Positions 1-64,000 of a stretch of DNA of 64,000 nt are shown here, piece after piece. Positions within the stretch are counted from its first letter, which is position 1; each line of letters starts with the position of its first letter. A program made the translations under genes and the position numbers. The notes below the pieces were generated by a model, which ran no database searches, had not been told where the DNA came from, and worked only from the letters and a program-made list of their open reading frames with translations. This DNA is from Candidatus Hydrogenedentota bacterium. GTDB taxonomy: Bacteria > Hydrogenedentota > Hydrogenedentia > Hydrogenedentales > JAJRTN01. The stretch spans positions 1 through 64,000 of the forward strand of contig JAJRTN010000116.1 in the NCBI GenBank assembly GCA_024278275.1. The letters are read 5' to 3'.

Positions 1-41
1 GCGTCCAGACCAACAAATATGATATTCTCCTTCATGGACAT
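1..41 (-). CDS. IS110-family transposase, N-terminus only (runs off window)
   Basis: On the minus strand an ATG at 41 opens a frame reading MSMKENIIFVGLDA to the edge of the window. A short basic/polar lead followed by 'VGLD' is the usual start of IS110/IS1111 transposases, where the Asp is the first acidic residue of the RuvC-like DEDD catalytic domain. An AGGA box lies about 7 nt upstream of the ATG at 41; a second ATG at 35 is possible. Only 14 residues are visible, so the family call rests on this motif alone. IS110 elements recombine without classical inverted repeats and their non-coding end can encode a bridge RNA, which would fall in the adjacent 42-236 stretch. Confidence 0.5.
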   Translation of the reverse strand, partial: MSMKENIIFVGLD

Positions 42-236
42 GACCGGTTCCTTTCGTATGTAGCGCTGGGCTACGGTGGACCTTAAGTATAGCTTAACCT
101 ACGAATAGGCGATCCGAGCCGGTCGGTCCATTATGTCTACGACACGGAGCCTACGACACGGAGCCTCCCCCTGTTCTCGTGTCATCTTGACGTTTCACGT
201 GCCGTGGAGATATCGTAACCCGTGAGGAGGTCCGGG
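42..236. other. Non-coding stretch beside the transposase; possible IS110 bridge-RNA end
   Basis: This 195-nt stretch lies between the divergent starts of the IS110-like transposase and the secreted protein at 237. It contains a small stem-loop GTAGC-N5-GCTAC (60-74), a palindrome TTAAGCTATACTTAA as read on the minus strand (about 82-96), and a perfect tandem 14-bp repeat CTACGACACGGAGC at 137-150 and 151-164. In IS110-group elements the long end 5' of the transposase gene carries the guide (bridge) RNA, so this is where one would look. The element boundary cannot be fixed from one end alone. It also must hold the promoter of the gene at 237. Confidence 0.3.
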
Positions 237-1541
237 ATGTCTGTGCATGGCCCTCGTATGGTGTCGCTTCTACTACTTTTGTTGATGCTTCTCTGTCTCG
301 GGTTGCCCTCGTTTGCGCAAGAGGATTTCGATGCGTTTCTTGAGGAGATCCGGGCGGCCTACCGGTTTCGTGCGGAGAATCTGGAATCCCTGCGCCTGAC
401 CTTTGAGGGGAATGACATCCACGGTGTCGGCGTGGTGGAAGGGGCGGTCGACCCTGTGAGCGTGGAGGGGCTGTCCCATAACGGGACGTTGATCCTTTCT
501 TCAGAATTCGGAATTCGGCTGGATACAGACCAGGATATTCTCAACTACGACACCTTCGAGGCCCAGCCGCTCGTGTTCACCGATATCTACCGGCAGAACC
601 TTCAAGAGTACTGGCACTACGAGCCTGCCACGGGTGCCGGCACCATCGGACCCCAGGACACCCTATCGAACTGGGCCGACGTTCAGTACCTGCTTTTCAG
701 CTACGAGAACAGCGCGCCTTTCCTGACGGGTGTGACGGGGATGGACCGGAGCCTTACGGAAGGCCCCCCGGGGATATTCAGTCTTTCGGAGGAGGACCGC
801 GCCGATATACAATCGCTCGCGGCCTTCTTCGACCAACGAGAGTCCACCTACTTGGGCATGATCCAAACGGAAGAAGGGCTCCGGGCGGTTTTCCGCACCA
901 CGCCGCCCGTACTCGAAGGCCATGAGCCCGGCCCCGATGGCATGGTAATAGTTCCCGTGGGGGAGGGAAACCTGGGGGTTCAACACACGGAGACCGACTA
1001 TTGGCTGGATCCCGAGCGGGATTACGTGATGACACGCATGACGGCGCGAACGCCGAACGGCAACGTGGTGGAAGAAGCGCGCCTGGACTATGCGCCCAAT
1101 GAAAACCTGGGCTTCGTCCCCGTCAAGCTTGAATACACCTCCTACGGACCCGACGGGGGAATTATTGACCGTCTAAACCGGACGGTGGTCGCGGCGGAAA
1201 CAAACTTTCCCGTGGACGAGGCGCTCTTTGACAAGCCTTTTCCCGAAGGCACGAAGGTCAAGGACCTGGTTCGGAACAGGGAATACATGGTGGGGGAGAA
1301 GAAAGCCACCGTCCCGCCGGCGCCATCGCCCGCACACGCCGATTCCCTGCCGCCTCCCGGGGAAACCGCGTCCCCCCCGGTGCCGACCGCACCGGCCCCG
1401 ACCGCGCAAGGTGAGGGACCACAACAGCCCGCGCCCAAGGCCGAGGGTGGCTCACCATGGGTGTGGCCTGTCCTCTTTGGGACCGGGATCGTGCTGCTGT
1501 GCGTGCTTGCGGCGGTGTGGCGGCGCACCCGCGGGAACTGA
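237..1541 (+). CDS. Secreted, C-terminally membrane-anchored protein of unknown function
   Basis: The 434-aa product has a strong N-terminal signal sequence (a run of leucines, probable cleavage after SFA near residue 27), a globular domain of about 310 residues, a Pro/Ala-rich stalk (about residues 345-400), and a terminal hydrophobic segment WVWPVLFGTGIVLLC followed by WRRTRGN. That tail, a membrane helix then a short basic end, resembles surface-anchoring or sorting signals. The start at 237 is chosen over the GTG at 222 because GAGGAGG lies 6 nt before the ATG. The globular part has the feel of the LolA/outer-membrane-lipoprotein-sorting beta fold, but no diagnostic motif supports that, so function is left open. 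Confidence 0.75.
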   Translation: MSVHGPRMVSLLLLLLMLLCLGLPSFAQEDFDAFLEEIRAAYRFRAENLESLRLTFEGNDIHGVGVVEGAVDPVSVEGLSHNGTLILSSEFGIRLDTDQDILNYDTFEAQPLVFTDIYRQNLQEYWHYEPATGAGTIGPQDTLSNWADVQYLLFSYENSAPFLTGVTGMDRSLTEGPPGIFSLSEEDRADIQSLAAFFDQRESTYLGMIQTEEGLRAVFRTTPPVLEGHEPGPDGMVIVPVGEGNLGVQHTETDYWLDPERDYVMTRMTARTPNGNVVEEARLDYAPNENLGFVPVKLEYTSYGPDGGIIDRLNRTVVAAETNFPVDEALFDKPFPEGTKVKDLVRNREYMVGEKKATVPPAPSPAHADSLPPPGETASPPVPTAPAPTAQGEGPQQPAPKAEGGSPWVWPVLFGTGIVLLCVLAAVWRRTRGN

Positions 1542-1700
1542 TGAATAATCCTAAAAAAGCAGTTGTGCCCTTATCGCGGAGGCTTTTCCCCGTAATGACG
1601 GTCTCATTGGGCGTGAACGGTTACCGGTACTTGCGCGAAAGCAAAGATGGAAGCCCTGCATGTTCCACCGCCCCCGGTTCGGGCACAGGTTCAATCGTCC

Positions 1701-1794
1701 CTTATAGTTGCCACGTCGGTTATCCACAGGCGACAAGTGGTGTCCGCCTTATAGTTGCCACGTCGGTTATCCACAGGCGACAAGTGGTGTCCGC
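1701..1794. repeat. Perfect tandem repeat, 2 x 47 bp
   Basis: A 47-bp unit beginning CTTATAGTTGCCACGTCGG occurs twice with no spacer (1701-1747 and 1748-1794). A degenerate echo of its second half (GTCGCTTGTCGCCTACGGA) follows at about 1810. It sits inside the extra sequence of the long miniature element. Two units without spacers do not make a CRISPR array. Confidence 0.85.
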
Positions 1795-1867
1795 CTGGCA
1801 CAGGCCCCAGTCGCTTGTCGCCTACGGACGAAGCGGTGGGGCCTCTACGGGACGGAGCAAAGTAGGC

Positions 1868-1933
1868 CCCCCTTTTCCAAGGGAGGCTGTTTCGTCGTCA
1901 AGGTTTCCGTCTTGGTGGGCCAAGGCCCACCCT
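1868..1933. repeat. Interspersed intergenic repeat, copy 1 (GGCCAAGGCCC family)
   Basis: About 65 bp (CCTTTTCCAAGGGAGGCTG, then a GTCAAGGTTTC segment, then GGTGGGCCAAGGCCCACCCT) recurs with few changes at 13124-13188. It ends in a short palindrome of the form GGGCCAAGGCCC. Spurious reading frames through it read TETLTTKQPPLEKGG. It is treated as a non-coding dispersed repeat. Confidence 0.7.
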
Positions 1934-2324
1934 GCGGCGCTTCTAATTTCGTGTATTTTGTGTATTTCGTGGTTGAACCTGGAAAGGGCCGTTGCGCCCT
2001 TATTGCGGAGGCTTCTACTCGTTCTATTTCGCCATGCAGCATTGACTAATATCGACTGTTCTCAGCGGCGCGGCGTTGAAATCCACTCCCCCAAAAGGTG
2101 AATGCACCGACGCATGTAAAGCACTTTTCGGCAATGACTTACGACTAATCCCGCGATTTAACCGCCTTTATTAGGATAATGGGGGCCGTCGCCGTTTGTG
2201 TTCCGAATGGTCCGCTTGCATGACCTGCGTGTGCCATAGGTAAAAAGGCGGTTTTCAACGAAATCGCCACGGGTGACACATAAAAAAAGATGCCCTGAAG
2301 AATGCTCGCATTTCGTCAACAATT

Positions 2325-2333
2325 TGCTATACT
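2325..2333 (+). promoter_or_regulatory. Extended -10 promoter candidate for the ECF sigma operon
   Basis: TGCTATACT matches an extended -10 (TGN followed by TATAAT-like) in an AT-rich dip about 90 nt upstream of the sigma-factor start. No good -35 hexamer is present, which an extended -10 can tolerate. Sequence-only prediction. Confidence 0.35.
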
Positions 2334-2424
2334 GAAGCGTTGACTTGGGCCAAGGGAACCAATTGGCTTCCCGTGGGATAGAAGAAGTAAAAGTACCCAG
2401 GCCCGCGAGGGCGGCAGGACACAC

Positions 2425-3102
2425 ATGGCTGAAGGTTTGGGAAATGTAGTCGCACTGCGGCGGAAGTCGCCGCTCCGGGTGGTCGAGCCCCCTTCGGGCG
2501 CGGTGTCGGAGTGGGCGGATGAAGCGTTGATGCTGGCCCACGGCGAGGGTTCGGAAGAAGCCTACGCCGAATTGGTGCGCCGGCACCAGCGGGGCGTGCT
2601 TAATTTCACGTACCGCATGGTGCAGAACCGCCATATCGCCGAAGAATTGACGCAGGAAGTGTTTATCGCACTGGTGAAGAACGCCGGGCGCTACGAGCCG
2701 CGGGCGAAATTCACCACCTACCTCTATACCATCGCTTCCAATATCATCTCGAAGGAATGGGCGCGCCAGAAACGGCGGCCCAAGTTTTTCAGCCTCTCCG
2801 CGTGGTGGTCCTCGCGCGATGAGGGCGACGGCTTCGACCCGCTGGATCACATTCGCGATGAGCGGGCGGATGTGGAACAGTCTTTCGTGCGTGGCGAGAT
2901 CTCCGAGGCCATTAACCAGGCCCTTCGGCACATCCCGGAACACCAGCGCGAGGCCTTCGTGCTGCACCGCTTCCAGGAACTGTCCTACGACGAGGTGGCC
3001 AGCGTGCTTGATGTTCCCGTGGGCACGGTGAAGTCCCGCGTGGTGCGGGCGGAACGGGCCTTGCGGCCCCACCTTGAAAAATACCGCGAATACATGACGT
3101 AG
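2425..3102 (+). CDS. ECF-type RNA polymerase sigma factor (RpoE-like)
   Basis: The 225-aa protein has sigma region 2 at about residues 40-115 (YAELVRRHQRGVLNF, then AEELTQEVFIALVKN, the core-binding and -10 reading helices) and region 4 at about 160-215 (LSYDEVASVLDVPVGTVKSR, the helix-turn-helix that reads the -35). Regions 1 and 3 are missing, as in ECF sigma factors. The first 35 residues are an extra, poorly conserved N-terminus. The next gene downstream encodes a membrane zinc-finger anti-sigma protein, the usual partner that holds an ECF factor inactive until a surface signal arrives. The target regulon cannot be read from the window. Confidence 0.93.
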   Translation: MAEGLGNVVALRRKSPLRVVEPPSGAVSEWADEALMLAHGEGSEEAYAELVRRHQRGVLNFTYRMVQNRHIAEELTQEVFIALVKNAGRYEPRAKFTTYLYTIASNIISKEWARQKRRPKFFSLSAWWSSRDEGDGFDPLDHIRDERADVEQSFVRGEISEAINQALRHIPEHQREAFVLHRFQELSYDEVASVLDVPVGTVKSRVVRAERALRPHLEKYREYMT

Positions 3103-3197
3103 CCGGCGCAGGGGCCGCGGTTTCTTGGGAAAGCCGCCGCCCGCGGGCTGCGAAAAAGGCGAAAGGGTAAAGATCGCCCTTTTCGCAAGGGCTATCC

Positions 3198-3875
3198 ATG
3201 GGTTTTGACTACAAAGTCCGGCGGCATCCGACCCGGCAACAGCTTGTTGCCTATGCGGAGTGTCTCGTCGATGGACGCACGGCCATCCCCGTACCCATCG
3301 CCGCCCATGTTCGGCGCTGCCCCCAATGCACCCGTGAAGTGCGTTTCATGCGCGCCTCCCTCGAATTCACCGCCGCCGCGCCCGGACTCGAACCCTCCAG
3401 CGACCTTACCGCGCAGATTCTCCTGGGCGCCCGGCAGGCGCGTAACGCACACCGTCCGCGCCGGCTGGCCGTGCTCTGGATGGGCATCAAGGGCTTGACC
3501 TTTACGGCGGCCATGGCCGCCGTGACCATCGTGGTGTTTGGCGCCATCCTGGGCAATCCCGGCCCCGCCACGACCGGACAGGCCACGGTGGTCCCGGAAG
3601 TGAAAGTCCATGAACCCACGCCCGAAGACCTCGTCAAAACCGCCAGTGAAGTACGTAAGCTGGCCGCCGCCGTGCGGCGTCCCGACCCCCTTTCGGCCCG
3701 ACCCCGCGAATGGGAACGGCGTCGCGCCCTCAACGCCATGGACGCCGACATCACCGCCGCCCTGGATGCCTTGCGGCGGAACCCGGGGTGCGTCCGCGCC
3801 AGCCACATTGTACACACCAACGTGGAACGCCAGGCCCGCACCCTCCGCACCCTTTACGCCAACCGGTCGCTGTAG
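3198..3875 (+). CDS. Membrane-bound zinc-finger anti-sigma factor
   Basis: The 225-aa product has an N-terminal HX3CX2C zinc motif (His37, Cys41, Cys44 in HVRRCPQC), the signature of ZAS anti-sigma domains, then one membrane helix at about residues 91-118, and a periplasmic tail of about 105 residues rich in Arg/Ala. It lies 95 nt downstream of the ECF sigma gene on the same strand, with AAGGG before its ATG. It probably binds and silences that sigma factor, with the tail sensing or being cleaved outside the membrane. The sensory tail has no recognisable domain. Confidence 0.82.
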   Translation: MGFDYKVRRHPTRQQLVAYAECLVDGRTAIPVPIAAHVRRCPQCTREVRFMRASLEFTAAAPGLEPSSDLTAQILLGARQARNAHRPRRLAVLWMGIKGLTFTAAMAAVTIVVFGAILGNPGPATTGQATVVPEVKVHEPTPEDLVKTASEVRKLAAAVRRPDPLSARPREWERRRALNAMDADITAALDALRRNPGCVRASHIVHTNVERQARTLRTLYANRSL

Positions 3876-3960
3876 CCACAATGGGTTTGGGAAAGTGTAT
3901 AGGGGCGGCTCCGTGCCTGTCCGCCCGCCTCGCGGTGTGCGTCCCCCCCGCCGCGCCCTG

Positions 3961-3966
3961 TATAAT
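3961..3966 (+). promoter_or_regulatory. TATAAT -10 box candidate upstream of the GT2 gene
   Basis: A perfect TATAAT lies 60 nt before the glycosyltransferase start. The matching -35 position (TGCGTC) is weak. Placement in the gap between the anti-sigma gene and the GT2/LAB_N pair suggests a separate transcription unit. Confidence 0.35.
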
Positions 3967-4025
3967 GGGCGTTCCATGTCCGGTCCGGCCATTGGATGCC
4001 CTGCATCGGCAACAACGGATTCCAA

Positions 4026-4742
4026 ATGAAAGAACTTGTGTCCATAGTGGTGCCTTTTTACAACGAGGCCGAGAACGTGCCCTTGCTGGCGGAACGCATC
4101 GTCGCGGTTTTCGCCGGGCTTGAGGGCTATGATTACGAATGCCTTTTCGTGAACGACGGCAGCACGGACGGCACGCGGGCGGCGTTGGACGCGCTGGCGG
4201 CGGAGAATCCCGCGATTCGGCCCCTTCACCTGGTGCGGAACTTCGGCCAGTCCGCGGCACTCATTGCGGGGATGCGTCGCGCCCGCGGTGATTTTATCCT
4301 TACCCTGGATGGGGATCTTCAGAATGACCCGGCGGATTTTCCCCGTTTCCTGGAACTGTTGCGGGACCATGACTGCGTTTGCGGTTACCGGGCCCATCGG
4401 AACGACACCTGGGTGCGGAAGGTTTCCAGCCGTCTGGCCAACCGGGTGCGCAATGCCGTGCTTCACGACGGCATCCGGGATTCGGGCTGCGGGTCGAAGG
4501 GGTTCCGCCGCGCCTGCGTGCCCCACCTCGTGGCGTTCAACGGCATACACCGCTTCTTCGCGGTCTTTGTGCGCCGTGGGGGCTTCTCCATCGTGGAATG
4601 TCCCGTGGCCCACCATGCCCGGCAACACGGCACGTCCAAGTATGGCATCAACAACCGCCTCTGGCGCGGGCTCTATGATCTTATCGGCGTGGCCTGGCTG
4701 CGCCGCCGCCTCGTGGTTTTCCAGGTCGAGGGGGACGAGTAG
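4026..4742 (+). CDS. Family 2 glycosyltransferase (polyprenyl-phosphate/DPM1-like)
   Basis: The 238-aa protein starts with the GT-A signature SIVVPFYNEAENV (residues 6-18), then VNDGSTDGT, RNFGQSAALIAGMRRA and the metal-binding LDGDLQNDP near residue 95. This is the DPM1/ArnC/GtrB group that moves a sugar from a nucleotide donor onto polyprenyl phosphate at the inner membrane. Unlike ArnC/GtrB it lacks C-terminal membrane helices, ending at 238 residues. The start at 4026 excludes a ten-codon upstream extension with no conserved residues. The stop codon abuts the start of a lipid-A-synthase N-domain protein; GT2 plus LAB_N pairs recur in lipid-linked sugar modification loci. Confidence 0.88.
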   Translation: MKELVSIVVPFYNEAENVPLLAERIVAVFAGLEGYDYECLFVNDGSTDGTRAALDALAAENPAIRPLHLVRNFGQSAALIAGMRRARGDFILTLDGDLQNDPADFPRFLELLRDHDCVCGYRAHRNDTWVRKVSSRLANRVRNAVLHDGIRDSGCGSKGFRRACVPHLVAFNGIHRFFAVFVRRGGFSIVECPVAHHARQHGTSKYGINNRLWRGLYDLIGVAWLRRRLVVFQVEGDE

Positions 4743-5438
4743 GTGAGGCTGCCGGAGGATGCAACGGGCTTTGATTTCGGATGGTACGCCGTGGGGATTA
4801 CGGCGGCGTGTCTTTTCTACGGGCGATTCTACCTCCAGTGGATCGCCTCGGAACGGCGGGGCAGGAGCGTCGTCCCCACGGCGTTCTGGTACCTGAGCGC
4901 CCCGGGCTCCTTTCTATTGCTGTGCTATGCCGCCTTCTACAAGGGATCACCCATCGGCGCGCTCAGCCACAGTTTCAACACGGTTATCTACGCCCGGAAC
5001 CTTGTTCACATCTGGCGGGAGAAAGGCGTGCTCAGCCGACGCCGCTATTGGCTGGCCCATCTGGGCGCGGGCGCCACGGTGACTTTCGCCCTGACGCTGC
5101 TGTGCCTGACCTGGCTGGGGCTTTGGCGCGAAGCGCAGGCGGCCCGGGACGATGTCCGCCTGTGGACCTGGATTGCCGTGGGCGTGGCGGGACAAGGACT
5201 CTTCGCGTGTCGATTCCTCCTGCAATGGGCCGTCACCGAAGCCCGCGGCAAGAGCGTGGTCCCCGGGGCGTTCTGGTACATCAGTCTCGTCGCCGCCGTG
5301 CTGCTCATGAGTTCCCACCTGAACCGTCCCGAACCGGAATGGGTTTTCGTCTGCGGCCTGGCATCGACCCTGCCCATCTACCTGCGCAACATCTGGATGC
5401 TCCGCAAGCACCACCAGTCCGAGTCCACCAGCGCGTGA
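4743..5438 (+). CDS. Lipid A biosynthesis N-terminal domain (LAB_N) membrane protein, two tandem copies
   Basis: The 231-aa polytopic protein contains the LAB_N pattern twice: FYGRFYLQWIASERRGRSVVP with FWYLSAPGSFLLL near residues 20-60, and CRFLLQWAVTEARGKSVVP with FWYISLVAAVLLM near residues 155-195. This short membrane domain is found at the N-terminus of some LpxB enzymes and as small stand-alone proteins beside GT2 enzymes. It starts with GTG directly after the GT2 stop codon, with a GAGGGGA box inside the GT2 end, so the two are translationally linked. It probably acts with the GT2 in membrane lipid glycosylation; the precise reaction is unknown. Confidence 0.82.
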   Translation: MRLPEDATGFDFGWYAVGITAACLFYGRFYLQWIASERRGRSVVPTAFWYLSAPGSFLLLCYAAFYKGSPIGALSHSFNTVIYARNLVHIWREKGVLSRRRYWLAHLGAGATVTFALTLLCLTWLGLWREAQAARDDVRLWTWIAVGVAGQGLFACRFLLQWAVTEARGKSVVPGAFWYISLVAAVLLMSSHLNRPEPEWVFVCGLASTLPIYLRNIWMLRKHHQSESTSA

Positions 5439-5463
5439 CCTTTCACGGGATCTTCGTGAAAGG
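5439..5463 (+). terminator. Hairpin directly after the GT2/LAB_N pair
   Basis: CCTTTCACG, a 7-nt loop and CGTGAAAGG make a perfect 9-bp stem beginning at the base after the stop codon. There is no T-run behind it, so it may be a Rho-type or processing hairpin rather than a strong intrinsic terminator. Confidence 0.5.
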
Positions 5464-5491
5464 CTGGGGCCATGGAAGGGGCTTCTGCTCG

Positions 5492-5513
5492 TTCCCACGG
5501 CCCTCCGTGGGAA
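5492..5513. repeat. GTTCCCAC hairpin repeat, copy 1
   Basis: TTCCCACGG-CCCT-CCGTGGGAA is a perfect 9-bp stem preceded by CTCG and followed by TGC. The same frame (CTCGTTCCCA ... TGGGAATGC) recurs at 12153-12173 and, on varying strands, near 13201 and 49933, so it is a dispersed REP-like family. Confidence 0.7.
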
Positions 5514-5637
5514 TGCTTTTCCCGGGCGTCCCGCCCGCATCGGGCACGGCCCACGGTCGCCGCGCCGTGCCGATGGGATCCCGGGGGCTTCAGCGTGCCG
5601 TCGCTTTGGCTCCGCGACATGACGGTTTTGTTATCAA

Positions 5638-5836
5638 TCTAAAAAAAGCAGTTGCGCCCTTATTGCGGAGGCTTCTACTCGTTCTATTTCGCCATGCAGC
5701 ATTAACTTATATCGACTGTTCTCAACGGCGCGGCCGTTGAAATCCACTCACCCGAGAGGTGAATGCACCAACGCATATAAAGCACTTTTCGGCAACGACT
5801 TACGACCAATTCTGCGGTTTGACTGCCCTTTTTAGG
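5638..5836. mobile_element. Miniature inverted-repeat element, short copy (199 bp)
   Basis: Left end TCTAAAAAAAGCAGTT and right end (other strand CCTAAAAAGGGCAGT) pair as terminal inverted repeats. The flanks carry the 5-bp direct repeat ATCAA at 5633-5637 and 5837-5841. The interior matches 1990-2175 of the long copy at over 85 percent by eye. It has no coding capacity and is therefore a non-autonomous element mobilised in trans. Confidence 0.65.
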
Positions 5837-5871
5837 ATCAAGGTTCGGATCCGGTGCGCGCAAGCGCGTCC

Positions 5872-7095
5872 TTACAGGGCGCCCACGGGTACGGCTTGCA
5901 GCGTCGCACCGAAGGACACCGTCTCGGTGCCCAGGTACAGGACCACGCCGCGCAGGAACCGGTCGCCCAGGTGGTCGCGCATGAAGCCGAGGTGCTTGAA
6001 GTCGTTGCGGGTGACGGTGCCCGCAGCTTTTACCTCCACGCCAACCACCTGTCCCGCGCCATTCTCCAGAACCACGTCGACTTCTTTGCCCGTTCTTTCA
6101 CGAAAATGATGGAGGGTGACCCGCGTTTCACTCCAGCCGGCCTGCTTTCGGAGTTCCATGACAACATAATTCTCTACCAACGGGCCGATAAGGTGTTGGG
6201 GGATGTCAGAACCGGATTCCACGCCCAGCAGGTAGGCCATCAGGCCGGTATCGCACAAGGTGATCTTGGGAGACTTGACCAGGCGTTTCCCCAGGTTCGC
6301 CGACCAGGGCGGCAAGGGTTGCACCAGGAACGTGGTCTCAAGCAGGGCCAGGTAACGTTTAAGGGTTGATTGTGAAAGCCCCAGGGAACGGGAGAGTTCC
6401 GCGTAGTTCATCAGACATGTCGAGCGTGCCGCCAGCAGCCCGAGTATCCGGGGGAGCAGGGCCAGCTGTTCGATGTTCGCCAGGTCCCTGACGTCCCGTT
6501 GCAGAATCGTCGTGATGTAGGAGCCGAACCAGACGCTCCTGCGCCGGGCGGTCTTGCGCGACACCACTTCCGGAAACCCCCCTACAGTGATCCGCTGGAG
6601 GACTTCCCATCGTGATTCAGCAGCCCGGGATGGCGCAAGAATGTCGCCGGAAAACACACGGTCCACGAAGGGCGCCTTGGCCGCCGTCAGCTCGCTCGCG
6701 GCAAAAGGCCACAGGGTCAGGATCTCCATCCGCCCCGCCAGCGATTCGGACAGGTTGGGAAGGAGCAGCACATTGGCCGATCCCGTGAGAAGAAAGCGCC
6801 CCGGCCGCCGGTCACGGTCGACCGCCGCCTTGATGGCGGGGAAAAGGGCGGGGGCGCGCTGTACTTCATCCAGGACCACGGCGCCTTCCAGTCCGGACAG
6901 GAAACCGGCGGGATCCTCCGTGGCCGCGGCCAGGACGGTGGCGTCGTCCAGCGTAAGATAGCGTCCGCCGCTGATGTTTTCGCTGTACCACCTGGCCAGG
7001 GTGGTCTTGCCGGTCTGGCGCGCGCCATGGAGCAAAACGACCGGCGTATCCGCCATGGCTTCGGCCAGTGATTTGGATATATTACGCCGAATCAT
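5872..7095 (-). CDS. AAA-family ATPase with DUF4143 domain
   Basis: The 407-aa protein has Walker A GARQTGKT at residues 24-31, Walker B AVVLDEVQ near 70-78, the sensor-type LLTGSANVLLL near 102-112, and a C-terminal DUF4143 part ending in EVDVVLENGAGQVVGVEVK, which has the D...E-x-K spacing of PD-(D/E)xK nuclease-like folds. Length and order are typical for this widespread family. These stand-alone ATPases are common accessory genes of uncertain role, often horizontally moved and discussed as stress, toxin-antitoxin-like or defence factors. No Shine-Dalgarno is visible; the start codon lies in a palindrome (7095-7114). Confidence 0.9.
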   Translation of the reverse strand: MIRRNISKSLAEAMADTPVVLLHGARQTGKTTLARWYSENISGGRYLTLDDATVLAAATEDPAGFLSGLEGAVVLDEVQRAPALFPAIKAAVDRDRRPGRFLLTGSANVLLLPNLSESLAGRMEILTLWPFAASELTAAKAPFVDRVFSGDILAPSRAAESRWEVLQRITVGGFPEVVSRKTARRRSVWFGSYITTILQRDVRDLANIEQLALLPRILGLLAARSTCLMNYAELSRSLGLSQSTLKRYLALLETTFLVQPLPPWSANLGKRLVKSPKITLCDTGLMAYLLGVESGSDIPQHLIGPLVENYVVMELRKQAGWSETRVTLHHFRERTGKEVDVVLENGAGQVVGVEVKAAGTVTRNDFKHLGFMRDHLGDRFLRGVVLYLGTETVSFGATLQAVPVGAL

Positions 7096-7114
7096 GGTGG
7101 TATTTTAACCACCA
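7095..7114 (-). promoter_or_regulatory. Palindrome overlapping the start of the DUF4143 ATPase
   Basis: TGGTGG-8 nt-CCACCA is a perfect 6-bp inverted repeat whose edge is part of the ATG start codon; a second half-site ACCAACTGGT follows at once (7111-7120). It could be an operator for autoregulation or an RNA hairpin blocking initiation. The gene lacks a ribosome-binding site in the same place. Confidence 0.4.
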
Positions 7115-7337
7115 ACTGGTTGATTTATCAAGTTCTGCTTTTCCGCCTTCTCCACGGTTTCGGACTGCTTCCTTGTGGATACAAGTGGCGAAAGAAGCAC
7201 TCGTTCTCGGAAACGGCAAGGAAGATGGACACGCACGCTTCCGTTCGTGCGGTAAACAGATCCCTGCGGCCATCCCCCCGGTTCACCTGGGTGAATCACC
7301 GCTGTTTTCAGGTAACGAGAGCTTTTGCCGGCCCCGG

Positions 7338-10300
7338 TCAGACATCCTTCCGCCGGCGTGCACTGGCGAGGAGAAGCAGGGTGATCATGGCCCCGGTGAG
7401 CAGCATCTCGGGCGCGTGTCCCGATGAATCGCCCGTTATGGGCCGGCATGACGTGCCCTTGCCGCCGTCCTCGCCCAGGGCCACCGAAACATTAACCAGC
7501 GCACCGTCGGTCAGGACGGCGGGAAGGGACTTGTCGGCATACCCTGGCGCGCTGACGGTCACGGTGTAGCTGGTGGGTGCCAGGGCGGGAAAAGCGTACA
7601 CGCCGTTCTCGTTTTCCGTTACCGGCGCGAAAGGACTGCCGACAAGCGTTACGCTGGCGTTTTCGATGCGGGCCTGGGTGCCGGCATCCCATACCGTGCA
7701 AAGCAGGGTGGCCACGGAAAGACCCGCGCCCTTGGGCAGGATGGGCAGGAAGTCGGCGGGTCCCGAGATGCTGGCGGCCACCGCGTTCTCGTCGTTCGTG
7801 TCCCAGTCGTTATTCTCCATCACGAGTTCCGTGGAGGTCTGATTGTCCACGGCGAAGCCGTCGATGTTGTCGATCTTGAAGGTATTCCAGCCGCTCTGGG
7901 GACTGGTCGCGTCGCCGAGGCCTGCTCCCGCGGCCTTGGTGGCGGGCAGACTGCGCACCAGGATGCCCGAGGACGACAGGTCGTCGAAGAAACATCTCCG
8001 GATGAAGGGGAGTGTGCCATCGAGATCGATGCCCACGGCGAGGCCGGTGAAGGTGCAGGATTCGATGATGGTTCCGTTGGCGCCCGCGCCGACCACCGCG
8101 ATACCGGTGGCGGTCCGGCCCGCATCGCCCTGGAATGCCACCTGGGAAATCTTCATGGGCACGTTGTTGAGGAACAATAACGGGGCTGCTCCGCCGGACG
8201 ACTGGACCTGGAGGTGGGCCAGGCGGCTGTTGGCCGCGCCGCTTATCAACCCCACGATGGTCGCCGTTCCATCCCGCGACCCCGTCAAGGTGATATGGGG
8301 CTTCAAGGTCAGGTTCCCAAAATAGGTGCCCGGTAAGAGGCTGATCCGCGCAGGAGTGGTTTGCGTGCCGCTGACCTGGTCCAGGGCGAAGGCAACCGTG
8401 GCCCATGGCGCCGTTCGGCTGCCGTTTCCGGTTTCGTCCGATCCGGTTGGCCCAACAAAAACCGTGTTGTTTGGACTGGTGGGATCGTCGGGATCTCCAC
8501 CGCGCTGATACTCTTCCAGGTTTGTCAGGCCGTCACCATCATAATCCAGGGAGGCGTCAAAGTCCGCCAGGGGGTGCATCTCATGGGCGATCTCCCAGCC
8601 GTCGGGAATACCATCTCCATCAGAGTCCGGGTTTAACGGATCAGTGCCATAGTCTCGGCACTCTTCGCAGTCATTGAGGCCATCACCATCCTGGTCCGCA
8701 ATGGGCGCGGTGCAATAGGCATCGCACTCACCCTCACCCTCACCCTCACCTTCGCCTTCACCTTCGCCTTCACCTTCGCCTTCGCCTTCGCCTTCACCTT
8801 CACCTTCACCTTCACCTTCGCCTTCGCCCTCACCTTCGCCTTCGCCTTCGCCGGCGTCGAACAGGTCATAGAGCTTGGCCGTGTTGTCAAGGTTCGCGGT
8901 CAACAGGAACCGGCTGTCGGGCGAGAACACGGAAGCGAAGGTGATCGAGGGTCCCGCAAGCACTTCAAAGGCTACCGTGGCGGAGGACAAATCAAACACG
9001 GCAGAAGCCCCGGCAGCGACGGAGACCCCCGGGGTCAACTCGAAGACCCCGGAGCCCGACACGGCGATTCGCGCACCGTTCGGTGAATAGGCCAGGTGAA
9101 GGAAGGAGCCCACCGCCGGTCCATCCAGGGTGAAGTCCACCGCGTAAGTACGGGTATTCCAGACGATGATCGAGGGATCCGTCAAGGGGGAAAGGGGCAG
9201 CCCCACCGCCGCGAGCTGGCCGGACACGGGAGAGAAATCGACGGACAGGACGCTGCGGAATCGCCCGTCGGCAAAGGTATGAAGCAGGGAGCCCGTGTCG
9301 GCATCGAAGAGAAACACCTCGTTCGTGAACTCACTTGTTTGCTTTGTTTCACTGGGGGGGGTGCGTCGTGCCGCCGCGACATATTGGCCGTCCGGAGAAA
9401 CGGACAGCATGGCGAAGGACCCCAGGGGTCCCAAACCCTCGGAAATCAACGCTCCGGTGAGCACATCCCAGCGCGCCACGTAGGCGAACGCGGCGGCCTG
9501 CGTTTGCTTTTCCAACAGGGCATCCACGCGTGATCCCGCGGTGAACACGGAGTTACTGTCCGGGTGAAATTCGGAAAACAGGGCCAGCCGCGTGCCCCCC
9601 CCCACCGGTCGGGAGGGATTGTCCGAGTCCAGTTCCCAGATTCGGGTGATACCTCTCCAACTCGATGCCGCTACATACTGCCCGTTGGGAGAAACCGCCA
9701 CGGAGCGGAAAGAATCGTCGAGGTCCAGGAACACATCGACCAGCTCGCCTGTTTCCCGGTTCCAAACCCGCACTTCGGAATCGCCGGCCACGGTCAACAC
9801 CTGGCTTCCGTCCGGCGTGAATGCCACGTCCTCTACGGAGCTTGTCATGGGATGGGCCAACCGGGTGTGGAGGATAACGCCGCTTCCCGCGTCCCATTCG
9901 ACCAGCGCTCCATCCAAGGAACCCGTCAAGAGCCGCTGTCCGTTACTGGACACGGCAAGGCTCTCGTACTGGTCGCCCGGTCCTCCGTTAGCCCAAAGCG
10001 TGGCATGGGTGGTCAGGTTCCAGGCGGCAACCTTCGCCGGTCCCCCAAGGCCCACGGTGTTTTTCAGTGCGTCGGACCTCCCCGCGGTATAAAGCGTTGT
10101 GCCGTCGCCTGAATAGCGGACCGCGTACACGTCCTCAAAACCATCCTCAAGTACCGCCACGGGAAGGTCGCTTCCCGTGTCCCATACAATCGTGCCGCCC
10201 GAGCCAGTGCCTGAAATAAGAGAGACCAATTGTCCCGCGGTGGCGAAATGGGTGCCGTCGGGAGAGAAAACCACGTCATGCAGCAGGGTGTGGTGGTTCA

Positions 10301-10949
10301 CGAAAGACCGTGTCAAAGCGCCACTCGCAACCTCGCGCAACTGCGCGGTACCGAGAATCGACGAAGTTTCGATGTCGAAAGTATACCCGCCCACAACCAC
10401 CTGGGCATTGTCAGGGCTGAAGTCCACGGCCTGCGGTTGCTCCATGGTCTGCACACTGAAGAGCGGCTCCTGGCTTTCGAGATCATAGACCGTCAGGTAA
10501 CCTATGAAGCGTTGGAGGGTATCGGAAAAAACCTGGCCGACCACGGCGGCTAAAGTCCCGTCGCTGGAATAGGCCACGGCGGAAACCGTTGTATCACCTA
10601 TATTGTTTAGCGTGATCAGGCCGTTTCCCGTTTCAACATCGGTTACGACGGTTGTGCCTGACACATCACCCACGAGCATGCGCGTGCCATCGGGCGAAAG
10701 GGCATGGGCGATACCGGCCCCCGTGATGGCATGGAACGCGCCGCCCGCCGGATTCACGCGGTAACAGGCGGATTGCTCAATGCAGAGCAGGGCGTCGCTG
10801 GTGCCGGGGAAATACGCCACGTAATCAATGGGGCCCAGGCTGCCATAAACTTGTTCAGGGTCGCGGATGGTGAGCGGATCGGCCGACGCAGGGGACAGCC
10901 CGGCCAGGAGGAAGACCAGCGTGAACAGGCAAGCGGCTCGGAAATACAT
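7338..10949 (-). CDS. Giant secreted WD40 / (GE)n linker / beta-helix surface protein
   Basis: The 1203-aa product has a signal peptide (residues 1-23, cut after ASA), then a long series of WD40-type blades (about 30-695; repeated SPDG/SxDG turns followed by V.xWD-like strands), a (Gly-Glu)21 linker at 700-741, and calcium-type thrombospondin-3 repeats at about 748-820 (DQDGDGLND, DSDGDGIPDGW, DYDGDGLTNLEE). A DUF1565/pectin-lyase-like beta-helix follows (about 825-1090), then a carboxypeptidase-regulatory-like fold (about 1090-1165) and a C-terminal hydrophobic segment ending ARRRKDV, like a surface-sorting tail. The start at 10949 is taken because the signal peptide begins there and AGGAG precedes it; a 42-codon upstream extension has no signal sequence. 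Likely a surface adhesin or structural protein. Confidence 0.82.
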   Translation of the reverse strand: MYFRAACLFTLVFLLAGLSPASADPLTIRDPEQVYGSLGPIDYVAYFPGTSDALLCIEQSACYRVNPAGGAFHAITGAGIAHALSPDGTRMLVGDVSGTTVVTDVETGNGLITLNNIGDTTVSAVAYSSDGTLAAVVGQVFSDTLQRFIGYLTVYDLESQEPLFSVQTMEQPQAVDFSPDNAQVVVGGYTFDIETSSILGTAQLREVASGALTRSFVNHHTLLHDVVFSPDGTHFATAGQLVSLISGTGSGGTIVWDTGSDLPVAVLEDGFEDVYAVRYSGDGTTLYTAGRSDALKNTVGLGGPAKVAAWNLTTHATLWANGGPGDQYESLAVSSNGQRLLTGSLDGALVEWDAGSGVILHTRLAHPMTSSVEDVAFTPDGSQVLTVAGDSEVRVWNRETGELVDVFLDLDDSFRSVAVSPNGQYVAASSWRGITRIWELDSDNPSRPVGGGTRLALFSEFHPDSNSVFTAGSRVDALLEKQTQAAAFAYVARWDVLTGALISEGLGPLGSFAMLSVSPDGQYVAAARRTPPSETKQTSEFTNEVFLFDADTGSLLHTFADGRFRSVLSVDFSPVSGQLAAVGLPLSPLTDPSIIVWNTRTYAVDFTLDGPAVGSFLHLAYSPNGARIAVSGSGVFELTPGVSVAAGASAVFDLSSATVAFEVLAGPSITFASVFSPDSRFLLTANLDNTAKLYDLFDAGEGEGEGEGEGEGEGEGEGEGEGEGEGEGEGEGEGEGEGEGECDAYCTAPIADQDGDGLNDCEECRDYGTDPLNPDSDGDGIPDGWEIAHEMHPLADFDASLDYDGDGLTNLEEYQRGGDPDDPTSPNNTVFVGPTGSDETGNGSRTAPWATVAFALDQVSGTQTTPARISLLPGTYFGNLTLKPHITLTGSRDGTATIVGLISGAANSRLAHLQVQSSGGAAPLLFLNNVPMKISQVAFQGDAGRTATGIAVVGAGANGTIIESCTFTGLAVGIDLDGTLPFIRRCFFDDLSSSGILVRSLPATKAAGAGLGDATSPQSGWNTFKIDNIDGFAVDNQTSTELVMENNDWDTNDENAVAASISGPADFLPILPKGAGLSVATLLCTVWDAGTQARIENASVTLVGSPFAPVTENENGVYAFPALAPTSYTVTVSAPGYADKSLPAVLTDGALVNVSVALGEDGGKGTSCRPITGDSSGHAPEMLLTGAMITLLLLASARRRKDV
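8727..8852 (-). repeat. Hexanucleotide tract encoding (Gly-Glu)21
   Basis: 126 bp of GGNGAR-type hexamers (seen on plus as CTCACC/TTCGCC/TTCACC) encode 42 alternating Gly and Glu residues. Because each unit is 6 bp, slippage changes linker length without breaking the frame. Runs of this kind are a recurrent feature of Hydrogenedentes surface proteins. Codon variation is clustered, with GAG-GGT units at one end and GAA units in the middle, as expected from repeated local duplication. Confidence 0.95.
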
Positions 10950-11123
10950 GATGTGTCTACTCCTGCCCCGGATTGGGCCGCCAAGGCACCCCATCGGCCT
11001 CACGCGGCGCGCTCCAGCGCTGTGTGACGTCAACTCTTTGTCATTATACACGTCAACGCCAAGAATAGTGCGCAAATTTCTTCCGCCGGGGGCGTGTCTC
11101 CATCAGGAAAGCATGGGGCGGCA
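10950..11123. other. Spacer between aldolase end and the WD40 protein start
   Basis: The 174-bp spacer is upstream of the WD40 surface protein and should hold its promoter. The AT-richer part around 11035-11070 is the likeliest place; no convincing -35/-10 pair was found. Confidence 0.3.
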
Positions 11124-11837
11124 TTATTCGGCGTAGAGCGATACCAGGCCGTCATTGACGCCCGGCGCGCCGAACATGGGGAGTTCACGGTCGCGCATGG
11201 TGTTTTCCAGGTCTTGAAGTCCCGCCGGGGAGATCTCCTTCACCGGACCGAAGGCCAAGGCGTTGACGAGGGAAATGGAGGTGGACTCCAGCAAGTCGGT
11301 CATCATTTTGCACCAGTAGATATCCTTGGGACTCATGATGACGAGACCGTGGTTCTCCATGATGAAGGCATTATACTTCCGAAGGAAGGGCAGGAAGTTG
11401 TCGGCCAGTTGCTGGGTGAGGGGTTCGGCATAGGGAACCGTGGGCACGGGACCGACCTCCGTCGCCGTTTCCGGGAAATAGGGACGCATGAGATGTTCGC
11501 GCCCCGCGGAAACGGCAAAGGCATTGGTTACGGGCGGATGGCAATGGAGCACGCTCGCGATATCGGGACGTTCCCGGAAGAAATTGATGTACATGGGCGT
11601 CTCGCCCGTGGGGTTCCGCGTGCCCTCGAGCACCTCGCCCGCCAGGTTGATGAAGACCAGGTCGGACGGGGTAATATCGCCCTTGTTCATCCGTGTCGGC
11701 GTAATCAGGATGACATTTTCCTCGAGTTTCCACGCCATGTTTCCCCCATGGCCCGTAACGTACTTGCTCGCGGCCAGCGCATGACACACGCCCACGAAGG
11801 TTTCAACGTCATCCCTGTATTGATCGAGATAAGGCAT
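11124..11837 (-). CDS. Class II aldolase/adducin family protein (fuculose-phosphate aldolase-like)
   Basis: The 237-aa protein carries the class II aldolase pattern: TGHGGNMAWK near residue 28, LITPTRMNKGDI near 43, the zinc-binding HCHPP near 98, and ENHGLVIMS near 160. Together these supply the three zinc His and the phosphate-binding loop of enzymes such as L-fuculose- or L-rhamnulose-1-phosphate aldolase and ribulose-5-phosphate 4-epimerase. It would act in the cytoplasm on a sugar phosphate; the exact substrate cannot be read from sequence. The start at 11837 has CGAGGA 8 nt upstream; a 35-codon N-terminal extension is not conserved-looking. A role in deoxy-sugar breakdown would fit the rhamnosidase at the window's end. 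Confidence 0.85.
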   Translation of the reverse strand: MPYLDQYRDDVETFVGVCHALAASKYVTGHGGNMAWKLEENVILITPTRMNKGDITPSDLVFINLAGEVLEGTRNPTGETPMYINFFRERPDIASVLHCHPPVTNAFAVSAGREHLMRPYFPETATEVGPVPTVPYAEPLTQQLADNFLPFLRKYNAFIMENHGLVIMSPKDIYWCKMMTDLLESTSISLVNALAFGPVKEISPAGLQDLENTMRDRELPMFGAPGVNDGLVSLYAE

Positions 11838-12251
11838 ATGATATTCCTCGTTTGAAAGTTGGCACGCACGGTTCGGAGAACCGGGAAAACGGCGCAAGTC
11901 TATCAGGCCCCTGGAGAGAGGGGCAAGGTCCGTTTTCGGCACCGGCCCGTGAGGGGGCTTGTTTGAGATTTCTCACCATCGGACTGTCGGCCATACACAT
12001 TTCGCCGTTTCAACGCGTGTCCGGGTACGGGCATACCTCCGGTCAACATTCGAAATGACGTAACCGTTCACGACGAGGAACGCTCATGCTGCAAGGGTTA
12101 TAAGAACACCAATGTACTCTCATGTGAGGGGAGACTGCCCTTGCATTTCTCGTTCCCATGCTTTGCATGGGAATGCACATGGGACGCCGGATATGCTTTA
12201 CTCTCCCGTAACCGGTCACGCCGAAAACCGTTTTTCGCGAAGGACGCTTGC
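11838..12251. other. 414-bp divergent intergenic region (aldolase / lipoate ligase)
   Basis: This holds the two divergent promoters. Visible structure is the GTTCCCATGC hairpin repeat at 12153-12173. No other gene or RNA is recognised. Confidence 0.5.
12153..12173. repeat. GTTCCCAC hairpin repeat, copy 2
   Basis: TTCCCATGC-TTT-GCATGGGAA, a perfect 9-bp stem, again preceded by CTCG and followed by TGC as in the copy at 5492. Confidence 0.75.
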
Positions 12252-12980
12252 ATGATCCGTGTTCTTGATTTCAGCTTGGATGAACCCGAGATGAATCTTG
12301 CCCTGGACGAGGTGATTCTCGACGCTGTGGAACGGGGACGCGCGGGCAGCACACTTCGCTTTTGGGAGAGTCCCCGGCCCTTCGTGGTGCTGGGAACCGG
12401 CCAGGCGCTGCACGAGGAAGTTCACGAGGAGGCCTGCGTGGCCGACGGCCTGCCCATCATGCGCCGATGCAGCGCGGGCGGGTGTGTCCTGCAGGGGCCC
12501 GGATCGCTCAATTACGCCTTGGCCCTTACCTTCGAGGATTTTCCCCGCGTGCGCTCGCTGCGCGATTCCTACGTTTTTATCCTTGGCGCCCTTGCCGGGG
12601 CCTTCGCCCGGCACGGTGTTCCACTCCGGCACGAGGGCATCTCCGACCTGGCCCTGGCGGGGAAAAAGGTCTCGGGAAACGCCCAGCGTCGCCGCCGCGC
12701 CGCCATCCTTCACCACGGTACGCTGCTTTACCGGGCCGATCCCGGGGCAATGAAGCGCTACCTGGCGGAGCCGCGGGAACGCCCCGGCTACCGCGGACCA
12801 CGCGCGCATGACGCTTTTGTCACCGCAATTCCCCTGGAGCCGGAGGAAATCAGGGACTGCATCCGGGAGGCCATGAACGCCCCGGGGCCGTCCGTGGACC
12901 CGACGCCGGAAGAACTGGCGCAAGCGCACGCCCTCGCCGAGGAGAAATACCGGACCGAGGCCTGGATCCGGCGGCGGTAA
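12252..12980 (+). CDS. Lipoate-protein ligase A / octanoyltransferase family protein
   Basis: The 242-aa protein shows the BPL/LplA family order: MNLALDEVIL near residue 16, RFWESPRPFVVLGTGQ near 35-52, the RRCSAGGCVLQGPGSLNYAL glycine loop near 75-95, and the lysine-containing ISDLALAGKKVSGNAQRRRR near 130-148 that binds lipoate or octanoate, followed by LHHGTLLY. In LplA the loop reads RRxSGGGAVxHDxGNLN; here it is CSAGGCVLQGPGSLNY, a departure seen in divergent LipM/LplA relatives. The product attaches or transfers the lipoyl group to E2 or H proteins. The ATG at 12252 has AAGGA 8 nt upstream. No lipoate-dependent complex genes are nearby. Confidence 0.85.
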   Translation: MIRVLDFSLDEPEMNLALDEVILDAVERGRAGSTLRFWESPRPFVVLGTGQALHEEVHEEACVADGLPIMRRCSAGGCVLQGPGSLNYALALTFEDFPRVRSLRDSYVFILGALAGAFARHGVPLRHEGISDLALAGKKVSGNAQRRRRAAILHHGTLLYRADPGAMKRYLAEPRERPGYRGPRAHDAFVTAIPLEPEEIRDCIREAMNAPGPSVDPTPEELAQAHALAEEKYRTEAWIRRR

Positions 12981-13073
12981 ACAGGTTACAAAGCAAGCCT
13001 CGAAAAGACATCGGGTGGCAGCGCCTGTTGGCCTAACCCGGCCCAGCCGGAACCCGGTTTTGTCGCCATGGAG

Positions 13074-13089
13074 CCCCGCCTTCGCGGGG
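13074..13089. repeat. CCCCGC-GCGGGG hairpin repeat, copy 1
   Basis: CCCCGC-CTTC-GCGGGG followed by ATGACGG. A sister copy lies at 37651-37666, also followed by ATGA; a half-copy (CCCTTCGCGGGAATGACGG) is at about 18609. Confidence 0.6.
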
Positions 13090-13123
13090 ATGACGGGTGA
13101 TAAGTGGGCCTTGGCCCACCATG

Positions 13124-13188
13124 GCCCTTTTTCCAAGGGAGGCTGTTTCGTTGTCAAGGTTTCAGTCTTGGTGGCCAAGGCCCACCCT
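13124..13188. repeat. Interspersed intergenic repeat, copy 2
   Basis: It matches 1868-1933 over about 65 bp (CTTTTTCCAAGGGAGGCTG ... GCCAAGGCCCACCCT). Just before it, GTGGGCCTTGGCCCACC (13103-13119) is the same palindrome core in the other orientation, so the unit here may be bounded by inverted GGCCTTGGCC blocks. Confidence 0.7.
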
Positions 13189-13464
13189 ACGTACTACCCG
13201 CCACGCCCTGCGTGGGAACGGGAGAGCCTGCGCTCACCCACGGCTGACAGCAACTATTTAATATGTTAAGATTGGTTACTGTCCCCTTTATTCCCGTCCC
13301 CTTTATTCCTCTGCATGGGATGCACTTCAGATACGTGACCAGATTGGCAATACGTTCGGGATGAAAGACTGGGTGACCGACACAGCCCAGGACCACGCTG
13401 GGGAAAACGGACTGGTGCCATTTACGAAAAAGCGATTTCCAGCGTAACCACCACATGATCCTGT

Positions 13465-13518
13465 ATGTTGCGGCTTCCTTAGCCGCAACATGCGAAATAT
13501 CGGGACCGAACGCGGTCC
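13465..13518. repeat. Two adjacent perfect hairpins (REP/BIME-like)
   Basis: ATGTTGCGGCT-TCCTT-AGCCGCAACAT (13465-13491) is a perfect 11-bp stem. Twelve nt later GGACCG-AACG-CGGTCC (13503-13518) is a perfect 6-bp stem. Neither is followed by T's, so a mobile REP-type palindrome pair is more likely than a terminator. Confidence 0.6.
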
Positions 13519-13719
13519 TACGGATGGCCCGTAAAAAGATCCTTGATTTCGCAAGTGCCTCGACTGGAATTTGCTTACGAGGGCCGACACGGTTTATAGG
13601 GTATGTAGTACTTTCGGCGTATGACCCACTGGATCGCGCAGTAACACCGTGCTCCCGTGGCAATCTTATTTGCCCGGAATTGGCGCGGGCGAATAACTGC
13701 GTGAATCGGAGGTCATACC

Positions 13720-16700
13720 ATGTTACGAAGCAGTCTTCTCATCGCACTTGCCTGGGCATCTTTCAACGTCACGGCCATGGGGGCGGCTTGGCACGTGGAT
13801 CGGGCGTGCCAGAATGAAGCAGGAGATGGACGTTCCTGGGAGACCGCCTTTCCGACCATCCAGCAGGCTATTAACATCGCCCGGTCGGGCGATGTTATAC
13901 AGGTCGCCACCGGAATCTACCGTGAATCGTTGGTGTTGAAGACGGGCATATCAGTTGAAGGCGGATATGAGACCGGCCAAGGGGAGCCGAACGCGGAGAC
14001 CATTCTCGACGGATCTGATCGGGCAACAGTGGTCGGCTCGACCGTATTGATCGCCCAAGCCGAGGATGTCACCCTTCGTGGTTTTTTCATTCGCGGCGGT
14101 CGGGCAATGGAGGAGCCGCGCCAGGGCCACGGAGGAGGCGTTCTCGTGCGGGCATCGGCCCGCGTTCGGATTGTGGACTGTGTTCTCTATGCCAACATGG
14201 CACGGCACGGCGGCGGTATGGCCTGGTTGGATAGTTCGTCGGGCACCGTGTCGCAGTGTTTTCTCTCCGGAAACAAGGGCTACGAAGGCGGTGGCGTATT
14301 CGTGCTCGACAGTGTGCTGGCCATGGAGCGTTGTGTCCTGAGCGGAAACAGCGCCATGGCGGGTGGGGGTGCCGTGTTTCGGAACGCCTCGGTCGAACTT
14401 GTGAACAGTGTGCTCAGTGGAAACACCGCATTGATGAACGCCGGTGGCCTTTGGGCCGATTCGTCCGAGGTCACCCTGCGCAGTTGCACGGTGCGCGCCA
14501 ATGGGGCCGGGGCCGAGTCCACCGGCGCGATCCACGCCGTAACGGGCGCGCTGGTTCTGCGTAACACCGCCATTGAGGGGAACCACGGCTTCGGTGTCTA
14601 TGCCCCGGACCCGCAGGTATCCCTCGTCATGGAGCGATGCGCTGTCAACGGAAACACGCGGGACGCCGTAGGTCCGGACTTTACCATCCCGGCCCAGCCC
14701 CTCGTGTCCGAAGTATCCCCGGACAAGCCATGGTTTGTGTCAGGTGCCGGGGGCGTCTGGTCGGGCTATGCCGAATATGATCCCGTGTCCTGTGCCACGG
14801 TGTTCCCCGTTGCGGAAAGCGCGTTCCTGGAGTCTTCCCTGGTGGGGCGCCTTATCGACGTGAACACCCGTTACCGGGTGCATGCGGTGATCCTGAAGAA
14901 CACGGCGTCGGAAATCGAGGTGGCGGGGGATTTCTCCGACTTTGGCGGGCCAAACGTATCGTACGCACTGGTTGACTACCACGTGGTTCCCGGTTCGCCT
15001 CTCGTGGATAACGGTCTTTTCGATTACGAAGTGGCCGAGGATATTGACGGGGAACCCAGACCGCGCACTGGGGGGGGCATTGACCGCGGTCCGGATATCG
15101 GCGCCGATGAACTTGTGGATTCTGATGGTGACGGGTTGCCCGACTATTGGGAAACCGAGAATGGCCTGGATCCCAAGGTGGATGATGCTCGGGGCGATCC
15201 GGACCATGATGGGATAAGCAATTCTGAAGAATTTCGGAATGGCACCGACCCCTTTAATCCTGAGACGGCGCGGGTGACGGCGGCGCCCTGTTCTGATTGC
15301 CCGCCACGGGAAGCCGGAGTCACACCGATTCCAACGAGCACTGTCGAGAAGGCCGTCGATGCCCCCAGTGATGTATGGGTACGCTTCGGCGAGGTCGCCC
15401 CGGGGGACGGGTCCGAGGCGAATCCCTTCTCTTCGCTGATGCAGGGCATCGCACCGGTGGCGACGGGCGGCCTGGTTCACCTCGCCAGCACGTTGGACGG
15501 CACGGCAACGGCCGAAACCCCGAAAATTGCCAAAGCCATGCGGCTGCGGGCCGAAGGCGGTACTGCGCGCATCGGCGATTTGAGCGTGGCCGTACCCTTC
15601 GAGGAAGAAAGCCCCACTTGGGGGCGCGCGGAACTCGCCCTGATTTCCGTTGAGGTCGACCCCGAGCGCGCCGATCCCGGTGACAGTGTTTTCCTGTTGG
15701 GCACGGTAGAGAATATCGGCACGGGGCCCGCGGAAAGCGCCACGGTCGATTTTTACGTCGATGGCACGCTGGTCGATCAGCGCCCCGTGGGTTTGCTTGA
15801 CCTGGCGGAACGCAAGATCATTCGAACGTCCTACACTGTTGATACGCCGGGAACATTCGGCGTGCGGGCCGAGGTCCATTACGATGGCGCGGGCCAAGAC
15901 CAATGGGCGGACAATGATGCCGACCAGGCCCGGCTTCGGGTGAGTGGAGAAGATACACCGGAACCCGGGCTTGAATTTGATCTGGCGTTGAATGTGGACA
16001 GTGAACCCCTGCACGCGGGCAGCAATGTCAGCCTAGACCTATTGGTCCACAACCCGAGTTTCGCGGATCTGGATGCCATGGGCACGCAGTTTTTCGTCGA
16101 TGGCCTTCAAGTGCATGAGGGCTATGTTGGCCCCCTGGCGGCCGGTGAAGACACGTCGATCTCGTTTCCCTGGGACGCGGTCAGCGAGGGGTCACACAGT
16201 ATCTCGGTGGAGCTTAATCTTCCCGATGGCTTTCCCCACGCCGAATTCCAGAGCAAGTGGGTCTGGGATTGCGCCATACCCGGTCCCACGGGGGCCTACA
16301 GCGCGCCGGGACTCCATCAGTGGTCGTCCATCGGCCCATCGCTTCTCACCAACGGAACAGGCGGCGGTCCTACCGGTTCTGTCGGGCGCATTGATGCCAT
16401 CGCGCCCCATCCCACGAACCCCAACATCATCTACGCGGGTGCGCCCACCGGTGGTGTCTGGCGGACCGTCAATGGCGGGGACTCATGGGAACCCATCGGG
16501 GACGCGCTGCCCCTCATCAGCATAGGCGCCCTCGCGGTTGACCCGGTGACGCCGAGCATTCTCTACGCCTGCACGGGAAGTGCCAACTACAGCGGCGGAT
16601 TGGGCATTTTCAAGAGCATTGACAGCGGAAACACGTGGATCCAATTTGTCAGCGCAGCACACACCCCGTGGGTGAACAGGAGCATTGGTGGGGCAAATGA

Positions 16701-18456
16701 TATCGTTATCCGCTATCCGTCTCCCGGAAACGTGCTGATTTATGTGGGTTCCGATCAGGGCGTACTCCGTTACACGAGTTCCTCGCCCGCCAGTCTCTAT
16801 AGTGACCCTTCCGAATGGACTCAGATCCTTCCCGGGAGAATCGCCGACCTGGCCGTTCACCCCACCGACCATTCCTTCCTCTACGCGAGCGTCATCAGCG
16901 ACGGTATGTACAGAACAGCGGCAGGTCAGACCGCCACCCGGGCTTCAGATTGGGTTAAGCTCACCACGGACCTCCCCGCCATAAACACGATTCACCCCAA
17001 GGCCGCCGGGGGCGAAGCGCGCACGGGCCAAGCCTGGCAGATGGCCATCTATGCGGCCAACCCGACCACGCTCTACGCGGCGCTGCCGAACCCTCTCGGT
17101 TCCGGCGAAAACAAGCCCCGGCTCAACGTCTACCGTTCATTGGATAGCGGTGCCACCTGGTCCGTCTTCGTCACCTCCAACGATTCCGGACTCTACAGCC
17201 CCTTCCTGGCCGCCCACCCCACCATCGATGGACTGATCTATTTTAGCGGCATCAAACTATACCGGTACCTGAAGTCTGGAAGCGTGACGGTCGGTCCCCA
17301 TCGGGTCCAGGGAATTCATGACGACATGCACCGCTTTGTCTGGGATCCCACGGATGCCACCGGGAAGCGTTATTTCATCGGTTGTGACGGCGGAATATGG
17401 CGGGGCACCATCGACTTGTCGGGTGGCGATCTTGTAAGACACCGGAACAACGACTTGCGCGTGACTATGTTCTTTGATTTTGATGCTTCACAGACCGATT
17501 CGACCATGATGCTCGGCGGTACGCAAGACAACGGCACCATTCTCTACCAGGGAAACGACGCCTGGAAGATGGTTAAGGGGGGAGATGGCTATTACTCGAT
17601 CATTGCGCCTGGAAACCAGGTCCTCTACGCGCAACACCAGTGGTTGGAAACCACCGTCCGGTGCAATCAAGGCGGCAACTGCTCCCACAATAATTGGGCG
17701 AAAGCCGCCAACGGGCTCCTGAACAAGGAAGGGGGACTGTCCTGGTACATGGGGACCGCCCAGATTGCCTGCGACCCTACACGCGACTACATCCTGGTGG
17801 CGCAGGGTTTGCAGGTTCTCTACACCTCCAACTCAGGCGGGAGTTGGACGAAGATCGGTCCGACCGACGCCAGCCTAAGAGGGCATATAGCGCGCGTGGC
17901 CATTCAGCCCGTTCGCCGCCGCATTGTGGCGGGCACCAGCAAGGGCCAGATATGGGTGCGCTACATGATAGGCGGTTTTCCTTCCTGGGTGAAGGTGTTC
18001 GACCCACCGGTCGGAACGGGTGAGGGGTCCGTGGTCAACATGGCCTTCTCTCCCGTTGATCATGAGATCCTGTACGTCATACTCAAGGCAAATCAGCCGT
18101 GGGCGCGCATTCAAATGCTACGTATTCACGACGAGCCGCCTGGCGCCTCAAAGTATCCCATCACGGGCGACCTTCCCACACACCACTTCGTGCCTTACTG
18201 GCCAAAGAAGATCTCAGGGTTTAAGGTCAATACCGTCTGTGGCGACGGTCGCAGCATCCTGCGGGCCTATGTCGGCACAGACCGTGGCGTGTACCGGGGA
18301 GAGACCTATGCCGAGGGTGGCCTGTGGACGTGGACGCGGTACAGTGACGGCCTTCCGAACGTTTCGGTAACGGACCTGGTGGTGGACCCCACGAGCAAAC
18401 AGCTTCGTGCCGCCACCTACGGTCGCGGCGCCTGGACCACCATCACCGGACCATAA
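13720..18456 (+). CDS. Giant secreted beta-helix / TSP3 / CARDB / BNR-propeller protein
   Basis: The 1578-aa protein begins with a signal peptide (residues 1-22). Residues 25-390 form a right-handed beta-helix of the Chlamydia-Omp/pectin-lyase type (repeated SGNxA/GGG steps). Thrombospondin-3 calcium repeats sit at about 466-512 (DSDGDGLPDYWE, DPDHDGISNSEEF). About 640-850 holds two CARDB-like Ig domains (VENIGTGPAESATVDFYVDG; LLVHNPSFADLDAMGTQFF). From about 866 to the end is a sortilin/BNR-type propeller with Asp-box turns (SxDxGxTW; NGGDSWEPIG, DSGNTWIQF, NSGGSWTKIG). GGAGG lies 7 nt before the ATG. It is probably surface-exposed and binding polymers; no catalytic set is visible. Confidence 0.85.
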   Translation: MLRSSLLIALAWASFNVTAMGAAWHVDRACQNEAGDGRSWETAFPTIQQAINIARSGDVIQVATGIYRESLVLKTGISVEGGYETGQGEPNAETILDGSDRATVVGSTVLIAQAEDVTLRGFFIRGGRAMEEPRQGHGGGVLVRASARVRIVDCVLYANMARHGGGMAWLDSSSGTVSQCFLSGNKGYEGGGVFVLDSVLAMERCVLSGNSAMAGGGAVFRNASVELVNSVLSGNTALMNAGGLWADSSEVTLRSCTVRANGAGAESTGAIHAVTGALVLRNTAIEGNHGFGVYAPDPQVSLVMERCAVNGNTRDAVGPDFTIPAQPLVSEVSPDKPWFVSGAGGVWSGYAEYDPVSCATVFPVAESAFLESSLVGRLIDVNTRYRVHAVILKNTASEIEVAGDFSDFGGPNVSYALVDYHVVPGSPLVDNGLFDYEVAEDIDGEPRPRTGGGIDRGPDIGADELVDSDGDGLPDYWETENGLDPKVDDARGDPDHDGISNSEEFRNGTDPFNPETARVTAAPCSDCPPREAGVTPIPTSTVEKAVDAPSDVWVRFGEVAPGDGSEANPFSSLMQGIAPVATGGLVHLASTLDGTATAETPKIAKAMRLRAEGGTARIGDLSVAVPFEEESPTWGRAELALISVEVDPERADPGDSVFLLGTVENIGTGPAESATVDFYVDGTLVDQRPVGLLDLAERKIIRTSYTVDTPGTFGVRAEVHYDGAGQDQWADNDADQARLRVSGEDTPEPGLEFDLALNVDSEPLHAGSNVSLDLLVHNPSFADLDAMGTQFFVDGLQVHEGYVGPLAAGEDTSISFPWDAVSEGSHSISVELNLPDGFPHAEFQSKWVWDCAIPGPTGAYSAPGLHQWSSIGPSLLTNGTGGGPTGSVGRIDAIAPHPTNPNIIYAGAPTGGVWRTVNGGDSWEPIGDALPLISIGALAVDPVTPSILYACTGSANYSGGLGIFKSIDSGNTWIQFVSAAHTPWVNRSIGGANDIVIRYPSPGNVLIYVGSDQGVLRYTSSSPASLYSDPSEWTQILPGRIADLAVHPTDHSFLYASVISDGMYRTAAGQTATRASDWVKLTTDLPAINTIHPKAAGGEARTGQAWQMAIYAANPTTLYAALPNPLGSGENKPRLNVYRSLDSGATWSVFVTSNDSGLYSPFLAAHPTIDGLIYFSGIKLYRYLKSGSVTVGPHRVQGIHDDMHRFVWDPTDATGKRYFIGCDGGIWRGTIDLSGGDLVRHRNNDLRVTMFFDFDASQTDSTMMLGGTQDNGTILYQGNDAWKMVKGGDGYYSIIAPGNQVLYAQHQWLETTVRCNQGGNCSHNNWAKAANGLLNKEGGLSWYMGTAQIACDPTRDYILVAQGLQVLYTSNSGGSWTKIGPTDASLRGHIARVAIQPVRRRIVAGTSKGQIWVRYMIGGFPSWVKVFDPPVGTGEGSVVNMAFSPVDHEILYVILKANQPWARIQMLRIHDEPPGASKYPITGDLPTHHFVPYWPKKISGFKVNTVCGDGRSILRAYVGTDRGVYRGETYAEGGLWTWTRYSDGLPNVSVTDLVVDPTSKQLRAATYGRGAWTTITGP

Positions 18457-18885
18457 AGAGGCTGATTCCCTCGTAATAGCGCGGAAGCGGCTTCTACTTT
18501 CCCGCGGAACCACGGCGACGGACTGTCGGCCCTGTGGACCTGAAACGAACACAACCCCAAAAAACAGATTCCTGCCCATGGGTAGGCGCTCACGACTCAA
18601 TCGACAGGCCCCTTCGCGGGAATGACGGCAGGGCGGGGTAAACCCGTATTCATGACCATGGGTACCGGACTTTACGGGTAAGGAACTATTGGGCCTATTG
18701 GGGTCTATTTGCAGGGACTCGATTCGGGGACTTGACACGCCGGCCGTATATGTGTTGAATTGGAACGGCGCTGTTCCGCTTGCGGGGTCGGTAATCATTG
18801 TGAGGGTGTTCGGGCATCCGGAGGTTGACTGAAAAACCGCGGACTTTCCTTTTGTTTAAGTGATTTGCCCGGTGGGAGAAACTAC
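18457..18885. other. 429-bp intergenic region upstream of the sugar operon
   Basis: It contains a half copy of the CCCCGC/GCGGGAATGACGG repeat near 18609 and a good sigma-70-type promoter at 18732-18760. Nothing else is recognised. Confidence 0.5.
18732..18760 (+). promoter_or_regulatory. Sigma-70-type promoter for the sugar operon
   Basis: TTGACA (18732-18737), a 17-nt spacer, then TTGAAT (18755-18760). The -35 is perfect and the -10 matches 4 of 6. It lies about 125 nt before the first gene of the dehydrogenase-isomerase-lyase operon. Confidence 0.45.
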
Positions 18886-19833
18886 GTGCGTGCGCTGGTA
18901 TATGAAGGTGAAGTCCGGCTCAAAGATATTCCCGTGCCTAAACGCGCGCCGGGCGAAGCCCTCATCAAGGTGCTTGCCGCCGGGATTTGCAACACGGATC
19001 TCGAGCTCAGGCGCGGTTACATGGGCTACCGTGGTGTGCAGGGCCATGAGTTCGTCGGTATCGTGGAGGAAGGGCGCAACAGCTTTCTCGTGGGAAAACG
19101 GGTCGTGGGGGAGATCAATTGTCCGTGCCATCAGTGCCATTACTGCCGGATGGAAATGCCGCAGCACTGTCTCAACCGCACCGTGCTGGGCATCCAGGGT
19201 CGGCAGGGCGCTTTCGCGGAATACCTTACCCTCCCCGAGGAAAACCTCCATCTCGCGCCGGCCGGTGTTCGCGACGATGTGGCCGTGTTCACCGAACCCC
19301 TCGCCGCGGCCTTTCGCATCACCGAGCAGGTTGTCATCACCAACAGCGACCGTGTTATCGTGCTGGGTGACGGGAAACTCGGACAACTCATTGCGCAGGT
19401 GCTGTGGCTTCAGACGAAAAACCTGGTTTGCGTGGGAAAACACCGCTGGAAGCTGACCATGCTCGAGGAACTGGGCATCAAGACCGTGCAGGCGGATCAA
19501 CCACTTGAACGGGGTGCTGATGTTGTCGTGGATGCCACCGGCAACGGCCAGGGCATCGAACGTGCCATCGAGCTGGTTCGTCCCGAGGGCACCATCGTGA
19601 TGAAAACCACCGTGGCCCACCCGACGGCCCTGGAACTCAGCCTTCCCGTCGTGAATGAGATTACCTTCGTGGGTTCCCGGTGCGGCCCGTTCCGTCCGGC
19701 CATCGAAGCCCTGTCCCTGGGAAACGTCGAGGTGCGTCCCATGATCTCGGAAGCCTATGACTTGTCCATGGCCGAAACGGCCATGCGCCGCGCAGAGGAT
19801 CCGGGCGTGATGAAAATCCTGTTGCATATGTAA
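18886..19833 (+). CDS. Zinc-dependent alcohol/polyol dehydrogenase family protein
   Basis: The 315-aa medium-chain dehydrogenase has catalytic-zinc ligands in AGICNTDLEL and GHEFVG, the four structural-zinc cysteines in NCPCHQCHYCRMEMPQHC (about residues 78-95), the hydride-transfer domain with VIVLGDGKLGQL (nucleotide loop, about 160) and DVVVDATGNG. It is a little shorter than the usual 340-350 residues. The start is the GTG at 18886, with GGGAGA 7 nt upstream; a TTG seven codons earlier is weaker. It heads an operon with a TIM-barrel isomerase and a heparinase II/III-like gene, so it probably oxidises a sugar or polyol released from a polysaccharide. Substrate unknown. Confidence 0.88.
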   Translation: MRALVYEGEVRLKDIPVPKRAPGEALIKVLAAGICNTDLELRRGYMGYRGVQGHEFVGIVEEGRNSFLVGKRVVGEINCPCHQCHYCRMEMPQHCLNRTVLGIQGRQGAFAEYLTLPEENLHLAPAGVRDDVAVFTEPLAAAFRITEQVVITNSDRVIVLGDGKLGQLIAQVLWLQTKNLVCVGKHRWKLTMLEELGIKTVQADQPLERGADVVVDATGNGQGIERAIELVRPEGTIVMKTTVAHPTALELSLPVVNEITFVGSRCGPFRPAIEALSLGNVEVRPMISEAYDLSMAETAMRRAEDPGVMKILLHM

Positions 19834-19874
19834 ACCACCGCCCGCCGTTTTGGCCGGCCATGGAAGGAATTCCC

Positions 19875-20708
19875 ATGAAAGTAGGCATGCTCACCGTCCC
19901 CTTTGCCGCGGAGCCCCTGGAAACCGTCCTGGAATTCGCCGAAACCGCTTCGATCCCTTGCCTGGAAATGGCTGCGGGGCCGGGCAGCCGGCACATCGAT
20001 CCCACGAAGTTCACCGCCGCCAAGGCCAAGAAGCTCATCGCCGCCCTGGAAGAACGGGCCCTCGAAATCTCGTCGCTGGGCTACTACACCATCGACATCA
20101 CCAGGCCGGATAAGGTCAGGGAGGTACAGCGCAACGCCAAGCTCGCCATCGACGCCGCCGTCAAACTGGGCGTGCCCACCGTGTGCATGCTGAGCGGTTT
20201 TCCCGCGCCGGGCATGAGCAAGCTGGACACCATCCGGAACGTGCTGCCCAAGGCCTTTCGACCGATCCTGACCCATGCGCGCAAGAAGGGTGTCAATATC
20301 GCCCTGGAGAACTGGTTTCAGACCTGTCTCCAGGGATTGGACACCTTTGAGGCGCTTTTCGACGCCATCCCCGACGAGAACTTCGGCTTGAACTACGACC
20401 CCTCCCACTTGTTTCACCAGGAATGCGATCACCTGCTCCCCGTGTCGCTCTACGCCAACCGGATCTTCCACGTTCACGCCAAGGACACGCTCATCGACCG
20501 TGCCCTGCGCGCCCGGGTGGGGATTTACGGCGGCGGCTGGTGGCGCTACGTCATCCCCGGTTTCGGCCATATCGATTGGGGCGAGTTCATCAGCCATCTG
20601 CGGATGAACGGCTACGATGGCGTTCTAAGCATCGAGCACGAGGACGCCGCGCAGGAGCGCGAGGAAGGGTTCATGCGGGGCGCCTGGCATCTCGAACAAT
20701 TCTGTTAA
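19875..20708 (+). CDS. Sugar phosphate isomerase/epimerase family protein (xylose-isomerase-like TIM barrel)
   Basis: The 277-aa protein has the AP-endonuclease-2/xylose-isomerase-like barrel pattern: early MKVGMLTVPF, IALENWFQT (metal Glu), NYDPSHLFHQ (metal Asp plus His), IFHVHAKDT and the closing VLSIEHEDA (metal Glu). These place four divalent-metal ligands at the barrel mouth as in hexulose/inosose isomerases and epimerases. AAGGAA precedes the ATG at 19875. It follows the dehydrogenase by 41 nt and precedes the lyase gene, consistent with converting an oxidised sugar in the same catabolic route. Specific substrate not deducible. Confidence 0.88.
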   Translation: MKVGMLTVPFAAEPLETVLEFAETASIPCLEMAAGPGSRHIDPTKFTAAKAKKLIAALEERALEISSLGYYTIDITRPDKVREVQRNAKLAIDAAVKLGVPTVCMLSGFPAPGMSKLDTIRNVLPKAFRPILTHARKKGVNIALENWFQTCLQGLDTFEALFDAIPDENFGLNYDPSHLFHQECDHLLPVSLYANRIFHVHAKDTLIDRALRARVGIYGGGWWRYVIPGFGHIDWGEFISHLRMNGYDGVLSIEHEDAAQEREEGFMRGAWHLEQFC

Positions 20709-20747
20709 GGTGTTTTCGTTTCGCGCATGTACCAAAAGGAGCCGGTT

Positions 20748-22550
20748 ATGCAATCGTGTTTCGTTGCGTCGTTTCTGGCGGCGCTCATGGTGTTCGGGGT
20801 CGCTTGGCCCTGTTCAGCCCAACCCTTGAGCCGAGAGGGAATTCAGATGGCACTCTCGAAAGCGTCCGGTCCGCTTATCCCGCGGTTGGACGGCGCGTCG
20901 ATACCGGCCCTGGCCGCCTCGGAAACGGGCCAGGCGCTTCTTGCGTGGGCGCGGGCGGGGGACTTCGACATTCCCCAAACCACCTACACCCTCTACCGAA
21001 CCTATCGGAAGGACGGCACCCGCCGGCCCTATGAGCGGCCCTATTTCGCCAAACGGGAAATGCTCGTTCGCGCGGTTATGCTGGCCTGGCTCGGTGAAGA
21101 CGCCGCCGCCCAGGACCATGTGAACGATCTGCTCTGGAGTCTTTGCGAGGAGACGAACTGGGTGGCCCCGGCGCACGAGACGCGCCACCGTAAAATCGAT
21201 CTCTTCGCCGCCTAACTGTCCGCCTCCATGGGTTTCGCACTTCGCCTGCTGGGAGACCGCATCCCGGAGGAAATCCGTACGCGGGTGAAGGAAGAGGTCA
21301 ACCGCCGCATCTTTGAACCCTATCTCGAGCACCCCTACGCCTGGGGGTGGGGTGACGGCGGGAGCAATTGGACGGGCGTTTGCGCGGGCAGCGTTGGCGA
21401 GGCGTTTCTGCTGCTGGAGGACGATCCCGAACGGCAGGCGGCGGCCCTGACCTCGGTGATCGAACAACTCGACAAGTACGTCAACCGCGCCTTCACCGCT
21501 GACGGGGCCAGCCTGGAAGGGTTGTCTTACTGGCAATACGGACTGATGCACTACGTCATCCTGGGCGAGATGCTGCGTTCACGCACGGGTGGGGAGATCG
21601 ACCTCCTCGCGGAACCGCGCATGGCCCGGATCGCCGCGTTTCCCCTTGTCATGGTGTTGGACGAGAACACGTGTGTTAATTTCGCCGACGCGGGCACGGG
21701 CGTAAGCATCCATCCCTACATGGCCTCGATTCTCGCCGACCGGTTCGGGCTCCCTTCGCTCAAGGCCATCGTGGGCGATCCCATGGCGGGGCGGCTCGAC
21801 GTGGCGCTTTTCAACCTGCTCTATTGGGACGGGCGCGGCGACGCGGCCCTGGTGATCGACAACGCCTGGCTGGCCGACGCCGCGGTGGCGAAGCGCGTCT
21901 TCCACGAGGATGGGCATACGGTGGTGCTGGCCGCGAAGGCGGGTCACAATGCCGAACCCCACAACCACAACGACGTGGGCAGCTTCATCGTTTACGCCGA
22001 TGGCGTTACCTATCTCTGCGATCCGGGGCCCGGCCTCTACAGCAAGGATTATTTCAGCGCCAAACGTTATGAAAACCTCTTCGCCGGTGCCGGGGGACAC
22101 AGCGTACCCGTCATCGACGGCGTGCTCCAACCGCCCGGCGGCAGGATTCGCGGGACCATGGAAGTCTCTGATTCCGGTGTTATCGAGATCGCGTTCCGGG
22201 AAGCCTATCCGGTTGAAGGTCTCAGCGAGGCCCGCCGCCGCCTGGAACTTCACGATGACGGCCACATCACCCTCACCGACTCTTTCGCACGGGAGGAAGG
22301 CTTCACGGTGCGGGAACCCTTCATGACCTGGCTCGATGTCGAAACCGAGGGTAACACCGCGCGTATTATCTCAGACAAGGGGGTGCTGACCCTGACGGTC
22401 GAAAACGCCGTGTTCCATGCGGAGCCTCTCGAGGAAGCCTGCCGGAGCAACCAGAAGCAGGGTGTGCTGACCCGTGTATTTGCGGATTTCAAGGCCGATG
22501 AGGCGATCACCTGTCGTTTCGAGATGACCTATACGGCAAAACCGGAGTAA
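20748..22550 (+). pseudogene. Heparinase II/III family polysaccharide lyase-like gene with in-frame stop
   Basis: One 601-codon frame reads through as a secreted heparinase II/III-like protein except for a TAA at 21213-21215 (codon 156). The upstream part has a signal peptide (ends PCSAQ) and the alpha-toroid N-domain up to NWVAPAHETRHRKIDLFAA; the downstream part continues in the same frame with LSASMGFALRLLGDRIPEE and GWGDGGSNWTGVC. It then reaches the beta-sandwich with HNDVGSFIVYADGVTYLCDPG, the family's conserved region. Family members read IDLFAAETA-type sequence across the junction, so GAA to TAA is the simplest change. AAGGAG lies 6 nt before the ATG. Either a true nonsense mutation, a stop readthrough, or a base-call error; a restart at ATG 21228 would give an N-truncated protein without signal peptide. 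Confidence 0.8.
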
Positions 22551-22562
22551 CGCTCATTCACA

Positions 22563-22584
22563 GCCCCTCCTGGTGGAGGCGGGG
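22563..22584. terminator. Hairpin between convergent genes (lyase / protease)
   Basis: GCCCCTCC-TGGT-GGAGGCGGGG forms a GC-rich stem with one bulge, only 12 nt after the lyase stop and 2 nt beyond the protease stop on the other strand. It could serve both directions; no T-run is present. Confidence 0.4.
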
Positions 22585-22586
22585 AC

Positions 22587-25430
22587 TCAGGGCCGGGAGG
22601 GCCATGCCATGGGCGCGAAAGAATCCTCGGAGTACATGTCCCTGCCATATTCACCGGCGTTGTGAAACTGGAGCATCCGAAGCAGCTCACGGGTATCAAT
22701 CGTAAAGTCCTCCGGGGGGAAATCGGCGTGGTGCGGGAGACAGTCCCGGTTTTCGCCATCGGGTCGGTAGCCATCCTCGGAGCCGTTGCTGCAACCATAG
22801 CCCCGTGAGCGGAAAAGCTGCACGACGCGCAGGAGTTCGGACAGGGAAATCCGGCCATCATGGTCGAGATCCGCGGTGTGAAACTCGCCCCGTCCCGTGG
22901 GATCGGTGCCGGCCCAGATCTCCTCCAAATCCGATTGGCCGTCCCGGTCGGAGTCCCAATGTCTCGGGTGGGTACCGGCGGCCAGCTCAAAGATGTTGGT
23001 GAGACCATCGTCGTCGGGGTCGCCCAAAGCTCCTTCATCGCCTTCGCCGTCGGCGGGGTCCAGGCCGACGAACACCTCCACGTCGTCCGTTATGCCGTCC
23101 CGGTCGCTGTCCGTATTCCGGGGGTCGGTTCCCCTTTCAAACTCTTCAAGATTGTTCAGCCCGTCTCCATCCAGGTCGGCGTCGGGACCGTTGTTCCCCT
23201 CGCCGTCATAGGGGTCCAATCCGTATTCAAACTCCCAGCCGCCGGGCAATCCATCGCCATCCATGTCGTTTTCGAGCAGCGTGCAATCCGCCGCAGCGCT
23301 CAGATCGCTGGGTTCGAATCCCAGTGGTACGCCGGCACCGGGCGAAATCCCCGCAATCGACGCACCGGGAAGGGCATTTCGGTACACCACGCGGATCACG
23401 CCGTTGTAGTAGAGCCTGACCTGGAAGGTGTTGCCCGGCTTGCCTTCGTATTGGCCCGAACTGTCGAAATCCACCACGTCCTCGAAATCGATTGTAATAT
23501 ACTGATCGTTGCGTACGCAGGAAATGTTGCCTCGGGCGGTGGGATTCAGATCGCGGAAAAGCATGGAGATTCGGGGCTTTCCAAAATGGACCGCGGCCGT
23601 CGGTTCCCAACTGGTATCGGTGGATCCCAGGGTCAAGAAGCCGTTGCTGCCCACGTTGACTTCGCCATAAGGTACGCCAAAGAAGGGAAAGGTCTTCTCC
23701 GGAGGGAGGGAAACACCTTGGCTGTCATCATCCTGCAAGTCAAGCGTGAAGCCTTCCCCTTCGGATTCGAGACGGTCCGGCGCCGGATGGACGCACAGGG
23801 TGTAGCCTTGCCCGTCGGGCGTGGGCAGGAAGGAAAGCTCCAGCCCGTTCAGATCGACGTCCTCCGCGCCAAAAACCTCTGTCAGGTAGTCCACGCGTGT
23901 CCCGGTGGTAAAGGTGTAACACCGTCCCGAATTGTCTCGCGAAGCGGTATTGCCCGCAAGGTCGGTTGCTTCGATACGGAAGTAGTAGGTGGTCTGTTCC
24001 TCCAGGCCCGCGAGGTCGATGACATGCGCCGTAGCGGCCGGTCCCGTGGCGAAGGACACGGTCGATGCGCAATCCGTTCCAAAGAGCACGCGCCCCGTGG
24101 CGGTTTCGTCGGTCTCGAAGGTGATCCTGGCGGAGTGGCTCGTCACATCGCCCGACGCGACCCCGGAAATGGCGGGCGTGAAGCAATCGACGCCCACCGT
24201 GTCCGACACCATGCGGGACAACCCGCTGCCGTCGTTTTCATCCCGGTACTCGACCGTGACCAGGCTGGAAGCATTTACTTCGATCGTGCCGTTGCCGGGA
24301 TCGGCAACACCCACGTGGGCCGGAAAGTCGCCGGTAAACTCACCAGAACCCTGCATGGACTCAAAAAGATCAAAGGTTTCACGGTCACCTTCACTGGTAG
24401 TCACCGCAATGGTCACGGTCGGCGCGGAAGCCAGATCCAGGTCGCGCACCTGCACACGTCCCCACCCGTTGCAGCCGACGGCGTCCGACAGGAACTCGAC
24501 CGTGCCCTGGCGCGTGGTCAGTTCGGGCACCAGGTGGGCAAAAGCCGTCGCCTTGGTCACATCCTCGCCGCGCCCCTCGGTATCGGCGTGAACCTGCGAG
24601 CGGAAGCACCCGCCCACAATCGCGAAGTCGGTTGCGCCACGGACCAGTATCCCTTCCAGCGTGCCCGTCGCGGCGGCCAGCACGGGCGAACCCGAATTAC
24701 CGCCATAGGTATCCAGGTTGGCGACGAAGAAGCCCTCGGGGCTGCCGTCGCGGACGACCGTGGTATCGCCGAAGGCCAGCTTCATGGGAAGGCCGCTCGG
24801 GTGACCGATGACTCCCACGGCGGTCCCGTCGGCAATTACGCCCTGGCGCCGGACGCGAAGCGGGTCGAAGCCGGCGAGGGCGATGGGCCTATCCAGGCGG
24901 ACGAGCGTCCAATCGGCGGCGGTTTGGGTGTATTCGCGTCCCACCACTTCAATTCCGGCGTAGACCTGGTCGGCGGAGAAGTGGAGCACCGCCGTGTTCG
25001 CGTCCTCCATGACAAAGCCGAAAATAAAGCGCACGTTGTTCAAGCTGGATACATCGTAGCAATGCCCCGCCGTGGCAATCAGATCCTGCCCCACGGCAAA
25101 GCCGGAACAGAAAGGGGCCGTGGGCTGGGTGGCGAAGGGCTCATCCGCGCAGGGGCTGAAACCGGCGAAGCGGTAGGGCTGGGTGACGAGGGTGTAGCTG
25201 CCGTCGGGCTGCGCCTGGAGACTCCCGGCGGACACGAGCGCACAGGTCGCCTCGGCCCAGTGGCGGCGCCGGGGATCGCCCTCCTGGTAGACGTCAATGC
25301 GGTTGTCCGGGCCATAGATGACCTTTTCAGCGGCTTCGTCCCCTTTGGGCGCATCGGCAAAAACCCAGGGGGTGAACACGCACGAGACAAGAAAAAGCAA
25401 GTATAAGATACACCTGTAAGAACGGGCCAT
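22587..25430 (-). CDS. Secreted trypsin-like serine protease with TSP3 repeats and dockerin-like tail
   Basis: The 947-aa product has a signal peptide (residues 1-25). The chymotrypsin-fold triad is His123 (IATAGHC), Asp173 (AADWTLVRL) and Ser246 (GGNSGSP). After it come Ig/FnIII-like domains (about 420-505, ITFETDETATGRVLFG with TYYFRIEATD), a nidogen-like region (about 540-720, SNGFLTLGSTD), and thrombospondin-3 repeats at about 735-850 (DMDGDGLPGGW, DLDGDGLNNLEEF, DSDRDGITDD). Last is a paired EF-hand tail (about 856-930: DLDHDGRISLSELLRVVQLF ... CLPHHADFPPEDF ... ELLRMLQF). That tail is shared with the glycosidase at 56996. Likely surface-attached or complex-bound protease acting outside the cell. 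Confidence 0.87.
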   Translation of the reverse strand: MARSYRCILYLLFLVSCVFTPWVFADAPKGDEAAEKVIYGPDNRIDVYQEGDPRRRHWAEATCALVSAGSLQAQPDGSYTLVTQPYRFAGFSPCADEPFATQPTAPFCSGFAVGQDLIATAGHCYDVSSLNNVRFIFGFVMEDANTAVLHFSADQVYAGIEVVGREYTQTAADWTLVRLDRPIALAGFDPLRVRRQGVIADGTAVGVIGHPSGLPMKLAFGDTTVVRDGSPEGFFVANLDTYGGNSGSPVLAAATGTLEGILVRGATDFAIVGGCFRSQVHADTEGRGEDVTKATAFAHLVPELTTRQGTVEFLSDAVGCNGWGRVQVRDLDLASAPTVTIAVTTSEGDRETFDLFESMQGSGEFTGDFPAHVGVADPGNGTIEVNASSLVTVEYRDENDGSGLSRMVSDTVGVDCFTPAISGVASGDVTSHSARITFETDETATGRVLFGTDCASTVSFATGPAATAHVIDLAGLEEQTTYYFRIEATDLAGNTASRDNSGRCYTFTTGTRVDYLTEVFGAEDVDLNGLELSFLPTPDGQGYTLCVHPAPDRLESEGEGFTLDLQDDDSQGVSLPPEKTFPFFGVPYGEVNVGSNGFLTLGSTDTSWEPTAAVHFGKPRISMLFRDLNPTARGNISCVRNDQYITIDFEDVVDFDSSGQYEGKPGNTFQVRLYYNGVIRVVYRNALPGASIAGISPGAGVPLGFEPSDLSAAADCTLLENDMDGDGLPGGWEFEYGLDPYDGEGNNGPDADLDGDGLNNLEEFERGTDPRNTDSDRDGITDDVEVFVGLDPADGEGDEGALGDPDDDGLTNIFELAAGTHPRHWDSDRDGQSDLEEIWAGTDPTGRGEFHTADLDHDGRISLSELLRVVQLFRSRGYGCSNGSEDGYRPDGENRDCLPHHADFPPEDFTIDTRELLRMLQFHNAGEYGRDMYSEDSFAPMAWPSRP

Positions 25431-25528
25431 GGATTTCAGGACTCTCGCGCCTCCATTCGTTACCGTACCTTGCCACCATCGTCTACATTACACTATGCCA
25501 CAAACGCCCTTTCCTGATGGATCCCTGG

Positions 25529-27580
25529 TCATTCACCGTCCCTTTCCGCATGGATCAATCCTTGCACCCAGCCCAGCAACTGGCGCGCCCGGGCGGCGCC
25601 GGTGTGATGTTTCCAGAAATTGACATGGCCCGCGCGGGCAATGGCGGCGGCTTCGTCGGGGTGTGCGAGATAGTAATCCAGTTTCTCCAGAAGATCGGGC
25701 AAATCGTCCCAGAAAACGGCCGTTTCGCCATCGCGGAAGTTATGGGGGATCACGATGGGAAGCCGTTCGGAAAGCAGCATACAGCCATGCGCGGGCAATT
25801 CCCAGTAACGCACCGTGTCGAAGCCGAAACCAAAACAATTCAGGCCCACGAGGCTTTCCCGAAGGATCCGGTTGTAGTCCTCGGGTGCATAGAAGCCTTC
25901 CAGGCTCACGTTGAGGTGCCCCTCAAGCTGCTCCAGGTAGAGTCGTCGCATACCGAATTGCCGGTGGCCGGCCCAGAAAAAGCGGGTGGGACGGTAATCC
26001 GGCCAAACCCGGTCGGAACGGTCCTCGGGAAAGGCGAAGGGCAGGGGAAAAGTGTTGGGGCCATAGTCCGCGCAGGCGAGCATTTCCCGCTTGAAGTAGG
26101 CCGTCACGTCCCGCCTTCCCAGCGTGACGCACGTGCTTTTCCGCGTGCTTTGGGATTCGTCAACGGCATCGACAATGCAGAAGGGAAGGTTGCCCGCGGC
26201 TTCACGGATACGCCGGGCTGTTTCCGGGTCAATCGCGCCCTCGCAATCGCCATAGAGCACCAGGTCGAAGCGGCCGCCGCGAAGTTCTTCGAGAAGGGTG
26301 TCCAGGGGCACGGCCTCCCCGGGCCGGTCGAAGCTGCACGGGTAGTGAGCCATCTCCGCGGGGGTGTCGCCGTGGAGCGTGGGTTTATAGGGATAGTCAT
26401 TTACGTGTTCATCACCCAGCACCGCGCAAAGACCATCGTAGAGCACATCGAGACCGAAGTGGAGCCGCGGATGCATGATGAACAACACGCGGGGGTGGTA
26501 GGCGGCCGCGTCCCACGGCGGCGCGGTCACCTCGGGAAGGGCTTCCCGGGGCGGGGCGTCGAGCGCGGCGAGTTGCGCGTCGAGCGCCGGGTCCGCCACC
26601 ACGTGCCGGATGGAACGAAGGACGCGTCGGCTCATGTCCACGTCGCCCAGGAGCCGCCAGAAATGGGCCATGCACTGGTACATGGGCACGCAGTCGGGCT
26701 GGGTGGCCAAGGTGTCGTGAAAGTAGAGTTGAGCGCGGTTGAAGGCCTCCACGAGCCCCGCGCGGCCTTCCCGTTGACGCCAGGCGAGGAGGGCGAGCAC
26801 CGTTTCGAGATGAATGGTAATGCGGGATGTTTCCGGCCCCAACAGGGCGTCGGGGATATCCGTCAGGAGGTGGTAGCTCCATTCCGGGCGCCCCGCGTCG
26901 AAGAGGGCGCGGGCGTGGGCAAGCGGGTCATAGCCGGGACGGATCATCTGGATGAGCCAGGCGAAGGTTGCGCACCGCTCGCGGCCCGCTTCGTCTCCCA
27001 CGGGAATGGGAGCGCCGTCGCGCCGGATGCGCCCTTCGGCGTCAAGGGGTGCCTCCTGAAGCGCCGCATCCATGGCGGGCCACTGGCAGAAAAACTTCAT
27101 CCCGCCCTTCGTTGCCAGGATGGAGGCCGTGTCCAGGTCCGGGCCCTGCCCGGCGTCATTCTCCGCGCCTTTCCCCGTCACGGGCCGGCCGTAAGCCCCA
27201 TTGGGCAGCAGGAGAAAGGCCGTGCCGAACTTGTTGAGATAGGGAAGCAACGCCGCGACGGCCTGGGTAATGTCGCCCCTGGCCAGGAAAGCATCGGTCA
27301 GGATAAAGGCATCGAAGAAGGCCTTGGGAAAGGGAAGGCCGGTCTCCGGCGTGCCCGCCACAACACCATGAAAACAGGCTCCAGTCCTTTCAACGCGGCC
27401 GGGATCGGCATCCAGGCCATACACCTCCACCCCTTCGCGTCCGCGCAGGAACAAACCCACTTCCCCCTCTCCCACGCCCACGACCAGCACGCGCCGCAGG
27501 TGAAACGGCAGATTCGGAAGCAGGGAAAGAAGATGCCGCCTTTCCAGGCCCCGGGTATTCTTTTTGGATTGGTGATTCAC
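25529..27580 (-). CDS. CgeB-like glycosyltransferase fused to an N-terminal methyltransferase-like domain
   Basis: The 683-aa protein opens with a Rossmann SAM-methyltransferase-like segment (RVLVVGVGEGEVGLFLR near residue 30, VYGLDADPGRVER near 55, FDAFILTDAF near 90). The middle (about 180-330) is helical, TPR-like. The C-terminal half matches CgeB/Glyco_trans_1_2 enzymes: VLFIMHPRLHFG, FDLVLYGDCEGA, ILRESLVGLNCFGFGFDTVRYWE, the Glu-containing WELPAHGCMLLSE, and YYLAHPDEAAAIARAGH. Such fusions are found in surface-glycan and maturation-type loci. It follows the WbqC gene by 33 nt on the same strand. Acceptor and donor unknown. Confidence 0.78.
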   Translation of the reverse strand: MNHQSKKNTRGLERRHLLSLLPNLPFHLRRVLVVGVGEGEVGLFLRGREGVEVYGLDADPGRVERTGACFHGVVAGTPETGLPFPKAFFDAFILTDAFLARGDITQAVAALLPYLNKFGTAFLLLPNGAYGRPVTGKGAENDAGQGPDLDTASILATKGGMKFFCQWPAMDAALQEAPLDAEGRIRRDGAPIPVGDEAGRERCATFAWLIQMIRPGYDPLAHARALFDAGRPEWSYHLLTDIPDALLGPETSRITIHLETVLALLAWRQREGRAGLVEAFNRAQLYFHDTLATQPDCVPMYQCMAHFWRLLGDVDMSRRVLRSIRHVVADPALDAQLAALDAPPREALPEVTAPPWDAAAYHPRVLFIMHPRLHFGLDVLYDGLCAVLGDEHVNDYPYKPTLHGDTPAEMAHYPCSFDRPGEAVPLDTLLEELRGGRFDLVLYGDCEGAIDPETARRIREAAGNLPFCIVDAVDESQSTRKSTCVTLGRRDVTAYFKREMLACADYGPNTFPLPFAFPEDRSDRVWPDYRPTRFFWAGHRQFGMRRLYLEQLEGHLNVSLEGFYAPEDYNRILRESLVGLNCFGFGFDTVRYWELPAHGCMLLSERLPIVIPHNFRDGETAVFWDDLPDLLEKLDYYLAHPDEAAAIARAGHVNFWKHHTGAARARQLLGWVQGLIHAERDGE

Positions 27581-27613
27581 GAAAGCAGAATACCATATCC
27601 GCCGTGCGCCACT

Positions 27614-28306
27614 TCATTCGATTTCGCCGGCGGCGAGGATCAGGGCGCGCGCTTCCGGACCCTTGTGGGCCAGGAGATCCACCACCGAAAGGTCGGGGAT
27701 AAACGTGCCCCGGCCTTGCTCATACACCGGCGGGGTCCAGTGTTGCAGCACGAGGGCAATGCCCGACGCGGCCAATACGGCAGGGTCCAGGTAGGCGTCC
27801 AGCGCGAAGGCGCCGCTGTAGTAGGCGTCCCCCCCCACGGCCCGGACCAGGTTCACGAGCCGCTCCGTGGCCACGCCCGGCACGTCGAGTTCGGAGGCGT
27901 AATACAGCGGCGTATTGATGCCCAACAGGCGGACCCAATGGGTCAGCATGTGATGGTTGAGGTCGTTCAGGTATTCCCAGTCGCGGCCATAGGTGGCTTC
28001 CAGGAATTCGGCGCAGGCCGCGAAATGGGGCGTTTTCCCATAGGCCTGGCGCAGGGCCTCCCCATGCTTTCGCCGCCACGGCACGGCGTTGTTGACGCGC
28101 ACCTCGTTGAGCCGTTGCCGGTACCGCCCGTGCACGGGCACGGTCAACAGGGCCGGACCATTGGGCGTCTTGATCCTGTTTCGGTTTTGCCAGCCGTTCT
28201 TGCTGTACTGGATGTTGTCCAGCACGATGAAGGCATCGGCCCGGGCGATTTTCTCGAAGTAACGGAGCCAGGGCAGGTAATGGGGCTGGTGAATGGCGAC
28301 GAGCAT
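27614..28306 (-). CDS. WbqC-like family protein
   Basis: The 230-aa protein begins MLVAIHQPHYLPWLRYFEKI and continues DAFIVLDNIQYSKNGWQNRN and LLTVPVHGRYRQRLNEV, the defining N-terminal blocks of the WbqC family. WbqC proteins occur in O-antigen and other glycan gene clusters, where an acyl- or amino-transfer role to sugar has been suggested. It lies directly upstream of the CgeB-like gene and is divergent from the GH140-like gene at 28450, so it is likely co-transcribed with the former. Confidence 0.9.
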   Translation of the reverse strand: MLVAIHQPHYLPWLRYFEKIARADAFIVLDNIQYSKNGWQNRNRIKTPNGPALLTVPVHGRYRQRLNEVRVNNAVPWRRKHGEALRQAYGKTPHFAACAEFLEATYGRDWEYLNDLNHHMLTHWVRLLGINTPLYYASELDVPGVATERLVNLVRAVGGDAYYSGAFALDAYLDPAVLAASGIALVLQHWTPPVYEQGRGTFIPDLSVVDLLAHKGPEARALILAAGEIE

Positions 28307-28449
28307 GCTTGAATCTCAACCTGCGGACGTGTATACCGGGGCGCGGACGCAGTGTACCATGCACGTTCCGGGCGGTCCATATGAAAGGCGTGAAGAGGCA
28401 TTTGCGAAATCGAGTATCTCTTTACGTGCCATCCTGAAAGAGGAACACC

Positions 28450-30042
28450 ATGCAACTGAACACGGCACGCAACGTGGTCATCGAAATCAGTTTTACGTCC
28501 ACGGTTTCCCACGGGGACCCCTACAACGACCTCGAACTGGACGTGGTCTTCAAAACCCCCGAGGGTGGCGCTTTGCGCGTGCCCGCGTTCTGGGCCGGCG
28601 GGCAGGCCTGGCGGGTGCGTTTCTCGGGCGCCATGCAGGGAGACTACCCCTACGAGACGGTCTGCTCGGACACCTCGGACGGGGGGCTGCATGGCCGGCG
28701 CGGCACGGTGTCGGTATGTGATGCCCCCACGGAGAACCCCCTTTACGCCCACGGCCGCCTGCGCGTGGCCGACGACCGACGGCACTTCGAGCACGCCGAC
28801 GGCACGCCCTTCTTCTGGATGGGCGACACGTGGTGGATGGGGCTGTCAACGCGCCTGGATTGGCCCCGCGGTTTCAAGATGCTTGCCGCCGACCGGGTGG
28901 AAAAAGGCTTCAACGTGGTGCAAATCATCGCCGGCCCCTACCCCGACATGAGCGCCTGGGATCCCCGTGGCCGCAACCACGCGGGTTTTCCCTTCGCCGA
29001 GGATTTCGCCCGTATCAATCCGGCCTACTACGACGAGGCCGACCTGAAGATCGCCCACCTGGTTCACGCGGGCCTGACCCCGTGCATTGTCGGCATGTGG
29101 GGCTATTACCTGCCCCAAATCGGCGTGGAAAAGGTCAAGCGCTTTTGGCGGAACCTCATCGCCCGTTACGGCGCGTACCCCGTGGTGTGGTGCGCCGCGG
29201 GCGAGGGGACCATGGCCTACTACCTCTCGGAGGATCCCGAGGGCGACGCGGAAACGCAAAAGCAAGGCTGGACCGAGGTGATGCGCCACATCCGCGCGGT
29301 GGACGCCTACCACAACCTGCTCGCTATTCACCCCACCGGTTTCGGCCGTGACATGGTCGAAGATCCGGCGGTAATGGACTTCGAGATGCTCCAGACCGGC
29401 CACGGCGACCTGGCCAGCGTGTCCCCCACCATCGACATGGTGAAGAAGGCCGTGGCGCGGGAACCGGCCATGCCCGTGATCAACTCGGAAGTGAACTACG
29501 AGGGCATCCTCGGCTATGCGTGGCAAAACGTGCAGCGCCTGTGCTTCTGGCACTCCGTGGTCAACGGTACGGCGGGCCACACCTACGGCGCCAACGGCAT
29601 CTGGCAGATGTGTACCGTGGAAAACCCCTATGGCCCTTCGCCCCACGGTCGCTGCTGGGGAAATACCCCCTGGGACGAGGCCATGGATCTGCCCGGCTCG
29701 GGCCAGCTCGGCGCGGCGGCCGATTTCATCCGCCGTTACGCCTGGTGGGAGTGGGAGCGCCACCCTGAATGGACCGTCGAATCGCCCAACGAAAACGATC
29801 CCAACAGCAACGTGGCCCTGGGTGTGCCGGGGAAGATCCGCGTGATCTACTGCGCCCCGCCCTGCTGGAATCCGCCGCTGGTAAAGGGGATCGAAGAAGG
29901 CGTGTCATACCGCGCGCGCTACTTCGACCCCGTGCGCGGCGAAGACCATGATTTGGGCGATGTGGTCCCCGACGCAGAGGGGAACTGGGAACCCCCCATC
30001 CCCCCCGAGTGCCACGACTGGATTCTCGTGCTGGAAACATAG
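28450..30042 (+). CDS. DUF5060/DUF4038 glycoside hydrolase (GH140 apiosidase-like)
   Basis: The 530-aa protein has an N-terminal beta-sandwich of the DUF5060 type (residues 1-95) followed by a DUF4038 TIM barrel: DGTPFFWMGDTWWMG near 118, VEKGFNVVQIIAGPYPD near 153, YGAYPVVWCAAGEGTMAYYL near 240-260 (candidate acid/base Glu), and MPVINSEVNYEGI near 345 (candidate nucleophile region), closing with a C-terminal beta domain. GH140 enzymes cut apiose side chains of rhamnogalacturonan II. No signal peptide is visible, unlike the related protein at 56996. GAGGAA sits 7 nt before the ATG. It implies use of pectin-like or other branched glycans. Confidence 0.85.
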   Translation: MQLNTARNVVIEISFTSTVSHGDPYNDLELDVVFKTPEGGALRVPAFWAGGQAWRVRFSGAMQGDYPYETVCSDTSDGGLHGRRGTVSVCDAPTENPLYAHGRLRVADDRRHFEHADGTPFFWMGDTWWMGLSTRLDWPRGFKMLAADRVEKGFNVVQIIAGPYPDMSAWDPRGRNHAGFPFAEDFARINPAYYDEADLKIAHLVHAGLTPCIVGMWGYYLPQIGVEKVKRFWRNLIARYGAYPVVWCAAGEGTMAYYLSEDPEGDAETQKQGWTEVMRHIRAVDAYHNLLAIHPTGFGRDMVEDPAVMDFEMLQTGHGDLASVSPTIDMVKKAVAREPAMPVINSEVNYEGILGYAWQNVQRLCFWHSVVNGTAGHTYGANGIWQMCTVENPYGPSPHGRCWGNTPWDEAMDLPGSGQLGAAADFIRRYAWWEWERHPEWTVESPNENDPNSNVALGVPGKIRVIYCAPPCWNPPLVKGIEEGVSYRARYFDPVRGEDHDLGDVVPDAEGNWEPPIPPECHDWILVLET

Positions 30043-30048
30043 CCGCCG

Positions 30049-30067
30049 CGTGCCAGAGAATGGCACG
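30049..30067. terminator. Hairpin between convergent genes
   Basis: CGTGCC-AGAGAAT-GGCACG forms a 6-bp stem between the stop codons of the GH140-like gene (30042) and the 1330-aa gene (30070). It lacks T-runs. Confidence 0.35.
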
Positions 30068-30069
30068 GC

Positions 30070-33000
30070 CTATGGCGTCACGCCCCGGATGTAGTCCACC
30101 GCGAAGGGGCCCGTGCCGCCGTTGCAGGGATCGAGGCGAAGGGACAGGATGGTCTGCCCGTCCCAGGCCGGATGTCCGGCGGTCTGGATGCGGTACACAT
30201 GGAACGCGCCGTCGCCCTGCACGGGAAAGACGAAAACCTTCGCCTCGTTGATGGCGGAGTCATCGGCGGTGTTCCAGTAGAGTTGCCCCATGCCCCCGCC
30301 GGGCACGTGCATGCGCACCTCGATGGCCTGGTAGCTATCGCCGGACACGTCGAGCATGGTGCGGTACATGTAGGGGTCGCCGCCGGTAATGTCTCCCGTC
30401 AGCGCGCCCTTCACCACGTGCAGGTTCGTCATGTCGTTCGCCGGGGTCCAGCCGTCGAAGCCGGGTTGGTCGAAGGTGAAATCGATTCGGTTGGTCGCTT
30501 CGGGCAGACGGCTCACCGGCTGGAAATCCACGCCGTTCACCGTTACCTCGAAGCGGTCTCCCACGCCGAGTTGCAGGCTCAGGAAGGCCTGGCTGTCATC
30601 GTAGAACCAGCCGGGCGCGTCTTGTTGAAACAGGTGATTCCGTTCCGTCAGGCCATGCCCGTTCACCGTCACCCCAACGGGACGGGTCACGTTGCTCAGC
30701 AGAACAAACCCGGCGTAGCCTTCGGGGAAGGCGGTATTGAAACGGACCTGGCCGTCCTGCCACGCGGCATCTTCGATACTTGCCAGTGCGCTCACGTGGA
30801 TACGGTCGCGGCCTTCGCCCAGAATGGTGGTACGCACCACCTCGCTTTCGCCGCGCAAGGCCATGATGCTGGTGATGGGCATACGCGGTCCGAAAACCCA
30901 ACCCGATTTCTCACCGTCGATGACGCTGATGGAGTCCGGCCAGAGGGCCACGTCCTCGCCTTCGGTGGCCTGCTGGTAGAACACGCAGCGGATGATGGTC
31001 TCGGAGATGGGCCGCCAGTCGTATTCGCTGTCTTCTTCGTCCAGCATGAGTAGGGCATCGGCGTAGCGGAGGCCGTTCCACTGCACGGGCCGGGCGAACC
31101 AAGACCAGGAGAACCACGTGGCGCCGAAGACGGGAATGCTGCCGCCGAGGGTGTAGGGCTTCTCGGGGTTCTGCCAGAAGTAGATGAAGGGCAGGCCCTT
31201 GAAGGCCCAGTCCCGCGCCGCATCGAGCCAGCGTTGCTCGCCGGAAAACCGGTAGGCCTCCAGGAAACACTCCACCGCGTCCGACGCGGCGAGGAGGTCG
31301 GGCGTGTGGAAGGGCACCTCCCACACCTGCGCGGCACGGGGCACGCGCCGGGTCTGGAAGTATTCGAGGACGGGCACCATCGCCTCGTAGGCGCGCCAGT
31401 CCCCCGCCACGCGGGCGTAGCGGAGAATGCTGCGGACCTTGTCCGCGTTATTGCCCACCGCCACCGCGCCGTCCTCGCCAATAACGTGGTAGTCCATGCC
31501 GCGAAACACGCCCGTGTCCTTGCGATCCGCGTCGAAGTGCCACAGACCGTCCTCGCCCCGGGTGGCGAGCAGTCCGCCCACCGTATCCACGAGCGATACG
31601 GCGCGGTCGGGCCGCACGCCAAAACGCAGGGTTTCGAGGGTGGGCCGCCGGTGCAGCAGTCCCGCGTGTTCCTCCACCAACGCCCGGCACCGTGCGCGCA
31701 CCGCCTTATCGGGGCTGTGCAGCGCGCCGACGAGGATGTCGGCCACGTAGTTCGGGTCGCGCGCGAGGTGCGACATCTGGGGCGGTCCGTTTTTTGACAG
31801 CATCCACATGTTCTCCTCCGGCTCCCACAGGGAGTCAAAGAAGGCCCGCATGGAAAACTGGATCTCGCCATCGTAGCTGCCGCGTGGGAGTGGGGCGGGC
31901 GTGACGGGGCTGGACGCCGCTTTCTTGCGCGCGAGATAGGGTGCCGCCATAGAGGCCGCGAGATGCTCCGGGTACCGGCCTTCCTCCAAGCGCCACGCGC
32001 CCGCCACCGGCACGTTCGGCGTCAATTCGAGGGGCCGCGCCGCTTCCCGGCTATTGGGATCCAGGTGTTCCGGCACGGAAGGCAACTGGATGCCGAAAAG
32101 GTGGGACCGCTGGTTTTCGAAACGGTCCGGCGAGGCGAAGACCGGTTGACAGCGTCCGGTCGGCGGGGTACCGTCGGCGGAGTACGACGCCTCGCGCCAA
32201 CGGAAGATCACGGTGCCCAAGCTGTTCTTCAGGCCCAGCGCGGGCATGGTACACATGCGCGGATCGGGCACGTAGCGCACCTGGTGAGGATGGCCCTCCT
32301 GGATATCCAGGGTGCTGGACGACACCTCGTCATCCACCAGCCACTCCAGCCCCGGCACGATGGCTTCCGTCCGGTCGGCCATGTAGAACATGGGGCCGTC
32401 CAGACGTAGCAACGCGCTTTCCCGGTCGCTCACGAGCGAGAACCTGCCGTCCAGGGACACACGACCGCTTTCCGAACGGAGGGCCAGGGACAGCTCAAAG
32501 GCATGCTTCGGGCCCTTGTCCGCCTGAAAGGCGGCCTTGAATCCCAACTCGACTTCCCCCTCGGAGCCGGGAAATGTCATTCGCACATCGTTCGCTTGCG
32601 GCACGAACACCTGCCGGACACCGTCCTCGTCATGGACCACGATGGTGCTAAGCCGCGGCATCCACAGCCACGTCTTCCAGCCCACATCGGTCCGCACGAG
32701 GATTTCGCCGGGACCGTAGCCGAAGTTATTGCGCCGGAAGACGAGGGCGCGGTTGGGGGTGACACAGGCCACGTAATCCTCCGTTTTGACGGCATACGGT
32801 TGGTCTCTTGTGGCTTTCTCCGCCAGTTCCTCCAGCGGCACGAAGCAATCCGCCCCCACCACCAGCGTGCTCACCTGGCCGCCCTCAACCACCAGGTCCC
32901 CGGCGTGAATGCCGTTCAGCACCACGGACACCGCCGGACTCTGTTGACCGTACACGGAAGTGCCTCGAATCACGGCCTTCCCGCCCGGGGGCAGGGCTTT

Positions 33001-34062
33001 GTCGAGGGTGGCCGTGGTCATCATGCCGCCCAGGGTGTAGGTCATGGTGAGGGACGCGGGCAGGAGGGTGTTGCCCGTGTTTTCGACCCACGCCTCGATG
33101 CCGATGGGCTGCCCCACGGCGGCCACCGGGGCCTCGGGGCCCCAGTTGATGAGCGTGAGTTTCCGTTCCAGGGGGAATTGGAGCGTGGTGGCGGGGTAGT
33201 CCGGTGAATCCGGGGCGGGCAGCGCCTTGCCCGTCTCCCATGTGGCGGTGAGAAGCAACGCGCCCGCCTTCACGCGGCGATAATTGATAGGCCAGCTCAG
33301 TTCCTGGTAGTACCCCGGCGCCATCGTGCCCAGGGCACGAACCGTGTCACCGAGGGCGGCCTGCAGACCGGGCAGGTCCGAAGTCAGCGCCACCAATACG
33401 CCCGGCGCGGGCAGGTCGCCCCGGTTGGTCACGGTGGCATGAAGCACGGCCCGCTCGCCCGGCGCGTCCGCCGATTCCTCCAACCGCACCTTCTCGATGG
33501 CCGGCATGGGGCCCACGTGTTCCAGGTAGGCGAAATCGTCGAGCAGGACCTCGCCCGGTTCCAGGAGCCGCGCCGCGAAGTGGACCCACTTCACCTTGGG
33601 ATCCCCCGTGTAATCATACTTTAGGCGTCCCCGGTGCCAGCGTCCGTCCCCCTTGTGGTCATCGGGGATATCGAACGCCCGGCGTTGGCTCCCCACCTCT
33701 TCGAGGGGTTCCGCGTTCATGGGAATGACCAGCAGGGAAATCTTCTTCGCGTCGGCCGAGGGCACCTTGTACCAGAACTCCATGCCGCCCCGCGTCTCGG
33801 CGAGCATGGCGCCCCGCTTCCCGTTCTTCCCGACCCAGGCACGGTTCAACCCCGACTCCGGGTAGTCCTCCCTGCCCGTACGGACGATGCGCAGGCAGCG
33901 CTTGCCCGTGTGCGCGTCGGAATCAATGACCGTGACCTGCCCCATGGGCTGCCAATCCACCGCGACACCCGCGGCATCGACTTCCTCGAAAGAGCCGTTG
34001 GTGCAGGGGTTCGCACCGGCCGTAAGACAGATACCCATAAACAGCACCGTGAAAATGCGCAT
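30070..34062 (-). CDS. Large secreted protein of unknown function with carbohydrate-binding-like ends
   Basis: The 1330-aa product starts at 34062, where a signal peptide (MRIFTVLFMGICLTAGANP) follows GAGGAG at 7 nt; a 64-codon upstream extension is rejected. Residues 18-170 look like a CBM4/9-type jelly roll (CTNGSFEEVD ... LLDDFAYLEHVGP). About 175-370 are two CARDB-like Ig domains. About 430-690 is beta-rich. About 740-1080 is helical and toroid-like (WLDAARDWAFKGLPFIYFWQ, EVPFHTPDLLAASDAVECFLEAYRFSG). The last 130 residues form another binding-type domain. The overall build suggests a secreted glycan-active enzyme such as a lyase or glycosidase, but no known catalytic motif was recognised. 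Confidence 0.75.
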   Translation of the reverse strand: MRIFTVLFMGICLTAGANPCTNGSFEEVDAAGVAVDWQPMGQVTVIDSDAHTGKRCLRIVRTGREDYPESGLNRAWVGKNGKRGAMLAETRGGMEFWYKVPSADAKKISLLVIPMNAEPLEEVGSQRRAFDIPDDHKGDGRWHRGRLKYDYTGDPKVKWVHFAARLLEPGEVLLDDFAYLEHVGPMPAIEKVRLEESADAPGERAVLHATVTNRGDLPAPGVLVALTSDLPGLQAALGDTVRALGTMAPGYYQELSWPINYRRVKAGALLLTATWETGKALPAPDSPDYPATTLQFPLERKLTLINWGPEAPVAAVGQPIGIEAWVENTGNTLLPASLTMTYTLGGMMTTATLDKALPPGGKAVIRGTSVYGQQSPAVSVVLNGIHAGDLVVEGGQVSTLVVGADCFVPLEELAEKATRDQPYAVKTEDYVACVTPNRALVFRRNNFGYGPGEILVRTDVGWKTWLWMPRLSTIVVHDEDGVRQVFVPQANDVRMTFPGSEGEVELGFKAAFQADKGPKHAFELSLALRSESGRVSLDGRFSLVSDRESALLRLDGPMFYMADRTEAIVPGLEWLVDDEVSSSTLDIQEGHPHQVRYVPDPRMCTMPALGLKNSLGTVIFRWREASYSADGTPPTGRCQPVFASPDRFENQRSHLFGIQLPSVPEHLDPNSREAARPLELTPNVPVAGAWRLEEGRYPEHLAASMAAPYLARKKAASSPVTPAPLPRGSYDGEIQFSMRAFFDSLWEPEENMWMLSKNGPPQMSHLARDPNYVADILVGALHSPDKAVRARCRALVEEHAGLLHRRPTLETLRFGVRPDRAVSLVDTVGGLLATRGEDGLWHFDADRKDTGVFRGMDYHVIGEDGAVAVGNNADKVRSILRYARVAGDWRAYEAMVPVLEYFQTRRVPRAAQVWEVPFHTPDLLAASDAVECFLEAYRFSGEQRWLDAARDWAFKGLPFIYFWQNPEKPYTLGGSIPVFGATWFSWSWFARPVQWNGLRYADALLMLDEEDSEYDWRPISETIIRCVFYQQATEGEDVALWPDSISVIDGEKSGWVFGPRMPITSIMALRGESEVVRTTILGEGRDRIHVSALASIEDAAWQDGQVRFNTAFPEGYAGFVLLSNVTRPVGVTVNGHGLTERNHLFQQDAPGWFYDDSQAFLSLQLGVGDRFEVTVNGVDFQPVSRLPEATNRIDFTFDQPGFDGWTPANDMTNLHVVKGALTGDITGGDPYMYRTMLDVSGDSYQAIEVRMHVPGGGMGQLYWNTADDSAINEAKVFVFPVQGDGAFHVYRIQTAGHPAWDGQTILSLRLDPCNGGTGPFAVDYIRGVTP

Positions 34063-34218
34063 GTATTTCTCCTCGTACCCGGAAACGGGGGCGGCGTGAA
34101 CCACCAGCATGACCCTTCCGGGAAAAAAGGTCAAGCGTCGGGCAGGGTCGCGCTTCCGCGCGACCGTTGGCGTCGGGCGCGTCACGCCCACCGGGAGATC
34201 TATTGCAGGGCAAGCAAC

Positions 34219-34247
34219 ATGACCCGGGCACGCGGAGCGGTTATAAT
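34219..34247 (+). promoter_or_regulatory. Sigma-70-type promoter for the propeller/HAD gene pair
   Basis: ATGACC, 17 nt, then a perfect TATAAT (34242-34247), with the start codon 43 nt after the -10. Best-looking promoter in the window after the one at 18732. Confidence 0.45.
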
Positions 34248-34289
34248 GGCCCATCTTGGCCCCGGCTCATGAAATGGGAGAACGACGGC

Positions 34290-35156
34290 ATGCAACGAAT
34301 GATACGGTTCCTGATGACACTTACCCTCATGTTGGCGGCCGCGGCGCAGCAGGAGGTAAAACAGATCACCTTCGGCGGAAAGCATGACCGCGACCCCATG
34401 GTTTCGCCCGATGGACGCCATCTCGCCTTCTCAAGCAACCGAACAGGGAACTATGACCTGTATGTTCACACCTTCGGTGAGGCCGGGGTGATGCAGCTCA
34501 CCCGAAGCCCCAAGGACGACCGGGACCCGAACTGGTCCGCCGACAGCAGAACCATCGTCTTCACCTCGAAGCGTACGGGGAAGGGCGACCTCTACAAGAC
34601 GGACCGGGAGGGAAAGAGCGGCTTTCTTCAGCTTTCGGAACGGGATGATCTGGAGGAGTATCCCTCCTTCGCGCCGCGCGGGAAAGGGCTGCTCTTCGTG
34701 CGCTCCGCCAGGAAAGTCATCCGCAGACAGTCGGACAAACAGGTCGTGCTGGCCGACTCCGCGGCTTCGGTCAACACGGCACGCACCCTGGGCGAAGGTT
34801 ACTCCGCCCGCTTCAGTCCCGACGGGAAAAAGATCGTCTTTGTCTCGCGTCGCACGAAAAACGCCGACATCTGGCTCATGAACGCCGATGGCGGCATGCA
34901 GACCCAACTCACGACCAACGGCAAGAATGACGAGGATCCCTGTTTCTCGCCCGATGGGAAACACATTGTCTTTTCCTCCAACCGCACGGGGAACAACGAC
35001 ATTTGGGTGATGAACGCCGACGGGAGCAATCAGCGTCAACTCACCGCGGGCGCGGAAGACGAGATTCAGCCCTGCTGGAGCAGCGGCGGTTATATTTATT
35101 ACGTCAAGAAGATCGACAACGGAACCTCCAATATCTTCCGCATCAAGGCCCCGTGA
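34290..35156 (+). CDS. TolB-like (PD40) beta-propeller protein, secreted
   Basis: The 288-aa protein has a short N-terminal signal sequence (RMIRFLMTLTLMLAAAAQQ) and about six PD40 blades, each carrying SPDGxxxxFxSxRTGNxDLYxM-type motifs (PDGRHLAFSSNRTGNYDLYV; PDGKKIVFVSRRTKNADIWLM; PDGKHIVFSSNRTGNNDIWVM). This is the blade type of TolB and of DPP-IV-like propellers. Too short for the complete TolB N-domain and not next to tolA/pal, so it is a stand-alone periplasmic propeller likely to bind ligand or protein. ATG 34290 follows a GGGAG box; ATG 34269 is a less likely start. Confidence 0.85.
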   Translation: MQRMIRFLMTLTLMLAAAAQQEVKQITFGGKHDRDPMVSPDGRHLAFSSNRTGNYDLYVHTFGEAGVMQLTRSPKDDRDPNWSADSRTIVFTSKRTGKGDLYKTDREGKSGFLQLSERDDLEEYPSFAPRGKGLLFVRSARKVIRRQSDKQVVLADSAASVNTARTLGEGYSARFSPDGKKIVFVSRRTKNADIWLMNADGGMQTQLTTNGKNDEDPCFSPDGKHIVFSSNRTGNNDIWVMNADGSNQRQLTAGAEDEIQPCWSSGGYIYYVKKIDNGTSNIFRIKAP

Positions 35157-35203
35157 GCCAACGGATCCATCACCCGATAAAGTCAGCCTTACAGGATAAT
35201 TTC

Positions 35204-35959
35204 ATGCCCGCCAAGCTTATTATCAGCGATGTCGATGGTTGCCTGAGTCCCGAGGAATCCATTCCGTGGGATCTCGAACATTTCCAGGCCTTTGCGCGCC
35301 GCGCCCGCGAGGCGGCGGCGGGCGAGGGGTCGCTGCCGCCCATCACCCTCTGCACCGGCCGCCCCCAGCCCTATTGCGAGGTGCTCATGAAGCTCCTCGA
35401 TATTCGCCATCCCGTGATCTGTGAGAACGGCGCGGTTATCTACACCCTGCACGACAACCATGCCCGCTATGCTCCGGGTGTCACCGAGGAAAACGTGGCG
35501 GGCCTTCGCGCCGTGGTAAGTTTTCTTGAGCGCGACGTGTTGCCCCGCGAGCCCGAGGCGGTCCTTCAATACGGCAAGATGGCCCAACTCTCCGTTTTCT
35601 CCAAAGACCCCGCGGTCCTGCCCACCATCGCCCCGAAAATCGAGGCTTTTGTTGAGAAGCGCGGTGGTCCCCGTCTCGTCATCAACGTTTCCCACTATTA
35701 CCTCAATGTCTCTTTGGAGGGCGTGGACAAGGGATCCGCCCTGCGCGCGATCCTGGAAGAGTTGGGGCTCGAACGGAACAACGTGGTCGGTATCGGCGAC
35801 ACGGAGGGTGACATGCCCCTCCACGACGCCGTCGGCTTTTTCGCCTGCCCCAGCAACGCCCACGGCGTCATCCTTGACGCCGCCGACTATGTTTCCCCCT
35901 ACCCCGTCCTGGAAGGTGTCCTCGACATTCTTGACCGTCCGGAGTTTCAGCGCGGGTAG
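35204..35959 (+). CDS. HAD-superfamily hydrolase (Cof/phosphoglycolate or sugar phosphatase-like)
   Basis: The 251-aa protein has HAD motif I DVDGCLSP (residues 9-16), motif II in ITLCTGRP, an inserted cap of the C2 type (about 90-185), the Lys of motif III in VDKGSAL and motif IV GIGDTEGDMPLHDAV. Order and length fit the Cof/TA0175 phosphoglycolate phosphatase or mannosyl-phosphoglycerate phosphatase group. It would dephosphorylate a small sugar or organic phosphate in the cytoplasm. It lies 47 nt after the propeller gene on the same strand. Substrate unknown. Confidence 0.88.
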   Translation: MPAKLIISDVDGCLSPEESIPWDLEHFQAFARRAREAAAGEGSLPPITLCTGRPQPYCEVLMKLLDIRHPVICENGAVIYTLHDNHARYAPGVTEENVAGLRAVVSFLERDVLPREPEAVLQYGKMAQLSVFSKDPAVLPTIAPKIEAFVEKRGGPRLVINVSHYYLNVSLEGVDKGSALRAILEELGLERNNVVGIGDTEGDMPLHDAVGFFACPSNAHGVILDAADYVSPYPVLEGVLDILDRPEFQRG

Positions 35960-36051
35960 GAAACAACCCGGCGGCTGGACTCCCGGCATCGTATCGACGC
36001 CCGCCCGGATACGGGAAACGAGGGGGAAGTATGCTTGCTCCGCATGGGCCC

Positions 36052-36089
36052 AAAAACAACCCGGCCCGCCGTGGGACGGGGGCCGGGTT
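36052..36089 (-). terminator. Intrinsic terminator of the sulfatase-like gene
   Basis: Read on the minus strand, AACCCGGCCC and GGGCCGGGTT form a perfect 10-bp stem around a 12-nt loop, followed by GTTTTTG (A5 at 36052-36056 on plus). This is the clearest Rho-independent terminator in the window, 25 nt after the minus-strand stop at 36114. Confidence 0.8.
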
Positions 36090-36113
36090 CGTATACGTTG
36101 CCCATGAGGGGAG

Positions 36114-37510
36114 CTACTTCTTCTTGGCACCCTTGGCCTGGAGCTTTTGGGCCTGTTTCGGGTCGCCGATATGCAGGGTGTTGTAGGCCTGCTCGCTCGA
36201 CTCGAAATAGTCGATGCCTTCATGGCCGTGCCAGCCGGGCTGGTTGAGGATGGGATTGGGCAGGCCCGTTTCCTTTTCGCGCCTGGCGATGAAGTTTTCG
36301 AGTTGCCTGGTGAGCATCTCCACCACCTCGGGATACTTCCTGGCCACGTTCTTGTTTTCGTCCGGGTCCTCGACCAGGTTGTAAAGCTCCACCGGCGGGA
36401 AGAAATGGATGTCGGGTTCCAGCGCCCGGATCAGCTTCCACTGGGGCGTGCGCCAGCCGTGCTTACGCATCCAGGTACATTCGGTGATGTAGAAAGAGGA
36501 GTCGAAGCTCGATTTCTGGCCTCGCACCAGTTTCATGAGCGACTCCCCGTCGAACTTGAGGTCCGTCTTCACACCGGCGAGTTCCAGGAGCGTGGGGACC
36601 AGGTTCTTGTGCTGGTTGTAGCCCGCCACGCGCTGTCCACCCTGGAGTTTCTTCGGGTAACGGATGATGAGGGGCACCTTCAGGGTCACGTCATAAAGGC
36701 CGTGGTGATCGAACCAGCACTGGTGATCATAGAGCGTTTCGCCATGGTCACTGTTGATAACCACGATGGTGTCGTCCAGGATACCCATGCTTTCAAGCTG
36801 CATGAAGATATTCTGAATGCAGGCGTCCATGTAGGCGATGGCGCCGTCATACTGGGCGATGATGTAGTCCTTGTCGGAAATGCCCGCCGGCATCCAGGCG
36901 GCGAAATAGTCCCAGAACGGCTTGAAGGCCTTTACCGGTTCCATGGACTTGTTTTCGGGTCACACTCGTCGCCGTGGTAGAACATGTTCTCAAAAGGCTT
37001 CGGCGGCAGGTACGGGCTGTGGGGATCCATGTGGCGCAGCATGATATAGAACGGCTTGGACGACTTGGCCAGGCGCTCGATTTCCGGCATGGCAACCTGG
37101 TTCAGGTTCTGAGCCTTCGGGGCGCGCTCGGTCACCGAACTGCCCCACGCGGGATAGTCGAGATACTTCGAGAAACCACGGGATGCCGGGTTGCCGGTGA
37201 AGCCGACGCAGGTGGTGTTATAGCCGGACTTCCGGAGAATCTCGGGAAGGGTCTTCACCTTCGAAGTGAGGGGGCCTTTGTGCCGCAGGGCCACCACCTG
37301 CGTCCCGAAGCAGTCGCGTCCGGTGAGCATGGAGGCATAGCCCGAGGTAGTGGGGATATGGGGCGAGAAGGTGTTCTCGAAGAGCACCCCGCCCTCGGCG
37401 AACTTGTCGATATTGGGCGTGGTCTGGTGATGGTATCCGTAGCAGCTCATGTGCATCGACAAGAGCGAATCAACCGCGAAATGCACAATGTTTGGGTGCT
37501 TCCTGGCCAT
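36114..37510 (-). pseudogene. Sulfatase-like (alkaline-phosphatase superfamily) gene with a frameshift
   Basis: Two overlapping frames together make one full sulfatase-like protein of about 465 residues. The first (37510 down to 36932) runs PNIVHFAVDSLLSMHMSCYG (metal Asp) to LPPKPFENMFYHGDECDPK, then goes out of frame at an A4 run (36950-36960 region); the second resumes with SMEPVKAFKPFWDYF and contains the metal-binding INSDHGE, DHHGLYD and a C-terminal subdomain. Adding one A would restore DPKNKSMEPV. At the catalytic loop the family C/S-x-P-x-R is replaced by T54-T-S-G-Y (PHIPTTSGYASMLTGRD), so no formylglycine can form. AAGGAAG precedes the ATG at 37510. A homopolymer sequencing error is a real alternative to gene decay. 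Confidence 0.8.
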
Positions 37511-37603
37511 GGTTCTTCCTTTCCGTTTGCGTTCAGGCGGGTACGAACCCGAAATACTACCGGAATACGTCGCGCCACGCAACAGCGCGTTGCCAAGTCA
37601 CGA

Positions 37604-37637
37604 ATGGTCACGAAAACGTACTTGCCCCTCCCTGCCG
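37604..37637 (+). repeat. 34-bp dispersed repeat, copy 1
   Basis: ATGGTCACGAAAACGTACTT followed by GCCCCTCCCTGCCG matches the reverse complement of 42023-42056 at about 28 of 34 positions. Both are intergenic. Confidence 0.55.
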
Positions 37638-37650
37638 TCAACCCATGGTT

Positions 37651-37666
37651 CCCCGCGTTCGCGGGG
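37651..37666. repeat. CCCCGC-GCGGGG hairpin repeat, copy 2
   Basis: CCCCGCG-TT-CGCGGGG, a perfect 7-bp stem, followed by ATGATG. Related to 13074-13089. Confidence 0.6.
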
Positions 37667-37806
37667 ATGATGAGCCGGGTGTTGGACGGAGAGGAGCGTG
37701 TCACCTTTTTTCCATCGGTGCTCCTTCGGGCGCCTTGATCACGGGGGACGGATGGTGCATGATGCCCGGCCATGTTCCATGAGAACCTGCATAAGGAGGG
37801 TGTTCC

Positions 37807-40800
37807 ATGTTGTGTTTGCTGACCGTCCTGCTGACTGTGCCGACCATGCTCACCGCGGGGGCGCAAACCGCGCCCTGGTACCACCACCCGGCGACCGAGG
37901 TATTCGAGGACGGGCGGGGCCGTACGGCGGACCCCGGCATTGCCTCGGAGCGGGGCTTTGCCCTCGATTTCGAGGTATTGTTCCACGATGTGGACCGGGA
38001 GCACCGCATTCTTGAGCAGGAGGGCCTCTTCCTGCTGCGGATGGATCCGCCGTCAGAAGGGGGACGCCTGTCGTTTTTCATCAATGTGGCGGGACAACTG
38101 GAGCCGCGCATGCCCACGGTGACCGTCAAGCCCAATACCTGGTACCGCGTGACGGCCAGTTGGGATGGCGCGGGCATGTGGATGCGGGTGAACGGCGAGA
38201 CCTTCCGGGCCAACCGCCTGGGCGCGGCGGAACGGCTCGGCGCGCCCCTGGAGATCGGCGGAACCGGTTCCCGCGGCAGCCTGGGCCTGCGCGGCATGAT
38301 GCGGAATCTCCGGGTTTACACCGCGCCCATGACGGAAGTGGAGTCGCTTCTCGCGGAGGGACACCGGGAAAGCGCCGGAGAGGCGGGATGGTTCGGCGTG
38401 GGCGCAAGGCTTGAACCCGTCACGGGCGCGTTGGCCCGGGCGAAGATCGTGGCGCCCATGGGGGTCGTGGCCACCCGTTCCCTGCCGAAGGATTTCGTCG
38501 GGGGTGACTATATTACTTTGCGCATGGCCACCGAGGACGGCAAGGTGGCGAAGCTCTACGCAGCGACCAAGGCGGGCAAGCTGGAGGTCATGCTGCCTCT
38601 CGTAGGCGATGGCCGGCCGCACAGCTACGTGGTGCCCATGGACGCCTACCCGGAGTGGCGCGAGGGGCTGGACATCCTCGCCCTGGCCTTCAGCCGGGAT
38701 ACGAAGCGTGTCACCCTCGCCTTTGCGCGGTCCGGGGACGACGCCGTGGGGCCGCCGGAATGCCGTGTGGAACAGTGTTACGCCGATCCGCCGTACTTGC
38801 GCGCGGAACGGGAGTTCTCCCTGGTGGCCCGCGTGCGCAACGTGGCCGGTCCGGGCGGGCCTTTCACGGCGACGCTCCAACCGGCCCAAGGCATCACGCC
38901 CCTGGAAGCCCCGGAAAAGACCTTGGGCAATCTCGCCCATGAAAAGACCGCCGAAGTCAGCTTCCGTGTCCGGGCCGACGCTCCGTCGGAGGTTCCCCTG
39001 CGGATCACCTTCACCGCGCCCGGCATGACCGACATCGTGGCGGAGGCGCGGCTGACGATTCACGAAGCGCGGGAGGTCACCCCGGTGGCCTGCGTGCCCG
39101 CGCCGGAACCGGTCAAGACAAAGCGCCTGGTGGGCGTTCACTATTGCCCGCTGTGGAAGGAAGGAACGCGCAACGGCGGCTGGGGCCAGATCGAACCCTA
39201 TCCCCAACGCGAACCGCTCCTGGGCTGGTACGACGAAAACAACCCCGAAGTGACGGACTGGGAAGTGAAGTGGGCGCTGGACCACGGCATCAACTTCTTC
39301 GTCTATTGCTGGTACCGCGACGGGCAGACCGATCCGGTCAAGCCCTACCTGGGACATGCGATCCACGACGGGCTGTTCAAGTCGCGTTATGGCGATCAAT
39401 TCCATTTCGCCATCATGTGGGAAAACCAAGCCAGGGGACGGTGGGGCGCGAACTCGAAGGAAGATCTCCTGGAAAACCTCTTCCCCTTCTGGATGGAAAA
39501 CTACTTCAAGAAGCCCAACTACCTGCTCATCGACAACAAGCCGGTGTTGTTCATCTACCGGACGGAACGGGTGATCGAGGACCTGGGCAGCGAGGAAGCC
39601 GTGGCCGAGGCCTTTGAGGCCATGCGGAAAAAATGCGTCGAGGCCGGTTTCGACGGCCTGTACATCCTGGGCGAGGATCGCGGCAAGTGGGCCGCGAACC
39701 TCGAACGCATGGCCCGGGTCAAGATGGACGCCAGCTTCTGCTACTGCTGGCCCATCGGCGGCGACCCGGACGACGCCACGGCGGTTGCGGCCCAGGAGGA
39801 CTACTGGAAGGTCCGCCGGGATCTGAACATCCTGCCCGACGTGCTTACCGTCTCCATGGGGTGGGACTCGACCCCCTGGCACGAAAGCCTCACCAAGTGG
39901 CACCTGGCCCCGAAGTCCTTCGAGGAGGCGTGCCGCAAGGCGGACGCCTTTATGAACACCCTGCCCAGGGACAGCCTGGCCGGCAAGATGGTTCTCCTGG
40001 ACAACTGGAACGAGTTCGGCGAAGGACATTACATCGCTCCCCACCGGGAAATGGGCTTTGGCTATCTCGATGCCGTGCGCGCCGCCTTCTCCGACGCGCC
40101 GGCAAAACACGAGGACCTGGTACCGCAGGATTTGGATCTCGGTCCCTACGATTCCCTGTACCAGGCCAAGCAGGCCCGCGACGGGGAAACGCGGCAGCGG
40201 AAGTTCGCCCAGGGGGGCGACGCGAAGGGCCTCGTAGGCTGGTGGACCTTCGACGAGGAGGAAGGCGATCCCTTCGCCTGGGACTACTCGGGCCATACCC
40301 TTGGCGGCCGCCTGGTGGATGCCCGCCGCGCGCCGGGATTCCACGGCAAGGCCCTGGTGTGCGACGGCGGCAGCGTGCGCGTGAGTTCCGACCCGCTCAT
40401 GGCGCCGCGCAAGGGCCTGACCTTCACCCTCTGGCTCAAGACGGAGGTGCCCAATCAGACCGACCGGTGGTTCCTGAACCGTATTCATGGCGGGCGTGAA
40501 TCCTCGGGATACCGCTTCGGCCTGGACCGGGGTCGCCTCTGCTGGGCGGTGCCGCAGAGCCGGTGGAGCCATCACTTGCGCGTTGAAAAGCCCCTGCCCG
40601 TGGGCCGCTGGGTCCACGTTGCCGCCACGAGCGACCGCGAGACCATCAAGGTCTACATGGACGGAGAACTGGCGGGCACCATGGATCGCTACGGGGTGGT
40701 GAAGGAAAACGGCCAACCCCTGGTCATCGGGAACTACGACGTGGGGCACCGCGCCCATTACCAGGGGCTGCTGGATGAATTACGGCTCTATGACTATGCC

Positions 40801-40845
40801 ATGACCCAAGAAGAAATCCGTGCCGCCATGAAGGCCAACCGCTGA
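37807..40845 (+). CDS. Secreted GH99-like (WbsX-type) enzyme flanked by two LamG/concanavalin-like domains
   Basis: The 1012-aa protein has a signal peptide (residues 1-20), an N-terminal LamG-like lectin domain (about 40-180), a linker with Ig-like folds to about 430, and a GH99/WbsX-type TIM barrel (about 438-765: RLVGVHYCPLWKEG, ALDHGINFFVYCWYRDG, MWENQARGRWG, FDGLYILGEDRG, NWNEFGEGHYIAPH). A second LamG domain closes it (about 806-1005: LVGWWTFDEEEGD, LYDYAMTQEEIRAAM). GH99 enzymes are endo-alpha-mannanases; the WbsX subgroup sits in O-antigen clusters. AAGGAGG lies 7 nt before the ATG. A secreted glycan-binding and -cleaving role is likely. Confidence 0.85.
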   Translation: MLCLLTVLLTVPTMLTAGAQTAPWYHHPATEVFEDGRGRTADPGIASERGFALDFEVLFHDVDREHRILEQEGLFLLRMDPPSEGGRLSFFINVAGQLEPRMPTVTVKPNTWYRVTASWDGAGMWMRVNGETFRANRLGAAERLGAPLEIGGTGSRGSLGLRGMMRNLRVYTAPMTEVESLLAEGHRESAGEAGWFGVGARLEPVTGALARAKIVAPMGVVATRSLPKDFVGGDYITLRMATEDGKVAKLYAATKAGKLEVMLPLVGDGRPHSYVVPMDAYPEWREGLDILALAFSRDTKRVTLAFARSGDDAVGPPECRVEQCYADPPYLRAEREFSLVARVRNVAGPGGPFTATLQPAQGITPLEAPEKTLGNLAHEKTAEVSFRVRADAPSEVPLRITFTAPGMTDIVAEARLTIHEAREVTPVACVPAPEPVKTKRLVGVHYCPLWKEGTRNGGWGQIEPYPQREPLLGWYDENNPEVTDWEVKWALDHGINFFVYCWYRDGQTDPVKPYLGHAIHDGLFKSRYGDQFHFAIMWENQARGRWGANSKEDLLENLFPFWMENYFKKPNYLLIDNKPVLFIYRTERVIEDLGSEEAVAEAFEAMRKKCVEAGFDGLYILGEDRGKWAANLERMARVKMDASFCYCWPIGGDPDDATAVAAQEDYWKVRRDLNILPDVLTVSMGWDSTPWHESLTKWHLAPKSFEEACRKADAFMNTLPRDSLAGKMVLLDNWNEFGEGHYIAPHREMGFGYLDAVRAAFSDAPAKHEDLVPQDLDLGPYDSLYQAKQARDGETRQRKFAQGGDAKGLVGWWTFDEEEGDPFAWDYSGHTLGGRLVDARRAPGFHGKALVCDGGSVRVSSDPLMAPRKGLTFTLWLKTEVPNQTDRWFLNRIHGGRESSGYRFGLDRGRLCWAVPQSRWSHHLRVEKPLPVGRWVHVAATSDRETIKVYMDGELAGTMDRYGVVKENGQPLVIGNYDVGHRAHYQGLLDELRLYDYAMTQEEIRAAMKANR

Positions 40846-40848
40846 GGA

Positions 40849-40868
40849 CCGCCACCATTACCGGGCGG
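40849..40868. terminator. Hairpin between convergent genes
   Basis: CCGCC-10 nt-GGCGG lies between the GH99-like stop (40845) and the PLP enzyme stop on the other strand (40875). Short stem and no T-run. Confidence 0.3.
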
Positions 40869-40874
40869 CTTGCT

Positions 40875-41960
40875 TCAGACTTGGTCCAGCGGTTGTACAT
40901 CCTGTTCAAAGTACGCGTGGAAAGGGATTGGAAGCTCCCGGTAGTCCAGCCCCTCGATGTCCGCGCCGAAATCACGACCGTTGTACGTATTCCAGAACAG
41001 CACGCGCTTTCCGTCAAGCGCCCCCCGCCGGGCGTCCGCGAGCAGCGCGGCAAAGGCCTTGCCCGTATAGGTCCCCTCCAGGCGGATGCCCGCGATTGCC
41101 CCTGCTTGCCGCACCGCCGCCACGCCATCCGTCGTATAGATGCCATAGCCCGCCCCCAGGAACTCCTTTCGGAAGGAGAATTGGTGGTGGGGAAAGGCCA
41201 GGAGCGGCAGCGAAGGGTCGGCCGCGTGCAACAGACGGTTGGTGGCCTGGAAAAGGGCCTTGGCCTTCTCCATACAACTGAAAGGGGCGGTTGTCACGCT
41301 TACCGCCTCAATCCGGGTTTCCAATCCCCGCAGCCGCAGGCCAAGCAACAACCCCACGCACGTGCCCATGGTGCCCGAGGGCAGATAGATCACGTCGGGC
41401 ATACCCTCCTCCGGCACCTGGTCGGCCAGTTCAAAGGCGGCATTCACGAACCCGAGCGCTCCCACGGGGGAGGAGCCGCCGGGAGGAATCACGTGAGGAT
41501 ATCGGCCCGACCGCGCATAGGTCTCCCGAAAGACAGACGCCACGCACAGGGCGGTGTCCCGGCGGTTGGCGCACGGGTGGAGCCGGGCACCCGCCGCATA
41601 ACCGCGAAGGAGGTTGCGGCAAATACTTCGCGCGTTCACCTGGGGCACCAACATGGAATGACAGCGCAGCCCAAGAAGTTTCGCGTAGATGGCCGTGGCC
41701 AGGGCATGGTTCGAACCCGCGGCGCCAAAAGTGATTACCGCGTCGGCCCCCGCCGCCATGGCACGACCCAGCAGGAATTCCAGCTTGCGCACCTTGTTGC
41801 CGCCATAGGGTACACCGCTCACGTCATCCCGTTTAATAAGCAGTCGGCCCGTTCCAGGAAGGACGGCTTCATGCACCGGGGTGGGCAGTCGTGCCAATCG
41901 CGTATGGGGATGAGACGCGTAGAGCGGTTGCCTGCGTGGCGCGGAAAAAGCCATGAACAT
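40875..41960 (-). CDS. PLP-dependent ACC deaminase / D-cysteine desulfhydrase family protein
   Basis: The 361-aa protein is a fold-type II PLP enzyme. LLIKRDDVSGVPYGGNKVRKLEFLL contains the Schiff-base lysine (Lys56 in GGNK), TFGAAGSNHALATA is the substrate loop, and the Gly-rich PSGTMGTCVGLLLGL near residue 195 grips the PLP phosphate. This set defines the ACC deaminase/D-cysteine desulfhydrase family, which breaks amino acids to a keto acid and ammonia. The two activities cannot be split by eye; D-cysteine desulfhydrase is the commoner one in bacteria. A second ATG two codons in (41954) is equally possible. No clear Shine-Dalgarno is present. Confidence 0.88.
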   Translation of the reverse strand: MFMAFSAPRRQPLYASHPHTRLARLPTPVHEAVLPGTGRLLIKRDDVSGVPYGGNKVRKLEFLLGRAMAAGADAVITFGAAGSNHALATAIYAKLLGLRCHSMLVPQVNARSICRNLLRGYAAGARLHPCANRRDTALCVASVFRETYARSGRYPHVIPPGGSSPVGALGFVNAAFELADQVPEEGMPDVIYLPSGTMGTCVGLLLGLRLRGLETRIEAVSVTTAPFSCMEKAKALFQATNRLLHAADPSLPLLAFPHHQFSFRKEFLGAGYGIYTTDGVAAVRQAGAIAGIRLEGTYTGKAFAALLADARRGALDGKRVLFWNTYNGRDFGADIEGLDYRELPIPFHAYFEQDVQPLDQV

Positions 41961-42022
41961 ATCCCAAAGTGTAAATCATCCCGTTTTTTCGCGTACCTGT
42001 TTCCCCGTCAACGCGGAAATGG

Positions 42023-42056
42023 CGGAAGGGAGAGGCGAGCACGCTTTCGTGACCAT
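42023..42056 (-). repeat. 34-bp dispersed repeat, copy 2 (inverted)
   Basis: The minus-strand sequence ATGGTCACGAAAGCGTGCTC then GCCTCTCCCTTCCG matches 37604-37637. It lies between the PLP enzyme and the GH13 gene. Confidence 0.55.
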
Positions 42057-42217
42057 TTATACAGGACTTTACCGCCAAGGGACAATGGAAACCCGTGGTG
42101 ATTCCCCGAAAACCACCACTTTCGCAAATGGTAGTTTTCAGTGAGCCCATGGCGCTGTCGCGGGCGGATGGGGTATGATATTCGCCGGTTCGTGGTCCGC
42201 AACGCTATGGGAACATC

Positions 42218-45200
42218 ATGGCCCTTTCTTCTGAACTATCGGCCCAAAGCCGTCATTTCCCCCACGGGTACCAGGTGTCCCGGGAGGCGTGGGAGCGTTT
42301 TGCCGCCTCGGCCCTGAAGGATGGAGGCGGGGAACCGGCTTCGCCGGCGGCGCGGGTGGCCGCGGCGCGGAAATTGGCGGCGGTCATGAATGAACGGCGT
42401 GATTTTTCGCGGCCGGAGACGCGGCCGGCGCGGGCGGGCGAGTTGGTGGCCTTGGGGCTGCTCACGGATGTGCTGCGTTACGTGGTCAATCATTACGCGG
42501 GGACGATCAATCCGGGCGCGTTGCATCGTGGGCTGGAGTGGGTGCGAAGTCAGCGGGGTCACGAGGTGGCCGAGAAGCCGGTCAAGGCGTTTGTTGAACT
42601 TTATCCGCCCGGGGAGCTTCGCGAGGGCCGCCTGGACGCGGAGTCCTACCTGGGGGGGCGCGAGGGTTCGCTCTCCCGTCCCGAGGCGGTGACGCGCGAG
42701 TTGGTGCTGCTTTTCCTGGGCGTCGCCAATCCGGCCCTCGCGCCTTACCGCGAGCTGCATGATGATCGGCCCTTGCGGACGGCGGCGCCGTACCGGGACT
42801 TGGTGCGCGCCCTGGAGCGGTTCTTCGATTCGGAGCCGGTTCACCCCGCGACGCAAATGTCGCTCTTGCGCACGTTGCGGCTTCCCATGGAGGCGTCGCC
42901 CGATTCCATCGAGGGGCAGCTCGCCTACATGCGCAGTCATTGGGAGGCCCTTTTGCCCGAGGGATTGCTGGCCCGGCTGGTGCTCGCCCAGGATGTCATG
43001 CGCGAGGAGACGAAACTGCGCGGGCCTGGGCCGGGTCCGCAAGAGGTCATGGCGTTCGGGGCCGCGGGGGATTATCCCGAATTCGAGGCCTTCAGCATCG
43101 ACAAGGAGTGGATGCCCAACCTGGTGCTTCTCGCCAAGACGGTTTATGTGTGGCTCGACCAGTTGTCCAAGGCCTACGGGCGGCCCATCACCCGGCTGGA
43201 CCAGATCCCCGACGAGGAACTGGACAAGATCGGGCGGTGGGGATTCACGGGCCTGTGGCTCATCGGCGTGTGGGAGCGGTCGCCCGCGTCGGAGGAGATC
43301 AAGCGCCGCATGGGCAACCCCGAAGCGGCCGCCTCGGCCTATTCGCTCTACGATTACACCATCGCCGCCGATCTCGGGGGGGATGCCGCCTGTGCGGACC
43401 TGGCGCGGCGGGCGTGGAAGCGGGGCATCCGTCTTGCCAGCGACATGGTGCCGAATCATGTGGGCATCTATTCGCGGTGGGTGGTCGAGCATCCCGATTG
43501 GTTCGTGCAACTGAATGAACCGCCTTATCCGGGCTACCAGTTCACCGGCCCCGACCTTTCGCGTGATGGCCGGGTGGGGCTTTATATCGAGGATGGCTAT
43601 TGGGATCGGCGCGACGCGGCGGTGGTGTTCAAGCACGTGGATCATGGCAGCGGCCACACGCGCTACATTTACCACGGCAACGACGGCACGAGCATGCCGT
43701 GGAACGACACGGCCCAGCTCAATTACCTCATCCCCGAGGTGCGGGCGGCGGTGATCGAAACCATCCTGCACGTGGCGCGCCAGTTCCGGGTAATCCGTTT
43801 CGACGCGGCCATGACCCTCGCCAAGAAGCACTACCAGCGCCTGTGGTATCCCAAGCCCGGCGACGCGGGCAGCGTGCCTTCCCGCGTGGAGCACGGCATG
43901 AGCCAGGCGGAGTTCGACCGGGTCTTCCCGGTCGAGTTCTGGCGCGAGGTGGTGGATCGCGTCGCCGCGGAGGCCCCGGACACCTTGCTCCTGGCCGAGG
44001 CCTTCTGGCTGATGGAGGGCTATTTCGTCCGCACCCTGGGCATGCACCGCGTGTACAACAGCGCTTTCATGAACATGCTCAAGATGGAGGACAACGCCAA
44101 GTACCGCCAAACCATCAAGAACGTCCTCGAATTCAGCCCGGAAGTGCTCCAGCGTTTTGTCAACTTCATGAACAATCCCGACGAAGAGACCGCCGAGGCC
44201 CAGTTCGGCAAGGGCGACAAGTACTTCGGCGTGGCCGCCATGCTGGTGACCATGCCGGGCCTGCCCATGTTCGGCCATGGCCAGGTGGAGGGTTTCACCG
44301 AGAAGTACGGCATGGAGTACCGCCGCGCCTACCGCGACGAAACGCCCGACAGCGACCTGGTCGCGCGGCACGAGCGCGAGATTTTCCCGCTCATGCGGCT
44401 GCGCCACCTCTTCAGCGGCGCCCACCACTTCGCCCTCTTCGACCTGGTGACGCCCGACGGCTGGGTCAATGAGAATGTCTTTGCCTACAGTAATCGTGCC
44501 GGAGAAGACCGGGGCCTGTTCATCTTCAATAACGCCTACGAGGGCACGCGGGGCGTTCTGCACACCTCGACCGCCATCAACACCGGCAGCGCCACGGACA
44601 AACACCTGCGCCGGTTGTCCCTGGCCGAGGCCCTGGACCTGGACCTCGCCGGCAACAGCTATTACATTTACCGGGACCAGCGCGGCGGCCTGGAGTACCT
44701 GCGCCATGCCCGGCGTATCGCCGAGGAAGGCCTGCACGTCGAGTTGCACGGCTACCAGTACTACGCCTTCTCCCGGTGGCGCGCCGTGCATGATCTCGAC
44801 GGTTCGTGGGGACAACTGGACGCGCTGCTTGGGGGCAAGGGCGTTCCCAGCGTGGACGACGCCTACCTGGAACTGCACCTGGCTCCCATTCTCGAACCGT
44901 TCCGCGTGGTCATGAACGGCAACATGCTGAAGCTGCTGGCCGACCCCGAGGCGGAACCCGAACAACGGGAAGGCTTCCGCGAGGCCATGACCGGCTTCCT
45001 GCGCGCCGTGGCCGAGAAGCTGGGCCGGCCTTCGCGGGAGGAGGAAATTGTCGCGGCCATCGAAACGGACCTGGAACGGGTTCATGCCCTGCCGGAAGGG
45101 CTGGCCCGGGCCGAACTCGACGACGAGGTGGTGACCTACGCGAAGACGGTGCTCCCCTACCCCGGGGACGGCGAGGTCTTCCGCCAGCGGGCCGCCGCCT

Positions 45201-45724
45201 GGACCGTGCTGCGCCACGTCGGCCGGGCCGCACGGCCCGCGAAGGAGGATCCCGCGGCCGGCCGTTTCGACGTGGACGCCACCTCCGCCGCCTGGCTGCG
45301 GGAGTGGTTCCTCCAGAAGCAGGTCGCCCGCGCCTTCGAGGAGGCGGGCCTCGACGCGGAACAGGCGAATCTCGAAGCCCGCTTCGTGCGCATCTGCATC
45401 GCCCATCGCCGTCATCTGCTGGCCCTGCGCGACGAAGTGTGGGGCCCCATGCTCGATGCCATTTTCCGGGATTCCGACGTGCTGCGCTACCTGCTCATGA
45501 ACCTCTTCCAAGGCGTGCGCTGGATTAACGCCGAACAACTGGACCGGCTGCTCGGCAACCTTTTCGTCGGGGTGCTCCTAGATGCGCTGCCCTGTAACGG
45601 AGACCCCATTGCGCCGGAACAAGCGGACGCCCTCGCCTATTGCCTGGACGACATCCAGGCCCTCCGTGACGCCGCCGAGGACGCCGGGTACGACCTGGAT
45701 CGCATGCTGACCAGTTTGAAGTAA
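42218..45724 (+). CDS. Large GH13 alpha-amylase-superfamily enzyme
   Basis: The 1168-aa protein has an unusual N-terminal helical domain (about 1-300), then a GH13 barrel: region I SDMVPNHVGIYSRW near 408, region II VIRFDAAMTL with nucleophile Asp529, region III LLLAEAFW with acid/base Glu594, and region IV FMNNPDEE with Asp655. Region IV lacks the usual His of the x-N-H-D motif (here N-N-P-D). The C-terminal 400 residues are helical and not a standard amylase beta-domain. No signal peptide, so it is likely cytoplasmic, acting on alpha-glucan or maltodextrin-type substrate or as a transglucosylase. It has no glycogen-gene neighbours. Confidence 0.85.
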   Translation: MALSSELSAQSRHFPHGYQVSREAWERFAASALKDGGGEPASPAARVAAARKLAAVMNERRDFSRPETRPARAGELVALGLLTDVLRYVVNHYAGTINPGALHRGLEWVRSQRGHEVAEKPVKAFVELYPPGELREGRLDAESYLGGREGSLSRPEAVTRELVLLFLGVANPALAPYRELHDDRPLRTAAPYRDLVRALERFFDSEPVHPATQMSLLRTLRLPMEASPDSIEGQLAYMRSHWEALLPEGLLARLVLAQDVMREETKLRGPGPGPQEVMAFGAAGDYPEFEAFSIDKEWMPNLVLLAKTVYVWLDQLSKAYGRPITRLDQIPDEELDKIGRWGFTGLWLIGVWERSPASEEIKRRMGNPEAAASAYSLYDYTIAADLGGDAACADLARRAWKRGIRLASDMVPNHVGIYSRWVVEHPDWFVQLNEPPYPGYQFTGPDLSRDGRVGLYIEDGYWDRRDAAVVFKHVDHGSGHTRYIYHGNDGTSMPWNDTAQLNYLIPEVRAAVIETILHVARQFRVIRFDAAMTLAKKHYQRLWYPKPGDAGSVPSRVEHGMSQAEFDRVFPVEFWREVVDRVAAEAPDTLLLAEAFWLMEGYFVRTLGMHRVYNSAFMNMLKMEDNAKYRQTIKNVLEFSPEVLQRFVNFMNNPDEETAEAQFGKGDKYFGVAAMLVTMPGLPMFGHGQVEGFTEKYGMEYRRAYRDETPDSDLVARHEREIFPLMRLRHLFSGAHHFALFDLVTPDGWVNENVFAYSNRAGEDRGLFIFNNAYEGTRGVLHTSTAINTGSATDKHLRRLSLAEALDLDLAGNSYYIYRDQRGGLEYLRHARRIAEEGLHVELHGYQYYAFSRWRAVHDLDGSWGQLDALLGGKGVPSVDDAYLELHLAPILEPFRVVMNGNMLKLLADPEAEPEQREGFREAMTGFLRAVAEKLGRPSREEEIVAAIETDLERVHALPEGLARAELDDEVVTYAKTVLPYPGDGEVFRQRAAAWTVLRHVGRAARPAKEDPAAGRFDVDATSAAWLREWFLQKQVARAFEEAGLDAEQANLEARFVRICIAHRRHLLALRDEVWGPMLDAIFRDSDVLRYLLMNLFQGVRWINAEQLDRLLGNLFVGVLLDALPCNGDPIAPEQADALAYCLDDIQALRDAAEDAGYDLDRMLTSLK

Positions 45725-45803
45725 CCCCGCCCGTGGCCGTCCAACGCGCTCTATCTCGTGGATGATTGCCATCCAACAACGCGGACGCGGCAGGATGTCG
45801 CGT

Positions 45804-46970
45804 TTACTTTTCCGGACCGGCGGCTTCTTCGAGCACCGCCGCCACCTCGCGGGCCACGCGGTCCATGGCAAAGCAGGTAAAAGCCCGCTCCCGGCCCCGT
45901 CGCCCCATGGCGCGGGCTTCTTCAGGCCGGGCGAGAAGCCATCCCAGCTTTCCGGCGAGATCGGCGGCGTCGCCGGGGGCCGTCAGCAGGCCGGTCTCGC
46001 CGTCGATCACCGTGTCCAGGGGTCCGCCCGCGGCCGTGGCGACGACGGGACGTCCGGCGGCCATGGCTTCGATAACGGTCAGCCCGAAAGGCTCCGGGGT
46101 CACCGTGGGCAGGGCCAGGATGTCCGTGGCCGCGAGGATTTCGGGGATGTCCCGTCGAATCCCGGTGAAGCGCACGTGCTCTTCAATACCCAATTCATGG
46201 CAGCGCGCTTTGAGCCCGGGGCCGTAGTCCGGTTTGTTCACCGCGACGCCGCCCACAATGAGGAAAACGGTCTCCGGTGCCTTCTTGAGCACCCCGGGCA
46301 CGGCCTCGATCAGCACGTGCTGCCCTTTCCAGGGCTCCAACCGTCCCAGCACCGTCACCACGGGCCGACCGGGCTGAATCCCCAGCGCCTCGCGCACGGG
46401 GCGGCCCTCCGCGGGCGTTTCAAAGGCCTTGAGATCGGTGCCATTGAGCACGATGCGCAGCCGGTCGCCACACCGCCACTGGTCGGCGGCCACGGCGGAG
46501 GAAATGGCGATGACCCGTGTTGCCAGCCGGGCCGCCAGGCGACAAAGCACCGCGTAAACCCGTGAGCCGGGCAGCATCTCCCGCGCGTGCCACACCAGGG
46601 GCCGCCGTGCCAGCCATGCCGCCACGGGGGCCTGGAGGTTGAAAAGGGTGTTTACATGAACCACGTCGGCCCGGCAGCGGCGCATGATGCGGACCATGCG
46701 GAAGACGGTGGGTCCGTAGGCGGCGGCAAAAGACAAGAGCTTGAGGGGTGCGAGGGCGCGGCGCGGCGGCACGATACGCGTGGTATGGACTTCGATGCCG
46801 GCTTCCCGGTAGGTCTCGACCATGGGATCGCCCTGTTTGAGCAGCATGATCGGGGTCACCCGGTCTTTCGGAAGGTGGGTCGCCAGGAGAAACAGGGATT
46901 TGTCCGACCCACCGCACACGTCGGCGGTATAGTGGCAGAAAACCACGCGAATGGGCGTGCCCGCCCTCAT
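45804..46970 (-). CDS. Family 4 glycosyltransferase
   Basis: The 388-aa protein has a GT-B fold with the N-terminal CGGSDKSLFLLATHL, VLNGTDLKAFE, VTVLGRLEPWKGQHVLIEA and the donor-site EPFGLTVIEAMAAGRPVVATAAGG, the GT4 E-x7-E motif. It probably adds a sugar from a nucleotide donor to a growing exopolysaccharide or O-antigen unit at the inner face of the membrane. Its ATG overlaps the stop codon of the ligase gene upstream (ATGA, 46967-46970), so the two are translationally coupled. An 80-codon upstream extension in the same frame is only the shadow of the ligase gene. Confidence 0.93.
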   Translation of the reverse strand: MRAGTPIRVVFCHYTADVCGGSDKSLFLLATHLPKDRVTPIMLLKQGDPMVETYREAGIEVHTTRIVPPRRALAPLKLLSFAAAYGPTVFRMVRIMRRCRADVVHVNTLFNLQAPVAAWLARRPLVWHAREMLPGSRVYAVLCRLAARLATRVIAISSAVAADQWRCGDRLRIVLNGTDLKAFETPAEGRPVREALGIQPGRPVVTVLGRLEPWKGQHVLIEAVPGVLKKAPETVFLIVGGVAVNKPDYGPGLKARCHELGIEEHVRFTGIRRDIPEILAATDILALPTVTPEPFGLTVIEAMAAGRPVVATAAGGPLDTVIDGETGLLTAPGDAADLAGKLGWLLARPEEARAMGRRGRERAFTCFAMDRVAREVAAVLEEAAGPEK

Positions 46971-48457
46971 GGGGTGACCCCTTCTTCCGGCGGGTCCAAT
47001 CTTCCCCCGGCGACCAGGTGATGGGCCATCACCGTGGTGAGCCCCAGCAGCAGCCAGAAAGATTGGGACATGACGGGCCACTGGAAAAAGTTCTCCAGGC
47101 CCGAATGAAAAAGGTAGGCCGCCAGGGCCGCCGCGACACTGATAAAGAGGGCGTGATCCGCTTCCTCGCGCGGGCGGTGCCTCCGCGCGCGCAGCATCAG
47201 CAATCCCCACGAAGCGATGAGCAGGAGAAAGGTTCCCAACCCCAGCGTGCCGGACTTCACCAGCAACTGGAGGTAGGCGCTGTGAACGGTGGAAGGTTCC
47301 CGGTGGACATGGGCCGGGTGCGTCACCTCGGTCACGGGCACGTACCGGCCGTTGGTGAGGATGGTGTCAATGTCGTAACGGCAGCCCCAGCCCAGGCCAA
47401 ATACGGGGGCATGTTGAAAGATACGGTAGGCCGCCGTGTAGTAATGCACCCGCTCCAGCAGGGAACGCTCCGATTTCGAGATGGTCAACTTACCCATCCG
47501 CGTGGCTACTATTGGTCCCAGCAGGATGGTGAACACCAATGCGCCGCCGACGGCGAGGGCAACCAGGCCGGGGCCTTTCTTGATGGAGAAGAATACGATG
47601 ACTAACAGCAGGGCGATGGCCACCCAGGAAGCCCGGGTCTGGGTGAACACCGCGCTGGTCAATAGAACGCCCGTCACCACGAGGAAAAACGCCTTTGCCA
47701 CGGGCCTTCGCGACACGAGAAAAAGGCCGATGGCCGGTCCGAGGCTCAGCACCATCATGGCACCCAAAGGCGTGGAGCCATAGAAGGAACCACTGCGGAC
47801 ATTGCCGTGGTAAATGGCGTCGCTGAGCAACTGATCACCAGGGATACCAATGCCGGTGTAGTGCTGCAAAATGCCGTGGGCGCCCACCAGCGTGCCGCCC
47901 AGCATGAAGGCCGCCAGGATGGAAAGCACCTGCCGCCGGGATAAGACGCGGTGTACCACCAGCAGGTAGAACGCCGCGTACTCGGTAAACTGCCGGAAGT
48001 CCTGCAACACCGCGGCCGGGCCGTTGTGGTCGAGAAGCCCCGTTACCACGCCCACGACGGAGGCGGCCAGGTAGAGCAACAGCCAGCGCCAAGGAACCAT
48101 GGGGCTGATTCCCTCGCCGGTCGTGAAAAAGCGATAGAGTTCCTTGACGCACAGGGCCAGGATAATGGCCTCGGGCAAACTTACCGTTATGGAAAGCATC
48201 TCCCATTGGATGATACCCAGGGGGATGATGGAAAAGGCGGTAAAAACGAGCGCCCTTTGGGTGCTTGCCAGGAGCATCCCCCCCCCGATAGCCGCAATCA
48301 GCAGCAGGGGCAGCACCACCAGGTTCACCCCAAGCCAGGTGAGCGCCACCACGGGCAAGGCACCGGCGAAGGTCACCCCCAGCCAGAGAGCGGCCCGGCG
48401 CGGCCCGTCCGGCTCACTCCGTCCGGGCGCGCCCGCCGTTTCGGCGGGCCAACTCAT
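46967..48457 (-). CDS. O-antigen ligase / Wzy-type polymerase family membrane protein
   Basis: The 496-aa polytopic protein has about 11-12 membrane segments and the O-antigen-ligase (Wzy_C) pattern: TQTRASWVAIALLLV, a long periplasmic loop (about 310-400) containing AYRIFQHAPVFGLGWG and VHSAYLQLLVKSGTLGLGTF. Members join O-antigen to lipid A core (WaaL) or polymerise exopolysaccharide repeats. It is coupled by ATGA overlaps to the Wzz-like gene upstream (48454-48457) and the GT4 gene downstream, so polymerisation, chain length and a sugar transfer step are on one messenger. Confidence 0.9.
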   Translation of the reverse strand: MSWPAETAGAPGRSEPDGPRRAALWLGVTFAGALPVVALTWLGVNLVVLPLLLIAAIGGGMLLASTQRALVFTAFSIIPLGIIQWEMLSITVSLPEAIILALCVKELYRFFTTGEGISPMVPWRWLLLYLAASVVGVVTGLLDHNGPAAVLQDFRQFTEYAAFYLLVVHRVLSRRQVLSILAAFMLGGTLVGAHGILQHYTGIGIPGDQLLSDAIYHGNVRSGSFYGSTPLGAMMVLSLGPAIGLFLVSRRPVAKAFFLVVTGVLLTSAVFTQTRASWVAIALLLVIVFFSIKKGPGLVALAVGGALVFTILLGPIVATRMGKLTISKSERSLLERVHYYTAAYRIFQHAPVFGLGWGCRYDIDTILTNGRYVPVTEVTHPAHVHREPSTVHSAYLQLLVKSGTLGLGTFLLLIASWGLLMLRARRHRPREEADHALFISVAAALAAYLFHSGLENFFQWPVMSQSFWLLLGLTTVMAHHLVAGGRLDPPEEGVTP

Positions 48458-49773
48458 GCGGATTGCTCAAGGGCGGGCCGCAGTACCCGCCGCACCAGCA
48501 GGGAAACCATGGCGGCCAGGAGGAATCCCCACCCCCCCGCGACCGTTCCAAACAAAATGGCCCGTCTGAAACGGGGCATGCGCCATTCGGCACCTTCGGA
48601 AAGCAGGTTGATTTCCGATTTCTGCATGGCGGCGGCCATTTGGGCGTACTCGAACTTGGAGGCAGCGCTTTCGTAAACCGATTCGAGCACCTCCGTTTCG
48701 CGAAGCAATTCACGATCCAGGCGATAGACGCGGGCCGCTTCCGCCTGAAGGGTCTTGAGTTCCCCCTCGAAACTTTCGAGTTGTTTGTCGATCTGTTCGA
48801 GCGCCGCTTTGTATCCCTCCGCGGAAGCCTGGGCAAGCGCGGACTCTTGCCGGACCTTTTCGTACACGGGGTTGCTTTGCTCCACTTCAAGCATGCCCGG
48901 TGTCTCGCCCTCACTGGTGTTTTCAAGCCCCAGCCGGCCGCCCAACAGGTTGGCGAGACGCCCCGAGGGGGTCCAATGCAGCTTCAGCTTAGCCTCCTCA
49001 TCGGACTGCTCGGCCACCAGGGCGGTCCGCTTGGCCCGTTCCTTTTCCATGTCCTGCACCGTTTCGGCACGGAGGCTCAAGGTTTCGTTGATGAGGGTGG
49101 TCAGCGCGGTCACCCGCTCCTGGTAGTACTGGAGGTTGTTGTCCCGGCGAAAGGCCTCGAGCTTCCGGTCCGCTTCTTCCAGGGCGGCCCGCAGTTTGTT
49201 GGCCTGTTCCTGGAAAGCCTCCTTCACGGGCTCCTGCTTACGCTCCATGTACTGTTCCGCCAATTCGACGCACGCCCGTGCCCACGTGTTGACCAGGGCC
49301 TTGGCTTCCGAGGGCGAACTACCTTCCGCGTTCAGCCGCAAGACGGGGGAATAGATGGTCTCGTAGGGGGTTTCCTTGGCCACCGTTATTTCGAAGCTGA
49401 GCGCGCTTTTCAGGGCCTGGAGGCTCTTGAGAGGACGTTCTATCAGTTTCTTTTCTTTCAGCAACTCGGCGGTGCGGCTGATCACCTGGTCACTCATGCA
49501 GAGCAGCGAAGCCGTTTTCACGTCCATGGGCACGGCAATCATGCGCGACAACTCATCGTCGGTGGTTGCGGTGCGAAGGGGGATGGGCGTGAGCAGAAGT
49601 TGCGCGCTGGAGGAAGCGCTGTTGGTCAGCTTACCGGAAACGGCGCCGAGGACGGTCAGCGCCAAGGTAACCAGGATAATAGGCAGCCGGTCCTTTCGCA
49701 GCGTCCTGAGAACGATCCCAATCTGCCTGAGATACCAGGATCCCGATCCGATTTCGACTGCTTCGGTGGTCAT
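48454..49773 (-). CDS. Wzz/GumC-type chain-length determinant protein
   Basis: The 439-aa protein has two membrane helices (about residues 28-48 and 405-428) bracketing a long periplasmic coiled-coil region (about 170-385), with the Pro-rich membrane-proximal end MPRFRRAILFG. This is the polysaccharide co-polymerase (PCP) architecture that sets the length of O-antigen or exopolysaccharide chains. No C-terminal Walker motifs follow, so it lacks the BY-kinase found in PCP-2a proteins. The start at 49773 has GGGAG 9 nt upstream; ATG 49818 is an alternative. It heads the Wzz > ligase > GT4 unit. Confidence 0.85.
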   Translation of the reverse strand: MTTEAVEIGSGSWYLRQIGIVLRTLRKDRLPIILVTLALTVLGAVSGKLTNSASSSAQLLLTPIPLRTATTDDELSRMIAVPMDVKTASLLCMSDQVISRTAELLKEKKLIERPLKSLQALKSALSFEITVAKETPYETIYSPVLRLNAEGSSPSEAKALVNTWARACVELAEQYMERKQEPVKEAFQEQANKLRAALEEADRKLEAFRRDNNLQYYQERVTALTTLINETLSLRAETVQDMEKERAKRTALVAEQSDEEAKLKLHWTPSGRLANLLGGRLGLENTSEGETPGMLEVEQSNPVYEKVRQESALAQASAEGYKAALEQIDKQLESFEGELKTLQAEAARVYRLDRELLRETEVLESVYESAASKFEYAQMAAAMQKSEINLLSEGAEWRMPRFRRAILFGTVAGGWGFLLAAMVSLLVRRVLRPALEQSA

Positions 49774-49932
49774 TTGCGCATGCTCCCCGAGCCGTATGGT
49801 CCACCGGCGCGGATCCATGCCGTCTCGTTCGCTGTTCTCCCCCCGCAAAGCCTAGCACAGCATCTCCAGGAGCCGCAATCCGTCTTGTTTCCCCACGCGG
49901 TGGGAATACGGATCCGCCGCCACCGGGCTGCA

Positions 49933-49951
49933 TTCCCACGCAGCGTGTGGA
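49933..49951. repeat. GTTCCCAC hairpin repeat, copy 4 (imperfect)
   Basis: TTCCCACGC-A-GCGTGTGGAA is an imperfect member of the family at 5492 and 12153, in the spacer between the zinc-ribbon and Wzz-like genes. A second TTCCCCACGCGGTGGGAA sequence is nearby at about 49890. Confidence 0.5.
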
Positions 49952-49978
49952 ACAAAAACCAAACTCCTGCCGCGCCAC

Positions 49979-50497
49979 CTACTGTTTGCCCCGTTTCAGC
50001 ATAACCCCCCCCACCAGGTTGATGCGGCTGGTGGGCGTGCGCATGCGCTTTTCCTCATAGGCGATGAGCACGTCCGTGGCATAGGCGCCACCACCGGCAA
50101 CGGGTTCGAGCGGCCTGAAAAGTTCGTTCGAGGCGAGACCCAGGTTCGCGTTCAACTCCATCTGGCAGGCCAGGCAGAACTGGGCATTCCCGTTGCGGGG
50201 CCGGATACTGCAACGCACGCAACGGGGCAGGGCGCTCAGGCGGTAGAAAAGTTTTTCTTCCTCCGAGGCGTCCTTGCCTGCGGCACGCAGTTGGCCGGGC
50301 AGTGGCCGGGGCCGGTTTCCGCCTCCACGCGGGATGTTTGTCGCGCGTTTCCTGGAGGGTTTTGTGGCCGATTTTTTCGGGTTCAACGTCCGCTCCTGCA
50401 CGCCACTGCATTCCGAACAGCGTTTCTTTCCCGGGGCGGACTCGAAGAGACGGCCGCACTCGACGCATTGTGAAAGGTTTTCATCCAGTCTCGGCAC
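49979..50497 (-). CDS. Small zinc-ribbon protein of unknown function
   Basis: The 172-aa protein has two zinc-binding cysteine clusters: CVECGRLFE ... KKRCSEC near residues 10-32, and RCVRCSIRPRNGNAQFCLACQME near 92-115. Between them is a basic, disordered Lys/Arg/Pro-rich linker (TKPSRKRATNIPRGGGN). The start is GTG 50497, with GGAGG 7 nt upstream, inside the last codons of coaE (17-nt overlap), so translation is linked to coaE. Possibly a nucleic-acid-binding or regulatory protein; the family is not recognised. Confidence 0.7.
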   Translation of the reverse strand: MPRLDENLSQCVECGRLFESAPGKKRCSECSGVQERTLNPKKSATKPSRKRATNIPRGGGNRPRPLPGQLRAAGKDASEEEKLFYRLSALPRCVRCSIRPRNGNAQFCLACQMELNANLGLASNELFRPLEPVAGGGAYATDVLIAYEEKRMRTPTSRINLVGGVMLKRGKQ

Positions 50498-51083
50498 GGA
50501 TTGCCTCCGCGATGGCGTCCACCTGCTTGAGGAAAGACGCCTTATCACCGTTGTTCTCGATACACCATCGCGCCAGCGGGCGCTTTCTCTCCGGCGGTCG
50601 CTGCGCCGTGATCCGTGCACGGGCTTCACCGGGCGTGAGCTTCCTCGACGTCACCAGCCGGTGTGCGCGCACCTCGTCGCGGGCCGTCACCAGGATCACA
50701 TCGTCCACCCACGGGGGCAGCGTGCCCTCCTCGCCGAGGATGGCCGCATCCACGATGGCGGCCCGGAACCCGTTTCGTTCGAGGCACGCGCATTGGTCTC
50801 GTATCGCCTCATAGAGGGCGGGCCACATCAGCCCGTTCAGACGCCGCAACGCGTCCGGGTCGGCAAAAACCAGCGCACCCAGCTTCTTTCTGTCTATTTT
50901 ACCATCCGTGATGATATGCTCGCCGAAATGCTCCCGGACCGTTGTCTCGGCCGCGCCGCCCGGTTCGATCAGTCCATGCCCCAGCCGGTCCGCGTCAATC
51001 GTGGGAAAACCATGGTCGGCCAGGCGCGCGGCGGCGAGGGACTTGCCGCTTCCCGTTCCACCGGTGATTCCATATACCTTCAT
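50481..51083 (-). CDS. coaE: Dephospho-CoA kinase
   Basis: The 200-aa protein starts MKVYGITGGTGSGKS (P-loop, residues 8-15), followed by IDADRLGHGLI (the DAD motif binding dephospho-CoA), LVFADPDALRRLNGLMWPAL and HRLVTSRKLTPGEARARITAQ, the standard CoaE order. It phosphorylates the ribose 3'-OH of dephospho-CoA, the last step of CoA synthesis. The ATG overlaps the stop of the GH116 gene upstream by 4 nt (51080-51083), and its own end overlaps the zinc-ribbon gene. That an essential cofactor gene is wedged in a carbohydrate operon is odd and worth noting. Confidence 0.95.
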   Translation of the reverse strand: MKVYGITGGTGSGKSLAAARLADHGFPTIDADRLGHGLIEPGGAAETTVREHFGEHIITDGKIDRKKLGALVFADPDALRRLNGLMWPALYEAIRDQCACLERNGFRAAIVDAAILGEEGTLPPWVDDVILVTARDEVRAHRLVTSRKLTPGEARARITAQRPPERKRPLARWCIENNGDKASFLKQVDAIAEAIRAETG

Positions 51084-53611
51084 GGTTGTTCTCTTTTCGG
51101 CGCTTGTTCTTCCCCGCGAAGTTCGATACGCAGTTCCCGTTGAACGGTGAGCGGGCGTTTCGGTTGAATGACCACGCGCGTAAACCGTGGGTCCGAGGAA
51201 AACTTGTAGACCGCGTCGATACGCTCGCCCGCACCGTGGCAACGCCCGCCAATCGAGGCGAGGCCGGGGGGAAGACGGAATTCGATCTCACGCAAGGTAA
51301 TGGGACTGTCGAAGTGCAGTTGGAGCCGTTCGTAGTAAAACCCTTCGCGCCACTCCTTCTGAAACCGCATCTCCCCCAGACACCACGACGTGACCAGGGG
51401 CAGTCGAAGGGATGGACAGTCCTCGGGCAGGTTGGGGGCAATAAGAAGGTGCTGGCGCGGCACGTTTAACATCACCCCGGCCAGTGCGTAGTAGATGTAC
51501 CAGGCGGCCTGCATGGTATTCCGTCCCGGGTGCAACGCTTCACGGCGGAAACAATCTTCGAGCAGGGCCAGGCCCGCGCCGGCGCGGTTCTCATGGAGGA
51601 GCAGACAGGCCAGGGGGAGCGCCTTGGACAGGGTTGCCACGCCATCGCCCCCTTCTCTTGCCAGGGGCGTTCCGTCGGGCGAGACGGCTTCCAGAATATG
51701 CCCTTGAGACACATTACGCGCCACCATGGTGTCCAGCGCGCGGGCCACGCGGTCTTCCCGGAAAAGGCTTCCCAATCCCAGGAAACGGGTCGCCCACTGT
51801 CCCGCAAGTTGCGCGGAATGACACGTTTCCGAAGGCAGGGCGGGATGAGCCGCCTCGTTATTCGCCGGATACAAGCGGTAGTACGCGCCCTTGTCATTCC
51901 AGTACAACGCCTCGAAGGCCGCCGCGCCGCGCCGCGCCAGCGAGCCGAGGAAATGCCCGTCTTCTTCCTTCCCCGACGCTTCCAGGGCTTCACCCAGGGC
52001 ATGGAGTGCGGCCACCCAGAGACTCGCGGTCTGGCTGCTCAACCCGTGTGCTTTCCGGCCCTGACACGCTATGGGCCCCGCGGGATCGGGCAGCGCGTCC
52101 CGGTCCGTGTCATGCTCCAGCAGGTCCGAGATGGCCTGCCGGATGCGGGGATACCCCTTTTGCAGGGGGATAATGTTTCCCGTGCATAAATAGTCCCGAC
52201 ACACGGAGAGGACAAAAATGGCCGTGTGAAGCACCCGTCGTTCTTCGGAACCCTCGAACTGGTGTTCATACAACGTGTCCCGGCCCAGGTAGCGCGCGAA
52301 AGACACCCCGTCGGGCGCTTTGGACACGGCATACTGGGCCAGCCAGTAGACCTCGAAGCGGGGATAGAGCAGCATGGCGGCCAGCGAAACGTTCCAGTGT
52401 TCCTCCAAGGGCCCTACGCGGTGGCTTTCCAGGTCCTCCATCTGGGCATAGCCTTCATCCCGCGTGTGGATGCCGTGTACCCCGAGCGGCATACAACCGC
52501 GGACCAGGCTGTCCTTCAGCCACGGGGGCAATGAAGAAGCGTCGAAGCCCTGGTGCCAGGCGTTGATGGACAGGATGAAATACTTGAGATTCCGTAAGCC
52601 GTGGAGGGCCACCTCCGTGGCGTTGTCGAAGTGCGCCGTGTAGCCGTTGCCCTGCTCCGTGCCGTTCACCACGAAGCGGGGGCAATACCAGGAGATCGCG
52701 AAATCGGCACGGGCCTCGCCCTTGGGAGGCAACGAAAAACGGCAACACACCGCCCCCGCCCGGGGCGTGGGGGACACGGCTTCCCGGCCATCCGCCAGGG
52801 AAAGCCCCTCGGTAAAGAGATTGGAAAGAAGATCGCGGTCCGACGGGTTCTCCGGATCCCACGCAAGCACGCTCGTCTCTTTTTCATTGCTCCATCGTGC
52901 CGCCAGGCAGTGCTCCCCGTCCGCGTTGTGTCGAATAGGCCCCGGCGAGGCAAATTCCAAACCGTTATACACGATGGAGGATTTGGATTCCGCCTGTGCC
53001 TTGTCCTTCTCCTTCTCCTTCTTGGCCTCATCGGCCTGAATCCGCCGGTCGCGGAGCAACTTTTCCTGCTCGTCGTTCATGGGCAGGGTGACCGGTTTGA
53101 TGGGAGTGGAACCTTCCGGCACCCGCGTGGCGGTACGTCCCGTCAGGTTCCCCCAATTCAACAGCGCCGAGACCTCGATGGGCGCGTCCGTGAGGTTGGT
53201 GAATTGGATGCCCACGAAAACCACGGGCATGGAAGCGGCTTCGTAGTCGTAGGGAATAACCGGGGAGAAGGCGCTCCAAAGCACTTTGACGGGACAGGCC
53301 TCGTCCTTCAGCCGGTAATCGATACGGGGATAGCGGACACGGCATGACACGTTGCCTTCATTCAGCGCGGGGAAGGGGACGCTTTCCGAAGGCACCGTCC
53401 GCAGCGCGCGCACGTAATTGCCGGTGGGGGACGCCACGCGAATCGCCAGGAAAGCATGATCCGCCTCGGAGATTGCCTCGTCGGCGCGGCGGTTGTTGTT
53501 CATCGTAACGTGGCGGAAACGGCCGTCCCTTCCCAGCGTCATGCCGCCGGCGCCGATTCCCCCGAGGGCGACACCTTCCCCCACGGCAAGGCTGTCCTTT
53601 ACCCGCGTCAC
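51080..53611 (-). CDS. GH116-family glycoside hydrolase (beta-glucosidase/glucosylceramidase-like)
   Basis: The 843-aa protein matches the GBA2/GH116 layout. The N-terminal beta-domain holds the early Gly-rich GVALGGIGAGGMTLGRDGRFRH (residues 13-34) and the NWGNLTG turn; the C-terminal (alpha/alpha)6 barrel covers about 390-760 (GYAQMEDLESHRVGPLEEHWNVSLAAMLLYPRFE, LPDPAGPIACQGRKAHGLSSQTASLWVAALHAL, EALYWNDKGAYYRLYPANNE). The nucleophile region and acid/base fall in these barrel helices but I cannot assign the exact residues. The start is a GTG at 53611 with GGGGA 9 nt before it. No signal peptide, so it likely acts on imported beta-glycosides. Confidence 0.85.
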   Translation of the reverse strand: MTRVKDSLAVGEGVALGGIGAGGMTLGRDGRFRHVTMNNNRRADEAISEADHAFLAIRVASPTGNYVRALRTVPSESVPFPALNEGNVSCRVRYPRIDYRLKDEACPVKVLWSAFSPVIPYDYEAASMPVVFVGIQFTNLTDAPIEVSALLNWGNLTGRTATRVPEGSTPIKPVTLPMNDEQEKLLRDRRIQADEAKKEKEKDKAQAESKSSIVYNGLEFASPGPIRHNADGEHCLAARWSNEKETSVLAWDPENPSDRDLLSNLFTEGLSLADGREAVSPTPRAGAVCCRFSLPPKGEARADFAISWYCPRFVVNGTEQGNGYTAHFDNATEVALHGLRNLKYFILSINAWHQGFDASSLPPWLKDSLVRGCMPLGVHGIHTRDEGYAQMEDLESHRVGPLEEHWNVSLAAMLLYPRFEVYWLAQYAVSKAPDGVSFARYLGRDTLYEHQFEGSEERRVLHTAIFVLSVCRDYLCTGNIIPLQKGYPRIRQAISDLLEHDTDRDALPDPAGPIACQGRKAHGLSSQTASLWVAALHALGEALEASGKEEDGHFLGSLARRGAAAFEALYWNDKGAYYRLYPANNEAAHPALPSETCHSAQLAGQWATRFLGLGSLFREDRVARALDTMVARNVSQGHILEAVSPDGTPLAREGGDGVATLSKALPLACLLLHENRAGAGLALLEDCFRREALHPGRNTMQAAWYIYYALAGVMLNVPRQHLLIAPNLPEDCPSLRLPLVTSWCLGEMRFQKEWREGFYYERLQLHFDSPITLREIEFRLPPGLASIGGRCHGAGERIDAVYKFSSDPRFTRVVIQPKRPLTVQRELRIELRGEEQAPKREQP

Positions 53612-53768
53612 GTATGGTATCCCCTTTGCCCGTCCGGCCTTGATGCCGGTCTTTCCTGTTTATGTTCAACCCAGGGCGATTGTAGCGCCCCGCGCGCCGG
53701 GCTGCAAGGGGGGTGACAGGGACCAACATGGATGAACACGGGCTGCGGCTTCCGTGATTGCTGTTGCT

Positions 53769-54236
53769 TCAAAGGGGCGTCCAATCCAGCACCATTACCA
53801 CGGCGTTCTCCTGGCTCCGGGTGTAGTAGCCTTTGCGGACGCCCACTTTGCGAAAACCCAGCGTACGGTAAAGCCGTTGGGCGGGGAGGTTGCTCTCCCG
53901 AACTTCAAGGCGCACCGTCGTGGCCCCCAGCCGGCGGGCTTCATCCAGGAGAAAAACCATGAGCGCCCGCCCCAGCCCCTCGCCCCGGCGGTCGGCACGA
54001 ACCGTTACCTTGGTGAGATGGGCCTCTTCGAGCACCAGCCAGAACCCGCCATAGACGATGAGGGATTCTCCCTCGTAGCCCACGTAGAAGTGGGACGATT
54101 GATTGACGGTCTCCTGGCGAAACATGCCCTGGGTCCAGGGGTCCGGGTAGGCTTCCCGTTCAACGGGCATGAGAACCGGTATGTCGTGCCGCGTGAGTCT
54201 CCGGAGATCGGGTATGGGCGGTGCGTCCCGGCTCAT
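53769..54236 (-). CDS. rimI: Ribosomal-protein alanine N-acetyltransferase (RimI-like)
   Basis: The 155-aa GNAT protein has the acetyl-CoA loop RADRRGEGLGRALM (about residues 77-90), VRLEVRESNLPAQRLYRTLGF and VGVRKGYY, which match RimI. RimI acetylates the N-terminal Ala of S18 and is often next to tsaB. The ATG at 54236 overlaps the tsaB stop (ATGA); a GTG three codons upstream (54245) is possible. Confidence 0.88.
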   Translation of the reverse strand: MSRDAPPIPDLRRLTRHDIPVLMPVEREAYPDPWTQGMFRQETVNQSSHFYVGYEGESLIVYGGFWLVLEEAHLTKVTVRADRRGEGLGRALMVFLLDEARRLGATTVRLEVRESNLPAQRLYRTLGFRKVGVRKGYYTRSQENAVVMVLDWTPL

Positions 54237-54940
54237 GTCTTGCACCGCCGTTCCCGGTTCACCTCGGCCTGGGATTTGCGGAGGTATACGGGCGCCACGA
54301 GGCGGGCATCGGTGGGCGTACCCGCGGCCAACAGGGCGAACGCTTCCGCGGCCACCGCCGACGCGCGAGGCACGTTGCCCGGAACCGGGGCGAAAAGCAC
54401 GCCGGGTGAATGGGCGGCGATACGGTCGCGATACACCGCCGCACCGTCACCCAGCAGGAAGCAGGGCTCATCGGGGTCCCCCGGCCGGTCTTCCAGCAGA
54501 TCTTCCACCGGGCACACCCGATCTTCCGTAAGCTTCGTCCGTGCGCCGTTCTCGAAGCGGTACCAGGCGCCGAAAACCTCCTTCATGCGCGCGTCAATCA
54601 TGGGGCAGACCAGCCCCTGGTGCCATGCTCCCGGACGGGTCATGGCGTCGAGGGTGGGCACGGCCACCAGCGGCAGATCATTGGCCAGGGCGAGGCCCTT
54701 CCACGTGGCCGCGCCAATGCGCAGTCCCGTAAAAGAGCCCGGCCCGTTCGAGATGGCCAGGGCCGTCACATGGCCCAAGTCTTTTCCCGCTTCCCCCAGC
54801 ACCCAATCAACGGTTGACAGGAGCCGCTCGGAATGGAGCCGATGGCAATCGACGGTGGTTTCCGCGAGGATGGCGGTCTCGGTGCAGAGGGCCACCGTGT
54901 TGATGGTGGTCGCCGTGTCCGCCGCCAGGATAACGTTCAT
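54233..54940 (-). CDS. tsaB: tRNA threonylcarbamoyladenosine biosynthesis protein TsaB
   Basis: The 235-aa protein opens VILAADTATTINTVALCTE, followed by HRLHSERLLSTVDWVL and the diagnostic ALAISNGPGSFTGLRIGAATWKGLALA (residues 62-88). TsaB is the ASKHA-fold scaffold that pairs with TsaD to make the t6A37 base in ANN-decoding tRNAs. Its stop overlaps the RimI start, the classic tsaB-rimI arrangement. tsaD and tsaE are not in this window. Confidence 0.95.
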   Translation of the reverse strand: MNVILAADTATTINTVALCTETAILAETTVDCHRLHSERLLSTVDWVLGEAGKDLGHVTALAISNGPGSFTGLRIGAATWKGLALANDLPLVAVPTLDAMTRPGAWHQGLVCPMIDARMKEVFGAWYRFENGARTKLTEDRVCPVEDLLEDRPGDPDEPCFLLGDGAAVYRDRIAAHSPGVLFAPVPGNVPRASAVAAEAFALLAAGTPTDARLVAPVYLRKSQAEVNRERRCKT

Positions 54941-54993
54941 GAGAAACCTCGATTCGCGCCGTGCATGACCGCCCGCCGCGTTTTATGGATACG

Positions 54994-55031
54994 ACAACGG
55001 CCGGCGCCCGTGTTCGGGGACCGACCGTTGT
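54994..55031. terminator. Hairpin in the HU-tsaB spacer
   Basis: ACAACGG and CCGTTGT form a 7-bp stem around a GC-rich inner hairpin (CCGGCG...CGACC), in the 130-bp gap between the HU/IHF stop and the tsaB start. T's flank it only on the plus-strand side, so termination of the minus transcript is uncertain. Confidence 0.3.
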
Positions 55032-55070
55032 TTTGCTGCTCATGCGCCCCATGGTGGTTTCCGGCAACCG

Positions 55071-55433
55071 CTACGCCTGGAGACCGCCGCTTTCGTCCTT
55101 CGAATCCGCGTTTTCAAACGGTTTTTCCCCGGCATCCTTCGGGACGGGTGCCTGCCTGGAAACCAGTTCCTTCATGCGTTTGCCGGGGCGAAAGGTCACG
55201 ACCCGTCGTTCCGGCACCGGCACCTGGTCCCCCGTGCGGGGATTGCGGCCAATGCGCGAGGCACGGGTTTTGACCTCGAACACGCCAAAGTCGCGCAGTT
55301 CCCAACGCTGCCCTTCGGCCAGCGCCTCGGAGATGATGTCAAAAGTGCCTTCCACGATTTTGGCGACATCGCTTTGGGTGACCTCCAGCTTGTTGGCCAC
55401 CTGGATCACCAACTCACGTTTTGTCATGGTCAC
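55071..55433 (-). CDS. HU/IHF-family histone-like DNA-binding protein
   Basis: The 120-aa protein has the HU fold: TKRELVIQVANKLEVTQSDV, WELRDFGVFEVKTRASRIGRNPRTGDQV and ERRVVTFRPGKRMKELV. IGRNPRTG is the DNA-arm signature; the Pro in VPVPERR region sits before the final beta strand. After residue 90 an acidic tail of about 30 residues extends past normal HU/IHF length. The GTG at 55433 has GGAGG about 9 nt upstream; ATG 55427 is also possible. It bends DNA and compacts the nucleoid. Single gene. Confidence 0.92.
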   Translation of the reverse strand: MTMTKRELVIQVANKLEVTQSDVAKIVEGTFDIISEALAEGQRWELRDFGVFEVKTRASRIGRNPRTGDQVPVPERRVVTFRPGKRMKELVSRQAPVPKDAGEKPFENADSKDESGGLQA

Positions 55434-55773
55434 GGGACCACGCCTCCTTCCCTGTTTCGCGGACGCGCGCCGAAGACGCTCCTATGATGAATGATGACAA
55501 CGACTTCGGCGGCCACAGTATACACATTCGTCGGTGGACGCGCCACCTTGGGAAAAGGCCATCCACCCGGGGCGGATGCGGCAAGTCCTTTAGGTGCGGT
55601 ATCTTAACCCGGATTCCGCCCCGGATTGCAAGTGACGCGAACCCCCACAGCGGGGGCGTTGCATTTTGCGCCCGGCGCGGCTATCGTAGGGATGGTTTGT
55701 CCCTGTCGTGGGGACGGACTTTTAACTGACGCAACCAGGGAGCACCCGGACGGACCGGGGGAGCAAGGTGACC
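55434..55773. other. 340-bp divergent promoter region (HU / DUF4432)
   Basis: It holds the HU promoter (a TATACT on the minus strand at about 55517-55522 is a candidate -10) and the leader of the DUF4432 gene. No repeat family or RNA gene is recognised. Confidence 0.4.
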
Positions 55774-56901
55774 ATGGAGATTTACGGGAAAAAATTCACT
55801 GTCAAGCAACTGCGCCGGCGGGTCGGCAACATGGACCAAATCGCCGGTGTGCGCACGGTGCAACTGGACGATGGCAAGGAGCGTCCCACGCGGGCGGCCC
55901 TCATCAAGACGGGCTCCGGGCTCGAATTGACCGTGCTGCTCGACCGGTGTCTTGACATCGCTTCGGCATCGTTTCAGGGCCGGGCCATGGGATGGCGCTC
56001 GGTCACGGGCGACGTGGCCCCCCAATACTACGAGGCCGAGGGCCTGCGCTGGTTGCGGAGTTATTTCGGGGGGCTGGTCACCACCTGTGGCCTCACGCAG
56101 GTCGGCGCGCCCGCCGAAGACAGCGCCCTGAGCGGCGACGGGCTCCATGGGCGCATCGGGAACACCCCCGCAAGCGATATCCAGGTGAGCCAGGCATGGG
56201 AAGGCAACCAGTACGTGCTCAGCGTTTCCGGCACCATGCGGCAGGCCGTGGTTTTCGGGGAGAACCTCACCCTTCGGCGAACGGTCTCGACGCGGCTGGG
56301 GGATAAATCGTTCCGCATTCGCGACGTCCTGACCAACGAGGGCTTCAACCGCACCCCCTTCATGCTGCTATACCACTGTAATATCGGTTGGCCCGCGCTG
56401 GATGCGGGATCCCGGCTTATCAGCCCCAGCCGTTTCGTGGCACCCCGCGACGAGGAGGCGGCCGACGGCCGGGAAAACTGGGCCACCTTCGATCCGCCCA
56501 CCCACGGCTACGATGAAAAGTGCTATTACCACGACATGGCCGCCAAGCGCGACGGCACCGTCACCACCGCCCTGGTCAACGACGGCTTCAAGCGCGGCGA
56601 AGGCTTCGGGGTGTACATTAAGTACAACAGGAAGCAACTGCCGCGCTTCGTGGAGTGGAAGATGATGGGCGAGCAGGATTACGTCGTCGGCCTGGAGCCC
56701 TGCACCTGCGGCGTCGAAGGCCGCGACGTGGACGACCGCCTGGGCCTGCGCCAATGGCTCCGTCCCGGGGAGTCCCGCACCTTCGAGATCGAGTTCGGCG
56801 CCATCAGCACGAAGGAAGAACTGAAAGCCGTCGAACAAGCCGTGGCGGGCGTGCGCCCCAAACTGGTGGAACACTACACCGAATTCGTGAAGAAACGCTG
56901 A
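55774..56901 (+). CDS. DUF4432 family protein (galactose-mutarotase-like fold)
   Basis: The 375-aa protein starts MEIYGKKFTVKQLRRRVGNMDQIAGVRTV, the conserved opening of DUF4432, followed by LELTVLLDRCLDIASASFQGRAMGW, YYEAEGLRWLRSYFGGLVTTCGLTQVG, DGLHGRIGNTPAS, FMLLYHCNIGWPALD and VVGLEPCTCGVEGRD. The conserved His and Glu positions correspond to those used by aldose-1-epimerases. It is found beside sugar-catabolic genes and probably interconverts anomers or epimers of an unusual sugar. The ATG at 55774 is preferred to the GTG two codons upstream. It precedes the GH140-like secreted enzyme. Confidence 0.85.
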   Translation: MEIYGKKFTVKQLRRRVGNMDQIAGVRTVQLDDGKERPTRAALIKTGSGLELTVLLDRCLDIASASFQGRAMGWRSVTGDVAPQYYEAEGLRWLRSYFGGLVTTCGLTQVGAPAEDSALSGDGLHGRIGNTPASDIQVSQAWEGNQYVLSVSGTMRQAVVFGENLTLRRTVSTRLGDKSFRIRDVLTNEGFNRTPFMLLYHCNIGWPALDAGSRLISPSRFVAPRDEEAADGRENWATFDPPTHGYDEKCYYHDMAAKRDGTVTTALVNDGFKRGEGFGVYIKYNRKQLPRFVEWKMMGEQDYVVGLEPCTCGVEGRDVDDRLGLRQWLRPGESRTFEIEFGAISTKEELKAVEQAVAGVRPKLVEHYTEFVKKR

Positions 56902-56995
56902 AAGACGCCGTGGAATCGTGGGCGAAGTAAAAAACTAAAGTGATGCCGTGACCATGGGCGGGGTCCGTGCCGTTGGAACATAAGGACTGTCCATC

Positions 56996-59794
56996 ATGCC
57001 GGGTGCCAGGTTGTTCTTGCCCGTTCTCCTTGTGTTTTCCCTGATCGGCCCGGCGGCCCATGGCGCGGCGCCGGTGGTGATGACCTTCGATTGCGATACG
57101 GAGGGTTTCACCATCCAGCAGGGCGACACCTTCGGGGGAACGCTTCGCCAGGAGAATGACGACGGCCACGGGAAACTCGTCATCACCCACAACGCGGCCC
57201 GCCAGGATCCGCTGGATTCCTCCGTGGACTACAGCCTTATCTCGCGCAACCTGGTGGTGTCCACCGCCGACTACGACCGGGTGGCCATGGGGATCACCAT
57301 CAACGGGGTTGCCGAAACCGACACCGTGCCTTTTGTCCTGGTTACCTATGTGGACGGCGACCTGATGTGGCTTCCGGACCAGCGGGTGCCCGGCGGCACG
57401 TCGGTCTTCCGCTTCAATCCCGGCACCAACGCCAACTGGGACGGCGGCAATACGAATATCCTCCGCTTCGACATCGCCCGGCTGGGGGAGCTTCCAGCCG
57501 GCTTCGACCACAGCCGGGTTTCCTACGAGATCGACTGGATAGCAGTCTACTCCAGCGCGGATAACCCCGGTTTCGTACCCGCCGAACAGGACACCCACCC
57601 CGAATGTCTTCCGGCGCCCGTGCCCGACACGCGGGGCATGACCGAGGCCGACGCGGTGGCCGCCCTGGGCGAGAAACACTTTGTCGCCGGTATCCGGCGG
57701 GTCCCTTCCGATGCCGTTCCCGAGGGACATGTCATCGCCCAACAACCCCCGGGAGGCGTGTTGGCCAAGGCCCGCAGCATCGTGGCGATCACCGTGTCGC
57801 AACCCTATCGTCAATACCGCGTGGCCGAGTTTGCCTTCACGGCGGCGCAGGACCACACCGGCACCGCCTCAACGCTTCAGTTCGATGTCCACTTCACGGA
57901 CCCGGAAGGGACCGTGTACGACGTGCCGGGCTTCTGGGACGGCGGCCTGGCGTGGAAGGCGCGGCTCAACCCGTTGACACCCGGCGACTGGACCTACACC
58001 ACCACCGCGCCGGGGGACGCCGGATTGAACGAACAGGCGGGCGCCTTCACGGTGTTGCCCGCGAATGGAGCGAATCCCCTTTACCGGCATGGCGGCGTCC
58101 TGCGCGTGAGTGACGACCATCGTTATCTCACCCACACGGATGGCACGCCCTTTTTCTGGCTCGGTGATACGTGGTGGTTCTGTCCGGGCACCCTCACGCC
58201 CTTGGGCGGCTCCTCCAACCCGGCCATCGATTCGGCCTTCAGGCATCTCATCGACCACCGCACGCAACAGGGTTTCTCCGTGGTGCAGATGGCCTTTCTC
58301 AGCTCCGGGGAAATGGTCAACCCCGACGCCGACCCGGACTACGGCCGTGAGATGGATTACTACATGGCCTACGCCAATGACGCCGGCATCGTTCCGGTGA
58401 TTGGCCTGACCTTTCACAGCGGCATGGACCAGAAAACGCTGGCGGAGTGGGAGAGGCGGTGGCGCTACGTTATCGCGCGGGTCGGGGCCTACGACGTGAC
58501 CTGGCTTATCACGGGCGAGTACAACGCGAACAACGGCCCCCTGGAGGAACGTATCCCCAAGGTGATGGCCCTGGGCCAGTTTATCAAGGACACCGATCCC
58601 TACCACCGCGCCATGACCGTACACCCCTGGGCCTTCAGCGTGGAAACGCGCGAGGCCTGGGATCAGCCGTGGTATGACTTCATCATGCTCCAGGGGGGGC
58701 ACGGCAACGGTCCGGGCGTGACCGGATACCAGCAGGCCCGGAACCACCTGCCCACCCGGCCCGTGCTTGAAGGGGAGTGCCGCTACGACCACATTCGGGG
58801 CTTCGACGCGGCCGATGTCCGCGAAGTGGCCTATCGCGCCTTGCAGGCCGGTTGCTTCGGCTACACCTACGGCGCCCACGGCATCTGGTATCCCACCCAG
58901 AACCGCGAGGACGACATGTTCTGGCACGACTGGGGCGTGTCGCCGCCCTGGTGGGAGGCGCTCCTTTATCCCGGCGGCGACCAGATGGGCTACCTCAAAG
59001 CACTCTATACCGCCCTCGAATGGTGGCGGCTCGAACCACGGCCCGACGCGGCATCGCACAGCGAGGTGCTCGTCACCGGCGACGGAACCCGGGTCCTGCT
59101 GGTTCATTTCCCGCGCGGGCTGGCTCCCTCCACCGCGGTGACGGTGCAGGGCGCGGCCGCGTCAAGCGTCTACCGGGCCACCTGGTTCGACCCGCGTACG
59201 GGGGCCTTCGCGCCGCTGGCGGAAGCCCTGACCAGCGTGGCGGGCACGCTGAACCTTCCCGCACGGGCGGACAGCCAGGACTGGATGCTCATCCTGCGGG
59301 ATCTCGATGAACCCGTCGAGGTCCCTGACGTCACCGGTTACCCCAGGACGGAAGCCGGGACGCGGCTGCGGGCCCGGGGACTTCTCGCGGAATACACCGG
59401 CTATGACGGCGGGGATGGTTTTGTCGCGGAACAGGATCCCGGCGCTGGAACCACGGTCTCTCCCGAGAGCACGGTGGTCCTCCATATGACGGAAGGCGAG
59501 GACGAACCGGCCGGATTCCACGAGGCCGACACGGACCGGAATGGCCGCCTCGACGTATCGGAAGTGCTCCGGGTCATCCAGCTTTACCAGTGGGGCGGTT
59601 TCCAATGCGCCGCCAACACGCTGGACGGCTACGGTCCCGGTTCGGGCGGCAGGGGCTGTCTGCCCCACACGGCGGACTACGCCCCGGAAGACTGGCGGTT
59701 GAGCTTGCCCGAGGTACTGCGGGTGGTGCAGCTTGCCAGTTTTGATGGGATTACGCCCTGCGCGAACGGCGAGGACGGATATTGTGGCCGGTAG
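56996..59794 (+). CDS. Secreted GH140-like enzyme with two PASTA domains and a dockerin-like tail
   Basis: The 932-aa protein has a signal peptide (1-23, cut after AHG), a CBM-like jelly roll (about 25-185), a first PASTA domain (about 210-268: MTEADAVAALGEKHFVAGI ... GHVIAQQPPGG), a DUF5060 beta domain (about 275-355), and the DUF4038/GH140 barrel (about 360-690: DGTPFFWLGDTWWF, QQGFSVVQMAFLS, VTWLITGEYNANNG, VLEGECRYDH). A second PASTA domain follows (about 775-838: VPDVTGYPRTEAGTRLRARGL), then the paired EF-hand tail (about 842-932: DTDRNGRLDVSEVLRVIQLY ... CLPHTADYAPEDW ... EVLRVVQL). Glu in ITGEY and LEGEC are candidate catalytic residues. Likely a cell-surface or complex-bound glycosidase. 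Confidence 0.87.
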   Translation: MPGARLFLPVLLVFSLIGPAAHGAAPVVMTFDCDTEGFTIQQGDTFGGTLRQENDDGHGKLVITHNAARQDPLDSSVDYSLISRNLVVSTADYDRVAMGITINGVAETDTVPFVLVTYVDGDLMWLPDQRVPGGTSVFRFNPGTNANWDGGNTNILRFDIARLGELPAGFDHSRVSYEIDWIAVYSSADNPGFVPAEQDTHPECLPAPVPDTRGMTEADAVAALGEKHFVAGIRRVPSDAVPEGHVIAQQPPGGVLAKARSIVAITVSQPYRQYRVAEFAFTAAQDHTGTASTLQFDVHFTDPEGTVYDVPGFWDGGLAWKARLNPLTPGDWTYTTTAPGDAGLNEQAGAFTVLPANGANPLYRHGGVLRVSDDHRYLTHTDGTPFFWLGDTWWFCPGTLTPLGGSSNPAIDSAFRHLIDHRTQQGFSVVQMAFLSSGEMVNPDADPDYGREMDYYMAYANDAGIVPVIGLTFHSGMDQKTLAEWERRWRYVIARVGAYDVTWLITGEYNANNGPLEERIPKVMALGQFIKDTDPYHRAMTVHPWAFSVETREAWDQPWYDFIMLQGGHGNGPGVTGYQQARNHLPTRPVLEGECRYDHIRGFDAADVREVAYRALQAGCFGYTYGAHGIWYPTQNREDDMFWHDWGVSPPWWEALLYPGGDQMGYLKALYTALEWWRLEPRPDAASHSEVLVTGDGTRVLLVHFPRGLAPSTAVTVQGAAASSVYRATWFDPRTGAFAPLAEALTSVAGTLNLPARADSQDWMLILRDLDEPVEVPDVTGYPRTEAGTRLRARGLLAEYTGYDGGDGFVAEQDPGAGTTVSPESTVVLHMTEGEDEPAGFHEADTDRNGRLDVSEVLRVIQLYQWGGFQCAANTLDGYGPGSGGRGCLPHTADYAPEDWRLSLPEVLRVVQLASFDGITPCANGEDGYCGR

Positions 59795-60129
59795 TGCTGT
59801 AACCGTCACGAAACTGCGAATGTGCTCGTAAGAGATCATGGGCCAGTTGATGCGGAGCTGGGGAGAAATAGAAGCACCCGCTCGTAATATTCTCATTCGC
59901 GGGCATGGGGCGGAGTTTTCGTATGATGGGCCTTGGCCCACCATCGTTTTGTTTGTTCTTGCGATGTGGCAGTCCCGTTACCAAGGTTCAGGCTACTAGC
60001 CGCCCATGTCGGCGCTTCGGTCGCTCGCCAGCGTTGCCTTTCCCTCCGCGCGGGCAATAGGTACTATACCATGAGCAACTACGAAAAAGCCCGGAGAGGC
60101 AAGACTCCGATTTGCCCCTTGACAAATAC
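59795..60129. other. 335-bp gene-free region with a shift to lower GC
   Basis: Contains the GGGCCTTGGCCC palindrome and T-rich stretch at 59927-59957. From about 60080 base composition drops toward that of the HEPN-like gene, as at the edge of an inserted segment. No RNA gene seen. Confidence 0.4.
59927..59957 (+). terminator. Possible terminator downstream of the GH140-like enzyme
   Basis: TGGGCC-TTGGCCCA (a palindrome, also the core of the dispersed repeat at 1868/13124) is followed at 59946 by GTTTTGTTTGTTC. It lies 133 nt after the stop codon. A repeat that can act as a terminator is plausible. Confidence 0.3.
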
Positions 60130-60618
60130 TTATTGTTTATTATGGATGTCACCTTGATGTTCCCTAGCCCATTTCGTCACGCGAACAGCAGTCTCCAGGA
60201 CGATCTTGGAAGGATAGTGCATGGTATCTTTTCCATAGCGTATCTCGTTTGGATACTTCGACGCTCCATTTTTTACTGCCGTAAGGATGGTGCCTACCGT
60301 AGCGTTGTCGAAGTGTTCGTTCACCATAACAGCCCGTAATCGTGCTGCTGGCATCATGGTGCGATCCTCAGCAATGCGATCCTGAACTCTGCACGAATCC
60401 AACGCACGGAGCAGTTCAGAGAAATCGTGCCCCAATCGAGTGATGTCCTCGACCGACTGGCCGCTACTCTCGAGTAAAGCCTTGAGAGCAATTTCACAAG
60501 CAAGAAGACTAAGGTAAAGGATGGCACGGGTAGTGTCGTCGGACTTATCTCTCTGGTCCGCCAAGTAACGTGCAGCCTCAACCAACTCCTCACTGAAACC
60601 AATACTGTATTCCGCCAT
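60130..60618 (-). CDS. HEPN-like small protein (hypothetical)
   Basis: The 162-aa all-helical protein has YLSLLACEIALKALLESSG (about residues 35-52) and RLGHDFSELLRAL (61-73), the 'ALKALL ... GHD' pattern shared by HEPN-like proteins that act as RNases or toxin partners. R95-x6-H102 (RAVMVNEH) has the spacing of the HEPN catalytic motif, which could be chance. AGGAGC precedes the ATG. GC content is visibly lower than in neighbouring genes, and it stands alone without a nucleotidyltransferase antitoxin partner, suggesting horizontal arrival. Function unproven. Confidence 0.65.
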   Translation of the reverse strand: MAEYSIGFSEELVEAARYLADQRDKSDDTTRAILYLSLLACEIALKALLESSGQSVEDITRLGHDFSELLRALDSCRVQDRIAEDRTMMPAARLRAVMVNEHFDNATVGTILTAVKNGASKYPNEIRYGKDTMHYPSKIVLETAVRVTKWAREHQGDIHNKQ

Positions 60619-60833
60619 TGCTCAGCTCCTGATGCTCACCATGGTGGTAATTCCGGGGGCTTTCATACCAAAATATTTCACAACCCATGGACGGACACCA
60701 AGGCACTTCGCATGTTGGAGAACAGTTTAGTATGATGTCCTCGGTCTTAACAAACCCGAAGGCAAGGGGCGGGTTCGGCTCGCAGAAACGAGGCACCGCG
60801 AGGTTGCCGGTATGCTATGCTTTCCGTGAAACG

Positions 60834-60866
60834 GCCGGTTCGGCGTGACCGGCTTTTCTGTTGTTT
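60834..60866 (+). promoter_or_regulatory. Terminator-like hairpin in the leader of the methionine gene
   Basis: GCCGGT-8 nt-ACCGGC (60834-60853) is followed by TTTTCTGTTGTTT (60854-60866), the form of an intrinsic terminator, 19 nt before the ATG at 60886. As no plus-strand gene lies upstream, it would attenuate the leader of this gene. No known SAM or cobalamin riboswitch core was recognised. Confidence 0.4.
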
Positions 60867-60885
60867 GGCCTATTGGGAGAATTGA

Positions 60886-62721
60886 ATGGACCCGGTCAAG
60901 ACATTGAGCAATGCCTTAAGTGAAGGGACGGTTATATTCGATGGAGCCATCGGCACGGAGGTTTACCGCCGTGGCGTGTTCACGAACCGCTGCTACGACG
61001 AGTTGTGCCTGACGGACGCCAAGCTCGTGCGTGCCATCCATGACGACTATTGCGAAGCCGGGGCCGATGTACTCACCACCAACACTTTCGGCGCAAACGC
61101 CCTCGGCCTGGGCAAGTTTGGACTGGGCGAGCAGGCCGACGCCATTAACCGCGCCGCCGTGGCGCTGGCGCGGGAAACGGCGGACGCGGCGGGGCGACCC
61201 GTCTTTGTCGCGGGTTCCATCGGCCCGCTTCCCGCAACGCTGCCGGAGAAAAGCGGCGACGGCATGGCGGCGATTGCCGCCCAGGTGCGAAGCCTGACCG
61301 AGGCGGGGGCCGATCTCATCTTCTTCGAGACCCAGCGAAGCCGGACGGATCTCGAACGTTGCGCCGCGGTGATGGGCGATTTCGCCGACATGCCTTTCGT
61401 TCTGTCCTGCACGGTCTACCAGAACGGGGAATCGGCCTCGGGCGAACCCCTCGCCCGCCTGCTGGCGCCCCTGCCCGAAGGGCTTCCCGCGCCCTTGGCC
61501 TGGGGGCTGAACTGTGGCGTCGGTCCCGATGCCCTGCTGGCGGCCGCGGAACAGGCGGTCCGGCTCATCGACCTTCCGCTCATCGTGCAGCCCAACGCGG
61601 GCGTTCCCAAGGACGTGGAAGGGCGACAGCTTTACATGTGTTCGCCTTCCTACCTCGCCAGCTACGCGCAACGCTACGTGGAAGTGGGTGTCTCGGCGGT
61701 GGGCGGATGTTGCGGCACCTCGCCCGATCACATCAAAGAAATTGCCCAACGCCTCAAGCCCCTGGCGCGAAGAAAAGTGGATATCCCCCGGGTGGCCCTC
61801 CAGGACAACGTGGCGGAACAGGAGCCCACGCCCTGGGCCGACCGTTCGCGCCTCGCGAGCCGCCTGGCCCGGGGCCAATGGGTCACCACCGTGGAGATCC
61901 TTCCGCCGCGCGGTTATGACCTCACGGCGACCATCGCGAAGGCGAAGAAACTGTACCGCCAGGGCGTGGACGCCCTGAACCTGCCCGACGGTCCGCGCGC
62001 CAGTTCCCGCATGTCGCCCTTGGTGACCGCCTTCCGCGTGCAACGGGAAGCGCAGATCGAGGTGATTCTTCACTTCTGCGCGCGCGACCGGAATCTCATC
62101 GGCATGCAGGCCGACCTGTTGGCCTGCGCGGCGTGCAGTATCCCCAATATCCTTTTCGTTACCGGGGACCCGCCCAAGCTGGGGGATTATCCCTTTGCCA
62201 GCGGTGTCTTCGACGTGGACTCCATCGGCATGTGCGCCATCCAGGACCGCCTGAACCGGGGCATCGACATTGGCGGGCAGGCCATCAACCCCAAAACCAA
62301 TGCCGTCATCGGGGTCGGCGCCGACCCCACGGCCCTTGACCAGGACCGCGAAGTGCGCCGCTTTCGTGAAAAGGTGGAGGCGGGCGCCGAGTTCGCCATC
62401 ACCCAACCGGTCTTCGACACGGACGCCCTGCTCCGTTTTCTCGACGCGGTGGAAGATCTGCATATTCCCATCATGGCGGGCATCTGGCCCCTGGCCAGTT
62501 TCCGCAACGCTTCCTTCATGCAGAACGAAGTGCCCGGCGTGAACGTGCCCGACGAGGTGATGAAACGCATGGCCTCCGTGGACGGCAAGGACGATCAGCG
62601 CCAGGAGGGTATTGCCATAGCACGGGAAATGGTGGACCGCGTGCGCGACCGCATCGCGGGCATCCAGGTCAGCGCGCCCTTCGGCAATATCGACACGGCG
62701 CTGGGTGTGATCCGAGCGTAG
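60886..62721 (+). CDS. Bifunctional homocysteine S-methyltransferase / methylenetetrahydrofolate reductase
   Basis: The 611-aa protein joins two enzymes. Residues 1-295 are a Pfam S-methyl_trans (homocysteine methyltransferase) domain: VIFDGAIGTEVYRRG, TTNTFGAN, and zinc cysteines Cys210 (LNCGVGP), Cys275 and Cys276 (GGCCGTSPDHI). Residues about 320-611 are MTHFR: VTTVEILPPRGYD, DALNLPDGPRASSRMSPL, LHFCARDRNLIGMQADLLA, ILFVTGDPPKLGDYP and EFAITQPVFDTDALLRF. It is the YitJ type of fusion, coupling CH3-THF formation with methylation of homocysteine to methionine. GGGAG lies about 7 nt before the ATG. The cobalamin-binding MetH domains are absent. Confidence 0.95.
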   Translation: MDPVKTLSNALSEGTVIFDGAIGTEVYRRGVFTNRCYDELCLTDAKLVRAIHDDYCEAGADVLTTNTFGANALGLGKFGLGEQADAINRAAVALARETADAAGRPVFVAGSIGPLPATLPEKSGDGMAAIAAQVRSLTEAGADLIFFETQRSRTDLERCAAVMGDFADMPFVLSCTVYQNGESASGEPLARLLAPLPEGLPAPLAWGLNCGVGPDALLAAAEQAVRLIDLPLIVQPNAGVPKDVEGRQLYMCSPSYLASYAQRYVEVGVSAVGGCCGTSPDHIKEIAQRLKPLARRKVDIPRVALQDNVAEQEPTPWADRSRLASRLARGQWVTTVEILPPRGYDLTATIAKAKKLYRQGVDALNLPDGPRASSRMSPLVTAFRVQREAQIEVILHFCARDRNLIGMQADLLACAACSIPNILFVTGDPPKLGDYPFASGVFDVDSIGMCAIQDRLNRGIDIGGQAINPKTNAVIGVGADPTALDQDREVRRFREKVEAGAEFAITQPVFDTDALLRFLDAVEDLHIPIMAGIWPLASFRNASFMQNEVPGVNVPDEVMKRMASVDGKDDQRQEGIAIAREMVDRVRDRIAGIQVSAPFGNIDTALGVIRA

Positions 62722-62731
62722 GGTGTATTGG

Positions 62732-62814
62732 ATGGGACGAATAGAACCTATGGGACGAATAAGCCGCATGGGCTCCACAGAACCCATAGGTCTCACAGGT
62801 CCCATCCGTCCCAT
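62732..62814. terminator. Long imperfect inverted repeat between convergent genes
   Basis: ATGGGACGAAT (62732) pairs with ATCCGTCCCAT (to 62814), and inside it ACCTATGGG (62746-62754) pairs with CCCATAGGT (62783-62791). The segment is built from repeats of ATGGGAC/GGTCCCAT type. It lies between the MTHFR-fusion stop (62721) and the rhamnosidase stop on minus (62847), so it probably ends both transcripts. Confidence 0.5.
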
Positions 62815-62846
62815 GGCTCCTCGGACCTTCATCTTCCCGGGGGCGG

Positions 62847-64000
62847 TCAGCCCTTCGCGCGGGCGCGCAACACCGACCGTCCCGGGCCCGCTTCCCAGGT
62901 GCCCCGGGCTTCCGATGGCCGCGCGAAACCGGATACCACCGTGGTCTCGCCGGCGAACCGGCGTGGCATCGTGATCAGGCCGCGCATGCCGACGGGAAGG
63001 GTTACGGTCAATTCAAAGCGGTCGCCGTCGATGCGCCAGGCGCTTCCGATGGTGCCGTAGGGCGAAGCGCAGGCAGCCTTGGCCCAGGTAAGATCGCCGC
63101 CCGGTTGGGGCGCGATGATCACCCGCCCCGGGCCGTCCGTCCGGCAGGTGATCTCCCGGATACCGGCCACCCCCCGGTAGAACCATTCGCTGATTGAACC
63201 GAACATGGGGTGATTGTGGGAGTAGGTACTGTCACTGAAGGCCCAATGTTCCCACAGGGTGGTGGCCCCCTTCTCCAGCATGTAACCCCAGCCGGGTTCG
63301 GTGGTCTGCAGGGCCACGGTGTAGGCCAGAGCGCTGTCGTCGTACCGGATGGCCACGTCGAAGAGGTACCTGGTGCCGAAGATGCCGGTGGTGAGGTGCC
63401 CCCCGTTCTTTTCCAGGATATCGCGTTTCAGCCAGGCCAGGGCCTTGGCACGGTCCGCTTCGGGCAACAGGTCAAGATACAGGCCGAAAGCCTGGTCGGC
63501 CTGGGTGCCCGACCCGACGGCGCCCGTGTCGGCATGGTAAAAGGCCGCGCGGAAGCGCGCGCGAATCTTCCCCATGATTTCGCCAAGCCGGTCCCGCTCC
63601 GCCGTGTCTCCCAGGGATTCCGCCAGGGCACGGAGCCACACGACGTTCTGGTAGAGAAAGGCCGTACCCGAAACATCGGTCTCCCTGGGCACCCGGGATT
63701 CATGGTCGCCGATACCGTTGTCGAGGACATAGTCGTCCGCCGTTTCAAGCAGGAGATCAACCCAGCGGCGGGCGTTCTCGTATTGTTCCTTCAGAAGCCG
63801 TTTTTCCCCATAGCGTTGGTTCAGCCGTTGCAGGAGCATGGGGTGGGCCGTGCCCCAGCCGACGGGTCCACCGCCTTCACCCAGGCCCGGGATGCCGATA
63901 CCCACGAAGGGCGCGGTCTCGGTGAAGGCGCCGTTGGAGCGCTGTGCGTCGCCGAGGTCACGCACGACTTTCGCGTAGAAACGGGCCATGTCGAAGTTGT
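62847..64000 (-). CDS. Alpha-L-rhamnosidase (GH78), C-terminal part, runs off window
   Basis: The frame continues past the edge (NFDMARFYAKVVRDLGDAQ is the usual rhamnosidase text before the first visible ATG at 63989), so only the C-terminal ~384 residues are seen. They cover the (alpha/alpha)6 barrel (GGGPVGWGTAHPMLLQRL, FLYQNVVWLRALAESLGD, GSGTQADQAFGLYLDLL, GATTLWEHWAFSDSTYSHNHPMFGSISEWFYRGVAGI) and the closing beta-sandwich with MPRRFAGETTVVSG. ATTLWEHW holds the Glu and Trp of GH78. It releases terminal alpha-L-rhamnose. The N-terminal domains and signal peptide lie outside the window. Confidence 0.9.
   Translation of the reverse strand, partial: NFDMARFYAKVVRDLGDAQRSNGAFTETAPFVGIGIPGLGEGGGPVGWGTAHPMLLQRLNQRYGEKRLLKEQYENARRWVDLLLETADDYVLDNGIGDHESRVPRETDVSGTAFLYQNVVWLRALAESLGDTAERDRLGEIMGKIRARFRAAFYHADTGAVGSGTQADQAFGLYLDLLPEADRAKALAWLKRDILEKNGGHLTTGIFGTRYLFDVAIRYDDSALAYTVALQTTEPGWGYMLEKGATTLWEHWAFSDSTYSHNHPMFGSISEWFYRGVAGIREITCRTDGPGRVIIAPQPGGDLTWAKAACASPYGTIGSAWRIDGDRFELTVTLPVGMRGLITMPRRFAGETTVVSGFARPSEARGTWEAGPGRSVLRARAKG

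Follow-up and report, generated by a model that had tools for sequence, protein, structure and literature searches.

What is the roughly 90-residue module that closes a secreted apiosidase protein of a Candidatus Hydrogenedentota bacterium, and what could it do for the proteins that carry it? The module lies on the first 64,000 nucleotides of contig JAJRTN010000116.1 (assembly GCA_024278275.1), and this whole stretch is referred to here as the window. The open reading frame at 56996-59794 (+) begins with a signal peptide, contains DUF5060, a pair of PASTA domains (E 1.4e-21) and an apiosidase domain (PF13204, E 8.8e-53), and has the C-terminus HEADTDRNGRLDVSEVLRVIQLYQWGGFQCAANTLDGYGPGSGGRGCLPHTADYAPEDWRLSLPEVLRVVQLASFDGITPCANGEDGYCGR followed by the stop codon. 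The carriers and module copies of the window are as follows.

56996..59794, + strand: carrier gene 1, secreted PASTA - DUF5060 - apiosidase (GH140-like) - collagen_bind_2 - PASTA - module protein, 932 aa
59315..59482, + strand: PASTA domain directly before the module, from the domain search
59519..59791, + strand: dockerin-like module of 91 residues at the extreme C-terminus of the apiosidase protein
22587..25430, - strand: carrier gene 2, secreted trypsin-like protease, 947 aa (Trypsin_2, E 4.2e-14)
22611..22880, - strand: second module copy, at the protease C-terminus, without the second Cys pair (...YGRDMYSEDSFAPM)

An earlier note on this DNA had described the PASTA-GH140 enzyme as a second carrier of a module also present on the protease. 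This proved to be real, as the module at 59519, used as a lone query in a whole-genome search, retrieved the protease module at E 2.5e-18, so the likeness between the two window modules is not due to chance. The span of 59521-59791 given there was right at its end, and the actual start is two bases earlier, at 59519. No third copy was found within the window, and the host genome holds 16 copies at E<=1e-5. The trypsin-like protease is the most conserved module carrier of the phylum. On contig C114 of genome G000 (L018/L023) a module is split over two reading frames by a frameshift in either the gene or the assembly.

Module anatomy and predicted fold

The module consists of two tandem units of about 50 residues, each with a conserved loop predicted to bind Ca2+, a helix and a Cys-bearing beta-hairpin, which are located in the window copy as listed below.

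59519..59656, + strand: repeat 1 (HxADxDxDGxIxxSELLRVIQ...GFQC...DGYxPG), with Ca loop, helix 13-25 and hairpin
59528..59563, + strand: predicted Ca2+ loop 1, DTDRNGRLDVSE, a canonical 12-residue EF/F-hand loop
59606..59608, + strand: Cys30, predicted disulfide with Cys47, from the co-occurrence of Cys30 and Cys47
59657..59791, + strand: repeat 2, opening with the CLPH block (C47-H50), then loop 2 DYAPEDWRLSLPE, helix 63-73, hairpin, C81 and C89
59675..59713, + strand: predicted Ca2+ loop 2, DYAPEDWRLSLPE, 13 residues, one above canonical (DYxPxDWxI)
59759..59785, + strand: Cys81...Cys89, predicted second disulfide, in the repeat 2 hairpin, from the co-occurrence of Cys81 and Cys89

Residue counts were taken from an alignment of 139 distinct modules, a large share of which are the best 80 matches from public genomes, a sample that leans to consensus-like copies from few genomes, the query being itself a consensus-like module. 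The consensus of these 139 modules is H-S-A-D-x-[DN]-x-[DN]-x-x-I-x-L-S-E-L-L-R-V-I-Q-F-[FY]-N-S-x-G-Y-H-C-x4-E-D-G-Y-x-P-G-x-G-x3 in the first half and C-x-P-H-x-S-D-Y-x-P-x-D-W-x-I-x-L-S-E-L-L-R-x-I-Q-F-x-N-x-G-G-Y-H-x-C-x3-E-D-G-F-C-P-G in the second. All four ligands of loop 1 are kept in 132/139 modules, and the acidic or amide ligands of loop 2 (D...D/N...E) in 137/139.

The two units match each other by hhalign with P 99.9% and E 4.5e-31. Shifting the module against itself by 50 columns gives 51% identity, compared with 4-12% at other, neighbouring offsets, and the matched columns of repeats 1 and 2 are 64% identical, compared with 7% when shuffled. The earlier note had placed the Cys and CLPH block between two EF helices; however, the His of CLPH aligns with that of 'HxAD' in the first unit, which together with the similarity of the repeats makes the block the first residues of repeat 2, and an insert between EF helices is therefore ruled out. 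Two proteins of the host genome end in a single repeat, or half-module (L020:1501-1620 and L021:1501-1629), which suggests that one unit is able to stand alone.

The cysteines are gained and lost in pairs: Cys30 and Cys47 are both present in 137 modules and both missing from 2, and of the pair Cys81 and Cys89, 108 modules have both members, 30 have neither and 1 has a single one, counts whose formal significance is inflated by related sequences among the 139 modules. Repeated joint loss is the behaviour expected of disulfide pairs, and two disulfides are predicted on this ground. A C-terminal Cys free for lipidation or covalent attachment was considered and ruled out, since Cys81 and Cys89 come and go together and 30 modules lack both.

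An AlphaFold2 model of the module built with 96 sequences (pLDDT 96.5, pTM 0.86) contains a loop, helix 13-25 and a hairpin at 28-30/38-40, followed by a second loop, helix 63-73 and a hairpin at 78-80/88-90. Foldseek returned no significant match for this model in the PDB; the top, non-significant match was 4fl4_A (E 3.4, TM 0.33/0.42), from the entry of a dockerin-containing C. thermocellum cellulosome complex. A viral library gave no match, and neither did plasmid sequences. In Pfam, NCBIfam and PDB sequences nothing covers the module beyond single EF loops. The Dockerin_1 profile (PF00404) matched 0/96 modules at E<=0.001, with a faint match below the cut-off in a single carrier (E 0.034), and hhalign against dockerin profiles gave P 42% over 18 columns, one loop-helix only. 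EF-hand families (PF13202, PF13405, PF00036) matched 15-18/96 modules at E<0.001, and a full EF-hand pair was matched in only one of the 96; for the EF-type loop 1, Pfam matches range from sub-threshold to marginal. Because the Dockerin_1 profile and the dockerin fold comparison both failed, and the profile alignment was limited to one loop-helix, the module was not filed as a dockerin. The suggestion that it is undescribed agrees with the lack of a named domain for it in Pfam and NCBIfam, and no paper describing it was found in the literature searched. The module is an undescribed domain family at the centre of what is probably a known kind of device, the surface-docking tag.

Distribution and carriers in Hydrogenedentota

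The module is present in 41/68 Hydrogenedentota genomes searched, comprising 37/37 genomes outside families f4 and f5, 2/6 in f4 and 2/25 in f5, with from 1 to at least 151 copies (G021) per carrying genome. It is absent from the other approximately 318 relatives among the 386 genomes searched, and matches from public genomes are assigned to Candidatus Hydrogenedentota/Hydrogenedentes, one Candidatus Hydrogenedens and bins labelled 'uncultured bacterium'. Within the genomes searched, the module is confined to Hydrogenedentota. Classical type I dockerins number 9-63 per genome in eight f5 genomes and at most 8 in every genome of the other families, and the distributions of module and classical dockerin are complementary. 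Cohesins occur throughout the phylum at 0-8 per genome, with six cohesin domains in the host genome (G000:C135, C199 and others), and their copy number does not scale with that of the module; G008, for example, has 37-38 modules and one cohesin match, which is located on a module protein.

A signal-peptide-like N-terminus was found by a simple rule in 69/75 complete carriers, and their domains are of extracellular or surface type, including Ig-like, beta-helix, FG-GAP, LRR, InlB repeats, lactonase and peptidases. Of the 139 sampled modules, 127 finish no more than 15 residues before the stop, whereas the N-terminal region behind the signal peptide holds 5, another 5 are internal and 2 are cut; further modules directly after a signal peptide occur in L170 and L171. 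The question of whether the module is always C-terminal on secreted proteins, raised in the earlier note, is thus answered in favour of secretion and against a strictly C-terminal position. A 2213-residue protein (L090:1768-6636) bears four modules, some of them internal, and many carriers in L054-L132, L123 and L128 among them, have the module joined to the remainder of the protein by very long linkers of (GluGly)n type ('EGEGEG...').

Tail exchange and the cohesin/dockerin cluster

Orthologs of the window protease were verified by a catalytic domain of 50-60% identity, and those of six families carry the module as their tail. Two orthologs, L228 (G020) and L239 (G045), have a transmembrane (TM) segment and an Arg-rich tail in place of the module, and the protease L189 of G051 (f5) has a classical type I dockerin tail, with 52-56% identity over 267 aa (52% to the window protein). 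A carrier of approximately 2,000 residues likewise occurs with a module tail (L103, G015) and with a dockerin tail (L225, G018, f5), with 47% identity over 790 aa, and weaker homologous module/dockerin pairs are L104/L283, L096/L282, L116/L272 and L121/L252. Judged from these alignments, the module, the type I dockerin and the TM-Arg tail are interchangeable at one place on homologous proteins, and an economical reading of the three-way swap is that all three tails would retain the protein at the cell surface.

In a gene cluster conserved across the phylum, two dockerin-bearing genes (A and B) precede as many as three genes for small cohesin proteins (C, D and E). At L161:6575-10538, L175:3820-8619, L177:4692-8002, L179:1991-7134 and L183:3644-8144 the order is a small dockerin protein ending in '...ERYLFxLTPNAPP', a protein with dockerin and TSP3, and two to three cohesin proteins, and the cluster has the look of a surface assembly that is not cellulosomal. 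Nine copies of gene C carry the module as their tail (G002, G010, G006, G013, G019, G025, G021, one G015 copy and G047); by family, this tail is seen in f3, f7, f9 and part of f11. The gene C copies of G030, G031 and G065, and the second one of G015, have a TM-Arg tail. Gene E has a type I dockerin tail in G065, and most of its other copies have a TM tail. The tree of the short operon cohesin domains is poorly resolved, so position counts as much as phylogeny in assigning the operon genes. Foldseek confirms the cohesin fold of gene C (E 5.9e-12 to cohesins). In an AlphaFold2 model of a natural cohesin-module protein (pTM 0.58), the domains were not placed with confidence.

Anchoring scaffoldins combine a cohesin with a C-terminal TM-helix, and monovalent adaptor scaffoldins combine a cohesin with a dockerin (PMC11557425). 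Gene C resembles both in combining a cohesin with a TM tail or the module; it differs from an adaptor scaffoldin in that the dockerin half is replaced by the module, and a true dockerin is found on gene E of G065. At L178:2818-7836 (G021) the cohesin cluster adjoins genes that by eye resemble type II secretion or pseudopilin genes (prepilin-type N-termini, GspF-like). Outside the operon, f10 genomes (L162-L165) encode a conserved secreted protein of 264-289 aa with a degenerate cohesin-like domain and a module.

Proposed function and comparison with known systems

The module is likely to be a Ca2+-loaded, disulfide-stabilised, dockerin-like docking domain that retains its carriers on the cell surface. 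Its most likely role is that of a lineage-specific tag for docking secreted proteins to the cell surface, and it probably works like a dockerin though it stands outside the Dockerin_1 family. After export, the two tandem loop-helix-hairpin units would fold into a compact, pseudo-symmetric domain, with folding coinciding with Ca2+ binding and the oxidation of both Cys pairs; the two Ca2+ loops would present two helices, and a disulfide would lock each unit. The folded module would then bind a putative receptor exposed on the outside of the cell, and the carrier enzyme or adhesin would thereby remain on the cell and not diffuse away. Hydrogenedentota lineages would each pick one of three retention devices, namely the module, the type I dockerin or the C-terminal TM and Arg tail. 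We infer that the module binds Ca2+, forms the disulfides, holds its carriers at the surface and has a receptor. A receptor of cohesin type, from the conserved cohesin/dockerin operon, is a guess; cohesins come into consideration since the dockerin is what the module is swapped with and since the cohesin-module proteins resemble adaptor scaffoldins (PMC11557425). A broader proposal, advanced tentatively, is that the module defines a second, structurally distinct dockerin-like system, a phylum-wide non-cellulosomal surface assembly in which a disulfide-pinned double-F-hand tag replaces classical dockerins and recruits secreted proteins, up to 150 or more of them, to a receptor of its own that is tied to the cohesin/dockerin operon.

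The docking reading draws mainly on the tail swaps, together with the complementary distribution, the duplication, the Ca ligands, the Cys pairing, the fold, the placement at either end and the surface-type carriers; against it stand the independence of cohesin and module numbers, the weak dockerin profile match, a fold that is not significantly dockerin-like and the low-confidence domain placement in the cohesin-module model. The swaps are compatible with any mechanism of surface retention, and direct binding of an envelope polymer (S-layer glycan, capsule or peptidoglycan) in an SLH-like manner, with no protein-protein dock, would account for both the exchange with TM anchors and the missing correlation with cohesin numbers. 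Such binding is nevertheless considered unlikely, as the type I dockerin swap on homologs and the two predicted Ca loops speak for a protein dock. A divergent true type I dockerin, of the same family and binding the phylum's own cohesins, is a narrower form of the docking explanation, and the confidences given to the two therefore overlap. It would fit the swaps with dockerins, the likeness of the cohesin-module fusions to monovalent adaptor scaffoldins (PMC11557425) and the dockerin as best, non-significant, fold match; it is judged doubtful in view of the 0/96 Dockerin_1 matches at E 1e-3, the hhalign P of 42% over one loop-helix, and fold elements of another kind (hairpins, Cys pairs and a repeat of about 50 residues).

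The earlier note had suggested a sorting or docking module, and the secreted carriers and the dockerin and TM swaps agree with this. A C-terminal sorting or secretion signal, perhaps cleaved, that is read by export or processing machinery of its own (as for T9SS CTDs, PEP-CTERM/exosortase or rhombosortase) would explain the 127/139 copies near the stop and a large lineage-specific expansion of the kind seen in sorting tags, but is quite unlikely: N-terminal and internal copies favour docking over a processed C-terminal signal, and the module appears to be a rigid, probably disulfide-bridged fold and not a short motif plus TM. An exosortase tag is ruled out by the lack of a TM in the module, by the N-terminal copies and by the absence of exosortase from module-rich genomes (G021, G002, G010, f3, f7 and G047). 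As to a T9SS tag, SprA_N had no match in the 68 genomes, a weak result as the controls were also silent. A structural Ca2+-dependent cap or stability domain with no anchoring role would fit the stabilising nature of Ca loops and disulfides, but is improbable given that the module sits on unrelated domains, often via Glu-Gly-rich linkers, occurs on as many as 150 proteins per genome and can be exchanged for TM anchors and dockerins.

If the docking reading is right, a very large domain expansion in an uncultured phylum would be named and explained, and the surface proteome of Hydrogenedentota would become readable from sequence. The swaps with dockerins make the role of non-cellulosomal dockerins and cohesins directly testable, and the compact tag, predicted to be Ca2+-dependent and disulfide-stabilised (pLDDT 96 model), is a candidate for use as an orthogonal part in protein display.

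GC-type dockerin, PEP-CTERM and MYXO-CTERM tags are lineage-expanded and C-terminal, and occur in dozens of copies on unrelated secreted proteins. The module differs from them in occupying other positions too, in being a predicted folded domain and in not requiring exosortase. Loop 1 corresponds to the canonical 12-residue DxDxDGxIxxxE loop of the EF-hand superfamily, whereas the modelled unit is loop-helix-hairpin in place of helix-loop-helix. Compared with the type I dockerin (PF00404), the module has a longer repeat of about 50 residues, a Cys-bearing beta-hairpin behind each helix, a 13-residue loop 2 (DYxPxDWxI), conserved ELLRVIQ, EDGY and CxPH motifs, two predicted disulfides and no Pfam match. 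Both are nonetheless built of two tandem Ca-loop and helix units, both are mostly C-terminal on secreted proteins, and they replace each other on homologous proteins within the phylum.
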